Positions 1-64,000 of a stretch of 64,000 bases of DNA are shown here, piece after piece. A program made the translations under genes and the position numbers. The notes below the pieces were generated by a model that searched no databases, was not told where the DNA came from, and saw only the letters and a program-made list of their open reading frames with translations. The number at the start of each line of letters is the position of its first letter. Within the stretch, counting starts at the first letter, position 1. Origin of the DNA: Streptomyces sp. NBC_00483 (GTDB lineage Bacteria; Actinomycetota; Actinomycetes; Streptomycetales; Streptomycetaceae). The stretch lies in assembly GCF_036013745.1 (NCBI RefSeq), contig NZ_CP107880.1:4340001-4404000 (forward strand), given 5' to 3'.

Positions 1-12
1 CTCGAAGCCGAG

Positions 13-2184
13 ATGAACGCCGACTCCGGCGGCGAGGTAGTCGACCTCGACAAGGCGCGCAGCGCCCGCACCGGGTCGGCCGACCGCACGGCAATCGAGT
101 CGCCCGACTCCGTGCCCGACGAGTCGACCGACGCGACCGCCGTTGAGTCGGCCGACGAGGACGACGACGAGTCGACCGACTCGACGCCGCCGAAGTTGGT
201 CGACCCGCCCAACCTGCCCAAGCCGGGAATCACCACCTTCAAGCGCAAGCCGATCCTGCCGTCCTGGCTGACCTCCAAGCCGGGCTTCGTGTCCACGGTG
301 CAGCGCGCGAGCGGCAACGCCCTGTACGCCACGGTGTTCCACGGCATCCGCACCCCCTGGTACGCGCTGCGCCTGTCCATGGACGCCCCGCGCGGCGCTG
401 CCCGGCTGGTCTCGCAGACCAACCGGTGGGTGTGGGACGCCGAAGCGGCCCCGCTGCGCGCCTACGAGGTGGAGCACGAGAACACCGGCGAGTACCTGAA
501 GCTGTCCCGCCAACGCGACCGCCGCGTGCGGCTGCGGATGCTGGTCATGGCGATGGCCGGCCTCATCGGGGTGCCGCTGGCGCTGGCCGCCTACGTGCTC
601 GCGCCGGGCATGCTCGTGCTGTTCGCCTCGGCCGCCGTGCTCGTCGCCGGGTTCAAGGGCGGCACCATCGACGAGCCGGTGATCAGCCGCGCAGTGTTGA
701 AGACCGAGCTGCAGAAGCTGACGCACCCGATCGTGCTGCGCGCCCTGGACAACATCGGCAACGCCAAGCTGACCGCCGCCATCAAGAAGGGCGGCGACAT
801 GAACGGCATGCGCTTCACCTCCGAGGTCACCCGCGACGGCCCCGGCTACCGCGCCGACCTCGACCTCCCCTGGGGCGTCACCCCGGAGGACATCATGGAA
901 TCCCGCAAGGCACTCGCCTCCGGCCTGCGCCGCAAGGTCGGCTGCGTGTGGCCGTCGGCCGACCCCACCGAGCACGAGGGCCGACTCATCCTGTGGGTCG
1001 GGGACAAGCCGATGAACGAGACCACCAAGCCCGCGTGGCCGCTGCTGAAGTCGGGCAGCGTCGACCTGTTCAAGCCGGTCGTGTTCGGCAACGACCAGCG
1101 CATGGGAGACGTGGACGTCACCCTCATGTTCGCCTCCGTCGTGGTCGGCTCGATCCCCCGCATGGGCAAGACGTTCCTGATGCGGCTGTTCCTGCTCATC
1201 GCCGCACTCGACCCGCGCGCGGAAGTCCACGCGTTCGACTTCAAGGGCACCGGCGACTTCGGCGCCCTGGAACCGATCTGCCACCGCTACCGGGCCGGCG
1301 ACGAGGACGAGGACATCGAATACGTCCTGCACGCCCTGCGCGAACTGCGCGCAGAGCTGCGCCGCCGCGCGAAGGTCATCAAGTCGCTGCCGCGCTCGCG
1401 CTGCCCGGAGTCGAAGGTCACGCCCGAGCTGGCCAACGACAAGACGCTCGGGCTGCACCCGATCGTCGCCGGATTCGACGAGTGCCAGGTCCCCTTCGAG
1501 CACGAGAAGTACGGGAAGGAGATCGAGGAAATCGCCACTGACCTGGGCAAGCGCGGCCCCGCGCTCGGAATGACGATGCTGTTCGGCACCCAGCGCCCCG
1601 ACGCGCAGTCGCTGCCCACCGGCATCAGCGCCAATGCCGTGCTGCGGTTCTGCCTGAAGGTCATGGGCCAGCCCGCCAACGACATGGTGCTGGGCACCTC
1701 GATGTACAAGGCCGGATACCGGGCGACGATGTTCTCCCGCACCGACCGCGGCATTTGCTGGATGGCCGGCGAGGGCGACGACCCGCGCATCGTGGCCTCC
1801 GCGTTCGTCGACGCCGTCGGCGCCGAACAGGTCGTGGCCCGCGCGCGGAAGATGCGCGAGGAGTACGGCAACGTCACCGGCCACGCCATCGGCCAGCAGC
1901 CGGAGACCGGCGAGGCCGGGTTCGACCTGCTCGCCGATGTGCTCCAGGTTGTGGCGGTCGACGAGGAGAAGGTGTGGAACGAGAAGGTTGCCACCCGCCT
2001 CGCCGCCCTGCGCCCCGAGGTCTACAGCGGCTGGAAGGCCGAGACGGTCGCGAAGAACCTGCGCCCGCACGGCGTGAGCGCCTTGGATGTCTGGGGCACC
2101 ACCGACAAGGGCAAGGGCACCACCCGGCGCGGCATCGCCCGCGCCGACGTCCTCAAGTCCGTCGCGGAGCGTGACGGAAAGTAG
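13..2184 (+). CDS. TraB-like FtsK/SpoIIIE DNA translocase
   Basis: Conjugal DNA translocase of the kind that moves double-stranded DNA between mycelial cells in Streptomyces. The N-terminus (about residues 1-70) is acidic and low in complexity. Two predicted membrane helices lie at about 176-214. The FtsK ATPase domain has a Walker A motif GSIPRMGKT at residues 379-387 and a Walker B motif ending IVAGFDE at 484-490. The reading frame is open to the window edge, so the true start may lie further upstream. The short non-coding block just downstream carries repeats that could be its DNA recognition site. I infer plasmid or AICE transfer rather than chromosomal FtsK because of the neighbours and the lack of a typical gamma domain. 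Confidence 0.88.
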   Translation: MNADSGGEVVDLDKARSARTGSADRTAIESPDSVPDESTDATAVESADEDDDESTDSTPPKLVDPPNLPKPGITTFKRKPILPSWLTSKPGFVSTVQRASGNALYATVFHGIRTPWYALRLSMDAPRGAARLVSQTNRWVWDAEAAPLRAYEVEHENTGEYLKLSRQRDRRVRLRMLVMAMAGLIGVPLALAAYVLAPGMLVLFASAAVLVAGFKGGTIDEPVISRAVLKTELQKLTHPIVLRALDNIGNAKLTAAIKKGGDMNGMRFTSEVTRDGPGYRADLDLPWGVTPEDIMESRKALASGLRRKVGCVWPSADPTEHEGRLILWVGDKPMNETTKPAWPLLKSGSVDLFKPVVFGNDQRMGDVDVTLMFASVVVGSIPRMGKTFLMRLFLLIAALDPRAEVHAFDFKGTGDFGALEPICHRYRAGDEDEDIEYVLHALRELRAELRRRAKVIKSLPRSRCPESKVTPELANDKTLGLHPIVAGFDECQVPFEHEKYGKEIEEIATDLGKRGPALGMTMLFGTQRPDAQSLPTGISANAVLRFCLKVMGQPANDMVLGTSMYKAGYRATMFSRTDRGICWMAGEGDDPRIVASAFVDAVGAEQVVARARKMREEYGNVTGHAIGQQPETGEAGFDLLADVLQVVAVDEEKVWNEKVATRLAALRPEVYSGWKAETVAKNLRPHGVSALDVWGTTDKGKGTTRRGIARADVLKSVAERDGK

Positions 2185-2204
2185 CTCCGAGGGGGGCGCG
2201 TACG

Positions 2205-2295
2205 GCTGCTAGGTCTAGCACCCCCGCGCTGCTAGACCTAGCAGCCCCGCTAGCACCCCATTCCCTGTCTGATCAGGGAACTCGTATCTAGCACC
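2205..2295. repeat. Candidate clt transfer locus: inverted repeat plus CTAGCACC repeats
   Basis: A perfect 16-bp inverted repeat (GCTGCTAGGTCTAGCA at 2205-2220 and its complement at 2230-2245) has a 9-nt spacer. The octamer CTAGCACC occurs as a direct repeat at 2215-2222, 2250-2257 and 2288-2295. In pSAM2- and pSVH1-like elements the clt locus lies next to traB and contains 8-bp TraB recognition repeats, so position and layout fit. A terminator for the translocase gene is the main alternative for the inverted repeat. Confidence 0.55.
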
Positions 2296-2337
2296 TCACC
2301 TGCGGGAATCCCCGAAAACCTGCCTGGAGGGCATTCC

Positions 2338-2634
2338 ATGACCCCCTTGCTTGCTGCTAGCGCCTGCCTACTCATCGTCACGCTCGGTTACGTCGCCGTG
2401 TGTGCAGGCAGCCCGTACGGCGACTGCCGCCGCTGCCACGGCATGGGCCACGCCATCAAGACCGACCGCAAAGGCCGCCCGAAGCGCGGCAAGGACTGCC
2501 GCCGCTGCCACGGCTACGGCAAGCGGATACGCGTCGGCCGCCACCTGTTCAACCTCTGGCTGCGCATCTACCGCGAGGGCCAGCACCAGACCCCCACCAC
2601 CCCCGCCCACCCGTTCGCGAACAAGAGGGGATGA
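2338..2634 (+). CDS. Small membrane protein with CxxC repeats
   Basis: A 98-residue protein with one N-terminal hydrophobic segment (about residues 3-22), followed by two zinc-knuckle-like repeats of the form CRRCHGxG (DnaJ zinc-finger style) separated by a basic stretch. Similar small proteins accompany traB genes in Streptomyces mobile elements, which suggests a transfer or spread role, but no function is proven. A GGAGG ribosome site (CCTGGAGGGC) precedes the ATG. It lies 3 bp before the next gene, so the small genes are probably one transcript. Confidence 0.7.
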   Translation: MTPLLAASACLLIVTLGYVAVCAGSPYGDCRRCHGMGHAIKTDRKGRPKRGKDCRRCHGYGKRIRVGRHLFNLWLRIYREGQHQTPTTPAHPFANKRG

Positions 2635-2637
2635 CCC

Positions 2638-2826
2638 ATGGCCCTCACCGTCTCGCTCGTCGCCCTGTTCGGACTCGTGCTGCTCCTCCTGCTCCGCTCC
2701 AAGACCGTCGGCTACGGCAGCGCGTTCGTCGCCGCCGGATTCGGCTTCTTCCTCGCCTCCACCGGCGCGGCCGGACCCATCAACCAACTCACCAGCGCCG
2801 TCATCGAGGCATTCCAGCAACTGTGA
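2638..2826 (+). CDS. Spd-like small membrane protein
   Basis: A 62-residue, almost wholly hydrophobic protein with two predicted membrane helices (about residues 3-20 and 28-47). Its size, topology and position after a TraB-like gene match the Spd (spread) proteins that help plasmids move along the mycelium. The Spd assignment is inferred from context, not from a sequence motif. The start is fixed by the 3-bp gap to the previous gene. Confidence 0.65.
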   Translation: MALTVSLVALFGLVLLLLLRSKTVGYGSAFVAAGFGFFLASTGAAGPINQLTSAVIEAFQQL

Positions 2827-2840
2827 GGAGGACCAACGCC

Positions 2841-3041
2841 ATGCCCCAGCACCCGACCCTGATGGCCGCCGGCGAACTGCGAACCGCGCTCGAAGCGCAC
2901 GCCCGCGGCGACGTGCCCGCCACCGTGGCCGCGCTCATGAGCATCGACACCCACTCGTGGCAGGCCATCCGCGACCGCCTCGCCGAGTTCGGCGGCACGC
3001 TGCCCCAGCTCCTGGACGTCGTGGAGCGGGAGCGGTCATGA
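2841..3041 (+). CDS. Small conserved AICE protein
   Basis: A 66-residue soluble protein beginning MPQHPTLMAAGELRTAL. I chose the ATG at 2841 because GAGGAGG lies just before it and because the longer frame upstream overlaps two good genes. Its last codons overlap the next ATG (ATGA), which suggests coupled translation. I do not recognise a domain; proteins like this occur in the small-gene block of Streptomyces integrative elements. Confidence 0.6.
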   Translation: MPQHPTLMAAGELRTALEAHARGDVPATVAALMSIDTHSWQAIRDRLAEFGGTLPQLLDVVERERS

Positions 3042-3307
3042 ACGGCGACCTCATCGCCGCCGCCGTGCTCGCCACCCCGGCCGCCCTGTTCGCCGCGATC
3101 GCCTTCACCGGCCACGCCCGCGCCCGCCACGCCGACGACGCGCTCACCGCCGCCCTGACGGCCACCACGGCGCCGGGCGGGCCGGGCGGCCCCGGAGAAC
3201 CGCACCCCGCGCCGCAGACCGAGGAGAACGAGCCCGGCGCGGCCGTCATCGCCTTCCCCCAGCACCGAACCCACACGCCGAACACCGTCGAGGAGAACGC
3301 CGCATGA
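3038..3307 (+). CDS. Small membrane protein of the AICE spread block
   Basis: An 89-residue protein with one N-terminal hydrophobic segment (about residues 4-25), then a Gly/Pro-rich linker and an acidic tail. The start overlaps the previous stop (ATGA) and the end overlaps the next start (ATGA at 3304), so three genes look translationally coupled. Function is unknown; by position it may belong to the Spd group. Confidence 0.6.
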   Translation: MNGDLIAAAVLATPAALFAAIAFTGHARARHADDALTAALTATTAPGGPGGPGEPHPAPQTEENEPGAAVIAFPQHRTHTPNTVEENAA

Positions 3308-3681
3308 CCACGCACCCCACCCCCGCCGTACTGGCGGACCAGGCCGCTGAAGCGGTCCGCAGCCTCAACCACGCAACCCAGCTCCTCAAGGGCGAGTTGG
3401 TCTACCCGAGCGACGCGTACGAGGTGGTCGCCTCCCTCAAGATGCTCACCCAGCGACTTCCGCAGAGCTTCGACCAGCTCTCCACCTTCATGGACACGCT
3501 CGCCATGACCGGCAACGTCACGGCCGACTACGGCGACGCCGACGAGCACATCGGGGAGACGCGTTCCGCGCTCGCCTCCGCAGCACTCATCGCCCTGACG
3601 CTCACCGAGCACCTGGACCGCGCACACAGCGCGCTCGCCCCGCTCGGCTACAGCGGCCCCGCCCCCGACGACGACCTCTAG
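3304..3681 (+). CDS. Conserved hypothetical AICE protein
   Basis: A 125-residue, predicted alpha-helical soluble protein (MTTHPTPAVLADQAAEAV). The ATG overlaps the stop of the previous gene, so it is coupled to the spread block. No membrane helix or known motif is visible. A stem-loop at 3692-3728 follows and probably closes this transcript before the replication genes. Confidence 0.6.
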   Translation: MTTHPTPAVLADQAAEAVRSLNHATQLLKGELVYPSDAYEVVASLKMLTQRLPQSFDQLSTFMDTLAMTGNVTADYGDADEHIGETRSALASAALIALTLTEHLDRAHSALAPLGYSGPAPDDDL

Positions 3682-3691
3682 ATACGCCCGA

Positions 3692-3728
3692 GGCGGGGTG
3701 CCGTCTCACCACAAGCCTGCACCCCGCC
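3692..3728 (+). terminator. Stem-loop after the spread block
   Basis: A 10-bp inverted repeat (GGCGGGGTGC and its complement) with a 17-nt loop starts 11 bp after the previous stop codon. There is no T-tract, which is common for Streptomyces terminators. Confidence 0.5.
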
Positions 3729-3770
3729 CCGGATCTCCCAGTCCCTCCAAGAGAACAGGAGACCCCCAGC

Positions 3771-4688
3771 ATGACCCATCCGACCCTGCTCCGGCGAGAC
3801 CACACCGCGTCGCCACTGCCCGTCACGTTGTCCACCGCGCTCGTGCTCGCCGCTAAGGGCGTACCGGTGCTGCCGCTGCGCGCGGGCAAGGTCCCGTTCG
3901 GCAACTGCCCGGACTGCGCGCACAACGCGTGCGGTGGACGGCCCCACATGAAGACGCCGGGCCCCTGCCGGTGCGCCGCCCCCTGCCACGGGTGGGCCGC
4001 CGCCACCGCCGACCCGGACACGCTCACCTCTCCTGCCTGGTCGGCCCCGTGGAACGCGGCGCGAGCCGTGGCCTACCACCCGGCCGGCGCCGGTCTCACG
4101 GTCGTGGACCTCGACGACACGGCCGCTATCGCATGGGCCCGGCTGAACCTGCCCGCCACCCGCACCATCGCCACGACGCGCGGCGAACACTGGCTCTACC
4201 TCGGGACGATGCCCTCTGCCAACGCCGTACGGCCCGGCGTCGACATCAAATCCCGTATGGCCTATGCCCGTTGGCTCGGCCCTGGCACGGGAACCATGAC
4301 CGGCCTGCCGGACGCTGTGCGCGCCCTGCCCGTGCGGGCAGAAGAGGCCACCCCGCCCCGCGGAGCCGTGGCCTCTTCGTCCATCTCTCCGGCCGTGTGG
4401 GAGCGGTCGGTGGCTACCGGCTGCCGCCACACCGAGCGCTACGTCCGCACCGGCCTGGAACGCGGCCTGGCCCTGATCGCGGAGCACCCCGAATCCGGTG
4501 CCGGAACACAGGCGTTCGCCGTCGCCCGCTTCCTCGCCCGGCAGCACGCGCAGTGCCCCGGCCCCTGCGGTCTGGACGCGCTCGCCGAGCAGGTCGTGAA
4601 CGCGGCCGTGGCGGTCGGTGTGCCCGAGCCGTACGCGCGCCGCGCCGTCACCAACGGCCTGAGTCTCCACGCTCCCGCCGCCGCATGA
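3771..4688 (+). CDS. Bifunctional primase-polymerase (Prim-Pol)
   Basis: A 305-residue archaeo-eukaryotic-type primase/polymerase, the usual N-terminal half of the AICE replication machinery. It shows a Cys/His cluster (CPDCAHNACGG and PCRCAAPCHGW, about residues 46-80) and a conserved VVDLDD segment (about residues 111-116) that fits the catalytic Asp pair of the Prim-Pol fold. The helicase half is encoded by the next gene. In many AICEs a single RepSA protein or a primase/helicase pair initiates replication. An AGGAGACC ribosome site precedes the ATG. Confidence 0.8.
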   Translation: MTHPTLLRRDHTASPLPVTLSTALVLAAKGVPVLPLRAGKVPFGNCPDCAHNACGGRPHMKTPGPCRCAAPCHGWAAATADPDTLTSPAWSAPWNAARAVAYHPAGAGLTVVDLDDTAAIAWARLNLPATRTIATTRGEHWLYLGTMPSANAVRPGVDIKSRMAYARWLGPGTGTMTGLPDAVRALPVRAEEATPPRGAVASSSISPAVWERSVATGCRHTERYVRTGLERGLALIAEHPESGAGTQAFAVARFLARQHAQCPGPCGLDALAEQVVNAAVAVGVPEPYARRAVTNGLSLHAPAAA

Positions 4689-4728
4689 ACCGCCCGCACC
4701 ACACCCCCACGGAAAGGAGGGGCCTTGC

Positions 4729-6120
4729 ATGAACACCGAGGAACTGCCCGCGCCCTCCAACCCCATGGCCGTCGCCCGCCGCATCCTGCCGGACTGGCAG
4801 AACGAGGTTGGGCAGATGGTGTGCCGGCGCTGGCGCGGCTCGTGGATGCAGTGGAGCCGCACGCACTGGCGCGAGATCGACGAGGAGCAGATCCGCGCGG
4901 GCATGTACGAGCGCCTGGAACACGCGGTCTTCCTCGTGCCCGGCAAGGGCGACCAGATGGAGCCGCGCGAGTGGGCCCCGACGAAGCCGAAGATCAGCAA
5001 TCTGTTGGACGCACTCGGCTCCATCACGCTGCTGCCCGCCGACGTCGACGCTCCCGCCTGGTTGGACCGCGGGGGCGAGGACACGAGCGACTGGGGTCCG
5101 ATCGTGGCGTGCACCAACGGCCTGTTGCGCATCCGCGACCGGGAACTACTGCCCCACAGCCCGGACTTCTTCAACCATGTCTCCGTCCCGTTCGCCTACG
5201 ACCCGAAGGCCACCGCGCCGGAGTGGCACCGCTTCCTCGCCGACATCTGGGCCGATGCCCCGGACGCCATCGCGGCGCTCCAGGAGTGGTTCGGCTACGT
5301 CCTGTCCGGCCGTACCGACCAGCAAAAGATCCTGCTCATGGTCGGGCCGTCCCGCTCCGGCAAGGGCACCATCGCCCGCGTCATGAAGGAGCTCGTCGGC
5401 AAGAACAACCTCGCCGGCCCCACCCTCGCCGGGCTCGGGACCAACTTCGGGCTGGCCACCCTGATCGGGAAGCCGCTCGCGGTCATCTCCGACGCCCGCC
5501 TGTCCGGCAACGACAGTCAGGTTGTGGAGCGGCTGTTGACCATCTCCGGCGAGGACACCATCGACATCGACCGGAAGTACCGGGCGGTGTGGACCGGGAA
5601 GCTGCCCACGCGGCTGATGATGCTGTCCAACGAGTTGCCGAACTTCGGCGACTCGTCCGGCGTCATCGCCCGCCGCTTCATCGTCCTCAACTTCACCCGC
5701 TCCTGGCTCGGCCAGGAAGACCCCACCCTGTTGGACCGGCTCGTTGCGGAACTGCCCGGCATTCTCAACTGGGCACTGGACGGCCTCGCGCGCCTCCAGC
5801 GCACACGCCGGATCACCGAGCCGACCGCGAGCCGCGATGCGGTCACGACCATGCAGGACACCGCGTCCCCGACGACCGCGTTCATCCGTGAGCGCTGCGC
5901 CACCGGCCCTTCCTGCTCGATTCCGGTCGACAACCTGTGGGCGATCTGGCGCGAGTGGGCCGAGGACAACGGCGTGAAGCCCGGCAGCAAACAGGTCTTC
6001 GGCCGCAACCTCCAGTCCGCCATCCCCCAACTCACCCTCACCCGCCCCCGCGACGGAGACAGCCGCGTGCGCACCTACACAGGCATCACCGTGCGCCCGG
6101 TACCCGGCGCCACCGGCTGA
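4729..6120 (+). CDS. SF3 replication helicase (P4/D5 primase family C-terminal type)
   Basis: A 463-residue replicative ATPase. The Walker A motif GPSRSGKGT is at residues 206-214. It is followed by an SF3/AAA core in which VISDARLSG and LMMLSNELPNFGD fit the B and C motifs. The last 100 residues look like a winged-helix tail. AAAGGAGG before the ATG supports the start. With the upstream Prim-Pol it should load and unwind at the element origin; the repeat cluster directly downstream (6146-6299) is the obvious candidate site. Confidence 0.82.
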   Translation: MNTEELPAPSNPMAVARRILPDWQNEVGQMVCRRWRGSWMQWSRTHWREIDEEQIRAGMYERLEHAVFLVPGKGDQMEPREWAPTKPKISNLLDALGSITLLPADVDAPAWLDRGGEDTSDWGPIVACTNGLLRIRDRELLPHSPDFFNHVSVPFAYDPKATAPEWHRFLADIWADAPDAIAALQEWFGYVLSGRTDQQKILLMVGPSRSGKGTIARVMKELVGKNNLAGPTLAGLGTNFGLATLIGKPLAVISDARLSGNDSQVVERLLTISGEDTIDIDRKYRAVWTGKLPTRLMMLSNELPNFGDSSGVIARRFIVLNFTRSWLGQEDPTLLDRLVAELPGILNWALDGLARLQRTRRITEPTASRDAVTTMQDTASPTTAFIRERCATGPSCSIPVDNLWAIWREWAEDNGVKPGSKQVFGRNLQSAIPQLTLTRPRDGDSRVRTYTGITVRPVPGATG

Positions 6121-6145
6121 AGTAGCGCCCACAATCCCCAGGACC

Positions 6146-6299
6146 GCGGACCATCGCGGACCACACCCTCTGACCTGCACGTTTTCGCGACCCCGATTGC
6201 GGACCATCGCGGACCGCGCCTCCAAGAGTGGTCCGCGATGGTCCGCACAACACCCCCTACAAAACCGCAGGTCAAACAGGGTGGTCCGCGATGGTCCGC
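6146..6299. repeat. Four-copy 17-bp repeat cluster, candidate origin or operator
   Basis: GCGGACCATCGCGGACC occurs at 6146-6162 and 6199-6215, and its complement at 6230-6246 and 6283-6299. The inner pair forms a 17-bp-arm palindrome with a 14-nt spacer. Each copy is itself two GCGGACC half-units spaced 10 bp apart, one helical turn. Only this cluster lies between the replication helicase and xis (6121-6363), so an iteron-type origin or an excision/repressor binding site is likely. Confidence 0.75.
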
Positions 6300-6363
6300 G
6301 GTCCACAGCATTGTGGCGCCCGTTTTCCCCGCCACTCCGACGCTTCCCCGAGGAGCCCACGGA

Positions 6364-6630
6364 ATGTCTCACCAACGTCTGCTCGAACGCCTGGAGGGCG
6401 CCCGGTCGACCGGGCCCCAATCCACACTCCGAGGTGGCCTACCGGATCGCTACCTCACCACCGACGACATCGCCGAGATGTTCGAGGTGCCCAAAGAGAC
6501 CGTCTACCAGTGGCGGAAGAAGGAGACCGGGCCGCCCAGCTTCCGCATCGGCAAGTACGTGCGCTACGACCCCGCCGACGTACTGGCCTACGTCACGGAA
6601 CGCAAGAACGTCGACCGCGTAGCGGCCTGA
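6364..6630 (+). CDS. xis: Excisionase (winged helix-turn-helix Xis)
   Basis: An 88-residue DNA-binding protein with the MerR/excisionase-type motif YLTTDDIAEMFEVPKETVYQWRKK, followed by a wing (PPSFRIGKYVRYDPADVLAYV). The ATG at 6364 is preceded by GAGGAG; a longer in-frame start would read through the 17-bp repeats and is unlikely. It bends att DNA for the neighbouring tyrosine integrase during excision. The repeats just upstream could also be its binding sites. Confidence 0.82.
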   Translation: MSHQRLLERLEGARSTGPQSTLRGGLPDRYLTTDDIAEMFEVPKETVYQWRKKETGPPSFRIGKYVRYDPADVLAYVTERKNVDRVAA

Positions 6631-6647
6631 CGCGACCCCAACTCTCC

Positions 6648-6680
6648 AGCAGGGGCGACCGCACAGCGGTCGCCCCTGCT
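6648..6680 (+). terminator. Perfect 15-bp hairpin between xis and int
   Basis: AGCAGGGGCGACCGC, a 3-nt loop ACA, and the exact complement. It lies 17 bp after xis and ends 25 bp before the int start codon, so it could terminate or attenuate read-through from xis into int. Confidence 0.7.
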
Positions 6681-6705
6681 CCGTGCTGCAAGGAGGACCC
6701 GCCGA

Positions 6706-7965
6706 ATGGCAGGCCACATCCAAGACCGATGGTTCAAAACCGAGACCGCCGCCGACGGCAAGAACGTCCGCGAGAAGTCCGACCGCCACGGCACGGGGCT
6801 TCGCTACCGGGCCCGCTACGTCGGCCCTGACGGCACCGAGAAGTCCAAAAGCTTCCCTGACGGCCAGAAGCGCCGCGCAGAGAAGTGGCTCGACAAGACC
6901 AAGGCCGACATGGACAACGGCCAGTACATCGACCCCAAGACTGCACGGACCACGTTCCGGCAGTACGCGGAGAAGTGGGTCAAGGGGCACACGGGCGAGA
7001 TCAACAGCGGGGAAGCTGCGGAACGACGGCTGCGGCTGCACACGTACCCGCACATCGGGCGCCGCCCCATCGGAGCGTTCAGGCCTGAGCACATCCGCGA
7101 CTGGATCACTGCCATGAAGGACACGGTGCCTGCCGAGTCATACCGCCGGGTCATCGTGGGCACGGCGTCCGCCGTATTCAATGCCGCCATCGAGGATGGG
7201 CTCCTCACCAAGAACCCCTGTAAGGCCAGCTCGGTATCCCTTCCGAAGTCCGGTGGCCCTCAGATCGTCCCGTGGACCGCAGCTCAGGTCTTCGACGTAC
7301 GGGAAGCCCTCCCCGAGCGCTGGCAGGCCGCCATGGACATTGGCGCCGGGTGCGGACTGAGGCAGGGTGAGATCTTCGGCCTATCGGAGGACGAACCCGA
7401 CTTCGAAAGCGGCTGGTTGACCGTCGCCCACCAGCTCAAGCGCATCCGCGGCAAGTACGTGTTCGCCCTACCGAAGGGCAACAAAGTCCGTACGACACCG
7501 CTCCCCGACTCGGTAGCCGATGCCCTGAGGCTGCACACGAAGCTGTTCTCGCCGGTTGAGCTCACGCTCCCCTGGCGCACGCCGGACGGCCCTCCCGTCA
7601 CCAAGCGGCTCTACTTCAGTGGCTTCCAGGGCGACCACGTACGCGTGAGCAACTTCAACGACTGGCATTGGAAACCCGCTCTCGCGGCCGCTGGCATCAT
7701 CCCGGAGCGCGAGTCGGGGAAGCGGTACGCGTCGGCGCGCGAGCACGGCATGCACGCGCTCAGGCACTTCTACGCGTCCGTTCTTTTGGACGCCGGCGAG
7801 AGCATCCGAGCCCTGAGCACATACCTGGGGCACAGCGACCCCGGATTCACGCTGCGGACGTACACGCACCTGATGCCGAGCAGCGAGGGCAGGACGCGCA
7901 AAGCGGTCGACAAAGTGTTCCTCGCTCCCAAGATCACGGCCCACAGGCGGCCCACGGAGGGCTGA
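6706..7965 (+). CDS. int: Tyrosine recombinase (AICE integrase)
   Basis: A 419-residue site-specific recombinase. The N-terminal part has an arm-binding and SAM-like core-binding region (about 1-180). The catalytic residues are visible in the expected order and spacing: Arg219 (GCGLRQGE), His350-x-x-Arg353 (HALRHFY), His376 (LGHSD) and Tyr386 (RTYTHL). AAGGAGG precedes the ATG. It is the last gene of the element, followed by a tetraloop terminator and then by a chromosomal gene fragment, so attR should lie within about 8000-8040. The gene looks intact. Confidence 0.92.
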   Translation: MAGHIQDRWFKTETAADGKNVREKSDRHGTGLRYRARYVGPDGTEKSKSFPDGQKRRAEKWLDKTKADMDNGQYIDPKTARTTFRQYAEKWVKGHTGEINSGEAAERRLRLHTYPHIGRRPIGAFRPEHIRDWITAMKDTVPAESYRRVIVGTASAVFNAAIEDGLLTKNPCKASSVSLPKSGGPQIVPWTAAQVFDVREALPERWQAAMDIGAGCGLRQGEIFGLSEDEPDFESGWLTVAHQLKRIRGKYVFALPKGNKVRTTPLPDSVADALRLHTKLFSPVELTLPWRTPDGPPVTKRLYFSGFQGDHVRVSNFNDWHWKPALAAAGIIPERESGKRYASAREHGMHALRHFYASVLLDAGESIRALSTYLGHSDPGFTLRTYTHLMPSSEGRTRKAVDKVFLAPKITAHRRPTEG

Positions 7966-7992
7966 CGGCCCACACGAGCAGGCAAACGCGCA

Positions 7993-8016
7993 GGTCGGGG
8001 CCGCAAGGCCCCGACC
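7993..8016 (+). terminator. int terminator, GCAA tetraloop hairpin
   Basis: A perfect 10-bp stem GGTCGGGGCC with a GCAA tetraloop, 28 bp after the integrase stop. It is directly abutted by the pmt-like coding fragment, so it may mark or contain the right end of the element. Confidence 0.8.
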
Positions 8017-8112
8017 AATCGTGACTTCATCTACTTCTGGCCGATCTACACGGGCGACGCGATCCCGGTCGACTCCTGGCGGTCGAGAATGTGGCTGGAC
8101 ACCTGGGTGTGA
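8017..8112 (+). pseudogene. 3' fragment of protein O-mannosyltransferase gene (pmt), displaced by the AICE
   Basis: In the frame ending with TGA at 8110-8112 the sequence reads DFIYFWPIYTGDAIP and ends RMWLDTWV. This resembles the extreme C-terminus of actinobacterial protein-O-mannosyltransferases (WP-hydrophobic-x-G, then IP, then RMW-aromatic-x-x-W). No start codon or ribosome site precedes it. The simplest reading is that the AICE inserted near the 3' end of pmt and this is the severed tail. In S. coelicolor, pmt lies close to the penicillin-binding genes that follow here, which agrees. The rest of pmt would lie left of the window. Confidence 0.65.
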
Positions 8113-8238
8113 GCCGGTTTCGGTCAGCTTGGTGATCTCAATCCGGACACCTTCGGACATCATCTGATGAACCCGCGCCCCCTGGGGCACTCCTCGTGCT
8201 TAAAGTCCCTCTCGTAAACCTGGGGAGGGGAGCGCTTC

Positions 8239-9870
8239 ATGCGCAAGGGGGTCAAGATCGCCATCGTCGGCGGGGTGTGCACCGTCATGGTCGGCGGCGC
8301 GGGCTACGGGGCGTACAACCTCGTCACGGCGGTCACGGGCGGGAACACCGTGTCGTCGCAGGGGTCGGAGTACAAGTCGGGACCACCGTCCGGCGACGAG
8401 GTGAAGGAGACGTCGGAGCAGTTCCTCGCGGCGTGGGAGAAGAACGATCCGGCGGCCGCGGCGCGGCTCACGGACTACGCCGACAACGCGATGCGCGTCC
8501 TCGAGGACTGGCACGACAAGGCGCACGTCACGCGCACCGAGCTGACGCCGACGAACGCGGACGGCGCGAAGGTCGCCTTCCACGTCAAGGCCACCGTCGC
8601 GTACGGCAAGAAGACGAAGACGCTGTCGTACGACTCCTCGCTCAGGGTCGTGCGCGGGCAGACCACGGGGCGGGCGCTGGTCGACTGGTCGCCGGCCGTG
8701 GTGCACCCGTCGATGAAGAAGGGCGACACGCTCGTCACCGGAGAGGCGCCCGCGCCCCCGATCGAGGCCGTGGACCGCAACGGCACCGTGCTGACGAAGG
8801 ACGCGTACCCGTCGCTCGGCCCGGTCCTTGACCAGCTGCGCGCCAAGTACGGGGACTCCGCCGGGGGTTCGCCCGGCATCGAGACGTACGTGGAGCGGAC
8901 CGACGACGGCGGGGAGACGAGCTCCGCGAAGACGCTCCTCACGCTCGCCAAGGGCAAGCCCGGCAAGCTGCGTACGACGATCAGTGCCACCGCGCAGGCG
9001 GCCGCCGAGCAGGCCGTGAAGAAGTACCAGGAGTCGTCCGTGGTGGCGGTCAAGCCGTCCACCGGTGAGGTGCTCGCGGTCGCCAACCAGGCCAAGGGCG
9101 AGTTCAACGCGGCGTTCCAGGGCGGCACCGCGCCCGGCTCCGTGATGAAGATCCTTACCGCCGCGGCACTGATCGACAACGGGGTCACCTCGGCGAACGG
9201 CCCGGCGCCCTGCCCCGATTCGGCGGTCGCCCAGAGCCAGACCTTCCGCAACCTCAAAGGCATGCGGCCCAACGAGAACGCGACGCTGGCCGACAGCTTC
9301 GCCCGCTCCTGCAACACCGCCTTCATCAAGCTCTCCGACGACCTGGGCGCGGCGAAGTTCGCCGCGGAGGCGGAGGACCGGTTCGGCCTCGGCAAGGACT
9401 GGAAGACGGGAATCGTCTCCCGCGACGGCTCGGTCGAACTGCCGGGGGACTCCGACGACGCCGCCGCGATGATCGGCCAGGGCCGGGTCCAGATGAACCC
9501 GTTGAACATGGCTTCGGTCACGGCGACCGCCATCACCGGCACGTTCCACCAGCCGGTCCTCGTCTCCCGCAAGGTCGACGACCACCCGCTCGCCACGGCG
9601 AAGGGGCTGAAGCCCGGAACCTCCGACCAGCTGCGGCAGATGATGCGGCTGACCGCGACCAACGGCACCGGCGCCGCGGCCATGGCGGGCGTTCCCGGCG
9701 ACAAGGGCGCGAAGACCGGCTCCGCGGAGGTCGACGGCCAGGGCAACGCCAACTCCTGGTTCACGGGCTACAGCGGCGATGTGGCGGCGGCCGCGACGGT
9801 GCCGCGCGGCGGGCACGGCGGAGACGCGGCGGGCCCGGTCGTCGCGGCGGTGCTACGGGCCGGGTCATAG
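8239..9870 (+). CDS. Penicillin-binding protein (D,D-transpeptidase, MecA_N-type)
   Basis: A 543-residue cell-wall transpeptidase anchored by an N-terminal membrane helix (about residues 4-28). An NTF2-like MecA_N domain follows (about 50-150, ETSEQFLAAWEKNDPAAAARL), then a dimer region and the transpeptidase domain. The active-site motifs are complete: Ser301-x-x-Lys304 (GSVMK), Ser357-Cys-Asn359 and Lys492-Thr-Gly494. GGGGAGGGG precedes the ATG. A paralogue of the same layout follows at 10070, so this is a tandem duplication. Class B PBPs cross-link peptidoglycan outside the membrane. Confidence 0.9.
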   Translation: MRKGVKIAIVGGVCTVMVGGAGYGAYNLVTAVTGGNTVSSQGSEYKSGPPSGDEVKETSEQFLAAWEKNDPAAAARLTDYADNAMRVLEDWHDKAHVTRTELTPTNADGAKVAFHVKATVAYGKKTKTLSYDSSLRVVRGQTTGRALVDWSPAVVHPSMKKGDTLVTGEAPAPPIEAVDRNGTVLTKDAYPSLGPVLDQLRAKYGDSAGGSPGIETYVERTDDGGETSSAKTLLTLAKGKPGKLRTTISATAQAAAEQAVKKYQESSVVAVKPSTGEVLAVANQAKGEFNAAFQGGTAPGSVMKILTAAALIDNGVTSANGPAPCPDSAVAQSQTFRNLKGMRPNENATLADSFARSCNTAFIKLSDDLGAAKFAAEAEDRFGLGKDWKTGIVSRDGSVELPGDSDDAAAMIGQGRVQMNPLNMASVTATAITGTFHQPVLVSRKVDDHPLATAKGLKPGTSDQLRQMMRLTATNGTGAAAMAGVPGDKGAKTGSAEVDGQGNANSWFTGYSGDVAAAATVPRGGHGGDAAGPVVAAVLRAGS

Positions 9871-9910
9871 ATCCGTATGCCACGACCACGGGCCGGGTCA
9901 TGGATCCGTA
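9855..9910. repeat. Near-identical 23-bp direct repeat at the PBP gene end
   Basis: ACGGGCCGGGTCATAGATCC followed by GTA at 9855-9877 is repeated with one mismatch at 9888-9910. The first copy contains the last codons and stop of the PBP gene. This looks like a small local duplication. Confidence 0.7.
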
Positions 9911-10069
9911 CATCCGGAATACGGACCGGAGCGTAGTTCCCCTACGACTCCCTGCGCCTGGCGGTGAATCCACGCATCGCCAGGCGTTACCACGTCGTTC
10001 TGTCCTACGGAAAGTGCGCTCAGGACCACCCCGTACCCTGGGCCACCCGTAGATCTCCGGAGGACTCAG

Positions 10070-11785
10070 GTGGGCAGCAGAGGCAAGCGTCGCGGTGAGA
10101 CGCGGCGCAACACGAACGCCCTGGTGATCGGTGGCGTCGCCGCCGTCGCCGTCATCGGGGCAGGCGTCGGCGCGTACGCGCTGATCGGGAGCGGCGATCA
10201 GGCGGGCAGCACCTCGGCCTCCGCCTCGGACGACAAGCCCGAGATCCCGAAGGGCCCACCGACCGCCAAGGAAGTACGGGCCGTCGCCGACGGTTTCCTC
10301 ACCGCCTGGCAGCAGGGCGACACCGCGAAGGCGGCCGCGTACACGAACGACGCGGCGGCCGCGAAGAAGGCGCTCGCCGGCCTCTCCAAGGACGCCCACC
10401 TCACCGGCCTGAAGCTCGCTCCCGGCACCCGCAAGGGCGCCGAGGTCCCCTTCCACGTCACGTCCACGGTCGAGTACAAGGAGGGCAAGGGCGGCGGTTC
10501 GGACTCCGAGCTGAGCGAGCCCTTCGCGTACGACTCCGCGCTGACCGCCGAGCGACGCAAGAGCGACGGCAAGGTCCTCGTCGACTGGCAACCCTCCGTC
10601 GTGCACCCGGACTTGAAGGACGGCGACCACCTGGAGACCGGCGAGGCCGGCGATCCGCCGGTCAAGGCCGTCGACCGGGACGGCACCGAGCTGGACGCGA
10701 AGAAGTACCCCTCGATCGGCACCATCGTCGACGGACTCCGCGAGAAGTACGGGAAGAAGGCGGGCGGCACCGCGGGCGTCGAACTGCGCGTCGTGCGGGG
10801 GAAGTCCGGGAAGAAGTCCGACGACAAGAACGCGCTGCCCGACAAGACGCTGCTCACGCTCTCCAAGGGCACGCCGGGCACCGTGAAGACCACGCTCGAC
10901 CCGGCACTCCAGGCCACCGCCGAGGCCCAGGTGAAGTCGCGCAAGAAGGCCTCGGTCGTGCTCGTGAAGCCGTCGACCGGCGAGATCCTGGCGGTGGCGA
11001 ACTCCAGCGCCGGGTTCAACACGGCGTTCCAGGGCTCGCTCGCGCCCGGGTCCACGATGAAGGTCATCACGGCGTCGATGCTGCTGGACAAGAACATCAC
11101 CGACGTCGACAAGAAGCACCCGTGCCCGAAGTACTTCACGTACGGGCACTGGAAGTTCCAGAACGACGACAAGTTCCAGATCAAGAACGGCACGTTCAAG
11201 GCGAGCTTCGCCGCGTCCTGCAACACGGCCTTCATCAGCCAGGCCCCGAAGCTCGACAACGACTCGCTGACCAAGCAGGCGCAGTCGGTCTTCGGCCTCG
11301 GCATGAACAACTGGTCGATCGGGGTGCCGAGCTTCGACGGCGCGGTGCCGGTGATGTCGGACGCGCAGATGGCGGCCTCGCTGATCGGGCAGGGCGGCGT
11401 CCGGATGAACCCGCTGAACATGGCCTCGGTGGCGGCGACCGTGAAGGCGGGCGCCTTCCACCAGCCGTACCTGGTGTCGCCGGACTTCGACGACCGGACG
11501 CTGGCGAAGGCGTCGAAGCCCATCTCCGCGTCGACGGCCTCGAAGCTGCGGGAGTTGATGCACTACACGGCGATCGCCGGTACGGCCGTGAAGCCGATGT
11601 CCGGGCTCGGCTCCGACATGGGCGCGAAGACCGGTTCGGCGGAGGTCGACGGGCAGAAGGACCCCAACGGCTGGTTCACGGCCTGGCGCGGGGACCTCGC
11701 GGCGGCGGCCGTGGTGCAGCAGGGCGGGCACGGCGGCGACTCGGCCGGTCCGGTGGTCCGCAAGATGCTGCTCGCGGGCGGCTGA
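10070..11785 (+). CDS. Penicillin-binding protein (D,D-transpeptidase), paralogue of the upstream PBP
   Basis: A 571-residue class B PBP with an N-terminal basic stretch and membrane helix (about 22-44), a MecA_N-like domain (about 60-190) and a transpeptidase domain with Ser328-x-x-Lys331, Ser383-Cys-Asn385 and Lys520-Thr-Gly522. The GTG start at 10070 is supported by GGAGG nine bases upstream. It shares domain order and many motifs with the preceding gene (GxxAPGSxMK, NPLNMASV, GAKTGSAEVDG), so the two arose by duplication. The 199-bp gap between them contains only the short repeat and presumably a promoter. Confidence 0.9.
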   Translation: MGSRGKRRGETRRNTNALVIGGVAAVAVIGAGVGAYALIGSGDQAGSTSASASDDKPEIPKGPPTAKEVRAVADGFLTAWQQGDTAKAAAYTNDAAAAKKALAGLSKDAHLTGLKLAPGTRKGAEVPFHVTSTVEYKEGKGGGSDSELSEPFAYDSALTAERRKSDGKVLVDWQPSVVHPDLKDGDHLETGEAGDPPVKAVDRDGTELDAKKYPSIGTIVDGLREKYGKKAGGTAGVELRVVRGKSGKKSDDKNALPDKTLLTLSKGTPGTVKTTLDPALQATAEAQVKSRKKASVVLVKPSTGEILAVANSSAGFNTAFQGSLAPGSTMKVITASMLLDKNITDVDKKHPCPKYFTYGHWKFQNDDKFQIKNGTFKASFAASCNTAFISQAPKLDNDSLTKQAQSVFGLGMNNWSIGVPSFDGAVPVMSDAQMAASLIGQGGVRMNPLNMASVAATVKAGAFHQPYLVSPDFDDRTLAKASKPISASTASKLRELMHYTAIAGTAVKPMSGLGSDMGAKTGSAEVDGQKDPNGWFTAWRGDLAAAAVVQQGGHGGDSAGPVVRKMLLAGG

Positions 11786-11840
11786 CCGGGGACCGATACA
11801 GGGTCGCGTGTCCCGTACACGCAGAGCTAGCGTGCGGACC

Positions 11841-12347
11841 ATGACGACAGCGGAAGACAGCAACAGCAACAGCACAGCCGCACACCCCCGTTTCGCCGAG
11901 GCCGTCACCGCGATGGGCCTCACCGATCTCCTGCCGCGGGTGCGGCGCTTCCCCGAGGCGACCCGCACCGCGCAGGAGGCGGCCGAGGCGATCGGCTGCG
12001 AACTGAGCCAGATCTGCAAGTCGTTGATCTTCGCGGCGGACGGGGTGCCGGTGCTCGTCCTGATGGACGGCGCGTCCCGCGTCGACCTCGACCTCGTACG
12101 CGACGAACTGGGCGCCGAGAAGGTCACGCGCGCCAAGGCCGACGTCGTCCGGGAGTTCACCGGCTACGCGATCGGCGGCGTACCGCCCTTCGGCCACGCG
12201 AACAAGACGCGCGTCCTCGCCGACCGCTCCCTCCTCAACCACGACACGGTGTGGGCGGCGGCCGGCAGTCCGTACGCCGTCTTCCCCATGGCGCCCAAGG
12301 AGTTGATCTCGCACGCGGGTGCCGCGCTCGTGGACGTGCGCGTATGA
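11841..12347 (+). CDS. YbaK/ProX-type aminoacyl-tRNA deacylase
   Basis: A 168-residue trans-editing protein of the YbaK/EbsC family, which removes wrong amino acids from tRNA (usually Ala or Cys from tRNA-Pro). Typical segments are ELSQICKSLIF (conserved Lys), GASRVDL and GYAIGGVPPFGH. I chose the ATG at 11841 over an in-frame GTG at 11808, because family members start near HPRF. The last codon overlaps the ATG of the transporter downstream (ATGA), so both are probably co-translated. Confidence 0.85.
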   Translation: MTTAEDSNSNSTAAHPRFAEAVTAMGLTDLLPRVRRFPEATRTAQEAAEAIGCELSQICKSLIFAADGVPVLVLMDGASRVDLDLVRDELGAEKVTRAKADVVREFTGYAIGGVPPFGHANKTRVLADRSLLNHDTVWAAAGSPYAVFPMAPKELISHAGAALVDVRV

Positions 12348-13192
12348 CTCCCGTGGTCGCCGCGGCGGTGCTGCTCGCCGCGGTGACCCACGCCTCGTGG
12401 AACGCGCTCGCCCACCACATCACGGACAAGCTGGTCGGCTTCACGCTCATATCGGGCGGCGGAACGCTGATCGGCCTGGTGCTGGCGATATTCGCACCGC
12501 TCCCGGCGGCGGGTGCATGGCCGTACCTGGTGACGTCGGCCCTCCTCCACATCGCCTACTACGCCCTGTTGATGACCTCCTTCAAACTGGGCGACTTCGG
12601 GCAGGCCTACCCGATCGCGCGCGGCACGGCGCCGCTGGTGGTGACGGTGCTCGCGGCGGTCTTCGCGGGCGAGGTGCCGGGCGGCTGGCAGGCGGCGGGC
12701 GTCGCGGTGTCCAGCGCGGGCCTGACGGGCCTGGCGCTGTGGGGTCTACGGGGATCGGGGCGCAAGCCGGACTGGCGGGCGCTGGGCGCCGCGCTGGCCA
12801 CGGGGGTGTCGATCGCCTCGTACACGGTGGTGGACGGCCTGGGCGTACGGGCCTCGGGCTCCTCGCTCGGCTACATCGCGTGGCTGATGGTGCTGGAAGG
12901 GATCGCGGTCCCGGTGTACGCGGCGTATCGCTGGCGCGGTGAACTGGTGGAGCGGCTGCGGCCGTTCGCGTGGCGGGGCCTGCTGGGCGCGGCGCTCTCG
13001 GTCCTCGCCTACGGCCTGGTCCTCTGGGCCCAGACGCGGGCCGACCTCGCCCCGATCTCCGCGCTCCGGGAGTCGTCGATCATCGTGGGGGCGGCGATCG
13101 GCGCGATCTTCTTCAAGGAACGCTTCGGCGCGCCGAGGCTTTTGGCGGCGGGTGTGGTGGTGACCGGGATCGGCCTGATGCTGGCCCATTGA
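12344..13192 (+). CDS. EamA/DMT-family transporter
   Basis: A 282-residue inner-membrane protein with ten predicted helices in two EamA repeats (ending LLAAGVVVTGIGLMLAH). The family exports or takes up small metabolites such as amino acids; the substrate cannot be read from sequence. The ATG overlaps the stop of the deacylase gene. A longer in-frame start inside the deacylase gene was rejected because the hydrophobic first helix begins at MTPVVAAAVLL. Confidence 0.85.
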   Translation: MTPVVAAAVLLAAVTHASWNALAHHITDKLVGFTLISGGGTLIGLVLAIFAPLPAAGAWPYLVTSALLHIAYYALLMTSFKLGDFGQAYPIARGTAPLVVTVLAAVFAGEVPGGWQAAGVAVSSAGLTGLALWGLRGSGRKPDWRALGAALATGVSIASYTVVDGLGVRASGSSLGYIAWLMVLEGIAVPVYAAYRWRGELVERLRPFAWRGLLGAALSVLAYGLVLWAQTRADLAPISALRESSIIVGAAIGAIFFKERFGAPRLLAAGVVVTGIGLMLAH

Positions 13193-13231
13193 AGCCGCGC
13201 TTGCCGACGAGAGCCCGCGGGGCCCGGGGCG

Positions 13232-13606
13232 TCAAGCGGTACGGGCGCCGGCCTCTCGCTCCACGCACAGCTCGTTGCCCTCGGGGTCATGGAGGGTGGC
13301 CCAGCCCCTGCCGTCGGGCCGGCGGTGGTCTTCGTGGAGCGTGGCGCCCAGGGCGAGGAGGCGGTCGACCTCCTCGTCGCGGGTGCGGTCCTGCGGTTGC
13401 AGGTCCAGGTGCACCCGGTTCTTGACGGTCTTGCCCTCGTCGACGCGGATGAACAGCAGCGTCGCGTTCGCGCTGTGCACCAGGGCCTCCGGGTCGCCCG
13501 GAAAGTCCTCGTCGGAGAGCTTGCCGTCCAGGACACCGGTCCAGAACGTCGCAAGGGCGTAGGGATCGGCACAGTCGAAAGTGATATGGCGCACCAGTGA
13601 ACTCAT
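13232..13606 (-). CDS. VOC-family (glyoxalase-like) protein
   Basis: A 124-residue vicinal-oxygen-chelate protein beginning MSSLVRHITFDCADPYALATFW and ending in the usual strand HDPEGNELCVE. The N-terminal His of HITFDC and the Glu of NELCVE are in the positions of metal ligands in this fold. It is close to a group annotated as glyoxalase/bleomycin-resistance-like in many Streptomyces; the substrate is unknown. Confidence 0.82.
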   Translation of the reverse strand: MSSLVRHITFDCADPYALATFWTGVLDGKLSDEDFPGDPEALVHSANATLLFIRVDEGKTVKNRVHLDLQPQDRTRDEEVDRLLALGATLHEDHRRPDGRGWATLHDPEGNELCVEREAGARTA

Positions 13607-13633
13607 GGGCGTGACCCTAAGCCGGAGTTGGGC

Positions 13634-14407
13634 TCAATCGCGCATGATTTTGAAGCCGCTGCTGATCGCGGTCGTCCCACCGTCGACCGGGAGCACCGCC
13701 CCGGTCACCCACGCCGCGTCGCTCGACGCGAGGAACGCGACCGCCGCCGCGATGTCGGCCGGCTCGCCGACCCGGCCCAGCGGGTACAACTCCCGCATCG
13801 TGTCGAGCTGTTCGTCCCGACCCGCCCAGGCCGCGGTGCGGACCGTGCCGGGTGCGATCAGGTTGACGCGGACGCCGCGCGGTCCCGCGTGCCCGGCCAA
13901 CGTGCGGGTCAAGGACGCGAGCCCCGCCTTCGCGGCGCTGTACGCGTGGTTGCCGAAGTCCTGGATGCCGTTGACGGAGCCGATGTTGACGATGGCGCCG
14001 CGTCCGGAGGCGACGAGGTGCGGCAGCGCGGCGCGGGCGCACCGATAGGCGCCGGTGAGCGTGATGTCGAGGTCGGTGGCCCACACCTCGTCGTCCTCGT
14101 CCTCGAAGAGCGGCGCGTCGGGGTGGCAGGCACAGGCGTTGCTGACGAGGACGTCGAGCCGCCCGAAGGTCTCGACGGCGTACGCGACCGCGGCCTCCAC
14201 GGCGGCCCTGTCGCCCACGTCGCAGGCGAACTCCCTTGCGGCACCGTCCTGTTCACGGATCGAGGCGGCGACCTTGCCGGCCGCCGCCTCGTCGATGTCG
14301 GTGACGAGGACGCGCGCACCCTCCTCGGCCAGCCGGTGCGCGGTGGCGGCGCCGATGCCGCTCCCGGCCGCGGTGATCAGAACCCCGTACCCCTCGAAGC
14401 GCTTCAT
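13634..14407 (-). CDS. Short-chain dehydrogenase/reductase (SDR)
   Basis: A 257-residue classical SDR. The nucleotide-binding motif TAAGSGIGA is at residues 12-20, an acidic residue in DID after strand 2 suggests NAD(H), and the catalytic residues are Ser144, Tyr156 and Lys160. The structure ends with the family-typical VTGAVLPVDGGTT. The substrate is not clear; relatives are called 3-oxoacyl-ACP reductases or sugar-alcohol dehydrogenases. It is co-directional with the VOC gene downstream. Confidence 0.87.
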   Translation of the reverse strand: MKRFEGYGVLITAAGSGIGAATAHRLAEEGARVLVTDIDEAAAGKVAASIREQDGAAREFACDVGDRAAVEAAVAYAVETFGRLDVLVSNACACHPDAPLFEDEDDEVWATDLDITLTGAYRCARAALPHLVASGRGAIVNIGSVNGIQDFGNHAYSAAKAGLASLTRTLAGHAGPRGVRVNLIAPGTVRTAAWAGRDEQLDTMRELYPLGRVGEPADIAAAVAFLASSDAAWVTGAVLPVDGGTTAISSGFKIMRD

Positions 14408-14448
14408 ACGCGGACGCTAACCCGCGTTCAGTGCCTCCCGCACGGACT

Positions 14449-14688
14449 TCACCAAGGCCTGTCCCGACCACGCACGGCCACCCTCAACGTATCGGCAAGC
14501 GCGCACGTCAGCTCGGTCACGAGGTGCCGCAGCTCGGTCGGGCCCGCCTCGTCCAACAGCTCCCGGGCGTGCCCCAGCAGCACCTCCGCCATCTCCAACT
14601 GGGCCGCGTCCACGGCGTCCACCTGTCGCGCGGCGGGCCCCGGCCGGTCCGGTTCCCCGATGACGTACACCGTCTTGTTCGTATTCAT
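14449..14688 (-). CDS. Small conserved hypothetical protein
   Basis: A 79-residue acidic, helical protein (MNTNKTVYVIGEPDRPG). Its ATG overlaps the stop of the upstream 101-residue gene by 4 bp, so the pair is a small operon transcribed away from the GntR gene. No domain recognised. Confidence 0.55.
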   Translation of the reverse strand: MNTNKTVYVIGEPDRPGPAARQVDAVDAAQLEMAEVLLGHARELLDEAGPTELRHLVTELTCALADTLRVAVRGRDRPW

Positions 14689-14990
14689 GCGGCGACCTCC
14701 ACACCGTGAATCACGTACGGGCCCGGCCCGTCGATCCCAAAGTCGGCGAGCAGCAACTCCCGCCTACGGGCGGCCTGTTCGGCAGCGATGACGTAAGGGC
14801 GGACGAGCCGGGCGGCACCGCCGTCGAGCGGGACCTCCAAGGGTCGCCGCCGGACGGCATCGGGCCGCACCGGCCGCCGGTGGCGCCCGCTCGGGGCCGG
14901 AAACGTGAGGCGTGCCAGGGAGACGAGGACCGCGACCGAGGCGAGCAGCAGGCTCACGCTGGGAAGCGCTGGAGGGATGAGGTCTGCCAT
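14685..14990 (-). CDS. Small membrane protein
   Basis: A 101-residue protein with one N-terminal membrane helix (about residues 8-30) and a basic cytoplasmic tail. It is the first gene of a two-gene unit divergent from a short GntR regulator. I do not recognise the family. The layout (small membrane gene plus short GntR) resembles plasmid-derived regulatory fragments in Streptomyces, but this is only inference. Confidence 0.55.
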   Translation of the reverse strand: MADLIPPALPSVSLLLASVAVLVSLARLTFPAPSGRHRRPVRPDAVRRRPLEVPLDGGAARLVRPYVIAAEQAARRRELLLADFGIDGPGPYVIHGVEVAA

Positions 14991-15054
14991 GCGTCATGCC
15001 CTTCTGGCTGTGACGGGTACGGCACGCCCCAGCGGGGCGCCGTGCTGCACACCA

Positions 15055-15068
15055 TATAGGCATCTATA
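15055..15068. promoter_or_regulatory. Palindrome in the divergent GntR intergenic region
   Basis: TATAG-GCAT-CTATA lies between the divergent 14990 and 15128 start codons, where an autoregulated GntR protein would be expected to bind. Binding is not shown. Confidence 0.4.
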
Positions 15069-15127
15069 GACAACTGGCGAGGCCTCTGGGTGTATTCGCA
15101 GGTCAGGAGGGTCGTACGGTTGGCCGT

Positions 15128-15394
15128 ATGGGAGATCTGGACGTTCCGGCCATCGACCCGCACGGGCCCGAGCTCGTGTACGTCGTCATTGCCGATCACA
15201 TTCAGCGGCGCATCGCCGCGGGCGACTTGGCCCCCGGCACGCGCCTGCCCGGCGAGCTGGCACTCACGGAGACTTACGGGGTGGCCCGCATGACGGTCTC
15301 CCGAGCCATGCGGGAACTCCGCGAGCGCGGCCTCATCGTCACCGTCCGCGGCAAGGGCTCCTTCGTCGCCAAGAATCCGCCTGCGCAGGCGTGA
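15128..15394 (+). CDS. Short GntR-family regulator (DNA-binding domain only)
   Basis: An 88-residue protein made almost entirely of a GntR winged helix (YVVIADHIQRRIAAGDLAPGTRLPGELALTETYGVARMTVSRAMRELRERG). The usual C-terminal effector domain is absent, so it is much shorter than the family norm of about 240 residues. It is divergent from a two-gene unit (14449-14990) and may repress it through the palindrome at 15055-15068. Single-domain GntR proteins are often constitutive repressors or act as heterodimers. Confidence 0.8.
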   Translation: MGDLDVPAIDPHGPELVYVVIADHIQRRIAAGDLAPGTRLPGELALTETYGVARMTVSRAMRELRERGLIVTVRGKGSFVAKNPPAQA

Positions 15395-15454
15395 CGTTCG
15401 CCCCCACCCGCGCCGTTACCTTGAAGTCAGCGGAACGCGAACCGTGGAGGCGGC

Positions 15455-16117
15455 ATGTCGGCGAACGCACGCGAGGCAGCCGGATTCAACCTGCCCGAGA
15501 CCATGACCTGGAATGAACTCGACGGCCTTCCGGGCGACATCGCCAAGGACATCGAGCTGTGGCAGGGCAGGGTCGTGTGGAACAGGCGCCCCCCGATGGA
15601 GCACCAGCGGGCCGCCAGGTACCTGTGCAACGCGCTCGAGGCCAACGCCCGCCGCGCCATGAGCGAGGAGACCGGCGGCGAGGAGCAGCGCTGCTGGCAG
15701 GTCGAGGTGGAGACCAACGTCTTCTTCACACCCGACAGGTCCAGCTTCCTCACCCCTGACTTCCTGGTCCGCCGCTGCCTGCCCCGCGGCGCCGAGACCT
15801 TCGTCGGCGACACCGTCCTGGTCGGCGAGGTGCTCTCCGGCTCGGATACCCAAAAGCGCAGGCAGTGGAAGATGAACCGCTACGCGGAGGGCGGCATCCC
15901 CTGGTACTGGGAGGTCGAGCTCGACACCGGCGGGACCTGGGACGTCACAGTGGTACGGGCGTACGGCCTCGCCTCCCTGGAGCGGACCGGACTCCCCGTC
16001 AAGCCGCTGCGCCCGGCGCTCTACGTCCCCGTCGGCGAATGGGAACCGGAGGGCCTCGGTATCGAGTTCCCCGAGCCCTTCAACCTGAGCATCACGTGGG
16101 ATGACCTGGCCTTCTGA
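15455..16117 (+). CDS. Uma2-family putative nuclease
   Basis: A 220-residue protein of the Uma2 (DUF820) PD-(D/E)xK superfamily, very abundant in Streptomyces. The core shows LTPDFLVRR (Asp), then GEVLSGSDTQKRRQWKMNRYAEGGIPWYWEVEL, which contains the family Glu and Lys positions. The natural function is unknown; DNA cleavage has been proposed from the fold. A GTGGAGG ribosome site precedes the ATG. Confidence 0.85.
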   Translation: MSANAREAAGFNLPETMTWNELDGLPGDIAKDIELWQGRVVWNRRPPMEHQRAARYLCNALEANARRAMSEETGGEEQRCWQVEVETNVFFTPDRSSFLTPDFLVRRCLPRGAETFVGDTVLVGEVLSGSDTQKRRQWKMNRYAEGGIPWYWEVELDTGGTWDVTVVRAYGLASLERTGLPVKPLRPALYVPVGEWEPEGLGIEFPEPFNLSITWDDLAF

Positions 16118-16138
16118 GCCAGGCCGCCCCGTTCGCGC

Positions 16139-16909
16139 TCACGCCGTCCGCCCCGCCACCGACCTCGGGTCGAAGCCGAACGGGAGCTCCAGGCGGTGCG
16201 CCGTCATCAGGTCCTCGTCCACGAGCAGGTCGCCGGTCGCCCCGTCCGCCGCGATCGCGCCGCCGCTGAGGATCACCGCGCGGGGGCAGAGTTCCATGGC
16301 GTACGGCAGGTCGTGCGTGACCATCAGGACCGTCACGTCCAACGAGCGCAGGATGTCGGCGAGTTCGCGGCGGGAGGCCGGGTCGAGGTTGGAGGACGGC
16401 TCGTCGAGGACCAGGATCTCGGGTTCCATCGCGAGGACCGTGGCCACCGCCACCCTGCGGCGCTGGCCGAAGGAGAGGTGGTGCGGGGGCCGGTCCGCGA
16501 ACTCCTCCATGCCGACCAGCGAGAGCGCCTTGCGGACCCGCGCCTCCAGCTCCGGGCCCTTCATGCCCGCCGCCGCAGGGCCGAACGCGACGTCCTCGCG
16601 GACCGTCGGCATGAACAGCTGGTCGTCCGGATCCTGGAAGACGATGCCGACCTTGCGGCGGATCTCCGCCATGTTGCGCTTGTCGACCGGGAGACCGGCG
16701 ACGGTGACCGTGCCCGCGCCACCCGTCAGGATGCCGTTGAGGTGCAGGACGAGGGTCGTCTTGCCCGCGCCGTTCGGCCCGAGGAGCGCGACCCGCTCGC
16801 CCTTGCCGATGCGCAGGTCCACGCCGAAGAGGGCCTGGTGCCCGTCGGGGTAGGCGAAGGCGAGCCCGGACACGTCGAGAGAAGCAGCAGAAGAAGTCAC
16901 AGCGTCCAT
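16139..16909 (-). CDS. ECF transporter ATPase (NikO/CbiO)
   Basis: A 256-residue ABC ATPase that energises metal uptake. Walker A is LLGPNGAGKTTL (about residues 37-48), the signature is LSFGQRRRVAVATVLA, Walker B is ILVLDEPSS and the switch His lies in VTHDL. The ATG at 16909 is inside the 3' end of the CbiQ gene (13-bp overlap), which implies coupling. Together with the next two genes it forms a CbiMQO/NikMQO system; the Nur-like box upstream of the first gene points to nickel. Confidence 0.9.
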   Translation of the reverse strand: MDAVTSSAASLDVSGLAFAYPDGHQALFGVDLRIGKGERVALLGPNGAGKTTLVLHLNGILTGGAGTVTVAGLPVDKRNMAEIRRKVGIVFQDPDDQLFMPTVREDVAFGPAAAGMKGPELEARVRKALSLVGMEEFADRPPHHLSFGQRRRVAVATVLAMEPEILVLDEPSSNLDPASRRELADILRSLDVTVLMVTHDLPYAMELCPRAVILSGGAIAADGATGDLLVDEDLMTAHRLELPFGFDPRSVAGRTA

Positions 16910-17658
16910 CCCATCAGGCACACCACGAGCGCCGCACCCGGCAGGGTCAGCGCGTACGACCACTGGGTCCGGGTCGCCGCCAGGTCGTCGATCACCGGCA
17001 TCGCCCCCGCGTAGCCACGGCTGACCATGGCGAGGTGCACCCGCTCCCCGCGCTCGTAGGAGCGGATGAACAGGGCGCCCGCCGACTTGGCGAGGACACC
17101 CCAGTGCCGTACGCCCTTCGCCTCGAAGCCGCGCGACTCCCGGGCGACCTTCATGCGGCGCATCTCGTCGGTGATGACGTCGCCGTAGCGGATCATGAAT
17201 GAGGCGATCTGGACGAGGAGCGGGGGGAGCTTCAGGCGTTGCAGGCCGAGGATCAGTTCGCGCAGTTCGGTGGTCGAGGCGAGCAGGACCGCGGCGGCGA
17301 CGCCGAGCGTGCCCTTGGCGAGCACGTTCCACGCGCCCCACAGTCCGCTCTCGCTCAGCGACATCCCGAGGACCTGCACCCGGCTCCCCTCCGCCACGAA
17401 CGGCATGAGGACGGCGAAGGCGACGAACGGGACCTCGATGAGGAGCCGCTTCAGCAGGAAGCCCGCCGGGACCCGCGCCGTCGCCGCCACCGCCGCGAGC
17501 AGCACGGCGTACAGGCCGAAGGCCCAGATCGCCTCGCGCGGGGTGGAGACGACGACCAGGACGAAGCAGAAGACCGCGGCCAGCTTGGTGTGCGGCGGCA
17601 GCGCGTGCACGGGCGAGGCCCCGGCGCGGTAGAGCTGGTGGGCGTGGCCGGCGCCCAT
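16897..17658 (-). CDS. ECF transporter transmembrane protein (NikQ/CbiQ)
   Basis: A 253-residue integral membrane protein of the CbiQ family. It has about five helices and the conserved cytoplasmic coupling segment MKVARESRGFEAKG (ARES/ARG-type motif) that contacts the ATPase. It lies 1 bp after the NikM/CbiM gene and overlaps the ATPase gene. The protein transmits ATP hydrolysis to the substrate-binding subunit. Confidence 0.88.
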   Translation of the reverse strand: MGAGHAHQLYRAGASPVHALPPHTKLAAVFCFVLVVVSTPREAIWAFGLYAVLLAAVAATARVPAGFLLKRLLIEVPFVAFAVLMPFVAEGSRVQVLGMSLSESGLWGAWNVLAKGTLGVAAAVLLASTTELRELILGLQRLKLPPLLVQIASFMIRYGDVITDEMRRMKVARESRGFEAKGVRHWGVLAKSAGALFIRSYERGERVHLAMVSRGYAGAMPVIDDLAATRTQWSYALTLPGAALVVCLMGWTL

Positions 17659-17659
17659 G

Positions 17660-18724
17660 TCAGGACACCCGCTCCGAAGCGGCAGGGACCTCGGTCGAGG
17701 CCACGTCGCCGGCGCGCCGCCTGCGCAGCGCCCAGAAGATCCCGGTCCCGGCGACGACGGTGACGCCGACGCCGATGATCCCGGCGAGGCCGCCGGAGAG
17801 GCGGCCGTTGGCGATGTCCTTCACGCCGTAGTCGGCGAGCGGGGAGTCGGAGGAGGCGTGCTGCTCGGTCTTCTTGTCGATGCCCTTGTCGTGGGCGACC
17901 TTCTCCAGGCCGTCGGGGTTGGCCGAGGCGTAGAAGGAGACGAAGCCGGCGAGGACGAGGGAGGCTGCCAGGCCGACGAGCCACACCTTGCGGCGCGAGC
18001 GGGCGGCCACAGGGGCGGTCACCGGCGTGGCCGCGTCCACCAGCTCCCCGTTCACCTTCAGCTTCAGCGGCTGGTGCAGGCCCCGGGCCCCGTACACGAG
18101 GTCGGGGCGCACGGCGACGACCGCGCCGACGGTGAGCGCGGTGATCACGGCCTCGCCGATGCCGATGAGGATGTGGACGCCGACCATCGCGGTGGCGACC
18201 TTGCCGATGGAGACGTCGGTCGTCCCCCCGATGGCGTAGATCAGGGTGAAGACGACCGCGGCGGCCGGGACGGACAGCAGCGCCGCGACGAAGGACGCCA
18301 CGGTGATCGAGCGGCGGGTGCGCGGCAGCACCTTCACCAGGCCGCGGAAGACGAGGTAGGCGACGACGGTCGTGGTGATCGCCATGTCGGTGATGTTCAC
18401 GCCGAGCGCGGTCAGGCCGCCGTCGGCGAAGAGCACGCCCTGCATGAGCAGCACCACGGACACACAGAGGACCCCGGTATAGGGCCCCACGAGTATCGCG
18501 GCCAGCGCGCCGCCCAGGAGGTGTCCGCTGGTGCCCGCGGCGACGGGGAAGTTGAGCATCTGTACGGCGAAGATGAACGCCGCGACAAGGCCCGCGAGCG
18601 GCGCGGCCCGTTCGGAGCCCAGCTCGCGGCGGACGCCGCGCAGGCTGACGGCGACGGCGCCCGCGGCGACGACGCCCGTGGCGGCCGACACGGGGGCGTT
18701 GATGAATCCGTCAGGGACATGCAT
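17660..18724 (-). CDS. ECF transporter substrate subunit NikM/CbiM, fused NikN-like tail
   Basis: A 354-residue membrane protein starting MHVPDGFIN, the hallmark N-terminus of NikM/CbiM in which the free amino group and His2 bind Ni2+ or Co2+. About seven helices form the substrate pocket. The C-terminal 110 residues add an extracytoplasmic region flanked by two helices that matches a fused NikN/CbiN subunit (PDGLEKVAHDKGI, then a final helix). A Nur-like box 91 bp upstream of the ATG suggests nickel-repressed expression, and no cobalamin riboswitch is evident, so nickel is the more likely substrate. Confidence 0.85.
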   Translation of the reverse strand: MHVPDGFINAPVSAATGVVAAGAVAVSLRGVRRELGSERAAPLAGLVAAFIFAVQMLNFPVAAGTSGHLLGGALAAILVGPYTGVLCVSVVLLMQGVLFADGGLTALGVNITDMAITTTVVAYLVFRGLVKVLPRTRRSITVASFVAALLSVPAAAVVFTLIYAIGGTTDVSIGKVATAMVGVHILIGIGEAVITALTVGAVVAVRPDLVYGARGLHQPLKLKVNGELVDAATPVTAPVAARSRRKVWLVGLAASLVLAGFVSFYASANPDGLEKVAHDKGIDKKTEQHASSDSPLADYGVKDIANGRLSGGLAGIIGVGVTVVAGTGIFWALRRRRAGDVASTEVPAASERVS

Positions 18725-18814
18725 GGCAGGGAGCTCCGCTCGGGGGCCGGGGGCAGGGTCCGGTTTCGACGTCCGGGTTCGGCGTCCGGTGAACCGTTCG
18801 ATGATAGTGCTTTG

Positions 18815-18831
18815 TTGCGAACGCCTTGCAA
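18815..18831. promoter_or_regulatory. Nur-like operator (nickel uptake regulator box)
   Basis: TTGCGA-N5-TTGCAA on the plus strand, which reads TTGCAA-N5-TCGCAA in the direction of the transporter. It matches the tTGCaa-N5-ttGCAA Nur box described for Streptomyces sodF and nik genes at 11 of 12 positions, and is placed 91 bp upstream of the NikM start. Confidence 0.7.
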
Positions 18832-18903
18832 TAGCGTCTCAGCACCGATTACCCCCCGACCATCCCTGGTCTGTACACCCCCATATATGCGACATTTAAG
18901 GAC

Positions 18904-19278
18904 ATGGCGATTGTCGAGCAGTACGTAGAGCAGTACGCGCGAGCCCGGGTCGTCACCGATTCCCCCGAGGCGGGCCAGGCGGTCCCCGTCGTGCTGCGCC
19001 ACGAGAGCGGCACGGTCCATGTCGCACTGCCCGGCTCCGGCGAGTGGGGAGCCTTCCCCCGCGAGCTTCTCGAACGCGGCCTGCGCGCCCCGGTCACCGG
19101 CGGCGCCGTCCGGATCTGGCCGTGCGGCCGCGTGCAGACGGTCATCGAGTTCCACGCGCCGCACAAGCCGAGCGGGGTGACGGTCGTGCAGTTCGACACG
19201 AAAGCGTTGGTCCGCTTCCTGCGCCGCACCTACACGACCGTCACCCCGGCCAAGGCCCCTCAAGGCATCACCCGCTGA
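18904..19278 (+). CDS. ssgE: SsgA-like sporulation/cell-division protein
   Basis: A 124-residue SsgA-like protein (SALP), a family found only in morphologically complex actinomycetes that directs cell-wall remodelling in septation and spore maturation. Family hallmarks are AVPVVLRHES, a WGAFPRELLERGL-type segment and VRIWPCG. The symbol ssgE rests on its place beside the Cbi/Nik genes and the PBP pair, as around SCO3158 of S. coelicolor; sequence alone shows only that it is a SALP. AAGGAC lies directly before the ATG. It is divergent from the nickel transporter operon and shares the intergenic region with the Nur-like box. Confidence 0.78.
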   Translation: MAIVEQYVEQYARARVVTDSPEAGQAVPVVLRHESGTVHVALPGSGEWGAFPRELLERGLRAPVTGGAVRIWPCGRVQTVIEFHAPHKPSGVTVVQFDTKALVRFLRRTYTTVTPAKAPQGITR

Positions 19279-19284
19279 AGGGCG

Positions 19285-21483
19285 TCACGCGCTGACGAGC
19301 TCCCGCTCGTCGTCCGGACGGTCGGCGTCGGCCGTCCGCAGCCCCTCGCCCTCCACGTCCACGTTCGGCAGCGCCCGCGCCAGCCACTTCGGCAGCCACC
19401 AGGCCTTCTTGCCGAGCAGCGCAAGCACGGCGGGCACCAGCGTCATACGGACGATGAACGCGTCGAAGAAGACGGCGATGGCGAGGCCGAAGCCGATCAT
19501 CTTCACCATCTGCTCGGAGCTTCCGATGAAGCCCGCGAACACCGCCATCATGATGATCGCCGCGGCCGTGACCACCCGCGCCCCGTGCTTGAACCCGGTG
19601 ACGACGGCCTGCGCGGGCCGCTCCCCGTGGACGTACGCCTCACGCATGCGCGTCACGAGGAACACCTCGTAGTCCATCGCGAGACCGAAGACCACGCCCA
19701 CCATGAAGATCGGCATCATCGACATGACGGGACCGGTCTGCTCGACGCCGAACAGCGAACCGAGCCAGCCCCACTGGAAGACCGCGACGACGGCGCCGAG
19801 CGCGGCGAGCACCGACAGCAGGAAGCCGAGCGCCGCCTTCAGCGGCACCAGGATCGAGCGGAAGACCACCATCAGGAGCAGGAACGCGAGGCCGACGACG
19901 AGCGCCAGGTAGGGGATCAGCGCGTCGTTGAGCTTCTGCGAGACGTCGATGTTCATGGCCGTGGAGCCGGTGACGCTCAGCTCGGCGCCGGAGTCCGCCT
20001 TGATGTCGGCGCCCGCGTCGCGGATGTCGTGCACGACGTTCTCGGTGTCGACCGACGACGGCTTGTACTTGGAGACGACGCTGATGACGGCGGTGTCGCC
20101 GGCCTTGTTGAACGTCGCCGGGGTGACGGCCGCGACGCCGTCCGTGCCCTTGATCTCCCGGACGACCTCGGAGACCGCGGCCTTCGGGTCGGCCGCGCCC
20201 TTGGCGTCGACGACCGTCATGAGCGGGCCGTTGAAGCCGGGCCCGAAGCCCTCGGAGAGCAGGTCGTACGCCTTGCGCTGGGTGGTGCTCGTGGGCTGCG
20301 CGCCGTCGTCGGGCAGGCCGAGTTCGAGCGAGGCGACCGGGACGGCCATGGCGCCGAGGCCGACGATGCCCGCGATCAGGACGGTGACCGGGCGGCGCAG
20401 GACGAAGCCGGCCCAGCGGGTGCCCATGTTGACCTTGGGCTCCTTCTTCTCACCGAGGTCCTTACGGGCCTTGCGGCCGTGCACCCGCTTGCCGACGTAG
20501 CCGAGCAGCGCCGGGATCAGGGTGAGCGCGATGAGCACGGCGATGGCGACGGTGCCGGCGGCCGCGATGCCCATCTTCGTCAGCATCGGGATGTTGACGA
20601 CGGCCAGGCCGACCAGGGCGATGACGACGGTGAGCCCGGCGAAGACGACAGCCGAACCCGCGGTGCCGACGGCCCGCCCGGCGGCCTCCTCCCGGTCCCG
20701 GCCCTCCGCGAGCTCACCCCGGTACCGGGACACGATGAACAGCGCGTAGTCGATGCCGACCGCGAGGCCGATCATCATCGCCAGGGTGGACGTGGTGCTG
20801 CCCAGGTCGAGCACGTTGGCGAGCGCCGTGATGGCGGAGACGCCGATGCCGACACCGATCAGCGCGGTCAGCAGCGGAAGACCGGCCGCGATCAGCGAGC
20901 CGAACGTGATCACCAGGACGACGGCCGCGATCGCGATGCCGATGACCTCGGTGGCGCCCGTCTCCGGCATCGCCTGGAGCGCGTCACCGCCGACCTCGAC
21001 GGTCAGACCGGTCTGCTTCGCCTCGTCGATGACGTCCTGAAGCGCGTCCCTGTCGGCGTCGGTCAGCTCCATCGAGGAGACCTTGTACGAGGCCGAGGCG
21101 TAGGCGATCCTGCCATCCTTGCTGAGCGTCTTCGCGACGAAGGGGTCCGCGACGGAGGCGACCTGCTTCGAGCTGGACTTGATCTCGGCGACGGTGTCCT
21201 GGATGTCGGCCTTGTTTGCCGGGTCGGTGAGCTTCTCCCCCTTCGGCGCCTCGAAGACGACGCGGGCGGTGGCCCCGTCGGCGGCGGATCCGGGGAAGCG
21301 CTGGTCGAGCAGGTCGAAGGCCTTCTGGGCCTCGGTCCCCGGTATGGAGAAGGAACTGGAGGCGGCGGTCGGCGCGGTGGCGGCGCCCACGCCCGCGAGC
21401 GTGAGCAGGGCCACCCAGATCAGGGCGACGAAGTGCCGTCGGCGGAACGCGAGTTTGCCGAGTTTGTAGAGGAATGTGGCCAC
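19285..21483 (-). CDS. MMPL-family RND exporter
   Basis: A 732-residue RND transporter with 12 predicted helices in two halves, each with a large extracytoplasmic loop. The family motif GIDYALFIVSRYR (about residue 230) and the second-half counterpart AMDYEVFLVTRMRE carry the proton-relay Asp/Tyr residues. I set the start at the GTG at 21483, before ATFLYKLGKLAFRRR, because the upstream frame is non-conserved. MMPL proteins export lipids or drugs. The TetR gene 125 bp upstream in the same direction is the likely regulator. Confidence 0.87.
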   Translation of the reverse strand: MATFLYKLGKLAFRRRHFVALIWVALLTLAGVGAATAPTAASSSFSIPGTEAQKAFDLLDQRFPGSAADGATARVVFEAPKGEKLTDPANKADIQDTVAEIKSSSKQVASVADPFVAKTLSKDGRIAYASASYKVSSMELTDADRDALQDVIDEAKQTGLTVEVGGDALQAMPETGATEVIGIAIAAVVLVITFGSLIAAGLPLLTALIGVGIGVSAITALANVLDLGSTTSTLAMMIGLAVGIDYALFIVSRYRGELAEGRDREEAAGRAVGTAGSAVVFAGLTVVIALVGLAVVNIPMLTKMGIAAAGTVAIAVLIALTLIPALLGYVGKRVHGRKARKDLGEKKEPKVNMGTRWAGFVLRRPVTVLIAGIVGLGAMAVPVASLELGLPDDGAQPTSTTQRKAYDLLSEGFGPGFNGPLMTVVDAKGAADPKAAVSEVVREIKGTDGVAAVTPATFNKAGDTAVISVVSKYKPSSVDTENVVHDIRDAGADIKADSGAELSVTGSTAMNIDVSQKLNDALIPYLALVVGLAFLLLMVVFRSILVPLKAALGFLLSVLAALGAVVAVFQWGWLGSLFGVEQTGPVMSMMPIFMVGVVFGLAMDYEVFLVTRMREAYVHGERPAQAVVTGFKHGARVVTAAAIIMMAVFAGFIGSSEQMVKMIGFGLAIAVFFDAFIVRMTLVPAVLALLGKKAWWLPKWLARALPNVDVEGEGLRTADADRPDDERELVSA

Positions 21484-21608
21484 GGAGGCGTACTCCCGGT
21501 CAGGTCGTGGGTCCAACAGGACAGCAGGGCATGTGTGATCGGCCCGACGACATGAGCGGTTGTGCGTCAGGTGGAACGGTGGGGAAGGGTCAGGCGGCTG
21601 GGAAAGGG

Positions 21609-22205
21609 TCAGGCGCTGAGGGCGGGGAGGACCACAGCGTCGATGTACGAGACGAGGTATTCCTGCGTCGGCGGCTCTTCGTCGATGAGCGTGCGGGTCG
21701 CGAACGCGCCGACCAGCATGTGGAGCGCGTAGCCGAGCGCCGGGTTGTCGGCCCGGATCTCGCCTCGGTCCACCGCTCTGCGCAGCATCCGGTCGAGACC
21801 GGACACCTCGGGAGCGACGATCCACTCCTTGAAGGCCGCGAGCAGATCCGGATTGGCGTGCACGGCCACCATCAGGCCGCGCATCAGCGCGCTGTTCTGC
21901 TCCATGTGGCAGTCGTCCTCACGGACGGCCATCGCATGCAGATCACCGCGCAGCGAGCCGGTGTCGACCACGTCGAAGTGCGGCTTCTGGCTCCGCAGCG
22001 CCTTCACCACCAGCTCGGCCTTGCCGCCCCACTGACGGTAGAGCGTGGCCTTGCTGGACCGGGTGCGGGTGGCCACGGCGTCCATGGTCAGGGCGTCGTA
22101 GCCGACCTCGCGGAGAAGTTCGAGCACGGCGCCGTACAGCTCGGCCTCGCGCTCGGGCGTGATCCGGCTGCGACGCGTCGTTGCCTCGGCGACCATGTCA
22201 CCCAC
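21609..22205 (-). CDS. TetR-family regulator
   Basis: A 198-residue repressor with an N-terminal helix-turn-helix (AVATRTRSSKATLYRQWGGKAELV, about residues 38-61) and a C-terminal ligand domain of the TetR_C_16-like type. It precedes the MMPL exporter in the same direction, and a 17-bp palindrome lies 52 bp upstream of its ATG. It probably represses itself and the exporter until an exported compound binds. Confidence 0.87.
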   Translation of the reverse strand: MGDMVAEATTRRSRITPEREAELYGAVLELLREVGYDALTMDAVATRTRSSKATLYRQWGGKAELVVKALRSQKPHFDVVDTGSLRGDLHAMAVREDDCHMEQNSALMRGLMVAVHANPDLLAAFKEWIVAPEVSGLDRMLRRAVDRGEIRADNPALGYALHMLVGAFATRTLIDEEPPTQEYLVSYIDAVVLPALSA

Positions 22206-22256
22206 CCGACCTCTCCGTATGCGTACGCCATAAAAGTACCCTGCCCACTAGCGAAA

Positions 22257-22273
22257 CGAAACGGTTTCGTTCG
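22257..22273. promoter_or_regulatory. TetR operator candidate
   Basis: AACGAAAC-G-GTTTCGTT, an 8-bp-arm palindrome in the gap between the TetR gene and the divergent tricorn protease gene. Its place and shape are typical for an autoregulatory TetR site. Confidence 0.65.
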
Positions 22274-22366
22274 TGCGCTGCGCCACACCTTCTCGCACAC
22301 CTTCCCGCACACCCTTCTCAGTGAGTCCCGGTTGCCGGAGGCCGCGTCGCGGAAAAGCATGAGGAG

Positions 22367-25300
22367 GTGACTGAGGCGACTGAGGCAACCGACGATGCGG
22401 ACGGCCGGGCGTACCTGCGTTTCCCGCACATCAGCGGCGACCGGCTGTGTTTCGCCGCCGAGGACGACCTGTGGGTCGCGCCGCTCGACGGCTCGACGCG
22501 GGCCTGGCGGGTCACCGTCGACCGCACCAAGGTCAGCCACCCGCGCTTCTCCCCCGACGGCCGGCACATCGCGTACACGACGTGGCGCAGCCTCGACCCG
22601 GAGATCCATGTGGCGCCGGTCGACGGCGGCTCCGCGCGCCGGCTCACGTACTGGGGCAGCGTCGACACCCAGGTGCGCGGCTGGACTCCCCCCGACAAGG
22701 ACGGCCGGTGCGACATCCTCGCGGTCGCCTCGCACGGCGAGCCCTTCTCGTACTTCACCTTCGCCTACAGCGTCCCGACCGACGGCTCCCCCGGCGGCAA
22801 GCTCCCCTGGGGCCCGGTCTCCGACATCCAGGTCGCCGACATCGACGGGGAGCGGCAGACCCTGCTCCTGACCGGTACGGCGCCGCACGAACCGGCCGCC
22901 TGGAAGCGCTACCGGGGCGGCGCGCAGGGCCGGCTGTGGGTGCACGGGCAGCGCATCCTCGCCGACCTCGACGGACATCTCGACGACCCGATGTTCGTGG
23001 ACGGCCGCATCGCGTTCCTCTCCGACCACGAGGGCATCGGCAACGTCTACTCCTGCCGCCCCGACGGCACCGACCTGCACCGCCACACCGACCACGACTC
23101 CTTCTACGCCCGGCACGCCACCACCGACGGCACCCGCGTCGTCTACCAGTGCGCGGGCGACCTGTGGATCCTCGACGACCTCGACCCCGACTCGGTGCCG
23201 CGCAAGCTGCGGGTCCGGCTCGGCGGCCCCCGCGCGGGGCGCCGCAGCTACCAGGTCCCCGCCGCCCAGCACGTCGACTCGCTCTCCGTCGACGAGACGG
23301 GCCGGGCCAGCGCCGTCGTCGTCCGCGGCAGCCTGTACTGGCTCACGCACCGCGACGGCCCCGCCCGCACCATCGCCGACACCCCGGGCGTGCGCGTGCG
23401 CCTGCCCGAGATGCTGGGCTCGGGCGGCCAGGTCGCCTACATCACCGACGCCGACGGCGAGGACGCCGTCGAGATCGCCTACCTGCCGCGGGCCAGCGGC
23501 GACCGGGCACCGCGCCGGTTCGCCTCCGGCCGGCTGGGCCGCGTACAGGAGCTGGTCTCCGACCCGGACGGGGAGCGGCTCGCGATCGCCTCGAACGACG
23601 GGCGGCTGCTCCTCGTCGACGTGGGCGACGAGGGCGGCGAGGCGCCGCTGGAGGAACCGACCGTCACCGAGCTGATCCGCTCCACGAACGGGCCCGTCCG
23701 CGACCTCGCCTTCTCCCCCGACGGCGCCTGGCTGACCTGGTCGCACCCGGGCATCGGCCGCTCGCTGCGGCAGATCAAGATGGCCCGGATCAACCGGGGC
23801 GGCGGCTCCACCGCGATCGGCGCGGTCCCCCCGGGGAAGGGCGAGTCGGCGACGATCGTCGACGTCACCAACGGCCGCTTCGAGGACGAGAACCCGGTGT
23901 TCACGCGGGACGGCCGCTATCTCGCCTTCCTCTCCTGGCGCGGCTTCGACCCCGTCTACGACGTGCACACCGGCGACCTGTCGTTCCCGCTGGGCTGCCG
24001 CCCCTACCTCGTACCGCTGTCGTCCGCGACGCCGTCCCCGTTCGCCCTCTCCCCCGACGGGCGGACCGCGGCGGGCGGCCTCGACCCGGTCGAGGACGCG
24101 GGCGGCGACGGCACGCCGACCGTGGAGATCGAGGGCCTCGCCAACCGTGTCGTGCCGTTCCCCGTCTCGGCGTCCAAGTACTCGTCGCTGCACGCGGTCG
24201 CAGGCGGCGGCCTGGTGTGGCTGCGCTGGCCGATCTCGGGCGCGCTCGGCGAGACCTTCGCCAACCCGGCCGACCCCTCGGCCCAGCCCACCCTCGAACA
24301 CTTCGACCTGGTCAAGGGGAAGAAGTCCCAACTCGTCGCCCACATGGACTGGTTCGCGGTCAGCGGCGACGGCTCCCGGCTCGTCGTCGTCGACGAGGGC
24401 GAACTGGAGGCCGTGCCCTCCACAGAGGCGGGCGACAACGACACCACCGTCTGGATCGACCTGCGCCGCATCCTGCACGAGGCCGACCCGGCGGCCGAGT
24501 GGCGGCAGGCGTACGACGAGGCGGGCCGGATCATCCGCGCCTACTTCTGGGAGCCGCACATGTGCGGCATCGACTGGGACGCGGTGCTCGACCAGTACCG
24601 GCCGCTGGTCGAACGGGTCGCGTCCCCCGACGAGTTCGCGGATCTCCTACGAGAGGTCCTCGGCGAACTCGGCACGTCCCACGCCTACGTCGCCGCCGCC
24701 CGCCGCAACGAGGGCCCGCCGCACTACCAGCGGGCGCAGGGCCTGCTCGGCGCCAACTTCGTCTGCCGCGACGGCCGTTGGACGCTCCAGCGCATCCTGC
24801 CCGGCGACTCCTCCGACTCCAAGGCCCGCTCCCCCCTCGCCGGCACCGGCATCCGCGACGGCGCCGTCCTCACCCACATCGACGGCCGCCCGGTCGACCC
24901 GGTCACGGGCCCGTACCCGCTGCTCGCGGGCGCGGGGGGCACGACCGTCGAGCTGACCTTCACGTGCGCGGAGGGCGGCGGCCGCCCCCGCCGCGTCGCC
25001 ATCGTCCCGCTCGTCGACGAACGCCCGCTGCGCTACCAGGACTGGGTCGCCAAACGCCGCGCCGTCGTACGGGAGTTGAGCGGCGGCAAGTGCGGCTACC
25101 TGCACATCCCCGACATGGGCGGCTCCGGCTGGGCCCAGTTCAACCGCGATCTGCGCATGGAGGTCTCCCGGCCCGCGCTCATCGTCGACGTACGCGGCAA
25201 CGCGGGCGGCCACATCAGCGAGCTGGTCGTCGAGAAACTCACCCGAAAGATCATCGGCTGGGACCTGACCCGCAACGCGCAGGCGGTGTCGTACGCCTCG

Positions 25301-25711
25301 AACGCCCCACGCGGCCCCGTCGTCGCCCTCGCCGACGAGGCGACCTCGTCGGACGGCGACATGATCGCCGCCGCGTTCAAGCTGCTCGCGCTCGGCCCGG
25401 TCGTCGGCCAGCGCACCTGGGGCGGCGTCGTCGGCATGACCGGGCGCCACAAGCTCGGCGACGGCACGGTGATCACGGTGCCGATGAACGCGGCCTGGTT
25501 CCCCCAGTACGGCTGGTCCATCGAGAACCGGGGCGTGGAACCGGACATCGAGGCCCTGCGCACCCCCCTCGACTGGGCGGAGGGCCGGCACGCCCAGCTC
25601 GACGACGCGGTGGAGCTGGCGCTCAACCTGTTGACGGAACAGGGCGCGACGACACCGCCCGACTACTCGGACGTCCCCGACCGGAGGCGACCGAAGCTGC
25701 CACCGCGCTGA
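22367..25711 (+). CDS. Tricorn protease homologue (S41 family)
   Basis: A 1114-residue cytosolic peptidase related to the archaeal tricorn protease, which trims proteasome products. It has an N-terminal six-bladed propeller (about 15-330), a second propeller (about 330-690), a helical C1 domain (about 700-770), a PDZ domain (about 790-890) and the C2 catalytic domain. The nucleophile should be the Ser in DEATSSDGDM (about residue 1000). No signal peptide is present. The GTG at 22367 follows GAGGA. It is divergent from the TetR/MMPL unit, and the TetR operator lies in the shared gap. Confidence 0.88.
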   Translation: MTEATEATDDADGRAYLRFPHISGDRLCFAAEDDLWVAPLDGSTRAWRVTVDRTKVSHPRFSPDGRHIAYTTWRSLDPEIHVAPVDGGSARRLTYWGSVDTQVRGWTPPDKDGRCDILAVASHGEPFSYFTFAYSVPTDGSPGGKLPWGPVSDIQVADIDGERQTLLLTGTAPHEPAAWKRYRGGAQGRLWVHGQRILADLDGHLDDPMFVDGRIAFLSDHEGIGNVYSCRPDGTDLHRHTDHDSFYARHATTDGTRVVYQCAGDLWILDDLDPDSVPRKLRVRLGGPRAGRRSYQVPAAQHVDSLSVDETGRASAVVVRGSLYWLTHRDGPARTIADTPGVRVRLPEMLGSGGQVAYITDADGEDAVEIAYLPRASGDRAPRRFASGRLGRVQELVSDPDGERLAIASNDGRLLLVDVGDEGGEAPLEEPTVTELIRSTNGPVRDLAFSPDGAWLTWSHPGIGRSLRQIKMARINRGGGSTAIGAVPPGKGESATIVDVTNGRFEDENPVFTRDGRYLAFLSWRGFDPVYDVHTGDLSFPLGCRPYLVPLSSATPSPFALSPDGRTAAGGLDPVEDAGGDGTPTVEIEGLANRVVPFPVSASKYSSLHAVAGGGLVWLRWPISGALGETFANPADPSAQPTLEHFDLVKGKKSQLVAHMDWFAVSGDGSRLVVVDEGELEAVPSTEAGDNDTTVWIDLRRILHEADPAAEWRQAYDEAGRIIRAYFWEPHMCGIDWDAVLDQYRPLVERVASPDEFADLLREVLGELGTSHAYVAAARRNEGPPHYQRAQGLLGANFVCRDGRWTLQRILPGDSSDSKARSPLAGTGIRDGAVLTHIDGRPVDPVTGPYPLLAGAGGTTVELTFTCAEGGGRPRRVAIVPLVDERPLRYQDWVAKRRAVVRELSGGKCGYLHIPDMGGSGWAQFNRDLRMEVSRPALIVDVRGNAGGHISELVVEKLTRKIIGWDLTRNAQAVSYASNAPRGPVVALADEATSSDGDMIAAAFKLLALGPVVGQRTWGGVVGMTGRHKLGDGTVITVPMNAAWFPQYGWSIENRGVEPDIEALRTPLDWAEGRHAQLDDAVELALNLLTEQGATTPPDYSDVPDRRRPKLPPR

Positions 25712-25831
25712 CCGCTCCTCCGCCGGACCAATGTCCTGCGGAGGGCTTACCCGCTTCCCCCCTGGCATGACAGATTCTGGCCGCGTACACGGTGACGACG
25801 CGGTCAACTACCTGTCTCCCAGGGGGGTTTC

Positions 25832-26878
25832 ATGTCGCGCGGTTCTTCGCACGGTTCATCGCCCAGCTCATCGCACGGTTCACGAAGAGAGGTGCTGCTC
25901 GGCGCCGCGGGAATCGGGGCGGCGCTGGCACTCGGCAGTACGGGGAGAGCCGCGGCGGCGACTCCCGGGCTGCCACCCGTCCTCATCACCGAGCAGGCGA
26001 GCAAGCGGCTGCTGGTGATGGATTCGCGGGTGGGGGTGTGGGACCCGGCGGAGAATCCCGGCGTCGTGCGCTGGGCGTTCTCACCCCTGGGCGACGCCCG
26101 GTACCGGGACGTCGAGCCCGACATCAGCTGGGTGTACCCGAGCGAGGCGAAGGCGCGCCGGTATCGCGGGCGTACGTTCGTGCTGACCACGGCCTCGTTC
26201 GGGTTCGTGGGCGTGGTGGAGTGGCCGAGCGGGCGCCGCTACTGGGCCGGGGCGCTCGGCCCCGGGGACGATCTGATCAACCCGCACACCGCCGAGATCC
26301 TGCCGGACGGGAACGTCGCCGTCGCGTGCAGCACGGGCGCGCGGGTGCGCCTGTACGCGGCGTCCCTCGGGCCGCACTCCACGCGGTACACGGAGGCCGA
26401 GCTGAAGGGGGCGCACGGGCTGCACTGGGACCGGGCGCGCGAGGTGCTGTGGGTCATGGGTGACGACGAGCTGGTGGCCTACGGGGTGGAGGGCACGCGG
26501 GTGCGGCCCTCGCTGGTGCGGCGGTTCGGCGTGGCCCTGCCGGTCGCGACTCCGGGCAAGTCCGCCGGCGGGCACGACCTGTTCCCCGTGGCCGGGGTTC
26601 CGGGGCGGATGTGGGTGACGACGAGCGCGTCGGTGTTCCAGTACGACATCGCGAGCCGCAGCTTCGTGCAGGACTTCGCGGGGGCCTCGGAGATCGTCCG
26701 GAAGTCCGTGAAATGCGTGGGGGACGATCCGCGCACCGGGCGGGTGGTCACCACCGTCCCGGAGCCCGGGCTCGGGGAGACCTGGTGGACGACGACCGTG
26801 AGCCTGCACCGGCCGACAGGGTCCTTCAAGTACGTCAACGGCGGGATCTACAAGGCCCGTTGGTGGCTACCCAGGTGA
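25832..26878 (+). CDS. Secreted DUF6528-type beta-propeller protein with Tat signal
   Basis: A 348-residue exported protein. The N-terminus has a Ser-rich stretch, the twin-arginine motif SRREVLLG and a hydrophobic core ending in an AAA-type cleavage region (about residue 42). The body contains repeated blade-like strands (LLVMDSR, HTAEILPDGNVAVACS, GAHGLHWDRAREVLWVMGDDEL) that suggest a propeller. I recall such proteins as DUF6528; no enzyme activity is known to me. Its 3' end overlaps the convergent MerR gene by 12 bp. Confidence 0.72.
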   Translation: MSRGSSHGSSPSSSHGSRREVLLGAAGIGAALALGSTGRAAAATPGLPPVLITEQASKRLLVMDSRVGVWDPAENPGVVRWAFSPLGDARYRDVEPDISWVYPSEAKARRYRGRTFVLTTASFGFVGVVEWPSGRRYWAGALGPGDDLINPHTAEILPDGNVAVACSTGARVRLYAASLGPHSTRYTEAELKGAHGLHWDRAREVLWVMGDDELVAYGVEGTRVRPSLVRRFGVALPVATPGKSAGGHDLFPVAGVPGRMWVTTSASVFQYDIASRSFVQDFAGASEIVRKSVKCVGDDPRTGRVVTTVPEPGLGETWWTTTVSLHRPTGSFKYVNGGIYKARWWLPR

Positions 26879-27541
26879 CCCGTCGGACGATTCCAGCCTG
26901 CGGTCGAGCGCGAGGGACAGCTCCGCCTCCACGACTCCCTTCGCCAGCGGGCGCAGGCGGTCGATGTCCTTGTCGGAGGCGTGCTCGGCGACGAGGTCGG
27001 TGAAGAGGGTGGCCAGGGCGTCCGCGTGTTCGCGCACGCGCTTGGCCGCCGCCAGGACGTCGGCCAGCGGGATGCCCTCGCGGACCAGGGCCGCCGAGAT
27101 GTCGAGCAGCCGGCGGCTGATGTGCACGATCTCCTCGCCGTCGATGCCCAAGTAGCCCAGATCCAGGGCGGCCTGGAGGTTCTCGGGCGTGACGTCGTCG
27201 GCGAAGTGGTCGGCGAGCTCGGCGGCGGAGAGACGGACGGGGACCTCCTCCGTGGGCTGCACGCCGAGGAGTTCGCCGACGTCGCGGCCGCGGTCGAAGG
27301 CCTCGGAGAGCTCGCTGATCCCGTTGAGGGTGTGGCCGCGGTCCAGGAGCGAGGCGATCGTGCGCAGCCGGTCCAGGTGCGTCTCGTCGTACCAGGCGAT
27401 GCGGCCCTCGCGGCGGGGCGGCTTGATGAGCCCGCGTTCACGGTAGAAGCGCACGGTACGGACCGTGATCCCGGCCGCCTTCGCCAGCTCTTCCATGCGG
27501 TACTCGTGCTTCTTTCCGTGTCCCGTCTCATCCTGTGCCAC
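26867..27541 (-). CDS. MerR-family regulator
   Basis: A 224-residue regulator with a MerR DNA-binding domain (YRMEELAKAAGITVRTVRFYRERGLIKPPRREGRIAWY, about residues 14-48), a dimerisation helix, and a C-terminal helical sensor domain without an obvious Cys metal site. It is divergent from the monooxygenase operon starting at 27674 and is the natural candidate to control it. Confidence 0.85.
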   Translation of the reverse strand: MAQDETGHGKKHEYRMEELAKAAGITVRTVRFYRERGLIKPPRREGRIAWYDETHLDRLRTIASLLDRGHTLNGISELSEAFDRGRDVGELLGVQPTEEVPVRLSAAELADHFADDVTPENLQAALDLGYLGIDGEEIVHISRRLLDISAALVREGIPLADVLAAAKRVREHADALATLFTDLVAEHASDKDIDRLRPLAKGVVEAELSLALDRRLESSDGSPG

Positions 27542-27628
27542 GTCGGAAACCTTATGCCGTACTGCCGGTAACTTTCCTTGGCCCGACCCCTACCCATGAG
27601 TACGCAGAGCCTCTACTCTCCGAATTAC

Positions 27629-27644
27629 GCCAGTATTCACTGGC
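27629..27644. promoter_or_regulatory. Inverted repeat before the monooxygenase operon
   Basis: GCCAGT-ATTC-ACTGGC lies 30 bp upstream of the monooxygenase ATG, in the gap between it and the divergent MerR gene. It could be an operator for MerR or another repressor. Confidence 0.45.
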
Positions 27645-27673
27645 AGAGTCGCTGCGGCAAAGGAGGCGCCGGG

Positions 27674-29206
27674 ATGCCCGAGCAGGAGCACGAGCACGTA
27701 CGAGTGGCGGTGATCGGGTCCGGCTTCGGCGGCCTCGGCGCGGCGGTCAGGCTGCGGCGCGAGGGGATCACCGACTTCGTGGTCCTGGAGCGGGCCGACG
27801 CGGTCGGCGGGACCTGGCGCGACAACAGCTACCCGGGATGCGCCTGCGACGTGCCGTCCCACCTGTACTCCTTCTCGTTCGCACCCAACCCCGACTGGCC
27901 GCGGACGTTCTCCGGGCAGGAGCACATCCGGGAGTACCTGGAGCACGTCGCCGACACCTTCCGGCTTCGGCCGCACATCCGCCTCAACTCCGAGGTGACG
28001 CAGCTGCGTTGGGACAGCGACCAGCTGTGGTGGGAGATCGACACGGCGAAGGGGAAGCTCACCGCCGACGTCGTCGTGTCCGCCACCGGACCGCTGTCCG
28101 ACCCGAAGACGCCGGACATCGCCGGGATCGACACCTTCCCCGGCAAGGTCTTCCACTCCGCGCAGTGGGACCACGAGTACGACCTGCGGGGCAAGCGCGT
28201 CGCCATGATCGGGACGGGTGCGTCGGCCATCCAGATCGTGCCGGCCATCCAGAAGGAGGTCGGGCACCTCACCCTCTTCCAGCGCACGCCACCGTGGGTG
28301 ATGCCGCGCGCCGACCGGGCCATCTCGCCGGCCGAACGCTGGCTGCACCGGCAGCTGCCCGTCACCACTCAGGCGCGCCGCGGACTCCTGTGGGGCATCC
28401 GGGAGTTGCAGGTCCAGGCGTTCACCAAGCACCCGAACGAACTGGGCATGGTCGAGCAGCTGGCCAAGCGGAACATGCACCGGGCGATCAAGGACCCGGG
28501 GCTGCGCGCCAAGCTCACCCCGGACTACCGCATCGGCTGCAAGCGGATCCTGCTCTCCAACACGTACTACCCGGCGCTCGCCCAGCCCAACGTCGACGTC
28601 GTCGCCTCCGGACTGAGCGAGATCCGCGGGAACACCCTCGTCGCATCGGACGGCAGCGAGGCCGAGGTCGACGCGATCGTCTTCGGCACCGGCTTCCACG
28701 TCACCGACATGCCGATCGCGGACCGGGTGATCGGCGCCGACGGCGACACGCTCATGCAGTCGTGGAAGAACGGCATGAAGGCGCTGCGCGGCGCCACGGC
28801 CGCCGGATTCCCGAACTTCATGACCGTCATCGGCCCGAACACCGGCCTCGGGAACTCCTCGATGATCCTCATGATCGAGGCCCAGCTGAACTACCTGGCC
28901 GACTACATGCGCCAACTGCACGTCCTCGGCGGCCGCGTCGCCCTCAACCCGCGCGAGACCGCCGTCAACGGCTGGAACAACCGCGTGCAGGACCGCATGA
29001 AGCGCACCGTGTGGAACACCGGCGGCTGCAACAGCTGGTACCTCGACGAGAACGGGGTCAACACGACGGTGTGGCCGGGCACGACCACCGAATTCCGGCA
29101 CGCCACCCGGCATGTCGACGTAGGCGAGTACGAGGTGGTGCGCGCGCCCGCGGAGCCGGCCACGCCCACGCGTACCAAGAAGAAGGCCAAGGTGAACGCC
29201 GCATGA
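27674..29206 (+). CDS. Flavin monooxygenase, Baeyer-Villiger type
   Basis: A 510-residue FAD/NADPH enzyme. The first Rossmann motif IGSGFGGLGA is at residues 14-23. The Baeyer-Villiger fingerprint FxGxxxHxxxW-D is complete at residues 155-166 (FPGKVFHSAQWD), and the NADPH motif GTGASAIQ follows. AAAGGAGG before the ATG fixes the start. BVMOs insert oxygen next to a ketone to give an ester or lactone. The next two genes, a hydrolase and an SDR, overlap this one by ATGA junctions, so the operon could oxidise an alcohol to a ketone, convert it to an ester and hydrolyse it. Confidence 0.88.
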   Translation: MPEQEHEHVRVAVIGSGFGGLGAAVRLRREGITDFVVLERADAVGGTWRDNSYPGCACDVPSHLYSFSFAPNPDWPRTFSGQEHIREYLEHVADTFRLRPHIRLNSEVTQLRWDSDQLWWEIDTAKGKLTADVVVSATGPLSDPKTPDIAGIDTFPGKVFHSAQWDHEYDLRGKRVAMIGTGASAIQIVPAIQKEVGHLTLFQRTPPWVMPRADRAISPAERWLHRQLPVTTQARRGLLWGIRELQVQAFTKHPNELGMVEQLAKRNMHRAIKDPGLRAKLTPDYRIGCKRILLSNTYYPALAQPNVDVVASGLSEIRGNTLVASDGSEAEVDAIVFGTGFHVTDMPIADRVIGADGDTLMQSWKNGMKALRGATAAGFPNFMTVIGPNTGLGNSSMILMIEAQLNYLADYMRQLHVLGGRVALNPRETAVNGWNNRVQDRMKRTVWNTGGCNSWYLDENGVNTTVWPGTTTEFRHATRHVDVGEYEVVRAPAEPATPTRTKKKAKVNAA

Positions 29207-30144
29207 GCCGTCTGATGCGCCATGTGACGACGGGACCGTACGCACCGCCCGTCGCCGCCCGCGAGCTGACCGTCACCTCCGCGGACGGGGCGCGGCTCCA
29301 CGTCGAGGTGCACGGCCCCGAGGGTGCCCCGGCCGTGCTGCTCTCGCACGGCTGGACCTGCTCCACGGCGTTCTGGGCAGCGCAGACGCGGGCCCTCGCC
29401 ACCGACCACCGGGTGATCGTGTACGACCAGCGGGGGCACGGCCGCAGCCCGGCAGCCACCCAACTCCCGTACACCACCGACATGTTGGCCGACGACCTGG
29501 AGGCCGTGCTCGGCGCGACGCTGGAGCCGGGCGAGCAGGCGGTGCTCGCCGGGCACTCCATGGGCGGCATGACGATGATGGCCGCCGCCGGGCGCCCCAA
29601 GTTCCAGGAGCACGCGGCCGCCGTCCTGCTGTGCAGCACCGGAAGCTCGCAGCTCGTGGCCGAGGCGACCGTGGTGCCGATGATGCGCGCGAGCGGCCTC
29701 CGCACCCGCGTCACCCGCGCGATCCTCGGCTCCAAGGCACCGCTCGGTCCCGTCACACCGATCGGCAAGCGGGTCCTCAAGTACGCGACGATGGGCCCGG
29801 GTTCGGCCGCCGACAAGGTCGAGGCCTGCGCGCGAATCGTGCACGCCTGCCCGCGCGAGGTGCGCTACGGCTGGTCACACGTACTCGAACACCTCCAACT
29901 GGACGCCGGGGTCGAGCAGTTGACCATGCCGGTCGCCGTCGTCGCAGGCACCGACGACCGCCTCACCCCGGTCGCACACGCCCGCCGGATCGCCGCCGCG
30001 CTCCCCAACTCTGCGGGCCTGACCGAACTGGCGGGCCTCGGCCACATGACACCCGTCGAGGCCCCCGAGGCCGTCACGACGAAGATCCGCGAACTTTCCC
30101 AGAAGTACCAGTCGCAGTCGCAGAAGGGGGCCGATGCCGCATGA
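29203..30144 (+). CDS. Alpha/beta hydrolase
   Basis: A 313-residue serine hydrolase. The nucleophile elbow GHSMGG places Ser119, the oxyanion strand is LLSHGWTC, the acid lies in VAGTDDRLTP and the catalytic His in GLGHMTPVE. The ATG at 29203 overlaps the monooxygenase stop by four bases, and its own stop overlaps the SDR start. In this context it may hydrolyse the ester or lactone made by the monooxygenase. The same order of monooxygenase, LipR-like hydrolase and SDR is known from the mycobacterial mymA operon. Confidence 0.86.
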   Translation: MSRLMRHVTTGPYAPPVAARELTVTSADGARLHVEVHGPEGAPAVLLSHGWTCSTAFWAAQTRALATDHRVIVYDQRGHGRSPAATQLPYTTDMLADDLEAVLGATLEPGEQAVLAGHSMGGMTMMAAAGRPKFQEHAAAVLLCSTGSSQLVAEATVVPMMRASGLRTRVTRAILGSKAPLGPVTPIGKRVLKYATMGPGSAADKVEACARIVHACPREVRYGWSHVLEHLQLDAGVEQLTMPVAVVAGTDDRLTPVAHARRIAAALPNSAGLTELAGLGHMTPVEAPEAVTTKIRELSQKYQSQSQKGADAA

Positions 30145-31016
30145 GCAGGGTCAGTCTCGAAGGTCAGGTCGCGGTCGTCACGGGAGCCGCGCGCGGCGTG
30201 GGCGAACTGCTCGCACGCAAGCTGTCGGCACGCGGCGCGAAGATCGCGCTCGTCGGGCTCGAACCGGACGAGCTGAAGCAGGTGGCCGGGCGGCTGCACT
30301 CCGACGCCGACTGGTGGCACGCGGATGTCACGGACCACGTGGCGATGGCGCAGGTCGCCCAGGAGGTCAAGGACCGCTTCGGGAAGGTCGACATCGTCAT
30401 CGCCAACGCGGGCGTCGCGACCGGCGGCCCCTTCGCCGAATCCGACCCGGTGGCATGGCGCCGCGTCATCGAGGTCAACCTCATCGGCTCCGCCGTGACG
30501 GCCCGCGCCTTCCTCCCCGTACTGACGGAGTCCCGCGGCTACCTGCTGCAGATCGCCTCCCTCGCCGCGATCACACCCGCCCCGATGATGACCGCCTACT
30601 GCGCGTCCAAGTCGGGCGTGGAGGCGTACGCGCACAGCCTGCGCGCCGAGGTCGGCCACAAGGGCGTACGCGTCGGCGTCGGCTACCTGTCGTGGACGGA
30701 CACCGACATGGTGCGCGGCGCCGACCAGGACGACGTGATGCGCGAGCTGCGCCAGCAGCTGCCGTGGCCGTCGAACAAGACGTACCCGCTGGGCCCGGCG
30801 GTCGACCGCCTCGTGGCGGGCATCGAGCGCCGCTCGCCCCACGTGTACGCGCAGTGGTGGCTGCGCGGCATGCAGGGCATACGCGGATACCTGCCCGCGG
30901 CGATCGGAGTCATCGGCCAGCAGCGGATGCGGCGCTTCGAGGGCCGCCTCGACACCGTCTCCAAGGGCCTCGTGGGCGCGGGCGGCGCCGCCGACGAGGC
31001 CGCACGAGGCCACTGA
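30141..31016 (+). CDS. Short-chain dehydrogenase/reductase (SDR)
   Basis: A 291-residue SDR with TGAARGVG at residues 14-21, catalytic Ser140, Tyr153 and Lys157, and a C-terminal extension of about 50 residues with a hydrophobic patch (GYLPAAIGVIGQQ) that may touch the membrane. It is the third coupled gene of the monooxygenase operon. It may supply the ketone substrate or handle the alcohol product; the substrate itself is unknown. Confidence 0.86.
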   Translation: MSRVSLEGQVAVVTGAARGVGELLARKLSARGAKIALVGLEPDELKQVAGRLHSDADWWHADVTDHVAMAQVAQEVKDRFGKVDIVIANAGVATGGPFAESDPVAWRRVIEVNLIGSAVTARAFLPVLTESRGYLLQIASLAAITPAPMMTAYCASKSGVEAYAHSLRAEVGHKGVRVGVGYLSWTDTDMVRGADQDDVMRELRQQLPWPSNKTYPLGPAVDRLVAGIERRSPHVYAQWWLRGMQGIRGYLPAAIGVIGQQRMRRFEGRLDTVSKGLVGAGGAADEAARGH

Positions 31017-31139
31017 CCTGCACTTTCCTCATCCCACCCGCCATCCCGAACACAGTCCGTCATTGATCAAAATGCGGCGAATCGGGCACCGTGTAAGTCT
31101 GGTCGAGGCCCAACCCCCACCCTTCATGGAGTGCATCAA

Positions 31140-31322
31140 ATGGGTATCTCTGACCAGTTCAAGGACAAGGCCGAGCAGCTGCAGGACAAGGCCAAGGACG
31201 CCATGGGCGGCTCCGAGGGCAAGTCCGAGGAAGGCCAGGACCGCGCCAAGGACGGCATGGACCAGGCCAAGGACAAGGCGCAGGACGCCGCCCAGGACGC
31301 CAAGGACCGCTTCCAGCAGTGA
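31140..31322 (+). CDS. Small LEA/CsbD-like helical protein
   Basis: A 60-residue, highly charged Lys/Asp/Gln-rich protein made of repeated helical units (QFKDKAEQLQDKAKDAMGG, then DQAKDKAQDAAQDAKD). Proteins of this kind are stress-linked, intrinsically disordered and related to the CsbD or LEA type; the exact role is unknown. GGAG lies before the ATG. A strong palindromic terminator follows. Confidence 0.75.
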   Translation: MGISDQFKDKAEQLQDKAKDAMGGSEGKSEEGQDRAKDGMDQAKDKAQDAAQDAKDRFQQ

Positions 31323-31340
31323 CGCCACCTGAACACATGT

Positions 31341-31378
31341 GACTGGGCCCCGTCCGGATCTCCGGACGGGGCCCAGTC
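31341..31378. terminator. Perfect 18-bp stem terminator
   Basis: GACTGGGCCCCGTCCGGA, a 2-nt loop and the exact complement. It is placed between the small stress gene and the convergent exonuclease gene, so it probably works both ways. Confidence 0.85.
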
Positions 31379-31389
31379 ATGTCGGCTCC

Positions 31390-31431
31390 CTGGCTCCTGG
31401 CTCCTGGCTCCTGGCTCCTGGCTCCTGGCTC
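31390..31431. repeat. Six tandem copies of the 7-mer CTGGCTC
   Basis: A short simple repeat of six perfect units just downstream of the exonuclease stop codon on the minus strand. It is probably prone to slippage. Confidence 0.9.
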
Positions 31432-31437
31432 GGGCGC

Positions 31438-32238
31438 CTACTCGTACACGACGGTGACGGGTGCGTGATCCGACCACCGCTCGTCGTGCGTGGCGGCCCG
31501 CTCGACGAAGCCCTTCACCGCGCGCCCGGCGAGCCCCGGCGTCGAAATCTGATAATCGATGCGCCAACCTGCATCGTTGTCGAAAGCCCGCCCCCGATAC
31601 GACCACCACGAGTACGGCCCCTCGACGTCCGGGTGCAGTGAGCGGACCACGTCGACGTAGCCGCCGTCCGTAGGCTCGAAGACGGAGGACAGCCATGCGC
31701 GCTCCTCCGGCAGGAAGCCGGAGTTCTTCTTGTTGCCCTTCCAGTTCTTGAGGTCGGCCTCCTGGTGGGCGATGTTCCAGTCGCCGCAGACCACGACCTC
31801 GCGGCCGTCGGCGGCGGCGCGCTCGCGCAGGGACTTCAGGTAGGGCAGGAACTCCCCCATGAACCGGATCTTCTCGTCCTGGCGCTCCGTGCCGACCTCG
31901 CCGGAGGGCAGGTAGAGGCTGGCGACGGTGACGCCCGGCAGGTCCACCTCGACGTAGCGGCCGCTGTCCGCGAACTCGGCCGAGCCGAACCCGATCCGCA
32001 CCCGCTCCGGCTCGCGCCGCGTATAGAGGGAGACACCGGCCCGCCCCTTGGCGGCGGCCGGCGCGTGCACGACGTGCCAGCCCTCGGGCTCACGCACGTT
32101 CTCCGGCAGCTGGTGCGGCTCGGCGCGCACTTCCTGGAGGCAGACGGCGTCGGCGGAGGTCTCGGCGAGCCACTCCACGAAGCCCTTCTTGGCGGCGGCC
32201 CGGAGCCCGTTCACATTCACAGAGGTCACAGTCAGCAC
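31438..32238 (-). CDS. xth: Exodeoxyribonuclease III / AP endonuclease
   Basis: A 266-residue EEP-superfamily nuclease for base-excision repair. It begins VTSVNVNGLRAAAKKGF. The catalytic residues are visible in the segments CLQEVRA (metal Glu), CGDWNIAHQ (Asp and Asn) and WSDHAPV (Asp-His near the C-terminus). I chose the GTG at 32238 because homology starts there. It is convergent with the upstream stress gene. Confidence 0.9.
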   Translation of the reverse strand: MLTVTSVNVNGLRAAAKKGFVEWLAETSADAVCLQEVRAEPHQLPENVREPEGWHVVHAPAAAKGRAGVSLYTRREPERVRIGFGSAEFADSGRYVEVDLPGVTVASLYLPSGEVGTERQDEKIRFMGEFLPYLKSLRERAAADGREVVVCGDWNIAHQEADLKNWKGNKKNSGFLPEERAWLSSVFEPTDGGYVDVVRSLHPDVEGPYSWWSYRGRAFDNDAGWRIDYQISTPGLAGRAVKGFVERAATHDERWSDHAPVTVVYE

Positions 32239-32305
32239 CCCGGCACGATACCGGCATATCGAAAGACTCGACCGCAAGCTCCCGCATAGAGTTACGATGG
32301 TTCGT

Positions 32306-32812
32306 ATGAGTATTCAGCTTCCTGGAGTCGAGGCCCCGCTCCTGCGCCCCACCTCCTTCGGCCACCGCGACGCGATCGCGCTGAACGACCGCGTCCAGCT
32401 CGAGTACGCGGAGCGGTACGGCGACGAGGGCGACGTCACGCCGCTGGACCCGACGATGTTCGAGCCGCCGCGCGGCCTCTACCTGATCGCGTACGACGCC
32501 TCGGGCACGCCGCTCGCGACCGGCGGCTGGCGCGGCCAGGAGGAGAACGAGGAGGGGTACGCGGACGGCGACGCCGAGCTGAAGCGCATGTACGTCACTC
32601 CGGAGGCGCGCGGCCTTGGCCTGGCGCGGCAGATTCTCGCGGCGCTGGAGGAGGACGCCCGGGCGGCGGGGCGTACGCGCATGGTTCTGGAGACGGGCCT
32701 CAAGCAGCCGGAGGCGATAGCCCTGTACACGTCGAGCGGTTACGAGCCGTGCGCCAAGTTCGGCCACTACCGGTTCGACGAGTTGAGCCGGTGCTTCGCG
32801 AAGAAGCTGTAG
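32306..32812 (+). CDS. GNAT acetyltransferase
   Basis: A 168-residue GNAT fold. The acetyl-CoA binding motif A is MYVTPEARGLGLARQIL (R/Q-x-x-G-x-G/A pattern at about 97-107), followed by the C-terminal LETGLKQPEAIALYTSSGYEPC. The target is unknown. It is divergent from xth. An ATG three codons earlier (32297) is an alternative start. Confidence 0.82.
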   Translation: MSIQLPGVEAPLLRPTSFGHRDAIALNDRVQLEYAERYGDEGDVTPLDPTMFEPPRGLYLIAYDASGTPLATGGWRGQEENEEGYADGDAELKRMYVTPEARGLGLARQILAALEEDARAAGRTRMVLETGLKQPEAIALYTSSGYEPCAKFGHYRFDELSRCFAKKL

Positions 32813-32836
32813 GCGTCGTCCTCACGGAGAAACGCG

Positions 32837-32866
32837 AAAGCCCCGACGGTTTCCCGTCGGGGCTTT
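32837..32866. terminator. Terminator between GNAT gene and tRNA-Ala
   Basis: A 12-bp stem AAAGCCCCGACG with a 6-nt loop and the exact complement, A-rich and T-rich at its two feet. It serves both the acetyltransferase gene and the convergent tRNA gene. Confidence 0.85.
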
Positions 32867-32874
32867 CATTGCAG

Positions 32875-32948
32875 TGGACGTGAGGGGATTCGAACCCCTG
32901 GCCCCCTCGATGCGAACGAGGTGCGCTACCGGACTGCGCCACACGCCC
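32875..32948 (-). tRNA. tRNA-Ala (anticodon CGC)
   Basis: A 74-nt cloverleaf on the minus strand. The acceptor GGGCGTG pairs with CACGTCC and includes a G3-U70 wobble, the alanine identity element. The D-arm is GCGCAGTCCGGTAGCGC. The anticodon stem CCTCG/CGAGG encloses TTCGCAT, giving anticodon CGC for codon GCG. The T-arm is CAGGGGTTCGAATCCCCT. CCA is not encoded. Confidence 0.93.
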
Positions 32949-33039
32949 TTGCAACGAGTGAAACTCTAGCACCCCGATCCGGGTGCTTGGAAATCCGTTC
33001 CCTGGCTGGTCAGCCGGGCGGGTTCCGGAGTGGTCCGGC

Positions 33040-34341
33040 TCACTCGTTGGCGGCGCGCGGCCTGCCGTCGGCGCCGTCGTCGAACTGGTCGAAGAGCGGC
33101 GTGCGGCCGCGCTCGCGGGAGCGGCGGGCGGAGGCGGCGCGGCGGGCGTCGCTGCGGCCGTCGTCGGCCACCGGCTCGGCGGACTCCGCGGAGTCCGGGG
33201 TGTGCTCCTCCTGCTGCTGCGCGGCCTGTTCCGCGGCGGAGGAGCGGGCGGAGCTCCACGTCTCGGGTGCGTTGTAGTCGATGCCGCCGGTGGCGCGTGG
33301 GGCGACGGGGGCGGTGACGTACGTGGGCAGGGGCACGGGGACCGGGTCCCAGCTGTCGCCGGGGCCCGGGTGGCGCTGCCGCTCGCGCTGCTGGTCGACC
33401 CACTCCTGATGGTCGGTCTGCTCGACGAGGGCGCGCCGGTCGGCGGCGAGGGCCTCGAGGCCGGGATCGGTGGCGGTCTCGTCCACCGATGGTCCTTCCT
33501 CCTGGTCCTCGGCCGCGGCGCGTGCCGCGGCCGGCTGCCGCCTGCGCGGCTGGCGCTCCCGCAGTCGCTGCGCGGCGACCTCGGCGCGACGGCGATCCAT
33601 GACGTAGGCGTAGCGGCGTCGCTCCTGCGTGCGCAGGTAGACGATGTACGCGCTGAGGAGCAGGGCGGGGGCCGCGGGCGCCCACAGGAACGCGACGCCG
33701 CCGACGGCTGCCACGACGGCGCCGATCGTGAAGGCGGCGAAGAGCAGCACGGTCGTGCGGCGGCGGCGCGCGAGCACCTTGGTGCGCCGGGCGCGCGCGG
33801 CCTGTGCCTCGGCGGCGGCGGAAGCGGCGCGGGCGGCGCGGGACTTGGCGGGTGCCGTGGACTCGGCCGCCGGTTCGGGCTCGCGGGCGGCGGGCTCCAC
33901 GCGTTCGCGGGCGGGTTCCACGCGTTCGCGGGTCGGTTCCACGCGTTCACGGGCGGGTACCGCCCGCTCGCGGTTCGGTTCCGCGAACTCCCGGGCGGAA
34001 TCGTGGTGTTCACGGCTTTCGCGGCGTTCACGCCCCGCGTGCGGGGCGCGTCGCTCCCCGGAAGGAGACATGCCGACGTCCCGGACGTCCACCCCTTCGG
34101 TGGGTGCGTCCGGGTCGACCGGGTCGCCGCGCCGCTCGTCCGCCTCGGGCGAGCGCGCCTGCAGGTCCTTGGCGTACCGGCGCTCCATGCCCGCCCGGCC
34201 GGAGAGAAGCCGGATGGCGGTGCTGAAGCGTTCCGTCGGACGAGCTTCGTTCAACTCGTCCTGCCTACGGAGCCACATCGGCACCAAGTAGGCGGCCCAG
34301 GCCCCGACGATGACTGCGTAGATGAGGCCGCTGCTGCTCAC
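33040..34341 (-). CDS. glpR: GlpR-like membrane receptor of the gephyrin-like protein Glp
   Basis: A 433-residue protein with an N-terminal membrane helix (SGLIYAVIVGAWAAYLVPMWLRR), a conserved cytoplasmic segment (ERFSTAIRLLSGR), a long Arg/Glu/Pro-rich repetitive linker with repeated RERVEP units, two more helices in the middle (TTVLLFAAFTIGAVVAAVGG and WAPAAPALLLSAYIVYL) and a disordered C-terminus. It matches the actinobacterial family called GlpR, which binds the MoeA-like protein Glp and links it to FtsZ in Corynebacterium. Glp itself lies at 36317-37663. The GTG at 34341 is chosen because the helix begins there; the ribosome site is weak. Confidence 0.72.
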   Translation of the reverse strand: MSSSGLIYAVIVGAWAAYLVPMWLRRQDELNEARPTERFSTAIRLLSGRAGMERRYAKDLQARSPEADERRGDPVDPDAPTEGVDVRDVGMSPSGERRAPHAGRERRESREHHDSAREFAEPNRERAVPARERVEPTRERVEPARERVEPAAREPEPAAESTAPAKSRAARAASAAAEAQAARARRTKVLARRRRTTVLLFAAFTIGAVVAAVGGVAFLWAPAAPALLLSAYIVYLRTQERRRYAYVMDRRRAEVAAQRLRERQPRRRQPAAARAAAEDQEEGPSVDETATDPGLEALAADRRALVEQTDHQEWVDQQRERQRHPGPGDSWDPVPVPLPTYVTAPVAPRATGGIDYNAPETWSSARSSAAEQAAQQQEEHTPDSAESAEPVADDGRSDARRAASARRSRERGRTPLFDQFDDGADGRPRAANE

Positions 34342-34512
34342 GGACACACCGTAGAGGGGTTTGCACGGGGTCATCCGCCAATTGAGTCGGTGTGTCGCAC
34401 GATCTGGCTGATAATCCGAGCTTTTTTGCGATCGATGTGATCAACAGGACGACCTTCGGGGGAATTCAATGACCCCTGACGGTGCCTCATCGATCAATTT
34501 CGAACATTTATT

Positions 34513-35157
34513 TCATTTCGAGGGGGTGCCGGGATCGACCGCGTTGGGGGCACTCGGACCTGCGGCGTTTCCACGCCGCTCGCGACGTCGACGCTTCAGG
34601 AGTCCTTCCGGGACCTCTTCGGCGGTGAGCGCGAAGACAAGATGGTCGCGCCAGGCCCCGTCGATGTGGAGATACCGTGGGCGGAGCCCCTCCTCGCGGA
34701 ATCCGAGTTTCTCCACGACCCTGCGGCTCGGCCCGTTCTCCGGCCGAATACAGACCTCGATGCGGTGCAGCCCCACGGTGCGGAAGCAGTGGTCGACCGC
34801 GAGCGCGACGGCCGTCGGCATCACGCCCCGGCCCGCCACCGACTGGTCCACCCAGTACCCGACATGGCCCGAGCACATCGACCCCCAGGTGATCCCGGCG
34901 ACGGTCAACTGCCCGACGAGGCGGCCCTGGTACTCGACGACGAAGGGCAGCATCCGGCCCGCGTTCGCCTCCGAGCGCAGGTGGCGCACCATTTGACGGT
35001 ATGTCGGGCGGTGCGTGATCGGACCGCTCGGGGTGGGCGGCGGGATGGTCGCCTCCCAGGGGCGCAGCCAGTCGCGGTTGCGCCGGTTCACTTCGCGCCA
35101 GGCACGCTGGTCGCGCAGCCTTATGGGGCGGAGGACGACATCGCCCTCCACCAGCAC
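34513..35157 (-). CDS. RimJ/RimL-type GNAT acetyltransferase
   Basis: A 214-residue acetyltransferase with the RimJ/L layout: LRPIRLRDQRAWREVNRRN at the start, GRLVGQLTVAGI, acetyl-CoA loop QSVAGRGVMPTAVALAVDH, and PENGPSRRVVEKLGFREEG. Relatives acetylate N-terminal amino groups of ribosomal proteins or other substrates. It lies 21 bp downstream of mogA on the same strand. The annotated GTG may not be the true start, since the conserved region begins close to it. Confidence 0.83.
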   Translation of the reverse strand: MLVEGDVVLRPIRLRDQRAWREVNRRNRDWLRPWEATIPPPTPSGPITHRPTYRQMVRHLRSEANAGRMLPFVVEYQGRLVGQLTVAGITWGSMCSGHVGYWVDQSVAGRGVMPTAVALAVDHCFRTVGLHRIEVCIRPENGPSRRVVEKLGFREEGLRPRYLHIDGAWRDHLVFALTAEEVPEGLLKRRRRERRGNAAGPSAPNAVDPGTPSK

Positions 35158-35177
35158 GACGGGCCACGACGGGCTGT

Positions 35178-35705
35178 TCAGCGCGCACCCCCGGGTGCCT
35201 GGACATCGGGTCTGGGATCGCTTCTGGGGTGGTCGCCGCCGTGGATCTGGTCGACGGCGTGGGTCAGCAGCGGCCCGAGAACGGCGAGCCCGTCCTTCAC
35301 GCCCCCGCTGGAACCCGGCAGGTTCACGATCAGTGTGCGCCCGGCGACCCCCGCGAGGCCACGCGAGAGCGCCGCCGTGGGCACCTTCTCCCGGCCGTAC
35401 GCGCGGATCGCCTCCGGGATGCCCGGCACCTCGCGGTCGAGGACGCGGGCCGTCGCCTCGGGGGTGCGGTCGGTGGGCGAGATGCCGGTGCCGCCGGTGG
35501 TGATCACGACGTCGTACGCCGCCTCGACCGCGGCCCGCAGGGCGGCCTCCACGGGGTCGCCGTCCGGCACCACCTGGGGGCCCTCGACGGCGAAGCCCAG
35601 CTTCCTCAGGCCCTCCGCGATCAGGGGGCCGCCCTTGTCCTCGTAGATCCCGGCGGCGGCCCGGTTGGAGGCCGTGACGACGAGGGCGCGGTAGCTGTCG
35701 GTCAT
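35178..35705 (-). CDS. Molybdopterin adenylyltransferase (MogA/MoaB family)
   Basis: A 175-residue protein of molybdenum cofactor synthesis that activates molybdopterin with AMP. The family core VVITTGGTGISPTDRTPEAT is at about residues 66-85, and a Ser/Gly-rich NLPGSSGGVKD loop follows. Its start overlaps the moaC stop by four bases (ATGA), so moaC and this gene are coupled. Confidence 0.88.
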   Translation of the reverse strand: MTDSYRALVVTASNRAAAGIYEDKGGPLIAEGLRKLGFAVEGPQVVPDGDPVEAALRAAVEAAYDVVITTGGTGISPTDRTPEATARVLDREVPGIPEAIRAYGREKVPTAALSRGLAGVAGRTLIVNLPGSSGGVKDGLAVLGPLLTHAVDQIHGGDHPRSDPRPDVQAPGGAR

Positions 35706-36220
35706 GCCCTGGCCTCCCGGTTCCAGACCCCGGACTTGCCCCCGGTCTTCTCCTCGACCCGTACGTCCGAGATGACCGCTCCCTTGTCGACCGCCTTGAC
35801 CATGTCGACGACGGTGAGCGCGGCGACCGAGACCGCCGTGAGCGCCTCCATCTCGACTCCCGTGCGGTCCGTGGTCTTCACGGTGGCGAGGATCTCCACG
35901 GCGTCGTCCGCCACGGACAGGTCGAGCTTCACGCCGGACACGGCCAGCGGGTGGCAGAGCGGGATCAGGTCGGGGGTGCGCTTGGCGCCCATGATTCCCG
36001 CGATGCGCGCCGTGGCGAGCGCGTCCCCCTTGGGCACGCCCTCGCCGCGCAGCAGCTCCACCACGCGCGGCGAGACGAGGACGCGGCCGCTGGCGCGGGC
36101 GGTGCGCGCGGTGACGTCCTTCTCCGATACGTCGACCATGCGGGCGGCGCCCGCTTCGTCGATGTGCGTGAGCCGGCCGGTCCTGTCCTGCTGGTCCTGT
36201 TGGTCTGGCGAAGTACTCAT
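35702..36220 (-). CDS. moaC: Cyclic pyranopterin monophosphate synthase
   Basis: A 172-residue MoaC that forms cyclic pyranopterin monophosphate together with MoaA. Family segments are LTHIDEAGAARMVDVSEKD, IPLCHPLAVSGVKLDL (active-site His) and GVEMEALTAVSVAALTVVDMVKA (MEALT). I chose the ATG at 36220 because the longer frame adds a non-conserved tail. The order glp, moaC, mogA is one operon-like run. Confidence 0.9.
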   Translation of the reverse strand: MSTSPDQQDQQDRTGRLTHIDEAGAARMVDVSEKDVTARTARASGRVLVSPRVVELLRGEGVPKGDALATARIAGIMGAKRTPDLIPLCHPLAVSGVKLDLSVADDAVEILATVKTTDRTGVEMEALTAVSVAALTVVDMVKAVDKGAVISDVRVEEKTGGKSGVWNREARA

Positions 36221-36316
36221 GCTGGTGTGGCGCTCCCGATCCGAGCCGTGCGCGGTGCGGCGCGCCGGACGATTTGTGCGCGACACGCTATCGCGAGCCT
36301 CCGACAATCGGCTCTC

Positions 36317-37663
36317 TCAGCCCAGCAGGACCACGTCCACCTCGGTGCCCGGCTCCACCGACGTCATGTCCTCGGGGACCACGATCAGCGAGTCCGCCTG
36401 CGCGAGCGCCGCGATGAGGTGCGAGCCGGCGCCGCCGACGGGGGCGACCTCGCCGGCCTCGGCGTCGTACACGCCGCGCAGGAACTGGCGGCGGCCTGAG
36501 GGCGAGGTGAGCGCCTTGTCGGCGGTGAGCGTCGCGCGGTCCTTCGGGCGGTGCACGGTGTCCTCGGGCAGGCCCATCAGGGTGCGGATCGCGGGGCGTA
36601 CGAACAGTTCGAAGGAGACGTACGACGACACGGGGTTGCCCGGCAGCGCGAGCAGCGGGGTGTGGTCGGGGCCGATGGATCCGAAGCCCTGCGGCTTGCC
36701 GGGCTGCATGGCGAGTTTGCGGAACTCGACGCCGCTGCCGGCCCCGATGCCCTCCTCGTCGTCCGGGTCGCCGATGCCGCTCAGGGCCTCCTTGACCACG
36801 TCGTACGCGCCGACGCTGACGCCGCCCGTCGTCACGATGAGGTCGGCGCGGATCAGCTGGTCCTCGATGGTGGAGCGCAGCGTCTCGGCGTCGTCGTCGA
36901 CCGCGCCCACCCGGTAGGCGATGGCTCCGGCGTCGCGGGCGGCGGCGGTGAGGGCGAAGCTGTTGGAGTCGTAGATCTGGCCCGGCGCCAACTGTTCGCC
37001 GGGCTGGACGAGTTCGGTGCCGGTGGAGACGACGACCACGCGCGGGCGCGGGCACACGCGTACGGTGCCGCGGCCGATGGCGGCGAGCAGCGCGATCTGC
37101 GGCGGGCCGAGGACGGTGCCGACGGTGAGCGCCCGGTCGCCCGCCTGTACGTCGCTGCCCTGCGCGCGTACGTGCGCGCGTGCTTCGGCGGGGCGGTGCA
37201 CGCGGACCTCTCCTGAGGCACCCTCAGGGGCCGTGCTGTGGGCCGCCATCGAGGTGACGGGGCCCGCGCCGAGCCCTCCGTCGGTCCACTCCACGGGAAC
37301 CACGGCCTCGGCCCCGGGCGGCAGCGGGGCGCCCGTCATGATGCGGGCGGCCTCGCCGGGGCCGACGGTGGGCTGTTCGGCCTGGCCCGCGGCGACGTCG
37401 CCGATCACCGTGAGCACGGCGGGGAACTCCTCGCTCGCGCCCGCGATGTCCGCGACGCGCACCGCGTACCCGTCCATCGAGCTGTTGTCGAACGGCGGCA
37501 GTGACAGCGGGACCGTCACCTCTTCGACGAGCACACAGCCCTGCGCGTCGAGGAGTTGGAGCTCGATGGGGTCGAGCGCGGTGACGGTGGCGAGGATGTC
37601 CTCCAGATGCTCGTCCACCGACCAGATCTGCGCGCGGTCCGTCGTGGCACTGAAACTGTTCAC
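36317..37663 (-). CDS. glp: Gephyrin-like molybdotransferase Glp (MoeA family)
   Basis: A 448-residue MoeA-type protein. The typical segments are LPPFDNSSMDGYAVR, GEAARIMTGAPLPPGAEAVVPVE, VVSTGTELVQPG, IYDSNSFALTAAARDAGA, VTTGGVSVGAYDVVKE and LALPGNPVSSYVSFELFV. It should insert molybdate into molybdopterin. The actinobacterial Glp branch also has a cell-division role together with GlpR, which is encoded 2 kb downstream on the same strand. The GTG at 37663 follows GGGGAG. Confidence 0.85.
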   Translation of the reverse strand: MNSFSATTDRAQIWSVDEHLEDILATVTALDPIELQLLDAQGCVLVEEVTVPLSLPPFDNSSMDGYAVRVADIAGASEEFPAVLTVIGDVAAGQAEQPTVGPGEAARIMTGAPLPPGAEAVVPVEWTDGGLGAGPVTSMAAHSTAPEGASGEVRVHRPAEARAHVRAQGSDVQAGDRALTVGTVLGPPQIALLAAIGRGTVRVCPRPRVVVVSTGTELVQPGEQLAPGQIYDSNSFALTAAARDAGAIAYRVGAVDDDAETLRSTIEDQLIRADLIVTTGGVSVGAYDVVKEALSGIGDPDDEEGIGAGSGVEFRKLAMQPGKPQGFGSIGPDHTPLLALPGNPVSSYVSFELFVRPAIRTLMGLPEDTVHRPKDRATLTADKALTSPSGRRQFLRGVYDAEAGEVAPVGGAGSHLIAALAQADSLIVVPEDMTSVEPGTEVDVVLLG

Positions 37664-37788
37664 TGCTGCTCCCCTGCTCCTCGTGCCGGTTTTCTGGTAC
37701 TCCGGTGTTACTACCACGGGCATTGTGTGACGCCCTGGAGGTGGGGTGCCGTACCGGGGCGCAGGTCCGCCGGGGAGCGAGCGGGGTG

Positions 37789-38691
37789 TCAGATCTCCTC
37801 GGCGACGTAGCCGCGCAGCCAGGCGCGGAACTCCGGGCCCAGGTCCTCACGTTCGCACGCGAGGCGGACGATCGCCTTGAGGTAGTCGCCGCGGTCGCCG
37901 GTGTCGTAGCGGCGGCCCTTGAAGACGACGCCGTGCACGGGGCCGCCGATCTTCTCGTCGGCGGCGAGCTGCTGGAGCGCGTCGGTGAGCTGGATCTCGC
38001 CGCCGCGGCCGGGCTCGGTCTTGCGCAGTATGTCGAAGACGGCGGGGTCGAGTACGTAGCGGCCGATGATGGCGTAGTTGGAGGGGGCGTCGGCCGGATC
38101 CGGCTTCTCCACCAGGTCGGTGACCTGTACGACGGCGCCGTCCGATGTGGCCTGGACCGCGGCACATCCGTAGAGGTGGATCTGGGAGGGCTCCACCTCC
38201 ATGAGCGCGATGACGCTGCCGCCGTGCTCCTCCTGGACCTCCACCATCTTCTGGAGCAGGGGGTCGCGGGGGTCGATCAGGTCGTCGCCGAGCAGCACCG
38301 CGAACGGCTCGTCGCCCACGTGGGGGGCGGCGCACAGGACCGCGTGGCCGAGGCCTCTGGGGTCGCCCTGGCGCACGTAGTGGATCGTGGCGAGGTCGTT
38401 GGACTCCTGGACCTTGGCCAGGCGGTCCGCGTCGCCCTTCTTTTGAAGGGCCGCCTCCAGCTCGTGGTTGCGGTCGAAGTGGTCCTCCAGCGGGCGCTTG
38501 TTGCGACCTGTGATCATCAGTACGTCGCCGAGTCCCGCGGACGCGGCCTCTTCGACCACGTACTGGATCGCCGGCTTGTCGACGACCGGGAGCATCTCCT
38601 TGGGAGTCGCCTTCGTGGCGGGCAGGAACCTGGTGCCGAGGCCCGCGGCGGGGATGACAGCCTTGGTGATCCTGGTGTGCGCGTCAGTCAT
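37789..38691 (-). CDS. galU: UTP-glucose-1-phosphate uridylyltransferase
   Basis: A 300-residue nucleotidyltransferase that makes UDP-glucose. The signature VIPAAGLGTRFLPATKATPKEMLPVVDKPAIQYVVEEA covers the nucleotide-binding loop. Further conserved parts are QGDPRGLGHAVLCA, FAVLLGDDLID and VEKPDP. I use the second Met (MTDAHTR, 38691). It heads the glp/moaC/mogA run but has a 125-bp gap to glp, so it may be transcribed separately. Confidence 0.92.
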   Translation of the reverse strand: MTDAHTRITKAVIPAAGLGTRFLPATKATPKEMLPVVDKPAIQYVVEEAASAGLGDVLMITGRNKRPLEDHFDRNHELEAALQKKGDADRLAKVQESNDLATIHYVRQGDPRGLGHAVLCAAPHVGDEPFAVLLGDDLIDPRDPLLQKMVEVQEEHGGSVIALMEVEPSQIHLYGCAAVQATSDGAVVQVTDLVEKPDPADAPSNYAIIGRYVLDPAVFDILRKTEPGRGGEIQLTDALQQLAADEKIGGPVHGVVFKGRRYDTGDRGDYLKAIVRLACEREDLGPEFRAWLRGYVAEEI

Positions 38692-38785
38692 GCGAGTCAC
38701 CATATCCGGCTGCTATGGGCGGAATCTGTGGGTCCGCTTTGAAGGCACATATATGCGTCGAATAGGAGAGGTTTGTGACCCGGCT

Positions 38786-39418
38786 ATGAGTCCGCACACC
38801 GATGAGCCCGCAGAAGATCCGCGCGGCGCCCATCCTGACAAGCGTTCATTGCGCAGGGAGTTCCTCCGGGTGAGGAACGCGTTGACGGAGGATGACATAC
38901 GGGAGACGGAGCGGGCCGTGGCCCGCCGGGCTCTCGAACTCGACGAGTTGGCGAACGCCCGCACGGTGGCGGCGTATGTCTCCGTGGGCGGCGAGCCGGG
39001 GACGGGCGCGCTCCTCGACGCCCTTCGCGCGCGCGGGACGCGCGTACTGCTGCCTGCCCTGCTGCCCGACAACGACCTGGACTGGGGCGCGTACGACGGG
39101 GCGGCTTCGCTCACCACGGTGCGACACCCGGGAAAGATGGCCCTGTTGGAGCCCGGCGGCGAGCGGCTCGGCCCCGCCGCCGTCCTGGAGGCGGACGCGG
39201 TGCTGCTGCCGGGGCTCGCCGTGGACGCGCGCGGGATGCGGCTCGGCCGCGGCGGCGGCTCGTACGACCGGGTGCTCGCGCGCCTGGAGGCGGCCGGTGC
39301 CCGGCCCGCGCTGGTCGTCCTGCTCCACGACAGCGAGGTCGTCGCGCACCTCCCCCAGGAGGCGCACGACAAGGCCGTGGACGCGGTGGTGACGCCCTCG
39401 GGCGTGCGGCGCTTCTGA
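38786..39418 (+). CDS. 5-formyltetrahydrofolate cyclo-ligase
   Basis: A 210-residue folate enzyme that recycles 5-formyl-THF to methenyl-THF with ATP. Typical segments are KRSLRREFLRVRNAL, VAAYVSVGGEPGT and the C-terminal LPGLAVDARGMRLGRGGGSYDR (substrate/ATP loop). It is divergent from galU; the 94-bp gap should hold both promoters. A perfect terminator follows. Confidence 0.9.
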   Translation: MSPHTDEPAEDPRGAHPDKRSLRREFLRVRNALTEDDIRETERAVARRALELDELANARTVAAYVSVGGEPGTGALLDALRARGTRVLLPALLPDNDLDWGAYDGAASLTTVRHPGKMALLEPGGERLGPAAVLEADAVLLPGLAVDARGMRLGRGGGSYDRVLARLEAAGARPALVVLLHDSEVVAHLPQEAHDKAVDAVVTPSGVRRF

Positions 39419-39438
39419 CCACCGCACCGCACATGCGA

Positions 39439-39470
39439 AAGGGGCCTCACGCGCACGCGTGAGGCCCCTT
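39439..39470. terminator. Perfect 15-bp bidirectional terminator
   Basis: AAGGGGCCTCACGCG, loop CA and the exact complement, with A and T at the feet. It is shared by the convergent cyclo-ligase and penicillin acylase genes. Confidence 0.88.
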
Positions 39471-39484
39471 CGGTGTTGATCCGG

Positions 39485-42235
39485 CTACGGCTTCAGGACC
39501 AGCGAGTCCTCGGTGCTGTCGCCGACGGCCTTCTCGGAGAAGTGCCACGGCAGCAGGTCACCCTTGACCCACTTCTCGGTCTGGTCCGTGTAGTGGTCGC
39601 TGAAGGTGTGCCCCGAGGCGCCCGTGAGGTTGATCCACTTGGACTTGTCGAGGTCCGCCATGTTGACCACCATCCGCATGGACGGCACCCAGTCGACTCC
39701 GTAGCCGCCCGCGGCGTTCCAGCCGGTCGCGTTCACGGCCGCCTCGCCGCCGCCCAGCTTCCAGGGGCCGCGGTTGAGCACGTACTGCAGCCAGCCGGGG
39801 CCCTCGGTGCCGAGGGTCTGGTTCTTCAGCTCCAGCTTGTGCAGCCGGCCCCAGCTCCAGGTGTCGATGTCCTTGCCGAGCTTGGCCGTGAGGTCCCAGC
39901 GGGCGTCCTCCATGGCGCGCTTGAACAACTGGTCACGGTTCTCGGTGGGTTCGTTCGTGCGGCTGCCCGGCGTCTTCCACCAGTCGTTCTTCGGATCCTT
40001 GATGATCTTTCGGACGACCTCGAACCAGCGGTCGCCGCCGTCCGGCTGCGCCGAGTGCGTGTCCCGCTCGCCGCACTCGCGGACCTTGCGGTCCTCGTCG
40101 GCGGGGCCCGACTTGTCGACCGGCTCGACGCTCAGGCACTGGCCCTCGACACGCAGCTCCTTGGGCAGCTTGTTGCCGAAGGCGAGCTTGAGGATGTTGC
40201 GCCACACGGAGTTGAAGTACGCCGCGGCGGCCGAGTCCGGGTTCTGGGTGTAGTCCCAGTTCTCCAGGAGCTGCTGCGCGTCCCTGACGTCCTTGTCCTG
40301 GACGTCGATCTTCTGCAGGTAGGGCACGAGCAGCTTGGCGATCTCGCTGCTGTTGTCCATCTGCATGGTGCGCATGTCGTCGGTGGAGATCTTCCCGCCG
40401 TCCTTGATCTTCGACTCGATCAGGTCGGTGATGCGCTGGCTGCGGGTGCCGTAGCCCCAGTCCTTGGTCAGCGTGTACGGGTAGCTGTCGTCGACCACGG
40501 CCTGGTTGGCGGTCACGATGTAGCCGCGCTTCGGGTTGAACTCGTAGGGCAGCTCGTCCTGCTTGATGTAGCCGGTCCAGCGGTACTTGGAGTCCCAGCC
40601 GGGGGACGGCAGCGAGCCGTCGCCCTCGCCGCGGGTCGGGATCCGGCCCGGCAGCTGGTAGCCGATGTTGCCCTCGGTGTCGGCGTAGGTGAGGTTCTGC
40701 GAGGGCACCTGGAAGTCGGCGGAGGCCTTGCGGAACTCCGACCAGTTCGACGCCTTGTCGAGCCCGAAGACGGCGTCCATGGTGTTGCCCGGCTGCAGCG
40801 CGGTCCAGCGCAGCGCGATGCCGTAGCCGTCGCCGCGGTCGGGGGCCGCCGCGTCCACGCCGGCCTTCTTGCCGACCTTCACGAGTTCGGAGTTGCGGTC
40901 GGACAGCAGCGGCCCGTTGTCGGTCTCCCGCACCGTGATCGTCTTGGAGTCACCGCCGGCGACCTTGATGGTCTCCTTGCGGGTCTTGAAGGGCACCGTC
41001 CTGTCGTCGACCAGGTAGCCGTCGCCGCTGAACTTCTCCAGGTAGAGATCGGTGACGTCGACGCCCGAGTTGGTCAGGCCCCAGGAGATGTTCTGGTTGT
41101 GGCCGATGACCACGCCCGGCATGCCGGCGAAGGTGTAACCCGACGTGTCGTACTGGCACTTGCTGGAGACGCTCGTGCAGTGCAGGCCCATCTGGTACCA
41201 GACGGACGGCAGTTGTGGCGCGAGGTGCGGGTCGTTTGCGAGCAGCGGCTTGCCGGTGATGGTGTGGTCGCCCGAGACCACCCAGGAGTTGGAGCCGATG
41301 CCGTTGCCGTTGGGGCCGAGGCCCGCCGAGTCGGGGATCTCGTCCAGGACCTTGGAGAGGCCGCCGAGCTGGCTCTGGAGGCCGCTGGGGGCCCCTGCGT
41401 CGCCCGTCAGGCCGGTGCCCGCCGCCCCGGCCGACTGTGTGCTCGTGCCGCCCGAGGACGCGTCGTACGACTTCGTGGCGCTGTTGTACCCGCCCTCCTG
41501 CACGATCGGCTTGTGCCGCGTGTAGGGGTAGTCGGGGTACAGGTCGGCGATCTGCTTCGGGCCGAGCCGGCTCGTCATCAGCGAGCGGTCGATCTCCTCC
41601 TGCATATTGCCGCGCAGGTCCCAGGCCATTGCCTTGAGCCAGGCCACCGAGTCCACGGGGGACCACTTCTGCGGCTTGTAGTCGTTCTCGAAGCCGAGCG
41701 CGACGTATTCCGCGGAGATGTCCTTGCCGCTCTTGCCGCCCAGATAGGAGTTGACCCCCTTGGAGTACGCCTGGAGGTACTTCTTGGTCGAGGGCGACAG
41801 CTTGGTGTCGTATTCCTTCTGCGCCACCCGGCGCCAGCCCATGGTGCGCAGGAACTCATCGGTCTTGACCTGGCCCTTGCCGAACATCTCGGAGAGCCGA
41901 CCGGAGGTCGTATGGCGCCGCACGTCCATCTCGTAGAAGCGGTCCTGCGCCTGCACGTAGCCCTGCGCCATGAACAGGTCGTGGTCCGTGGACGCGTAGA
42001 TCTGCGGGATCCCGTAGCTGTCCCGCTTGACCTGCACCGGCCCGTCGAGCCCGTCCAGTTGGATGGACCCCGTCGTCTGCGGCATGGACGCGCGGACGCT
42101 GTCGACGCTCCAGTAGGCACCGAATCCGAGGCCCGCGAGGACGGCCAACACGAGGACGATGACGATCAGTCGGGCTCGGCGCCCCTTCTTCTTACCGGGT
42201 GGGCTGCCGGCAGAGGCATTCGTAGTGGAGGGCAT
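39485..42235 (-). CDS. Penicillin acylase family Ntn-hydrolase
   Basis: A 916-residue exported or membrane-bound acylase. An N-terminal basic region and membrane helix (about 22-45) precede the alpha domain. The precursor should self-cleave before the nucleophilic Ser315 in GIGSNSWVVSG; the following SGDHTITGKPLLANDPHL is the classic beta-chain start. The family hydrolyses amide side chains, including penicillins and quorum-sensing acyl-homoserine lactones. The natural substrate is unknown. The gene is single, with a 201-bp promoter region shared with the divergent antiporter. Confidence 0.88.
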   Translation of the reverse strand: MPSTTNASAGSPPGKKKGRRARLIVIVLVLAVLAGLGFGAYWSVDSVRASMPQTTGSIQLDGLDGPVQVKRDSYGIPQIYASTDHDLFMAQGYVQAQDRFYEMDVRRHTTSGRLSEMFGKGQVKTDEFLRTMGWRRVAQKEYDTKLSPSTKKYLQAYSKGVNSYLGGKSGKDISAEYVALGFENDYKPQKWSPVDSVAWLKAMAWDLRGNMQEEIDRSLMTSRLGPKQIADLYPDYPYTRHKPIVQEGGYNSATKSYDASSGGTSTQSAGAAGTGLTGDAGAPSGLQSQLGGLSKVLDEIPDSAGLGPNGNGIGSNSWVVSGDHTITGKPLLANDPHLAPQLPSVWYQMGLHCTSVSSKCQYDTSGYTFAGMPGVVIGHNQNISWGLTNSGVDVTDLYLEKFSGDGYLVDDRTVPFKTRKETIKVAGGDSKTITVRETDNGPLLSDRNSELVKVGKKAGVDAAAPDRGDGYGIALRWTALQPGNTMDAVFGLDKASNWSEFRKASADFQVPSQNLTYADTEGNIGYQLPGRIPTRGEGDGSLPSPGWDSKYRWTGYIKQDELPYEFNPKRGYIVTANQAVVDDSYPYTLTKDWGYGTRSQRITDLIESKIKDGGKISTDDMRTMQMDNSSEIAKLLVPYLQKIDVQDKDVRDAQQLLENWDYTQNPDSAAAAYFNSVWRNILKLAFGNKLPKELRVEGQCLSVEPVDKSGPADEDRKVRECGERDTHSAQPDGGDRWFEVVRKIIKDPKNDWWKTPGSRTNEPTENRDQLFKRAMEDARWDLTAKLGKDIDTWSWGRLHKLELKNQTLGTEGPGWLQYVLNRGPWKLGGGEAAVNATGWNAAGGYGVDWVPSMRMVVNMADLDKSKWINLTGASGHTFSDHYTDQTEKWVKGDLLPWHFSEKAVGDSTEDSLVLKP

Positions 42236-42436
42236 CGGCGGGATCCTTGCTGTCCTTCGCTGGCTGCGGGCGAGAGCAACCTTACGAGCAGTGCGGTGCG
42301 GCTCCGGACGCGGAGTCGGGAAGCAGGGTTCTACGAAGAGCGGCGTGACGAAACCGGCATCAAGAAAGCGTTAACGATTAGGTAAGGTAACGAAGTAACT
42401 TCCCTGTCGCAGTTTCCCTCCTGGAAGGAACAGCCC

Positions 42437-43939
42437 CTGACTGTCCACCAGCTCAACCAGCTCCTGCTCGTCGGCGCACTCGTGCTGCTCGTGGCGGTCG
42501 CCGCCGTGCGCATCTCCTCGCGCAGCGGACTGCCGAGCCTCCTGCTCTATCTCGGCATCGGCGTCGTCATGGGCCAGGACGGGATCGGTCACGTCGACTT
42601 CAGCAACGCCGAACTGACGCAGGTCATCGGCTACGCGGCGCTCGTCGTGATCCTCGCCGAAGGCGGTCTGGGCACGAAGTGGAAGCAGATCAAACCCGCG
42701 CTCCCAGCGGCCGCCGCCCTCTCCCTCGTGGGCGTCGCGGTGAGCGTGGGAGTGACGGCCGTCGGCGCGCACTACCTGGTGGGCCTCGAATGGCGACAGG
42801 CACTCATCATCGGCGCGGTGGTCTCCTCCACGGACGCGGCGGCGGTTTTCTCCGTTCTACGTAGGGTGCCGCTTCCGGCACGCGTGACCGGCGTCCTGGA
42901 GGCGGAGTCCGGCTTCAACGACGCCCCTGTCGTCATCCTTGTCGTCGCGTTCTCCGCCGCGGGCCCCATAGAGCACTGGTACGTCCTCATCGGCGAGATC
43001 GCCCTGGAGCTCGCGATCGGCGCCGCCATCGGGCTCGCGGTCGGCTGGCTCGGCTCCTTCGGCCTGCGGCACGTGGCCCTGCCCGCCTCCGGCCTCTACC
43101 CGATCGCCGTCATGGCCATCGCCACGTCCGCGTACGCCGCGGGCGCCATGGCCCACGGCAGTGGATTCCTCGCCGTCTACCTGGCGGCGATGGTGATGGG
43201 CAACGCCAAGCTGCCGCACTGGCCGGCCACCCGCGGCTTCGCCGAAGGGCTCGGCTGGATCGCGCAGATCGGCATGTTCGTCCTGCTCGGCCTGCTGGTG
43301 ACCCCGCACGAACTGGCCGACGACATCGTGCCCGCGCTCCTCATCGGCCTGGTCCTCACGATGGTCGCGCGACCCCTGTCGGTCGTCGTCAGCCTGGTGC
43401 CCTTCCGCATACCGTGGGCGGAGAAGGCCCTCATGTCATGGGCCGGGCTGCGCGGCGCCGTACCCATCATTTTGGCGACGATCCCGATGGTCACGGGCGT
43501 CGCCGACAGCCAGCGGATCTTCAACATCGTCTTCGTCCTGGTCGTCGTCTACACCCTCATCCAGGGCCCCACGCTGCCGTGGCTCGCCGGAAAGCTGCGC
43601 CTGGCCGGCTCCTCCGACGCCGCCGACCTCGGCATCGAATCGGCGCCCCTGGAGCGGCTGCGCGGGCACCTGCTGTCCGTCTCCATCCCGGAGAGCTCAC
43701 GGATGCACGGCGTGGAGGTCGGCGAGCTGCGGCTGCCCAAGGGCGCCGCCGTCACGCTCGTCGTCCGCGACGGCACCTCCTCCGTGCCCGCCCCGACCAC
43801 CGTGCTGCGCCGGGGCGACGAACTCCTGGTGGTCGCCACGGACCCGGTGCGGGACGCCGCGGAGGCGCGCCTGCGGGCCGTCGCCCTCGGCGGCAAGCTG
43901 GCCGGTTGGTTGGGTACCGCGGGCCCGGAAGCCCGTTAG
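42437..43939 (+). CDS. Potassium/proton antiporter with RCK_C domain (CPA1, NhaP2-like)
   Basis: A cation:proton antiporter of about 500 residues with around 12 membrane helices. The SSTDAAAVFSVLRR segment (about 117-130) and ESGFNDAPVVILV carry the ion-binding Asp residues. The C-terminus (about 405-475, VSIPESSRMHGVEVGELRLPKG) is an RCK_C regulatory domain. A GTG at 42482 is the first standard start, but conserved sequence LTVHQLNQLLLVGALVL runs upstream to a CTG at 42437 that has GGAAGGA eight bases before it, so CTG initiation is likely. If not, the first helix would lose its N-terminal half. Confidence 0.85.
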   Translation: MTVHQLNQLLLVGALVLLVAVAAVRISSRSGLPSLLLYLGIGVVMGQDGIGHVDFSNAELTQVIGYAALVVILAEGGLGTKWKQIKPALPAAAALSLVGVAVSVGVTAVGAHYLVGLEWRQALIIGAVVSSTDAAAVFSVLRRVPLPARVTGVLEAESGFNDAPVVILVVAFSAAGPIEHWYVLIGEIALELAIGAAIGLAVGWLGSFGLRHVALPASGLYPIAVMAIATSAYAAGAMAHGSGFLAVYLAAMVMGNAKLPHWPATRGFAEGLGWIAQIGMFVLLGLLVTPHELADDIVPALLIGLVLTMVARPLSVVVSLVPFRIPWAEKALMSWAGLRGAVPIILATIPMVTGVADSQRIFNIVFVLVVVYTLIQGPTLPWLAGKLRLAGSSDAADLGIESAPLERLRGHLLSVSIPESSRMHGVEVGELRLPKGAAVTLVVRDGTSSVPAPTTVLRRGDELLVVATDPVRDAAEARLRAVALGGKLAGWLGTAGPEAR

Positions 43940-43940
43940 C

Positions 43941-44176
43941 ATGGATGCACAGACCATGTACGACCGACTCTGCCTGACGTAGAGCCGGCGCGACCGCAAA
44001 GCGGCCGCGGTCCCCTTGCAGCGCTGTGCTTCACAGCGTTCGATCTGCTTGGCCCAGGGCCTCTCCTGGCGCGGACCGTAGGTATCACTCGGTTCCCGGC
44101 GCATGAGGACGGCTCTCGGCGCGCACCCCTCAACCAGGAGGACCGCGCGCTACCAGGCGGCAGAAAGGCGAGGACC
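43941..44176 (+). other. Structured leader with a 13-codon reading frame before the MFS gene
   Basis: A small frame (43941-43982) encodes MDAQTMYDRLCLT, followed by stem-loops at 43992-44012 (GACCGC/GCGGTC) and 44022-44038 (CGCTGTG/CACAGCG). The arrangement is that of a translation-dependent attenuator, but no ribosome site for the short frame is obvious, and the ATG begins right after the antiporter stop. No other gene lies in this 237-bp gap. Confidence 0.4.
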
Positions 44177-45469
44177 GTGCCACAGAAGGACACGGTCACC
44201 GATCCCGGCACCCAGCGGGCCGAGCGCCCCGGCTACGGGCAGCTCCTGCGCACCCGCGGGGCCTGGACGTTCCTGCTTCCCGGCTTCGCGGCGCGCCAGC
44301 CGTTCGCGATGCTCACGATCTCCATCGTGCTGCTCGTGCAGCACACCACCGGCTCCTACGGCACCGCGGGCGCGGTCTCCGCGACGACCGGTGTCGCCAT
44401 GGCGCTCTTCGCGCCCTACAGCGGCAAGCTGGCCGACCGCTTCGGGCAGCGTGCCGTGCTGCTGCCCGGCGTGCTCGTGCACTCCGCGGCCGGGCTCACG
44501 CTCACCGCGCTCGCCCTGTCCGGGGCGCCCACGTGGGCGCTGTTCGTGGCCGCCGTACCCACGGGTGCCTCGACCCCGCAGATCGGGCCCATGGTCCGTT
44601 CCCGCTGGGGCGTGAAGCTGCAGGGTTCGCCCCTGATGCAGACGGCCGCCGCCTTCGAGTCGGTCACCGACGAGTTCACGTTCGTGCTCGGCCCGCTGTT
44701 CGCGACGGCCCTGTGCACCGGCATCGACCCGGCCGCGGGCCTGATCACCGAGGCGGCGCTCACGCTCGTCGGCGGCCTCCTGTTCGCCGCCCAGAAGGGC
44801 ACCCAGCCCCCCGTGGCCGGCCTGGAGGGGCACGCGCGCGTGCAGAACGCCTCCGCGCTCCGCGTCCCCGGTGTGCGCGTCCTGATCGTCACGTTCCTCG
44901 GTATCGGCTCCGTCTTCGGCGGCATGCAGGTCTCGCTCGCCGCGTACACCGAGGCGATCGGCGAGCCCGGCCTCAACGGCGTCCTCTACGGGATCTTCGC
45001 CGCCGGCAACATGCTCTCGGGCCTCGTCTGCGGCGCCATCGCGTGGAAGATCTCCCCGCAGCGCCGGCTCCTCGTCGGCTACACGGCCCTCGCCGTCATG
45101 GCCTCGGGGCTGTGGGCGGCGCAGTCCGTGGTGCTGCTCGCCGGGCTCGGCCTGCTGGTCGGCGTGTGCATCGCGCCGTCCCTGATCACGGGCTACACGC
45201 TGGTCGACAAGATCGTCCCCGCGGGCTCCCGCACCGAGGCCTTCACCTGGCTGACCGGGGCGGTCGCGCTCGGTCAGGCGGCCGCCGTGACGGTGTCCGG
45301 ACAGCTGGAGGACCGCTTCTGGGACGGCGCCGGATTCCTCGTCCCGATGGGCGGCACGGTGCTCGCCCTGGTGGTCATGTTCCTGCTGCGCTCGCGGCTC
45401 GCACCGCCCTCGACGGGGCGGACCGTGGCACGTGGTGTGGGTCACCGCGAGCCCGTGGCAGTGGACTGA
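44177..45469 (+). CDS. MFS transporter
   Basis: A 430-residue major-facilitator exporter with 12 predicted helices. The conserved loop 2-3 motif appears as APYSGKLADRFGQRAVLL (motif A, GxLaDrxGrk). The sequence is typical of Streptomyces multidrug-type MFS proteins, but no substrate can be assigned. The GTG start follows GAGGACC. A structured leader region precedes it. Confidence 0.85.
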   Translation: MPQKDTVTDPGTQRAERPGYGQLLRTRGAWTFLLPGFAARQPFAMLTISIVLLVQHTTGSYGTAGAVSATTGVAMALFAPYSGKLADRFGQRAVLLPGVLVHSAAGLTLTALALSGAPTWALFVAAVPTGASTPQIGPMVRSRWGVKLQGSPLMQTAAAFESVTDEFTFVLGPLFATALCTGIDPAAGLITEAALTLVGGLLFAAQKGTQPPVAGLEGHARVQNASALRVPGVRVLIVTFLGIGSVFGGMQVSLAAYTEAIGEPGLNGVLYGIFAAGNMLSGLVCGAIAWKISPQRRLLVGYTALAVMASGLWAAQSVVLLAGLGLLVGVCIAPSLITGYTLVDKIVPAGSRTEAFTWLTGAVALGQAAAVTVSGQLEDRFWDGAGFLVPMGGTVLALVVMFLLRSRLAPPSTGRTVARGVGHREPVAVD

Positions 45470-45499
45470 TCCCGCGGAATAGGTCACTATGGATCGTCG

Positions 45500-45526
45500 T
45501 TAGCACTCATCGAGTGAGAGTGCCAG
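45500..45526. promoter_or_regulatory. CIRCE-like HrcA operator before the FmdB gene
   Basis: TTAGCACTC-N9-GAGTGCCAG. The consensus CIRCE element is TTAGCACTC-N9-GAGTGCTAA, so the left arm is perfect, the right arm matches 7 of 9, and the spacer length is exact. It ends just before the GGAGG ribosome site of the FmdB gene. Confidence 0.72.
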
Positions 45527-45540
45527 GAGGAAGACACAGT

Positions 45541-45889
45541 GCCGACTTACCAGTACCAGTGCACCGAGTGCGGCGAGGGCCTCGAGGCGGTGCAGAAGTT
45601 CACCGATGACGCCCTGACCGAGTGCCCCAGCTGCAACGGCCGCCTCAAGAAGGTGTTCTCGGCCGTCGGCATCGTCTTCAAGGGCTCCGGCTTCTACCGC
45701 AATGACAGCCGCGGCTCCTCGTCGAGCAGCAGCCCGGCGTCGGCCTCGAAGTCGTCGTCCGGATCCGAGTCGTCGTCCGGTTCGGAGTCGAAGTCCTCGG
45801 ACTCGAAGTCGTCCTCCGACTCGAAGCCGTCGACGTCCTCTTCGTCTTCGTCGAGCTCGTCGAGTTCTTCGACGTCCTCCGCCGCGTAA
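45541..45889 (+). CDS. FmdB-family zinc ribbon protein
   Basis: A 116-residue protein with an N-terminal FmdB zinc ribbon (YQCTECGE at 7-14 and CPSCNGRLKKVFS at about 34-46, four Cys), then a Gly/Phe segment (GIVFKGSGFYRND) and a 60-residue Ser-rich, low-complexity tail. The family is called a putative regulator; the function is unknown. The GTG start has AGGAGG nine bases upstream. A CIRCE-like operator overlaps the promoter-proximal region, suggesting heat-shock control by HrcA. Confidence 0.85.
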
Positions 45890-45910
45890 CCACGCCGCGA
45901 ATTCTTACGA

Positions 45911-45938
45911 GACCCTGTCGTCATCCGACGACAGGGTC
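45911..45938 (+). terminator. Terminator after the FmdB gene
   Basis: A 12-bp stem GACCCTGTCGTC with a 4-nt loop and the exact complement, 21 bp after the stop codon. Confidence 0.82.
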
Positions 45939-45972
45939 TTCGGCGTTCCCGACGTGACTACTGTGCTGACCC

Positions 45973-46839
45973 ATGGGGACCAACGCGAGCAACGTGAACG
46001 CAAGCACCGCCGACGCCGAGATCGGTGTGATCGGCGGCTCCGGCTTCTACTCGTTCCTGGACGACGTGACGGAGATCAGCGTCGACACCCCCTACGGACC
46101 GCCGAGCGACTCGCTCTTCCTCGGTGAGGTGGCGGGGCGCCGGGTCGCCTTCCTGCCCCGGCACGGCCGCGGCCACCATCTGCCGCCGCACCGCATCAAC
46201 TACCGCGCCAATCTCTGGGCGTTGCGTTCCGTGGGTGTGCGCCAGGTACTCGGCCCGTGCGCGGTGGGCGGCCTGCGGCCCGAGTACGGGCCGGGGACGC
46301 TGCTCGTGCCCGACCAGTTCGTGGACCGCACGAAGTCGCGGGCGCAGACCTACTTCGACGGGCATCCGCTCCCCGACGGGACCGTGCCGAACGTCGTGCA
46401 CGTCTCGCCCGCCGACCCCTACTGCCCCGCGGGGCGCAGGGTCGCGGTGAAGGCGGCGCGCGGCAAGGACTGGGAGCCGGTGGACGGCGGGACGCTCGTG
46501 GTGGTCGAGGGGCCGCGGTTCTCCACCCGCGCCGAGTCGCAGTGGCATGCCGCCATGGGCTGGTCGGTGGTCGGGATGACCGGGCACCCCGAGGCGATGC
46601 TCGCCCGTGAACTGGAGCTCTGCTACACGTCGTTGACCCTCGTCACGGATCTGGACGCGGGCGCGGAGAGCGGCGAGGGCGTCTCGCACGACGAGGTGCT
46701 CCAGGTGTTCGCGGCCAATGTGGACCGGCTGCGGACGGTGCTGTTCGACGCGGTGGCGGGGCTGCCGGCGGACGCGGAGCGGGACTGCCCGTGCGCCGGG
46801 GCGCTGGGCGGGATGGATCCGGGTTTCCGGCTGCCGTGA
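45973..46839 (+). CDS. mtnP: S-methyl-5'-thioadenosine phosphorylase family protein
   Basis: A 288-residue family 2 nucleoside phosphorylase that splits methylthioadenosine to adenine and methylthioribose-1-phosphate. Typical segments are IGVIGGSGFYSFL (phosphate loop), FLPRHGRGHHLPPHRINYRANLWAL, GPRFSTRAESQWHAAMG and VGMTGHPEAMLARELELCY. The purine contact VTDLDAG follows. Some relatives prefer methylthioinosine or guanosine, so substrate preference is not certain. Confidence 0.85.
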   Translation: MGTNASNVNASTADAEIGVIGGSGFYSFLDDVTEISVDTPYGPPSDSLFLGEVAGRRVAFLPRHGRGHHLPPHRINYRANLWALRSVGVRQVLGPCAVGGLRPEYGPGTLLVPDQFVDRTKSRAQTYFDGHPLPDGTVPNVVHVSPADPYCPAGRRVAVKAARGKDWEPVDGGTLVVVEGPRFSTRAESQWHAAMGWSVVGMTGHPEAMLARELELCYTSLTLVTDLDAGAESGEGVSHDEVLQVFAANVDRLRTVLFDAVAGLPADAERDCPCAGALGGMDPGFRLP

Positions 46840-46857
46840 TGCTGCCCTGAGGCTGCC

Positions 46858-46900
46858 GTGAGACCTGAATATCCCCTCGTGAGGCCTGAATCTCCCCTTC
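46858..46900. repeat. Imperfect 21-bp tandem repeat
   Basis: Two adjacent copies of GTGAGRCCTGAATMTCCCCTY, differing at two or three positions, just after the phosphorylase gene. They look like a local duplication. Confidence 0.55.
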
Positions 46901-46950
46901 GGGTGAGGGAGTTGTCCACAACCGCTCGGTAGTGCACGGGCTCCGGCGGG

Positions 46951-47589
46951 ATGCGGCGCGGAGGCGGATGGTGGTCGGCGAGACGGGCGCGGTGCCCGTC
47001 CGGCCCGACCGATCCGCAGGCGGTGGCGACCTTGTCCGCATCTGTTCCCGTCCCGTACCAGCTCAGCATTCCTCCGACGTCCGAGGTGCCGCCCTTCCCT
47101 CCCGTGCACGTACGCGGCGCGCGGTGGCGGCCGGGGCGCGCGGGCAGGCGCCGGCACCGGCCGGCCGTGGCGGCGGGACTCGTCCTGACCGCGGCGGCGC
47201 TGGCGGTCGCGGTGCCGTCGTCCGGCGCGGGAGGCGGACCCGAGCCCCCGCACGCGGCGGCGCCGGGCGGGCGGGCCGACGCGTCCGCCGCGCCGGTGTC
47301 GGCGCCGGTGCGGATCGCGGACGCGGGGGCGGTGCGGCTGCTGCGACCGGGCGACCGGGTCGACGTGGTGGCGGCGCGGGCCGACGGCGGGCCGGGGGTG
47401 CGGGTGCTCGCGTCCGGCGCGCGGGTGGCGTCCGTGCCGAAGCCGAGGCCAACTCTCGGTCAAGGCGGCGATATCGGCGAAACCTCGACGACGGGCGGGG
47501 CGTTGGTGGTGCTGACGGTGGAACGCGCGACCGCGGCGCGGCTCGCGGGCGCCGGAGCCGCTTCTAGGTTGGCGGTGACGGTGTGGTGA
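46951..47589 (+). CDS. RcpC/CpaB-like (SAF-type) exported protein
   Basis: A protein of up to 212 residues with a membrane helix near residues 70-88 of this frame (PAVAAGLVLTAAALAVAVP) and a C-terminal domain (VRIADAGAVRLLRPGDRVDVVAAR, then VVLTVERATAARLAGAGAASRLAVTVW) that resembles the RcpC domain of Flp pilus protein CpaB. The real start is uncertain: ATG at 46951 has a poor ribosome site, and GTG at 47023 is a good alternative. Its role with pili is inferred. Confidence 0.62.
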   Translation: MRRGGGWWSARRARCPSGPTDPQAVATLSASVPVPYQLSIPPTSEVPPFPPVHVRGARWRPGRAGRRRHRPAVAAGLVLTAAALAVAVPSSGAGGGPEPPHAAAPGGRADASAAPVSAPVRIADAGAVRLLRPGDRVDVVAARADGGPGVRVLASGARVASVPKPRPTLGQGGDIGETSTTGGALVVLTVERATAARLAGAGAASRLAVTVW

Positions 47590-47706
47590 CGTATATCTCC
47601 GCAAGTCCCCCGTTCGAGCTACCGAATTGGACAGGTCTGAACCGAACTGTCGTAGGTTGCGGAAGCGTTTGCTCCACTACCTGGACATGTGAAGAGAGGC
47701 CTTCTG

Positions 47707-48171
47707 GTGAGCGAGAACAACGGACCGAGCCTGTGGGAAGGCTTCAAGGCCTTCCTCATGCGCGGGAATGTGATCGACCTGGCGGTCGCCGTGGTCATCG
47801 GCGCCGCATTCACCAACATCGTGAACGCTGTGGTGGAAGGGGTCATCAACCCGATCGTCGGAGCGTTCGGGACGCAGGACCTGAACAAGTACGCGTACTG
47901 CCTGAAGGGCACGTGCGAAGCCGGCAGCGACGACAGCATCCAGATCATGTGGGGCACTGTCCTCAGTGCCGCCATCAGCTTCCTGATCACGGCCGCCGTC
48001 GTGTACTTCCTGATGGTGCTGCCGATGGCCAAGTACCTCGCCCGGCAGGCCGCGAAGAAGGCCGAGAAGGAAGGCACCCAGGAGGTGCTGGAGGTCTCCG
48101 AGCTGGAGGTGCTCAAGGAGATCCGCGACGCGCTCGTGGCGCAGCGCGGCTCGGGGCACACCGAGCCCTAG
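47707..48171 (+). CDS. mscL: Large-conductance mechanosensitive channel
   Basis: A 154-residue MscL that opens under membrane tension to release solutes. The N-terminal amphipathic helix and first helix read WEGFKAFLMRGNVIDLAVAVVIGAAFTNIVNAVVEGVINPIVG. The second helix is VLSAAISFLITAAVVYFLMVLP and the charged C-terminal helix follows. I use the GTG at 47707 after AGAGAGG; a GTG six codons upstream is also possible. An insert of Cys-containing loop (YCLKGTCEAG) between the helices is longer than in E. coli MscL. Confidence 0.9.
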   Translation: MSENNGPSLWEGFKAFLMRGNVIDLAVAVVIGAAFTNIVNAVVEGVINPIVGAFGTQDLNKYAYCLKGTCEAGSDDSIQIMWGTVLSAAISFLITAAVVYFLMVLPMAKYLARQAAKKAEKEGTQEVLEVSELEVLKEIRDALVAQRGSGHTEP

Positions 48172-48190
48172 CAGGGCTGGCCGCGGCCCT

Positions 48191-48406
48191 TCAGATGTGG
48201 TGGGGCGGCTTCTCGTCGAGGAAGCGGGCCAGGTCGGCGGCGCTGTTGTCGCCGGCTGTCGGCCGCTCGCCCCAGCCGCGGTCCGTGTCGTCGGAGGACT
48301 GCGCCGTCAGCGGATCGTCGAAGATCAGCGCGGCCTTGGGGTCGCGCTTCTTGGGGTCGCGCTTTTCGTGGTCACGCTTCTGGGGGTCGGGGGCGGGGCT
48401 GCTCAT
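48191..48406 (-). CDS. Small conserved acidic hypothetical protein
   Basis: A 71-residue disordered protein with Lys/Asp/Arg repeats (QKRDHEKRDPKKRDPKAALIFDDPL) and a conserved end (DNSAADLARFLDEKPPHHI). No domain recognised; this C-terminal motif looks conserved among Streptomyces, but I cannot check. Confidence 0.65.
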   Translation of the reverse strand: MSSPAPDPQKRDHEKRDPKKRDPKAALIFDDPLTAQSSDDTDRGWGERPTAGDNSAADLARFLDEKPPHHI

Positions 48407-48452
48407 GGCTCCAGGGTACGTCGCCGGGGGCGACGGCCCCCGGCGTGCCGGG

Positions 48453-49265
48453 TCAGACGGCCGTGAGGCCGTGGGACTCGAAGATCGCCTTGGCGGAGGC
48501 GACCTGCTCGGGGGTGGGCGAGGGGGTGTCGTGCAGCGTGAAGGTCTTGCCGAGAGCCTGCCACTTCGCCTCGCCGAGCTTGTGGAAGGGCAGCACGTCG
48601 ACCCGGGAGACGTTGCCGAGGGAGCCCGCGAACGCGGCGACGCCCTCGATATTGGCGGGGTCGTCGGTCAGGCCGGGGACGAGCACGAAGCGCACCCACA
48701 CGTTCTTGCCGAGGTCGGCGAGGCGGTGCGCGAAGTCGAGGGTCGGCTGCAGCGGGCGCCCGGTGACGTGCTTGTAGGTGGCGCGGTCCCAGGACTTGAT
48801 GTCGAGCAGCACCAGGTCCACATCGCGCAGCAGGGCATCGGTGGCGCGCACGCCGAGGAAGCCCGAGGTGTCGAGGGCAGTGTGCAGGCCCAGCTCGTGC
48901 TTGAAGCGGTGCAGCAGCTCACCGGCGAAGACCGGCTGGAGCAGCGGTTCGCCGCCGCTGATGGTGGCGCCGCCGCCCGCGGCCTCGATGAACCGGGTGT
49001 ACTTGGCGGCTTCGGCGACGATCGCGTCGGCCGCGGTGCGCTTGCCGTTGCGCATCTTCCAGGTGTCGGGGTTGTGGCAGTACAGGCAGGTCAGCGGGCA
49101 GCCGGAGAGGAACGTCACGAAGCGGGTGCCCGGCCCGTCGACGCCGGTCGACAGGTCCCAGGAGTGCACCGAGCCTTCGATGGGGCGGTGGGTCGCGGCG
49201 GCGGCCGGGGTGGCGGCGTCGTTCGCGCCGAGGTCACTCGCGGTCCGGGTGAGCAGCACGGTCAT
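48453..49265 (-). CDS. pflA: Pyruvate formate-lyase activating enzyme
   Basis: A 270-residue radical SAM enzyme that places the glycyl radical on PflB. The 4Fe-4S motif CxxxCxxC appears as GCPLTCLYCHNPDTW (about residues 52-66), followed by the SAM-binding GGEPLLQP segment. It lies 48 bp after pflB on the same strand, so both should be one operon. The enzyme needs anaerobic conditions. Confidence 0.92.
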   Translation of the reverse strand: MTVLLTRTASDLGANDAATPAAAATHRPIEGSVHSWDLSTGVDGPGTRFVTFLSGCPLTCLYCHNPDTWKMRNGKRTAADAIVAEAAKYTRFIEAAGGGATISGGEPLLQPVFAGELLHRFKHELGLHTALDTSGFLGVRATDALLRDVDLVLLDIKSWDRATYKHVTGRPLQPTLDFAHRLADLGKNVWVRFVLVPGLTDDPANIEGVAAFAGSLGNVSRVDVLPFHKLGEAKWQALGKTFTLHDTPSPTPEQVASAKAIFESHGLTAV

Positions 49266-49313
49266 GGCGTTCCTCCTCGTGTCCTTCAGGGTGTCCCGGT
49301 CGGGAGGACCGGC

Positions 49314-51584
49314 TCAGAGGGAGCCGTGGAAGGTGCGGTTGATGACGTCCAGCTGCTGCTCGCGCGTCAGGCGGACGAAGTTCACCGCGTACCCGGAGAC
49401 CCGGATGGTCAGCTGCGGGTAGTTCTCCGGGTGCTCCATGGCGTCCTCGAGCGTCGCCTTGTCGAGGACGTTGACGTTCATGTGGAAGCCGTCGCTGGCC
49501 ATGAAGCCGTCGAGCACGCCGGCCAGGTTGCCGATCCGCTCGCCGGGGGTGCGGCCCAGGGCGTCCGGGGTGATCGTGTTGGTCAGCGAGATGCCGTCCT
49601 CGGCGTCGTCGTAGGGCAGCTTCGCGACCGACAGGGCGGAGGCGATGTAGCCGTGCTCGTCGCGCCCGTTCATCGGGTTGGCGCCGGGGGCGAAGGGAGT
49701 GCCGGCGCGGCGGCCGTCCGGGGTGTTGCCGGTCTTCTTGCCGTAGACGACGTTCGAGGTGATCGTGAGCACCGACTGGGTGTGCACGGCGTTCCGGTAG
49801 GTCGGGTGCTTGCGGACCTTCTCCATGAAGCCGTGGACGATGCGCTTGGCGATCTCGTCGACGCGGTCGTCGTTGTTGCCGTAGGCCGGGTAGTCGCCCT
49901 CGATCTCGTAGTCGACGGCGAGGCCGGTCTCGTCACGGATGACCTTGACGTTCGCGTGCTTGATGGCCGAGAGGGAGTCCGCGGCGACCGACAGACCCGC
50001 GATGCCGCAGGCCATGGTGCGCAGGATCTCCTGGTCGTGCAGGGCCATCTCGATGCGCTCGTAGGCGTACTTGTCGTGCATGTAGTGGATGACGTTGAGC
50101 GCGTGGACGTAGGTCCTCGCCAGCCAGTCGAGCATCGCGTCGTACTGTTCGGCGACCGTCTCGTAGTCGAGGTACTCGCCCTCGATGGGTTCGAAGCCCT
50201 CCACGACCTGCTTGCCGGACTTCTCGTCGCGGCCACCGTTGATCGCGTAGAGGAGCGCCTTGGCGACGTTCACGCGGGCGCCGAAGAACTGCATCTGCTT
50301 GCCGACGGCCATCGCGGAGACGCAGCAGGCGATCGCGGTGTCGTCGCCGTACTTGGGGCGCATCAGGTCGTCGGACTCGAACTGGATGGCCGACGTGTCG
50401 ATGGCGACCTGGGAGGCGAAGTCCTTGAAGCCGCGCGGCAGTTCACGCGACCAGAAGACCGTCAGGTTCGGCTCGGGGGCCGGGCCGAGGTTGTAGAGCG
50501 TCTGCAGCGCGCGGAAGGTGGTGCGCGAGACGAGCGGGCGGCCGTCCTCGCCGATGCCGGCCATCGACCAGGTGACCCAGGTCGGGTCGCCGGAGTAGAG
50601 GTCGTTGTACTCGGGGGTGCGCAGGAAGCGGACGATGCGGAGCTTGATGACGAAGTCGTCGATGAACTCCTGGGCCTCGGACTCGGTGATCCGGCCGGCC
50701 TCGATGTCGCGCTGCAGGTAGATGTCGAGGAAGTTGTCGATGCGGCCGATCGACATGGCCGCGCCGTTCTGCTCCTTCACGGCGGCGAGGTAGGCGAAGT
50801 ACAGCCACTGGACGGCCTCGCGGCCGGTGCGGGCCGGGCCAGAGATGTCGTAGCCGTACGACATGGCCATGGCCTTGAGCTCGTTCAGCGCCTTGATCTG
50901 CTCGGAGATCTCCTCGCGGTCCCGGATGACGTGCTCGGTGGGCCAGGCGGCGCTGAGCTTGTCCTTGTCGGCCTGCTTGGCGGCGATGAGGCGGTCGACA
51001 CCGTAGAGGGCGACGCGGCGGTAGTCGCCGATGATGCGGCCGCGGCCGTAGGCGTCCGGGAGGCCGGTGATGATGCCGGAGGAGCGGCAGGCGCGGATCT
51101 CGGGGGTGTAGGCGTCGAAGACCCCCTCGTTGTGGGTCTTGCGCAGGTGGGTGTAGATCTCGCGGACCTCGGGGTCGGCCTCGTAGCCGTACGCGTTGAG
51201 GGCGCCCTCGACCATCCGCCAGCCGCCGTTGGGCATGATCGCGCGCTTCAGCGGGGCGTCGGTCTGGAGGCCCACGATGAGGTCGGTGTGATCGGCGGCG
51301 GTGCCGTCGATGTAGCCGGGCCGGAAGGCGTCGATGCGGGACGGGGTCTTCGCGTCGACGTCGTGGACGCCGCGCTCGATCTCCGCGGGGAACATCCCGA
51401 GGAGCTTGTCCCACACGGCAGTTGTGCGTTCGGTCGGTCCCGCGAGGAAGGAGCCGTCACCCTCGTAGGGGGTGTAGTTCTGCTGGACGAAGTCGCGGAC
51501 GTCGACGGCGTCCCGCCACAGCCCTCCCTTGAAGCCGTCCCAGGCCTCGCCGTGCGTCGTCTTTTCCGCGGGAGTGGCAGTCAT
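49314..51584 (-). CDS. pflB: Formate C-acetyltransferase (pyruvate formate-lyase)
   Basis: A 756-residue glycyl-radical enzyme that converts pyruvate and CoA to acetyl-CoA and formate. The two active-site Cys are adjacent at about 420-421 (AIACCVSAM), and the glycyl radical is Gly731 in [13 protein letters not shown], 25 residues from the end as expected. The enzyme is full-length. I use the ATG at 51584 (MTATPAEK). A Rex operator lies 186 bp upstream of this start, which would induce the gene when NADH accumulates at low oxygen. Confidence 0.93.
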
Positions 51585-51769
51585 CTGCGGCACCTTCCCC
51601 ATCTCTTCGACCGGTGGGTTGCTACGTGTTCATTGCACTCCTGCGGGGCTCGCCGGAGGGGCGGCAATGGTCCTGAGTTCAGGACCGTAGGGCCTTACTT
51701 CGGGCCGGAATCCGCTGGCACTTCCGGGGTGACCTGGGGTTTTCCTCGGGACTTTCGACCCATGTTCGC

Positions 51770-51787
51770 TTGTGAACGCATTCACAA
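51770..51787. promoter_or_regulatory. Rex redox operator upstream of pflB
   Basis: TTGTGAACGCATTCACAA, an almost perfect match to the Streptomyces Rex operator TTGTGAACGCGTTCACAA (17 of 18 bases), with one extra C/G pair at each flank. It lies in the 301-bp gap (51585-51885) between divergent pflB and ltrA. The rest of that gap shows nothing else that I can support. Confidence 0.88.
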
Positions 51788-51885
51788 GAAATGTGCCGGA
51801 TTTCCGTGGTACCGCGGGCTGCCGCGCACGTGCGGACTGCGTGCCGAATCCCCCACGGCACGGCCGGATCTGCTGGGGTGGGCGC

Positions 51886-52110
51886 ATGACGTCCACGCCA
51901 GACAAGCGCTCCCCGATCCGCCGCATGGTCGAGAGGGGGCGCGACGAGGAACACCGGGCCGCTTCACCGCTGGAGCTGTTCTTCGACCTGTGCTTCGTCG
52001 TCGCCGTCGCGCAGGGCGGGGCGGAGCTGGTGCACGCGGTCGCGGAGGGGCACTCGGGCGCCGGCGTGATCGACTACGCGCGCGTCTTCTTCGCGATCTG
52101 GTGGGCGTGA
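51886..52110 (+). pseudogene. ltrA: ltrA 5' fragment, split by the integrative element
   Basis: The 74-codon N-terminal part of a low-temperature-requirement A protein: RAASPLELFFDLCFVVAVAQGGAELVHAVAEG is the family's conserved first helix, and the fragment ends VFFAIWWA. The natural next codon would be TGG (Trp); insertion changes it to TGA at 52108-52110. The rest of the gene continues at 61737 after the element (WMNFTWFASAYDNDD). ATG 51886 is the first good start. LtrA proteins are eight-helix membrane proteins of unknown function. Confidence 0.9.
52100..52109. other. attL core of the ltrA element
   Basis: GGTGGGCGTG, identical to 61727-61736. Sequence to the left is ltrA coding DNA and sequence to the right is element DNA. 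Confidence 0.88.
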
Positions 52111-52171
52111 ACCAAGAGAACAACACCATACCGAAAGCCCCTGACCACGGGCTATACGCGAGCAGTAAGAA

Positions 52172-52208
52172 GCCCCGTCTACACACCGGGGGGATGTGCA
52201 GACGGGGC
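52172..52208. terminator. Stem-loop near attL
   Basis: GCCCCGTCT and its complement (9-bp stem, 19-nt loop). It is the outer of two hairpins that close the leftward small-gene pair near attL. Confidence 0.55.
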
Positions 52209-52214
52209 CTGACA

Positions 52215-52246
52215 CCTGTTCCGACCGTGGACCAGCCCGGAACAGG
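52215..52246 (-). terminator. Stem-loop directly after the DUF7848-like gene
   Basis: CCTGTTCCG and its complement (9-bp stem, 14-nt loop), starting 4 bp past the stop codon of the leftward gene. Confidence 0.62.
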
Positions 52247-52249
52247 GGC

Positions 52250-52471
52250 TTATGAGTGGACTACTTCGCCCACATCTTCAGTGACGCGCGAGAACCGGCT
52301 ATGTGCTTCCCCCTGCTGCTCTGCGTGGACCAGGCAGGCATCTTGGGCCACCTCAAGCTCAGCGGTAGGTCCAACGGACCATTTACAGCCGTTGGCCAGG
52401 CAGCGAGCCGTGAGCGTCATTTCGGACTCTGCCGCTCTACGAATCGTGCGCATGACGAAGCGGTAAGCCAC
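52250..52471 (-). CDS. DUF7848-like small protein
   Basis: A 73-residue protein, VAYRFVMRTIRRAAESEMTLTARCLANGC with a partner Cys further on and VHAEQQGEAHSRFSRVTED at the end. The layout (RTI start, Cys pair, H-x5-H-x-R-F near the end) matches small Streptomyces proteins I know as DUF7848, often beside XRE regulators. The GTG at 52471 lies 5 bp after the upstream stop, so the pair is coupled; ATG 52453 is an alternative. Function unknown. Confidence 0.62.
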   Translation of the reverse strand: MAYRFVMRTIRRAAESEMTLTARCLANGCKWSVGPTAELEVAQDACLVHAEQQGEAHSRFSRVTEDVGEVVHS

Positions 52472-52476
52472 TCGTC

Positions 52477-52698
52477 TCACAGCGCGTCGCCATCCGTGAT
52501 CCACTGGTGATCCATCTTCAGGTGCCGGCGTAGGCGTACGTTCAGGTCCGTTACGCGACTGCCGTTCCCGTTTGCCTTCGCATTGCGTCGTTCTCGGGTG
52601 AGCAACCGGCATGTCATGCATCCGTCTACGCCTTCAAGGTGCTCACTGCGGATCAGCGGAAGTTCCACGGGCGTTCCCTGCGTTGTGCTCGCCTGCAT
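52477..52698 (-). CDS. Small CxxC protein paired with DUF7848-like gene
   Basis: A 73-residue protein with LPLIRSEHLEGVDGCMTCRLLTRERRNA, a CxxC motif, and RVTDLNVRLRRHLKMDHQW, which gives a possible Cys2-His2 metal site. Similar small proteins are frequent next to XRE/DUF5753 loci in Streptomyces. It is first in a two-gene leftward unit divergent from the 52883 gene. Confidence 0.6.
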   Translation of the reverse strand: MQASTTQGTPVELPLIRSEHLEGVDGCMTCRLLTRERRNAKANGNGSRVTDLNVRLRRHLKMDHQWITDGDAL

Positions 52699-52882
52699 AC
52701 GTCCAACCCCCAGCGTCGCTGTCCCGTGTGAGGGAACCAGTCAAGGGCCGTTCGACTACTCGCTTCCATGAACTTGCACCGACTTGCACGCGCATGTCTT
52801 GGCAGGTGCCCTTGACCTATGGGCCTGAACAGTCAGGATGGCTATGCAAGTTCGAGCAAGCCACACACGGAGAGAGGCTGTC

Positions 52883-53137
52883 ATGTCGCTACGGTTCGTG
52901 GGCATTGACCCGGACACTGACCAAGACCACTGCCCAACTGTCTGGGCGGACGAAGAAGCGGGCGAACTGGTGCTACAGGGCTGGAAGGCGGGCCCTGAAC
53001 TGCGATCAGCGTGTGAGGCAAACACAACAGCCAACGGGCCGATTCCGGACAGCGAAGAAGTCATCAGGATTCCGGCGCGGATGGTGCCAATGATCAGGGA
53101 AGCGTGCAATGCAGTCGAGCGTTCCGCCGTTCAGTGA
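52883..53137 (+). CDS. Small acidic protein preceding DUF6879
   Basis: An 84-residue protein, MSLRFVGIDPDTDQDHCPTVWADEEAGELVLQGW. I chose the ATG at 52883 after GGAGAGAGG; an earlier in-frame ATG lacks a ribosome site. It overlaps the DUF6879 gene by 29 bp and forms a trio with the XRE regulator, an arrangement repeated many times in Streptomyces chromosomes (whiJ-like loci). Function unknown; it may act as partner of the regulator. Confidence 0.68.
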   Translation: MSLRFVGIDPDTDQDHCPTVWADEEAGELVLQGWKAGPELRSACEANTTANGPIPDSEEVIRIPARMVPMIREACNAVERSAVQ

Positions 53138-53624
53138 GCTACTGGCCAACACCAGAAAATCCGCTGTCCACTTGGAGATGCGTGACGACTACGGCGCCAA
53201 CCCCCGCCTAGAAGCCTGGCAGCGCGGAGAGCGCATCAACTGGGATGACCGTGAGACCTGGTGGCAACCGTTCCATCAGGTCATTGCGGATGCGGTCTCC
53301 CGCGGTGTCGTGATTCGCCGTGCCCGCATCGTCTCTGAGCCTGTCAGCGAGTACATCCGATGGGAGCACTACGCGACACATTCCAACGTCGTTGCTGGCG
53401 AGGATGTGCGCTGGCTCCCTCGCAGTCAGGCCGCCGGAATCCTGGTTCCTGTCAATGACTTCTGGCTGTTCGACGGGAAGCTACTGCGCATCCATCACTT
53501 CGCAGGGGACGGAAGCCACGTGCGCGACGAACTCAGCGAGAACTCAATGGAGTTGGAGCACTGCGCTGCGGCGTTTGAGGATATCTGGCAGCGCGCAGTT
53601 CCCCACGACCAGTTCAGCGTCTAA
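53109..53624 (+). CDS. DUF6879 family protein
   Basis: A 171-residue soluble protein, with FSELLANTRKSAVHLEMRDDYG at the start and WRRAR-like VVIRRARIVSEPVSEYIRWEHYAT in the middle, then DFWLFDGKLLRIHHFAGDG. These segments define the DUF6879 group found beside XRE-DUF5753 regulators. No enzyme motif is known to me. It overlaps the gene before and is 20 bp from the regulator after it. Confidence 0.72.
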   Translation: MQSSVPPFSELLANTRKSAVHLEMRDDYGANPRLEAWQRGERINWDDRETWWQPFHQVIADAVSRGVVIRRARIVSEPVSEYIRWEHYATHSNVVAGEDVRWLPRSQAAGILVPVNDFWLFDGKLLRIHHFAGDGSHVRDELSENSMELEHCAAAFEDIWQRAVPHDQFSV

Positions 53625-53644
53625 CACCAGCGGACATCCAACTC

Positions 53645-54490
53645 ATGCCGTCGCCATCCTCCCGCGCCCAAGAGGCGAGAGTAGCCATCGCCAGCCGGCT
53701 ACGGGACCTGCGACTAGATGCGGGTATCACAGCGCGCGAGTTGGCTGTCCGCTGCGACTGGAGCGAGTCCAAGTCTTCCCGAATCGAGCACGCCAAGACA
53801 CCCCCTAGCGACGCTGACATACGCGCCTGGTGTGCAGCGTGCGGGGTACCGGAGCAAACCGGTGACTTGATCGCTGCCAACAGGCAGGCAGATTCCATGT
53901 ACACCGCGTGGAAACGGCTACAGCGAACCGGTCTTAGGCGACTGCAAGAGTCGGGCGTACCCCTCTACGACCAGACACGACAGTTTCACGTGTACTGCTC
54001 GAATGTCGTTCCCGGATTCTTCCAAACGCCTGGCTACGCAACCGCGCTGCTGTCATCCATCGCCCGGTTCCGCGGTACGCCTGACGATGTGTCAGATGCA
54101 GTCGCGGCGCGCATGGCCCGATCAGGCGTCATCAGAGAAGGTGACCACCGGTTCGCCGTGCTGGTGGAAGAGTCTGTATTGCGGTACCGGATCGGAAGCC
54201 CAGAAGTCATGGCCGCTCAGCTAGGCCACTTGCTGTCAGTCATGGCGCTCCCTTCGGTCTCCCTGGGGGTCATCCCGTTCGCAGCACCCCGTGAGGCGTG
54301 GCCGCTGGAAACGTTCACTGTCTTTGACCGTCAACGGGTGCACGTCGAAACGCTGGCAGCCTCCATCAAGGAGACTCAGCCCAGTGAAGTTGCCCTATAT
54401 CTCCGGGCGTTCGGCAACATGAAGAGGGTTGCCGTCTATGGAGCGGATGCACGGTCCTTGATCACGTCTGCCATTGACGCACTGACCTAG
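53645..54490 (+). CDS. XRE-family regulator with DUF5753 domain (WhiJ-like)
   Basis: A 281-residue regulator with an N-terminal XRE helix-turn-helix (RLRDLRLDAGITARELAVRCDWSESKSSRIEHAK, about residues 18-51) and the C-terminal DUF5753 domain (VPGFFQTPGYATALL, then VPFAAPREAWPLETFTVFD). This is the domain pattern of WhiJ and related developmental regulators. In an element it may control the element genes or interact with host development. The start has no clear ribosome site. Confidence 0.85.
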   Translation: MPSPSSRAQEARVAIASRLRDLRLDAGITARELAVRCDWSESKSSRIEHAKTPPSDADIRAWCAACGVPEQTGDLIAANRQADSMYTAWKRLQRTGLRRLQESGVPLYDQTRQFHVYCSNVVPGFFQTPGYATALLSSIARFRGTPDDVSDAVAARMARSGVIREGDHRFAVLVEESVLRYRIGSPEVMAAQLGHLLSVMALPSVSLGVIPFAAPREAWPLETFTVFDRQRVHVETLAASIKETQPSEVALYLRAFGNMKRVAVYGADARSLITSAIDALT

Positions 54491-54606
54491 CTGACCAACC
54501 GTCTACGTCGGGAGGACTGGCCGCGCATCGTCCACCGTGGTCACTGGCGCGCTACTCTCTGAAGTACCTGATGGCTTCAGGTGATCCACAAGGTTGGAGT
54601 CCGTAG

Positions 54607-55272
54607 ATGGACGAAAAAACCCTCGCCCTCATCGCCATCGTTGTCTCAGTCCTCACCGCCGTGGGCACGCTCATCTATACGCATCAACAGATGAAGGCGG
54701 CCAAGAAGGCTAATGCGCTGGCCGAGCAAGCCCAGCGAGAACAGGTACTGCCCTATGTGATCGCGGATATCCGAGAACGAGTACCAGGGTCGCAACTTCT
54801 CTGCTTTTTCATCGAGAACAGCGGACCGACAGTGGCTCGTGATGTTCAGCTATCTGTTGAACCTCCCCTACGTTCCGCTCTAGGGGAAGAAACGGCAGCC
54901 AAGCTGAACGAAGCCGTAACGCGTAAGATTTCTGTACTCCCCCCAGGTCGTAGCCTTATGTACCTGATGGACGTTGGAAATAGGCTGTTCAAATCAGACC
55001 TACCTCGCCAATACACGGTAGTAGTGAACGCTTCAGGGCCATTCGGCGCCGTCGAGACATTGACCTACACAATTGACCTTGAGGTATTGAAGGCTTCACT
55101 CCTGAACAGAGAGTCACTGGAGTGGAGCACGCACGTAATAGCTGAAGAGTCGAAGAAGGCCACGAAGGCTCAGAAGGAACAAGCAGAAATCTTGGAGAAA
55201 CTGTTCCGCACAGCTTCAGAAAGAATCGCATCGAACTCATCCGATGATGGCACGCCAGAGATTGAGCCGTAA
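54607..55272 (+). CDS. Membrane-anchored protein of unknown function (cargo candidate)
   Basis: A 221-residue protein with one N-terminal membrane helix (LALIAIVVSVLTAVGTLIYT), a short coiled segment, a beta-rich middle (VLPYVIADIRERVPGSQLLCFFIENSGPTVARDVQLSV) that looks like an immunoglobulin-like fold, and a C-terminal coiled coil with repeated Lys/Glu. It has lower GC than the flanking genes. No known family recognised. Being monocistronic between the regulator and the structural block, it is a candidate accessory or exclusion gene. Confidence 0.65.
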   Translation: MDEKTLALIAIVVSVLTAVGTLIYTHQQMKAAKKANALAEQAQREQVLPYVIADIRERVPGSQLLCFFIENSGPTVARDVQLSVEPPLRSALGEETAAKLNEAVTRKISVLPPGRSLMYLMDVGNRLFKSDLPRQYTVVVNASGPFGAVETLTYTIDLEVLKASLLNRESLEWSTHVIAEESKKATKAQKEQAEILEKLFRTASERIASNSSDDGTPEIEP

Positions 55273-55309
55273 GCGTCAAATCAAAAAGCCTGTCATCCTG
55301 CGGGGCCTG

Positions 55310-55522
55310 CTACTCGGTTTCAGCCCAGTCTGTCACACGCCGGTCATGCTCGGGTACTTGAAAAGACTCGTCACCGGAATGCTTGGCGAACTGTCGCCTG
55401 GAACACGCAGAAAGGAACGCCTTACGGTCGTCGTACGGGATTTCCCAGAGCGGCCGGCATAGTTCTTCATCGCTGAGGAGCATGAAGGCAGCAACACCGG
55501 CAACGTGGTTAGTGGTCATCAT
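55310..55522 (-). CDS. Possible small protein after the capsid block
   Basis: A 70-residue frame, MMTTNHVAGVAAFMLLSDEELCRPLWEIPYDDR, with GAGAG ten bases before the ATG. It lies between the terminator at 55544-55568 and the convergent cargo gene. Coding potential is moderate and no family is recognised, so it may not be real. Confidence 0.4.
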   Translation of the reverse strand: MMTTNHVAGVAAFMLLSDEELCRPLWEIPYDDRKAFLSACSRRQFAKHSGDESFQVPEHDRRVTDWAETE

Positions 55523-55543
55523 TCACTCTCAAGACATAAGAAA

Positions 55544-55568
55544 GCCCCGGCCAGCAAGTGACCGGGGC
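55544..55568 (-). terminator. Terminator of the structural block
   Basis: GCCCCGGCCA and TGACCGGGGC form a 10-bp stem with one mismatch and a 5-nt loop, 112 bp after the HNH gene stop in its direction of transcription. Confidence 0.65.
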
Positions 55569-55679
55569 ATAGAACGGGCCGAACCTGTCCGCGCAAAGCT
55601 TTCAAGCTGCGGCGCTAGTTTTTTCCCTCCCTGCCGCGCTTCTGTGGGGCGGGGAGGGGGTCACCCCCCAGGGGGTGGG

Positions 55680-56123
55680 TCAGAACGGAGGCTCATCCGT
55701 CCGCGCGTCATGCTCCGCTGTCCAGCGCTGCCATTCACGTTGAGCCTGTGACTGCCTCTGCCGCTCAGCCACGACACCACCAGCCTGGTTACGGCCTGTC
55801 TCACGGTTATGGCAGCGGACGCAGAGTGCTCTTAGGTGTTCATGCGCGTTCGGATCAGCAACACCACGCTTGACCAGTTCCTTGCGACTCAATGGCCAAT
55901 GGTCAGCGACACGCGCGGACTGGCGACACAGAACACACCACGCATTCTGATACAGGAATGACTCACGCTTCCGCGGCCATTCCTTTCCGTATGCGCTGGT
56001 CCCCTTCTCGGCACGTCGTGCAGTCAGCATGTGTATGTGATCAGCGCATGCGCGCTCTCTCCCGGCGACCAGGTTCGGACAGTTGGGTGTGGCCGTACAT
56101 CTGCGGCGGGGCAGGTAGGGCAT
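55680..56123 (-). CDS. HNH endonuclease, phage type
   Basis: A 147-residue HNH nuclease. Two N-terminal Cys (RRCTATPNCPN) are followed by CVLCRQSARVADHWPLSRKELVKRG (first His of the DHxxP loop) and HEHLRALCVRCHNRETGR (final zinc and HNH residues). Phage HNH proteins of this type often work with the large terminase in cleaving packaged DNA. Here it lies just downstream of the capsid gene, and no terminase is found. Confidence 0.85.
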   Translation of the reverse strand: MPYLPRRRCTATPNCPNLVAGRERACADHIHMLTARRAEKGTSAYGKEWPRKRESFLYQNAWCVLCRQSARVADHWPLSRKELVKRGVADPNAHEHLRALCVRCHNRETGRNQAGGVVAERQRQSQAQREWQRWTAEHDARTDEPPF

Positions 56124-56183
56124 GGGGCTCCTTCGGGCGATAGGGGTACGCCGGCTGGCAGGGAGCCCCTAGATACACCAATG

Positions 56184-56231
56184 GCCGGGTAGCTCCCCCT
56201 CGAAGTCCGGCAAACAAGGGAACTACCCGGC
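56184..56231 (-). terminator. Strong stem-loop after the capsid gene
   Basis: GCCGGGTAGCTCCC and GGGAACTACCCGGC pair over 14 bp with one mismatch and a 20-nt loop, starting 13 bp after the capsid stop codon. Confidence 0.75.
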
Positions 56232-56244
56232 TAGGCGCTAGCGA

Positions 56245-57081
56245 TTAGCCAGCGGCATTGGTGATGCGGACATGGGCCGCAGCAACCGGCATACCGAAAG
56301 CGACTCGCATAGTGCCTCGCACAGCAACACGGTCAGACGAGAAATATGCCGAGCGGTCAACGTCAAGGCGTGTGTCCTCACGGGTCACCACCAGGAAGTC
56401 ATCCTTGCTGATGCCGTAAACGGTGTCCGCCGGAACGTACGGGCTGACAATGATCGGCCGGCCAAGGATGGTTCGCCGACCATCAGCGGTCAGGTCCGGG
56501 TTTAGAAGCGCCTTGTTGGAACCGGTCGCATCCTTGAGCTTCGCAATCTCAAGGGCCGTGGCAGCGCCGGTAACCCAAGACGTGATCCGTCCCCCGGCAG
56601 CCTCAGACTTCGAAATGGCCTCTTCGAACGGGTCAAGGTTGGCGTAAGTGACCGGGGCCGCAACCGTAGAAATGCCCGCCAGCGAAGCGAAGCCGGATGG
56701 ATTAGGGGAGGCCAGCGCGTTGAACAGCGCGTTATCAACGTGGTTGGCAATCATCCGCGCGATGCTCCGGCCAATCTGGTCGGTCGCAGAAGGGTTGGAG
56801 TCATCGGCAAGTTCACGGCTGATGATCGTGAGGCCAGCGAACTTAGCCGGAGTGACCACCAGCTCATCAAGGTCAGCGTCGGAAGGAGCGATCTCCGCAC
56901 CCTCAGCAACAGCGCCACCGGTCACATCAGCCGCGAGAATCGGGATTCGATAGTCGTGCGACTTCGTGAGAATCTTTGTGCCGGTCAGGTAGGCCACAGA
57001 AAGAGCCTCAACGGGCTTCGTGACAATCTCCCCGTACTCCGGGGGTAGAACAGCACCGTTGGCAGGCGTAAGCATGGTCAT
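56245..57081 (-). CDS. HK97-type major capsid protein
   Basis: A 278-residue capsid protein. It begins MTMLTPANGAVLPPEYG. The E-loop and P-domain region reads KSHDYRIPILAADVTGGAVAEGAEIAPSDADLDELVVTPAKFAGLTIISRELADDS, a very typical phage_capsid pattern, and it continues RMIANHVDNALFN and LGRPIIVSPYVP, then VRGTMRVAFGMPVAAAHVRI at the end. There is no delta or protease domain at the N-terminus, which agrees with a separate scaffold. AAAGGA before the ATG at 57081 fixes the start. It is the third main gene of a leftward structural block. Confidence 0.9.
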   Translation of the reverse strand: MTMLTPANGAVLPPEYGEIVTKPVEALSVAYLTGTKILTKSHDYRIPILAADVTGGAVAEGAEIAPSDADLDELVVTPAKFAGLTIISRELADDSNPSATDQIGRSIARMIANHVDNALFNALASPNPSGFASLAGISTVAAPVTYANLDPFEEAISKSEAAGGRITSWVTGAATALEIAKLKDATGSNKALLNPDLTADGRRTILGRPIIVSPYVPADTVYGISKDDFLVVTREDTRLDVDRSAYFSSDRVAVRGTMRVAFGMPVAAAHVRITNAAG

Positions 57082-57302
57082 GCTTGAATTCCTTTGCGTT
57101 TGGGCATGGGCGCGGCGAATGGCCAGCGCAATGAATGGGGCCCGCTGCACCTGGCAGCACGGGAAAGCGGGCGCCTGGCCCAAACGTGAGAAAACCGCCG
57201 CCCACCTGGGGCACTAGCGGTTCCTCAGAAGGCATCTACGGGAATTGGTAGATGCCTATTCAGTTGTGTGAGGGGGTGGGGGAGTTGGCGCCCCCACCCT
57301 CC

Positions 57303-57761
57303 CTACCGGCCCTTGAACTGAAGCGCGTCTTGCATCCTCAAAGGGCCGGCCGCTACTTCGCGTCGACCGCCGCCAACATCACCCCAGGGAGCGGAGCCAT
57401 TGCGGAGACCAGGGCGCTTATCTAGGAGCGCTGCTACTGCGGCATCAACCGCATCCGGCATGACGTTCCCTTCCGGGTCGGTCAGGTCATCGATGTTGGC
57501 TCCGCCAATTTCGAATAGATCAGCGCCAACGGCGAGTTTGCTTGCTGCGTGTGCCTCAATTTCCTTGCGGAGTAGGGCATTTACGCGGGCTTCGTAAGCA
57601 TCTAGCTTCGTCTCAGCCTCGCGCAGCTTCGTTCGGTACTTGGCCGCTTCTCGGTTGCCTGAAGCCCCTTCACCTGACGCGCTGCCAGTTGGGTCAGCCG
57701 GCGGAGGAGCATCGGGATTCTGTTCGGGATTAGCCTCGGCGGGAGTTGGAGCCTCAGCCAT
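57303..57761 (-). CDS. Scaffold-like protein
   Basis: A 152-residue acidic protein. It has a Pro/Ala/Glu-rich disordered start, a central coiled coil (REAAKYRTKLREAETKLDAYEARVNALLRKEIEAHAASKL, about residues 38-77) and a short C-terminal tail. This layout and its position directly before the capsid gene are those of phage scaffolding proteins. Its ATG overlaps the stop of the upstream gene by 8 bp. Confidence 0.75.
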   Translation of the reverse strand: MAEAPTPAEANPEQNPDAPPPADPTGSASGEGASGNREAAKYRTKLREAETKLDAYEARVNALLRKEIEAHAASKLAVGADLFEIGGANIDDLTDPEGNVMPDAVDAAVAALLDKRPGLRNGSAPWGDVGGGRREVAAGPLRMQDALQFKGR

Positions 57762-58011
57762 TGGCCTGCACCCCTTCGTCGTAGACGTGCGTCAGGAGGT
57801 GGGTCGCTGGCGCGTGCCGGACGTATGCGACGACGTCCACAGCAGTCACGGTGTCGCCGTAGAAGTCGCGCATTTCCGCTTCGTTGAGAAAGAGCGCCTG
57901 AGACAGCGCAGAAACAGGAAGGCGAGTATCCGGCGCGCTGCGGGCTATCGCTGTAACGATCTGACAGGCGGCAAACTGACTGTCTGCCACCTCAGCAAGA
58001 AGAGACTTCAA
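57754..58011 (-). CDS. Small protein of the capsid block, unknown
   Basis: An 85-residue protein (MKSLLAEVADSQFAACQIVTAIARSAPDTRLP) from a TTG start with AAAAGGA eight bases before it. Predicted mostly helical. It overlaps the scaffold gene by 8 bp, so it is translated with it. No family recognised; position suggests a role in head assembly or regulation. Confidence 0.6.
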   Translation of the reverse strand: MKSLLAEVADSQFAACQIVTAIARSAPDTRLPVSALSQALFLNEAEMRDFYGDTVTAVDVVAYVRHAPATHLLTHVYDEGVQANG

Positions 58012-58267
58012 GGTATGTGTCCTTTTCGATATTCCTCCCGCCGCTCAACTGGCCCAGGACACGGAACCCAGGAGCGGCGAGGGAAGAATGTGAGCCCACC
58101 CCTGGAAGGCATCGCGCCTGTGCGACCGCAGGGGTGGGAACATGCGGGTGACTAATCCCGCGTTGGAGTACGGGCCATGCCTAGCCCTAACCGCCGATGC
58201 CTGTCAGCGGAACTTGTGACCACCTACGGATTTCCGTAAGTGGTGAGGCTGTTCTGGGACCCATCCA
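58012..58267. other. Non-coding gap with a 10-bp stem-loop
   Basis: Between the microprotein gene and the 85-residue gene I see one stem-loop, CCCACCCCTG and its complement at 58095-58104 and 58129-58138 (24-nt loop), without a T-tract. It could be a terminator, an RNA processing site or part of the promoter region for the capsid genes. Confidence 0.45.
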
Positions 58268-58354
58268 TCAAATGACCCCCGCCGCCCGGTAAACCAGTGA
58301 GACCAGGAATGCCAAGTTGAATAGCTCCGCGGCGAAGTAGAGACGCGTCATCAT
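58268..58354 (-). CDS. 28-residue membrane microprotein
   Basis: The ATG overlaps the stop codon of the HNH gene (ATGA), so it is probably translated by re-initiation. The peptide starts MMTRLYFAAELF and continues with a strongly hydrophobic stretch (NLAFLVSLVY) to the end, one membrane helix. It is too short for most gene finders. It could be a small holin-like or exclusion peptide, or a chance frame; the exact overlap favours a gene. Confidence 0.5.
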   Translation of the reverse strand: MMTRLYFAAELFNLAFLVSLVYRAAGVI

Positions 58355-58830
58355 CGGCTGTCAGCCCGCTTGGCGTACGCACTGACTAGCCGGCTGTGCG
58401 TTGCGCGCTCGACTTCTAGTGACACCTTGCCGTAGCGGCGCCCTAGCGTTTCCCGCGCGGCCAGGTACCTATGGGCAGCGAGCGCACTGGCTTCACGGGC
58501 CGTGGCTTCCGTGTAGCGCTGTTCGTGGTCCACAGCGAGATACGCGGCCTTAATGAGGGGTGCGCACTCAGCTTCCAGCCCCTCTATGCCGACACGGCGG
58601 TAAGCCTGGTCGTACTTCCTGTGACAACTACGGCACATGGCCACGTAGTTGGAAGTGTTCTCGGACCAGACTCGCTTGCCTGCGTGCTGCTCGTTAGGGT
58701 CCGTGCCCCAGCGGTAGGCCCAATCGGACGCCGTGCGCAGACACCAGGCACAGTTGTGGTACTTGGCCGGGAGTCGCAGCCTGTCTAGCGTCCGGTGGAT
58801 GCGGTGGTACGCGGATTCGACAGAAGTCAT
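58351..58830 (-). CDS. HNH endonuclease, phage type
   Basis: A 159-residue HNH nuclease. CAWCLRTASDWAYRWG is the first zinc pair, and NYVAMCRSCHRKYDQAYRR holds the second pair and the Asn and His positions. The C-terminal half is a long helical region. This is the first gene of the leftward structural block. I chose ATG 58830 (MTSVESAYHR); an in-frame ATG at 58902 lies inside a large hairpin. In phages this nuclease type often lies near the cohesive end site. Confidence 0.8.
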   Translation of the reverse strand: MTSVESAYHRIHRTLDRLRLPAKYHNCAWCLRTASDWAYRWGTDPNEQHAGKRVWSENTSNYVAMCRSCHRKYDQAYRRVGIEGLEAECAPLIKAAYLAVDHEQRYTEATAREASALAAHRYLAARETLGRRYGKVSLEVERATHSRLVSAYAKRADSR

Positions 58831-59408
58831 GTCGGGAAGTCTTTCGCTGGGGGTGCAGGAATGACTAAAGGCCCGACCCAGGGACTCAGCATGACTAGGC
58901 ACCCCTGCCAGTCATGCGAGTCAACCCGGATCGGGCCTCTAGAGAGTGCGGATTAATGCCCCCGCACGGGCGTTCATGGGCGGGCCTCATCAGGGGTGCG
59001 GTCCGCTGGGCAGGCTACCTATTGGTGCCTACAAAGGTATCTAGTGAGTCGATTGCCTTCTGAGGCTTAAAACGCGAGATTCTGGCCGGGTCGCTGAATT
59101 CCGTTACGCGCTCGTTATCGTTGGCGTAGGTGAACAGCGGAAGATTCGCGCGTACACCCCACCTGACCTGCAAGAGTGCAGGAATGTAGATTTGAGGTTC
59201 GTTTCGGTAATCGACTAGAGAACTCTATGCTTTATCTGAAGTGGGGGTCGAAAATACACAACTGCACTGGGGTTGTGTTTACGCAGGTCAGAGCAGGTGT
59301 AGCCGACGGGCTGTCAGGTACGGGTGTGTAGTTTCGCTCCGTCCGCTGACTGGCTCCACCTGGCGCAGCGTCAAGAACGGCCGTAGGGGCCTCTGCGGGC
59401 ACAGAAAG
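58831..59408. other. Long non-coding region of the element with a nested hairpin
   Basis: No convincing gene lies here. The main structure is a nested set of inverted repeats at 58869-58938: AGGCCCGA/TCGGGCCT outermost, then GACTC/GAGTC, then CATGACT-A-GGC/GCC-AGTCATG around a 6-nt loop. Smaller stems are CCTGCA/TGCAGG near 59168-59183 and ACACAAC/GTTGTGT at 59256-59278. The promoter of the structural block should be here. Confidence 0.6.
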
Positions 59409-59439
59409 GCCCCGCCTGGCCAAGGGGGTCAGGCGGGGC
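59409..59439 (-). terminator. Terminator after the 124-residue gene
   Basis: GCCCCGCCTG and its complement form a 10-bp stem with an 11-nt loop, 40 bp after the stop codon. Confidence 0.68.
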
Positions 59440-59479
59440 TGTGGGGCGCCCAGGTGGGCACTGAGGGGGTTTCCGTGGG

Positions 59480-59854
59480 CTAGCCGGCCAAAGCCTCCGG
59501 GTGGCCTTGCAGCGCGGCCATGATGGCTTCCAGTCGCTCCGTACGCTGCCGCAGAAGGGCCGATGGCCCCTCGGCTACCTGTCGGGCGTACAGGCCGTTG
59601 AGCGTCCGTTCCAGGCGCTTGAACTCGCACTCCCGGTAGAACGCTGCTTCTTGCTCTTCCAGTTGCTGCGTGATCCGTTCACGGGTGGACGCTCTGTCTT
59701 CCGTGCTCTGTGTCGTGTTGGGCCACTCGTCGCGAAACGCGTTCATGTGGCTGCCCTGGTGGTCAGCGGGTAGTGCGCACGCGAGGCTGTTCCGGCCAAT
59801 CGGGGGGCGTTGCTGGTATCCCGGTCGACGTGCAGAGCATGACTGCTGTGACAT
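59480..59854 (-). CDS. Hypothetical element protein downstream of the integrase
   Basis: A 124-residue protein with an N-terminal Cys/Arg-rich stretch (MSQQSCSARRPGYQQRPP, CALPADHQGSHMNAF) and a C-terminal coiled coil (ERITQQLEEQEAAFYRECEFKRLERTLNGLY). The ATG at 59854 has AGAGAGG before it; the upstream in-frame ATG was rejected. Being next to the integrase, it could be its recombination directionality factor, but no motif shows this. Confidence 0.6.
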   Translation of the reverse strand: MSQQSCSARRPGYQQRPPIGRNSLACALPADHQGSHMNAFRDEWPNTTQSTEDRASTRERITQQLEEQEAAFYRECEFKRLERTLNGLYARQVAEGPSALLRQRTERLEAIMAALQGHPEALAG

Positions 59855-59881
59855 CCTGGTGTTCCTCTCTCCGATGAGGGG

Positions 59882-59924
59882 GCACCGGTCCGGTACTTCC
59901 GCCAAGTCGTGGCCGGACCGGTGC
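59882..59924 (-). terminator. 12-bp inverted repeat after the integrase
   Basis: GCACCGGTCCGG and its exact complement with a 19-nt loop, 20 bp after the integrase stop. It could end the integrase transcript. Confidence 0.68.
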
Positions 59925-59943
59925 AGTTCTGATTCCCGCCTGA

Positions 59944-61623
59944 TTAGGCGGATGTCTTTGCGTTCGCCCATGCATCCCAATAGGCGTCTATTGCGGGATT
60001 CCCGCCCTGATCTCTCCAGTCAGGGTCAAGGCGGTCCATGATTGGTGTCGTGTCGCCTACGCACTTCGGGGGCAGCAGGGTCACCTTCTTGAGTGCTGCC
60101 TGAAGTAGTGCACGCTGCCCCTCGATACCGGCCACGTTCCACAGGGCGGCAAGCCCTTTAGGGTCCATAAGCGGCGAGAGATCAGCCTCTAGGGAGAGTT
60201 CGGCAAGCTCAGCCTTCAGTCCGCTGATCTGTCCGGCGAGTTCGGCACGAAGCGCTTCGTATTGGGCTTCTTCCATCCCACCGCCGATGAAGAACTCTTT
60301 CTGAAGCCGGAGTTCCCTCGCTGCCGCATTGTCCAGCGCTGCCCCTACTGCTCTCTTGCGCGATTCCTTGGCAGGATCCTGATAGGACAGCCAACGGCGC
60401 GCGATGGCCCGAAGGGTGGGTGATTCAGGCGTAAGGCTGAGGATGTGATTGATCCACATCACTGACATTGCCTCGTCAGCACGTTCCCGCAGTGTGGCAG
60501 CCCCCGCGCACACCGATGGCCCTTGGTTGATCCGGGCTATGCAGCGGTAGTTGCGTCCGCCGTTCCCCATGGCTCCCTTGCAGTACGGGCACCGCAGGAT
60601 TCCCGTAAGGATGGTTGCCGCCTTTCGCTTGCCGCGGCTTCTGTCGCCGATGGCTGTACCGGGGCGGGACCGGGCAGTGAACTTGGCCAGGATGACAGCG
60701 CGTTCAGCGAAAGTGATGACTCCTTCGCCAGCTCTAATCGGGTGTCCGTCGACTCCCATTAGGGGATTCCCGCCACGGTGCCACTTGTCCAGCGGATTAC
60801 CGAACTCATCCTTTGCGCGCTCACGGTCCGGGATTAGCCCTGCCCAACTCGGGGACTGCGCAAGGTGAATGATGGTCTGCGCGCGCCATTGCTTGCCCTT
60901 GCGGGTCTTGATCCGCTCACTGTTCAGGGCTTCGGCAATAGCGGCCGGCGTGTCACCGTCCATCAACGCTTCGGCAATGCGACGCGCTGTCGGGTACTCC
61001 TTCGGGTCGTGTTCCAGCTTCCCGCTCCCCTTGGGACAGCGCAGACCGAAAGGCACCACTCCACCGGGCCAGCGACCTTCAGATTTGTGGGCGTCCCCAC
61101 CTGTCTTAGTCCGCAGCGCAATATCTTTGGACTCTTCACGTGCCCGCTCGCTGAGGATGGCGAAGACCATCCGGGAACCCTTCGACGAGTCAAGCCCCTC
61201 GGTCGAACTGACCAGGCGTGCGGAACGCTTGTCGAATTCGTCCAGCAAAAGACCAACCTGCCCCATGCCACGGCGGGAAAGTCGGTCGGTCTTCCACACA
61301 TAGAGCGTCTTGCTGAGTCCATCAAGGACAGCAGCAGTCGCTTTCTCAAATTCCTCGCGCCGGACATGTGCCTTGCTCGCGCTTCGCTGCTCGAACCAGA
61401 GGCGACGGATGTGCTTTCCATCGGCAGCAGCCGCACGGGATACATCCCGCACATGCGCCCGGAGGGTTGCCAAGTCGTCGCGCTTCTTGCTGCGTCTGAT
61501 GTACGCCTCTGCCAAGTCAGCAGGGCCGCCGGTTCCTGGCTCCCAGAGCCCAAGCCGCTGGAGCTCTTCGTCCTCGAAGCCCAGCGCTCTCAGGGTCGGA
61601 AGATCATCCCGTTCCATGGTCAT
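59944..61623 (-). CDS. int: Large serine recombinase (integrase)
   Basis: A 559-residue serine integrase that joins attP and attB without host factors. The catalytic Ser45 lies in YIRRSKKRDD, and DRLSRRGM (Arg114, Arg117) forms the active-site arginine cluster; the recombinase domain follows (GGVVPFGLRCPKG, about residues 183-290). A zinc-ribbon with four Cys (RCPYCKGAMGNGG, CIARINQGPSVCAGAA) lies at about 345-375, and a coiled-coil motif about 430-480. The protein looks intact. It starts 103 bp from the attR core and reads inward, as usual. The rebuilt attP has strong dyad symmetry. Confidence 0.93.
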   Translation of the reverse strand: MTMERDDLPTLRALGFEDEELQRLGLWEPGTGGPADLAEAYIRRSKKRDDLATLRAHVRDVSRAAAADGKHIRRLWFEQRSASKAHVRREEFEKATAAVLDGLSKTLYVWKTDRLSRRGMGQVGLLLDEFDKRSARLVSSTEGLDSSKGSRMVFAILSERAREESKDIALRTKTGGDAHKSEGRWPGGVVPFGLRCPKGSGKLEHDPKEYPTARRIAEALMDGDTPAAIAEALNSERIKTRKGKQWRAQTIIHLAQSPSWAGLIPDRERAKDEFGNPLDKWHRGGNPLMGVDGHPIRAGEGVITFAERAVILAKFTARSRPGTAIGDRSRGKRKAATILTGILRCPYCKGAMGNGGRNYRCIARINQGPSVCAGAATLRERADEAMSVMWINHILSLTPESPTLRAIARRWLSYQDPAKESRKRAVGAALDNAAARELRLQKEFFIGGGMEEAQYEALRAELAGQISGLKAELAELSLEADLSPLMDPKGLAALWNVAGIEGQRALLQAALKKVTLLPPKCVGDTTPIMDRLDPDWRDQGGNPAIDAYWDAWANAKTSA

Positions 61624-61726
61624 CCATCCGCCGTAGGTGTCCGCCTCTGCGGGGACTTCAAGCGGGTGGATTGCCTAATCGAGGCATTTCCGCAGGTCAG
61701 AGGCGGTGTTGCACCCTTGGCTCACA

Positions 61727-61736
61727 GGTGGGCGTG
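61727..61736. other. attR core of the ltrA element
   Basis: GGTGGGCGTG, identical to the attL core at 52100-52109. The ltrA frame resumes here, and the base after the core is G, so that the split TGG codon is restored on excision. Confidence 0.88.
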
Positions 61737-62697
61737 GATGAACTTCACCTGGTTCGCCTCGGCCTACGACAACGACGACGCGCTCTACCGCCTGATCACA
61801 CTCGTCCAGATCGCGGGCGTGCTGGTGCTCGCGGCCGGGGTCTCACAGGCGTTCGCGCACGACAACTACATGGTGGTCTGGCTGGGCTACCTGATCATGC
61901 GGGTCGCCATGGCCACGCACTGGCTGCGGGCCGCAGCCTCCACCACGGGCGCCGAGCGCCGGGTGGCGCTGCGGTACGCGGGCGGGGTGCTCGCCTGCCA
62001 GGTCGGCTGGCTGGCGCTGCTGTTCACGCCCACGGCGGCGCAGGGCTGGGTGTTCCTGGCGATGGCGATCCTGGAGATGTGTGTACCGGTGTACGCGGAG
62101 CGGGACCGGCAGACGTCCTGGCACCCGCACCACATCGCCGAGCGCTACGGCCTGTTCACGATCATCGTGCTCGGCGAGTCGATCGCCGCGGCGACGGTCG
62201 CGGTGAAGTCGGGCATCGAGGAGAACGACGCGCTCGGCGAGCTCCTGCCGATCGCGGCCGGCGGCCTCCTCGTCGTCTTCGCCGCCTGGTGGATCTACTT
62301 CGCGGTGCCGATCCACGACCGGCTGCGCAGCAACCGGCAGGCGTTCGTATGGGGCTACGGCCACTTCTTCATCCTCGCCTCGGCGGCATCGATCGGCGCG
62401 GGCATCGAGGTCGCCGTCGAGCAGGCGGTGGGCGAGGCGCACATCTCCACGACCGCCGCCTCCGCCGCCGTGACGGTCCCGTCCGCGGTGTTCCTGCTGC
62501 TGGTGTGGGCGCTGCACTCGCGGTACTTCAAGGTGGGCGTCGCACAGAAACTGGCGTTGCCGGTCAGCGCGTTGCTGGTGCTCCTGTGCACGTTCGCGGG
62601 GCACTGGGCGGTGCTCGCGGCGGGGATCGTCGCGGCGCTCACGGTGGTGGTCGGGGTGACGCTGTCCTCGCGGACGGGCGAGGCGCAGCCCGCCTGA
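61737..62697 (+). pseudogene. ltrA: ltrA 3' fragment, split by the integrative element
   Basis: The C-terminal part of the LtrA membrane protein (WMNFTWFASAYDNDDALYRLITLVQIAGVLVLAAG, about seven helices). Joined to 51886-52109 at the core, the frame is uninterrupted and gives a protein of about 394 residues, normal for the family. ATG 61738 could allow a truncated product, but it has no ribosome site. An apparent long frame entering from the antisense strand of the integrase is not a gene. Confidence 0.9.
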
Positions 62698-62748
62698 CGA
62701 GGTCCGGCCACCCCGGGCGGGCACCAACTCGCGTGGTAGGCATGGCAC

Positions 62749-63882
62749 ATGACGACACGCAACGATGCCCTCACCGACGTCCCCGGCCTGCGCGTCGGAC
62801 ACGCCACCCGTGTCGGGGACGGATTCCTGACCGGTACGACGGTCGTGCTCGCCCCGGAAGGCGGCGCGGTCACCGCCGTGGACGTGCGGGGTGGCGGCCC
62901 CGGCACGCGGGAGACCGACGCGCTCGACCCGCGCAATCTCGTGCAGCGGATCGAGGCGGTCGTGCTCACGGGCGGCAGTGCGTTCGGGCTCGACTCGGCG
63001 TCGGGCGTGATGGCGTGGCTGGAGGACCAGGGGCGCGGGGTCCCGGCCGGCGCCCGCCCGGGGGAGGTCGTGCCGGTGGTTCCGGCGGCGTGCGTGTTCG
63101 ACCTCGGCCGGGGCGGCGACTGGCGGGCCAGGCCGGACGCGGCGTTGGGCCGCGCCGCGGTCGAGGCCGCCGCCGCGACGGAGCCCGGCTCCCCCGTCCA
63201 GGAGGGCAACATCGGCGCGGGCACCGGCACGCTCGTCGGGAAGCTGCGCGGCGGCATCGGCACCGCGTCCACGGTCCTCGAATCCGGGATCACCGTCTCC
63301 GCCCTGGTCGTCGCGAACGCCGCGGGCTCCGCCGTGGACCCGGCCACCGGGGCGCTGTACGGCGAGTTCTTCACGGGACGCGGACCGGTGACGTACCCGA
63401 CGCCGGAGGCGCACGAGGCGGCGGGCAAGCGGCTGGCGGAGGCGGCCGCTGCGAACGGGGCGGGACCGCTGGACGGGGCGGGGTCGCCGGACGAGGCGGG
63501 CGGAGCCGGGCGCACCGCCGGGGCCGGCGCGTGGGGCGGTGCCACCGCGCCCACCGACCCGCCGCCCCTCAACACCACCCTCGCCATCGTCGCCACCGAC
63601 GCCGACCTCACCCGCGCCCAAGCACAGAAGGTCGCCGGTACCGCGCACGACGGGATCGCACGGGCCGTACGCCCCGTGCATCTGCTCAACGACGGGGACA
63701 CGGTGTTCGCGCTCGCCACCGGGGAGCGCCCGCTCGACGCCGCGAACCCCCTTGCCCTCAACGAGATCCTCGCGGCGGGCGCGGACCTCGTGACGCGGGC
63801 GATCGTGCGGGCCGTGCGCACGGCGGAGTCCGTATCGGCCGGCGGCCGCACCCACCTCTCGTACAGCGACCTCTACTCGTAG
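62749..63882 (+). CDS. P1-family peptidase (S58, DmpA/aminopeptidase-esterase type)
   Basis: A 377-residue Ntn-type self-processing peptidase. It begins MTTRNDALTDVPGLRVGHATRVGDGFLTG, typical for the family. The TGGSAFGLDSASGVMAWLEDQGRGVP segment and GNIGAGTGTLVGKLRGGIGTAS carry the oxyanion and processing region; the nucleophile is expected near VVANAAGS. An internal Gly/Ala-rich insertion (about residues 240-260) is unusual. The ATG at 62749 is the first good start, shortly after the ltrA gene. Physiological substrate unknown. Confidence 0.85.
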   Translation: MTTRNDALTDVPGLRVGHATRVGDGFLTGTTVVLAPEGGAVTAVDVRGGGPGTRETDALDPRNLVQRIEAVVLTGGSAFGLDSASGVMAWLEDQGRGVPAGARPGEVVPVVPAACVFDLGRGGDWRARPDAALGRAAVEAAAATEPGSPVQEGNIGAGTGTLVGKLRGGIGTASTVLESGITVSALVVANAAGSAVDPATGALYGEFFTGRGPVTYPTPEAHEAAGKRLAEAAAANGAGPLDGAGSPDEAGGAGRTAGAGAWGGATAPTDPPPLNTTLAIVATDADLTRAQAQKVAGTAHDGIARAVRPVHLLNDGDTVFALATGERPLDAANPLALNEILAAGADLVTRAIVRAVRTAESVSAGGRTHLSYSDLYS

Positions 63883-63927
63883 AGCGACCTCTGACCTCTA
63901 CTCGTAGAGCGACACTCGTAGAGCGAC
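63858..63927. repeat. Tandem 14-bp repeat at the peptidase gene end
   Basis: ACTCGTAGAGCGAC occurs at 63875-63888, 63900-63913 and 63914-63927, and a one-mismatch copy of its last 13 bases at 63858-63870. The repeat spans the stop codon of the peptidase, which suggests slippage or duplication at the 3' end. No further gene can be supported between 63883 and 64000. Confidence 0.8.
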
Positions 63928-64000
63928 CTCTACGGGGGCCGGTCCGACGCCGTGTAACAGAGATCCACCACCCCGTAACAGAACTGTCCCTGTGGCTGCG

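Follow-up and report, generated by a model that had tools for sequence, protein, structure and literature searches.

Gene content and boundaries of the element

Within the window, a stretch of 64,000 nucleotides from Streptomyces sp. NBC_00483, the host gene ltrA is split by a serine-integrase element of 9,627 bp, measured between two exact copies of a 10-bp core, GGTGGGCGTG (Table 1). When the flanks are fused in silico, one unbroken LtrA reading frame results. The joined flanks, used as a query, identified uninterrupted ltrA in other Streptomyces (best match in genome G059, bases 23–424 of 431, 85%) and matched their own genome only as the two pieces 1–226 and 217–431, whose overlap is the core. 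The GC content is 60.7% in the element versus 69–73% in the flanks.

Table 1. Features of the element and of the interrupted host gene (positions in the window)
Feature	Position	Strand	Evidence
ltrA 5' part, interrupted host gene, ends in core	51886..52109	+	joined ORF; PF06772 in 3' part
Attachment core copy 1, GGTGGGCGTG	52100..52109	.	exact repeat; empty-site comparison
DUF7848 protein, 123 aa	52250..52621	-	PF25232 4.6e-6; relatives in L034, L037
84-aa conserved small protein, upstream of DUF6879	52883..53137	+	86% in L033, 46% in L045
DUF6879 protein	53109..53624	+	PF21806 8e-52
HTH_31/DUF5753 regulator	53645..54490	+	PF19054, PF13560; dN/dS 0.07
221-aa protein, hydrophobic N-terminus, variable slot	54607..55272	+	phrog_9607 3e-5
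70-aa ORF, partly conserved in L033	55310..55522	-	sequence comparison
cos site, Rowavirus type	55591..55643	-	motif 55608-55636; end-equivalent between 55628 and 55627
HNH1 nuclease	55680..56123	-	phrog_589 2.7e-13; Nesbitt, AbbeyMikolon, Rowa 51-52%
Major capsid protein, 278 aa, HK97 fold without delta domain	56245..57081	-	family profiles and predicted fold
Structured leader preceding capsid gene	57082..57302	-	structure in sequence; hairpins 57132-57256
Scaffolding protein	57303..57761	-	phrog_4708 1.5e-5; C-terminal PWGDVGGG
85-aa conserved protein, overlaps scaffold start	57754..58011	-	L032, L033, L034, L040
HNH2, HNH-like nuclease	58351..58902	-	phrog_8446 9.1e-5; relatives
166-aa protein, overlaps integrase stop	59480..59980	-	relatives in L032, L034, L040, L124, L125
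Large serine integrase, 559 aa	59944..61623	-	PF00239, PF07508; phage Rowa integrase 43% over 96%
Attachment core copy 2	61727..61736	.	exact repeat; empty-site comparison
ltrA 3' part, interrupted	61737..62697	+	PF06772 1.5e-79

The capsid protein matched PF05065 (1.9e-28), phrog_10 (3.9e-30) and TIGR01554 (4.8e-32). Its predicted structure has the HK97 fold (pLDDT 83) and a structural match in the capsid of the cf-PICI EcCI2 (9gyi), and it is as short as a mature HK97 shell protein, a length that it would reach without a protease. The PWGDVGGG motif at the scaffold C-terminus also occurs in the scaffold of phage Rowa; scaffold and capsid genes move together as a pair. HNH1 showed a second, weak match to the small-terminase family phrog_4581 (E 0.004), and its best relatives in phages are located on the right side of the genome, next to the chromosome end. 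Among the matches listed (50,697 records), the best for HNH1 were Nesbitt, AbbeyMikolon and Rowa, and Rowa was the best for the element integrase as well as for the small terminase subunit (TerS) of the related locus L035. A 427-bp stretch of the integrase gene is 67% like Rowa DNA, and the element has both integrase and capsid genes. Purifying selection was detected on the capsid (dN/dS 0.06–0.17, four pairs), and HNH1 is likewise constrained (dN/dS 0.11, one pair).

The first-pass annotation had described an element bounded by an exact 10-bp core in ltrA, with intact-looking genes for an integrase, regulators, two HNH nucleases, a scaffold-like protein and an HK97-type capsid. The exact core copies and the continuous joined ltrA frame bear out the boundaries, and the profiles back the gene list, more weakly for HNH2 than for HNH1 (Table 1). 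All named reading frames are open, including those of the capsid and the HNH genes. The cos site, the structured capsid leader and the small ORFs are additions to that description; a search of Rfam with positions 51500–62500 returned nothing at the gathering threshold.

Based on its position and relatives, the 166-aa protein is a candidate recombination directionality factor. The HTH_31/DUF5753 regulator is a candidate repressor, with the DUF6879 protein as a possible partner. A defence function of the variable slot was considered and rejected: PADLOC gave no match for the window proteins tested, including the 221-aa protein, and one match for a protein of L034.

Portal and terminase genes were absent from the element in the family scan of its proteins, in genome profile searches and in the ORF lists. 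The genome searches covered three portal families (phrog_12, phrog_104, PF04860) and one large-terminase family; we take phrog_12 to be portal and phrog_2 to be terminase, and the phrog_104 row was named portal in the output. Because phrog_2 overlooked the large terminase subunit (TerL) of L067, which BLAST detected, we did not rely on family searches by themselves. No head maturation protease, packaging motor, tail, lysis or replication gene (primase or rep) was found among the element proteins in the family scans, and the complete Rowavirus-like set of head, tail and replication genes is absent from the element. The lack of terminase, portal, protease and tail genes claimed at first sight is thus upheld by the family scans, for portal and terminase also by the genome searches and ORF lists.

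Relatives in other genomes

Capsid matches were obtained in 36 genomes; the wider context was retrieved for 18 of these, and ORFs were listed for 14, a set without L050, L103 and L104 as well as L046 and L047. The matches listed comprise 120 of 239 capsid relatives. The relatives in other Streptomyces occupy other insertion sites and carry other integrases, but are similar in size (L034 9,056, L037 9,450, L039 9,203 and L057 9,053 bp). The interrupted genes (PhoD-like, GNAT, methyltransferase, nth-like) were named by reading the sequence, not by profile scans. Nine Streptomyces short-capsid loci were counted, leaving aside the short-capsid fragments L046 and L047, and the stretch read contained neither a portal nor a TerL gene in any of the nine. 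The check proposed in the first-pass annotation, a search for other genomes with the same gene set and size, gave a reduced set that recurs at different sites within 9,053–9,450 bp, and the homologues are not confined to full prophages. The element is no isolated deletion product.

Spacings outside the 9.05–9.63 kb range were found in the capsid-less L125 (10,076 bp) and the mycobacterial-type L097 (11,270 bp). The L038 repeats, spaced 9,843 bp apart, are palindromes and were rejected as att sites; the size of L035 (9,519 bp) was set aside due to a second integrase remnant, which makes its end ambiguous. A search for att pairs in L032, L033, L040, L124 and L126 yielded none that was convincing.

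Gene blocks have been swapped between the elements. TerS is present in the sister loci L035, L037 and L038, and L039 contains a primase, but neither HNH1, a detected TerS nor the cos motif. TerL is encoded in the wider relatives L067, L070 and L099–L101, three of which were shown to have a portal as well. A scan of viral contigs with a single capsid sequence found no relative, and plasmid records gave five weak capsid relatives, all below 31%.

A Rowavirus-type cos site beside HNH1

Beside the HNH1 gene lies the cos site of Rowavirus-type Streptomyces phages, at which the ends of their genomes arise; judged by sequence identity, it is a putative helper packaging site. Aligned across the genome-end junction of Rowa, the element scored 63, L032 77 and L034 91, and none of 200 random Rowa windows scored as high. 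The score of L033 was low (36, reached by 4 of 200 windows), and the sister loci L035, L037 and L038 did not match the Rowa junction. Phage genome ends were used as deposited and assumed to equal the physical ends. The junctions of Chymera, SF1 and phiC31 bear no resemblance to the site in the element (scores reached by 114, 182 and 164 of 200 control windows, respectively). The single low value in this comparison, that of Chymera with L038 (1 of 200 windows), lies far from the HNH1 of L038 and was dismissed.

When 2.9 million viral contigs were scanned for the exact pattern, nine matched, in each case beside Rowa-like TerS and TerL genes. The motif occurs in 5 of 392 Streptomyces genomes (reversed control: 0), and all five matches are satellites with relatives of HNH1 and HNH2. 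In three of them (L124–L126), small genes of their own replace scaffold and capsid; L124 and L125 also share the regulators. The exact-pattern scan was preferred as the cos test over blastn, in which the 141-base cos region matched Rowa bases 1–39 at E = 5, not significant alone.

Search for a helper in the same genome

No Rowa-type TerL and no Rowa-type prophage were found in the genome carrying the element. This genome harbors an apparently complete siphovirus prophage of approximately 37 kb (4,432–4,469 kb), whose capsid and portal were matched; its remaining genes, including the large terminase and a tyrosine integrase, were named from ORF reading. This prophage was rejected as the helper, because its matches to the element were no more than short in blastn (best E 0.23) and short and patternless in tblastx, and the search for a Rowa-type TerL was negative. 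It also differs from the prophage of genome G260 (putative TerL 24% identical).

Discussion

The sequence evidence makes it quite probable that the element is a satellite that depends on temperate cos phages of the Rowavirus type as helpers and builds its shell from its own capsid and scaffold. Having its own shell protein and a Rowa-type cos site, it probably travels in shells that are filled and tailed by a Rowa-type phage. The serine integrase would insert the element into ltrA, and the small neighboring protein probably aids excision. Upon helper infection, the element would be released and copied by the helper, the latter in view of the negative search for replication genes. The presence of the two genes, the predicted capsid fold and the selection suggest that capsid and scaffold would assemble a small shell, of about T=3 as estimated from the genome length. 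The scaffold's C-terminal motif, common with the helper scaffold, may let this shell take the helper portal; this is a guess, given that the two capsids lack detectable similarity. Satellite concatemers would be cut at the shared cos site by the helper terminase and HNH1, and helper connectors and tail would complete the particle.

It is unlikely, although the least improbable of the alternatives, that capsid and scaffold mainly spoil or re-size helper shells as decoys or in mixed assemblies, the satellite traveling in largely helper-capsid shells. That L124–L126 share HNH1 and cos and lack the capsid would make an own capsid dispensable for the chassis, provided these elements are mobile; the pairing of capsid with scaffold and the constraint on the capsid speak against such a role, and co-assembly is less likely with a capsid not recognizably related to that of Rowa.

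HK97 capsid, scaffold and HNH genes are phage genes, and G085:C91 and G194:C39, where only capsid fragments were found, indicate that decay occurs in the genus. A prophage decayed by loss of its portal, terminase and tail genes is nevertheless highly improbable, since the core set recurs at different sites with different integrases and similar size, the frames are intact, capsid and HNH1 are under purifying selection, and blocks are swapped between elements. The preference of the first-pass annotation for a satellite over a decayed prophage is strengthened by this recurrence, the constraint on capsid and HNH1, and the Rowavirus-type cos site. We give slightly less credence still to a minimal virus that needs no helper or to a storage compartment resembling a capsid: a capsid as short as a mature HK97 shell protein would need no protease, but the searches found none of the genes for portal, packaging motor, tail or lysis, and a phage cos site would serve no purpose in a compartment.

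We regard it as an evenly balanced question whether the element represents a third satellite design, in which the shell alone is replaced and, through a helper-like scaffold C-terminus and a cos site identical to that of the helper, fitted to the portal, motor and tail that the helper supplies. In this design, head cassettes would be exchangeable on a common chassis, as in the swap with an unrelated capsid-less cassette, and cos would track whether or not a satellite has a TerS of its own.

The element is a new variant among capsid-encoding satellites such as cf-PICIs and the candidate mycobacterial PICIs. Its original description as possibly undescribed holds for the variant, but not for capsid-encoding satellites as such, which the portions of PMC10690885 (cf-PICIs, MulchRoom/MiniFlayer) and PMC10654092 (2023; mycobacterial candidate PICIs) consulted already report. 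According to the latter, the candidate PICIs are phage-like regions with integration genes and a major capsid gene, some with serine integrases and scaffold genes, and their slow-grower counterparts are phiRv1/phiRv2. Compared by description only, they resemble the element in combining integration genes with a major capsid gene, but are mycobacterial, and the consulted portion contains no demonstrated helper or cos site. The nearest capsids among GenBank phages belong to 12 records of 10.9–11.1 kb, the Mycolicibacterium aichiense "phages" OR387110–OR387121 (31.6–32.7% to the element's capsid), deposited as phages and labeled satellites by us. They share the serine integrase, HTH, scaffold-like and capsid genes, with a scaffold match in the two records opened, which additionally contain a short terminase gene, adaptor, stopper and tape measure, and no annotated portal.

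Like the element, cf-PICIs combine a satellite-encoded HK97 capsid with an HNH in the packaging module; the portal, protease, connectors and both terminase subunits that they encode (PMC10690885, consulted portion) were not found in the element. The same portion describes MulchRoom and MiniFlayer as capsid-encoding Streptomyces satellites with their own scaffold and no obvious replicase, all in common with the element. Unlike it, they encode TerS, TerL and portal, have terminal repeats of ~1 kb and depend on virulent helpers; the integrase of MulchRoom is of the tyrosine type, that of the element a serine integrase, and MiniFlayer lacks a lysogeny module. Rowavirus (Rowa, NC_047906.1) shares the cos site, an HNH near the right end, a related integrase and the scaffold C-terminus, but is a full phage of 42.9 kb that encodes terminase, portal and tail itself and has a capsid without detectable similarity to the element's.

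The common cos site links a satellite family to a named helper phage type and thereby provides a concrete pair for testing. Some satellites shrink the shells of their helper, others make entire heads; the element fills the gap between these two kinds and raises the question of how a foreign shell accepts the portal of another virus. One chassis with two different cassettes permits a side-by-side comparison of head strategies. Streptomyces genomes may contain many such elements, which could escape satellite finders designed around different gene sets.

Boundaries and gene content of the element

The serine-integrase insertion in ltrA is flanked by two exact copies of GGTGGGCGTG at a spacing of 9,627 bp. 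When the flanks were joined in silico, the LtrA frame was continuous, and the joined query matched uninterrupted ltrA in other Streptomyces (best match 85% over bases 23–424 of 431). The NBC_00483 genome itself matched only in two parts overlapping by the 10-bp core. Some match was obtained in 106 of 121 genomes, a number of these being short. The boundary proposed in the first-pass annotation is thus confirmed. Its impression of intact genes also holds: all named frames are open, and dN/dS is low for the capsid (0.14, 0.17, 0.15, and 0.06 in four pairs) and HNH1 (0.11); the scaffold value is 0.28.

From the integrase end, the minus strand encodes the serine integrase, a 166-aa protein overlapping the integrase stop, HNH2, an 85-aa protein, the scaffold, the capsid, HNH1, and a 70-aa ORF, with DUF7848 on the same strand at the far end. 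The plus strand carries, from the HNH1 side, a 221-aa protein, an HTH/DUF5753 regulator, DUF6879, and an 84-aa protein. An apparently complete siphovirus prophage (L048, L049) lies about 28 kb beyond the window.

Coordinates of features in the window and in compared loci
Feature	Sequence	Position	Strand
Core copy	window	52100–52109	
Core copy	window	61727–61736	
cos motif, CGGCAGGGAGGGAAAAAACTAGCGCCGCA	window	55636–55608	minus
Structured leader	window	57082–57302	minus
Structured leader	L032	9778–10000	
Structured leader	L033	9839–10000	
Structured leader	L034	9778–10000	
Short capsid gene	L056	2967–3812	
Short capsid gene	L056	12055–12900	
End repeat	L125	3242–3632	
End repeat	L125	13318–13708	
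Siphovirus prophage	G000:C1	4,432–4,469 kb	

Capsid protein and structured leader

The capsid aligns to TIGR01554 from model position 108 onward. The protein therefore has no counterpart of the N-terminal delta domain of HK97 gp5, and its length is close to that of gp5 after cleavage, which fits a separate scaffold and the absence of a protease. Its AlphaFold2 model has an HK97 fold (pLDDT 83); HK97 prohead II ranks first among the PDB structures matched, which also include the shells of SaPI1 and the cf-PICI EcCI2. As estimated from the length of the element, the shell would be of about T=3 size.

Among the best 120 of 239 capsid relatives, the top 46 (counting the window's own protein) are at least 58% identical, 38 of them with a Streptomyces name, and those under about 54% come from other Actinomycetota and metagenomes. 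Against 50,697 phage records, 31 matches were found. The nearest 12 are Mycolicibacterium aichiense "phage" deposits of 10.9–11.1 kb, and the remaining 19 reach 30.7% or less. A single-sequence scan of viral contigs gave no relative; an alignment-based scan gave 17 loci, 16 on contigs of 5.1–13.5 kb and one on 32 kb. On one 13.5-kb contig (L056), two short capsid genes are separated by about 9 kb, an arrangement suggestive of two tandem elements. In the capsid tree, the Streptomyces short capsids of this type form one clade of 13 rows (support 100/100), which excludes L039 and L040; three rows outside it sit on very long branches.

A conserved leader of three hairpins lies between the scaffold and capsid genes, with changes on both sides of 8 pairs in four sequences (a number reached by 0 of 500 shuffles, although the structure itself was drawn from these sequences). 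L040 seems to have a CAGG-loop hairpin as well. The leader may control capsid translation.

Recurrence of the reduced gene set

Nine Streptomyces loci hold a full-length short capsid (the window, L032–L035, and L037–L040; the fragments L046 and L047 were not counted, and L040 ends 118 bp beyond the capsid). Family searches, BLAST, and ORF lists revealed neither portal nor TerL in any of the nine within the stretches read; weak family matches in the genomes of L034 and L035 fall outside their elements. HNH1 is present in seven of the nine, absent from L039, and not visible in L040. The window element measures 9,627 bp, and its measured relatives span 9,053–9,450 bp: L034 9,056 bp (13-bp core, in a PhoD-like gene), L037 9,450 bp (7-bp core, in a methyltransferase-like gene), L039 9,203 bp (in a GNAT-like gene), and the viral contig L057 9,053 bp (at tRNA-Val), the first three target genes being read from the sequence. 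L032, L033, L038, and L040 gave no measurable size, and the end of L035 is ambiguous. The ends of L125, L039, and L035 show long imperfect repeats, as if each element carried a diverged version of a segment of the host gene that it enters (nth-like and GNAT-like, as read from the sequence).

The first-pass annotation had weighed a satellite against a prophage decayed in this strain, whose homologues would be found only in full prophages. Eight further Streptomyces loci of the same kind, likewise without portal and TerL in the stretches read, argue against such decay, and the reduced set is not a one-off deletion. More distant short-capsid elements vary in gene content. L089 encodes a primase and matches a TerS family, and L056 and L058 have a TerS relative. 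Unlike the window element, the M. aichiense type has an extra short terminase gene, adaptor, stopper, and tape measure. TerL occurs in L067, L070, and L099–L101; a portal occurs in L067, L070, L101, and L094, a portal fragment in L093, and a portal-sized ORF in L099 and L100. Since some wider relatives carry TerL or portal, the absence of both is a property of this branch and not of all relatives.

A cos site of Rowa-type phages

The best phage relatives of HNH1 (Nesbitt, AbbeyMikolon, and Rowa, 51–52%) are encoded at the right genome end. In L035, L037, and L038, a small terminase gene follows HNH1, and the best phage relative of the L035 TerS is that of Rowa (57%), whose gene sits at the left end of the Rowa genome. 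The integrases of the window element and Rowa are 43% identical; the next phages among the matches listed reach about 28%. The phage ends were therefore compared with the DNA following HNH1. The Rowa and AbbeyMikolon genomes both end at CGGCAGGGA/GG, and CGGCAGGGAGG followed by a matching right arm was found in the window element, L032, L033, and L034. Scores against the Rowa junction were 63 (window), 77 (L032), and 91 (L034), reached by 0 of 200 random Rowa windows each, and 36 for L033 (4 of 200); for L035, L037, and L038, 35, 98, and 190 of 200 random windows scored as high. With the AbbeyMikolon junction, the counts were 0 (window), 0 (L032), 2 (L033), and 1 (L034) of 200.

The exact cos pattern occurred nine times in 2.9 million viral contigs, always with Rowa-like TerS (69–91%) and TerL (83–95%) to one side. 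The opposite side held a Rowa-type HNH gene in five contigs and a fragment in two; the other two, without an HNH match, break off no more than about 430 bases from it. Five of 392 Streptomyces genomes matched (NBC_00483, that of L032, and those holding L124, L125, and L126), compared with 0 of 392 for the reversed control and 0 of 100 shuffles of the window. The helper-type cos is thus carried by four satellites without detected TerS (the window element, L032–L034) and by L124–L126, whereas the three with their own TerS (L035, L037, L038) carry a different site. In L039, neither TerS nor the motif was detected.

The element capsid has no detectable relation to that of Rowa; the scaffolds share 34% over 95 aa. 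The C-terminal scaffold motif WGDVGGG is common to Rowa, the window element, L032, L034, L035, and L038, with WGDVGGN or WGDVGAG in L033 and L037; the Rowa-type phage contig L127 has WGEVGGG, and L040 an altered form. It is absent from the scaffolds compared of L039, L057, WillG, and L101. Among the satellites compared, its carriers are the HNH1 carriers. This C-terminal end may contact a component of the helper, most probably its portal.

Block exchange and alternative cassettes

These elements exchange blocks. Capsid and HNH blocks, though not the integrase, are common to the window element and L032; L033 has regulators and capsid in common with the window element, and L035 integrase and capsid. 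Besides the cos motif, the sister satellites L124–L126 share HNH1 (78%, 42%, and 83%, respectively) and HNH2 (31–34%) with the window element, and L124 and L125 also the regulators and the family of the 166-aa protein. Small genes without family match stand where scaffold and capsid would be (171, 98, and 97 aa in L124); they are candidate shell-resizing genes, and the replacement cassette would act on heads. L032 and L126 match at 79% over 1.5 kb (integrase end), 92% over 536 bp (HNH1–cos), and 74% over 439 bp (other end); the genes that separate these blocks differ. The cassettes are exchangeable. A further Streptomyces set (L042–L045, L096) combines a serine integrase with a longer capsid (389–452 aa). 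HTH and DUF6879 relatives occur in L044 and L045 and an HTH in L042, and neither TerL nor portal is among the genes listed for the set, which represents a second line of small islands with a serine integrase in this genus.

Earlier work describes cf-PICI gene content and the MulchRoom and MiniFlayer satellites (PMC10690885), mycobacterial candidate PICIs (PMC10654092), and EfCIV583, which has no capsid genes of its own (PMC3675006); PMC6893505 and PMC11389934 were also drawn on. Titles and abstract beginnings in the open literature, a scope outside which preprints and most subscription journals fall, gave no report of a Streptomyces satellite with a capsid but without terminase or portal. The element would depend on a helper and be packaged by it, in a shell probably made of the element's own capsid protein. 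It is real and intact and belongs to a recurring family of satellites that encode a capsid and for which a helper type can be named, the Rowa-type phages.
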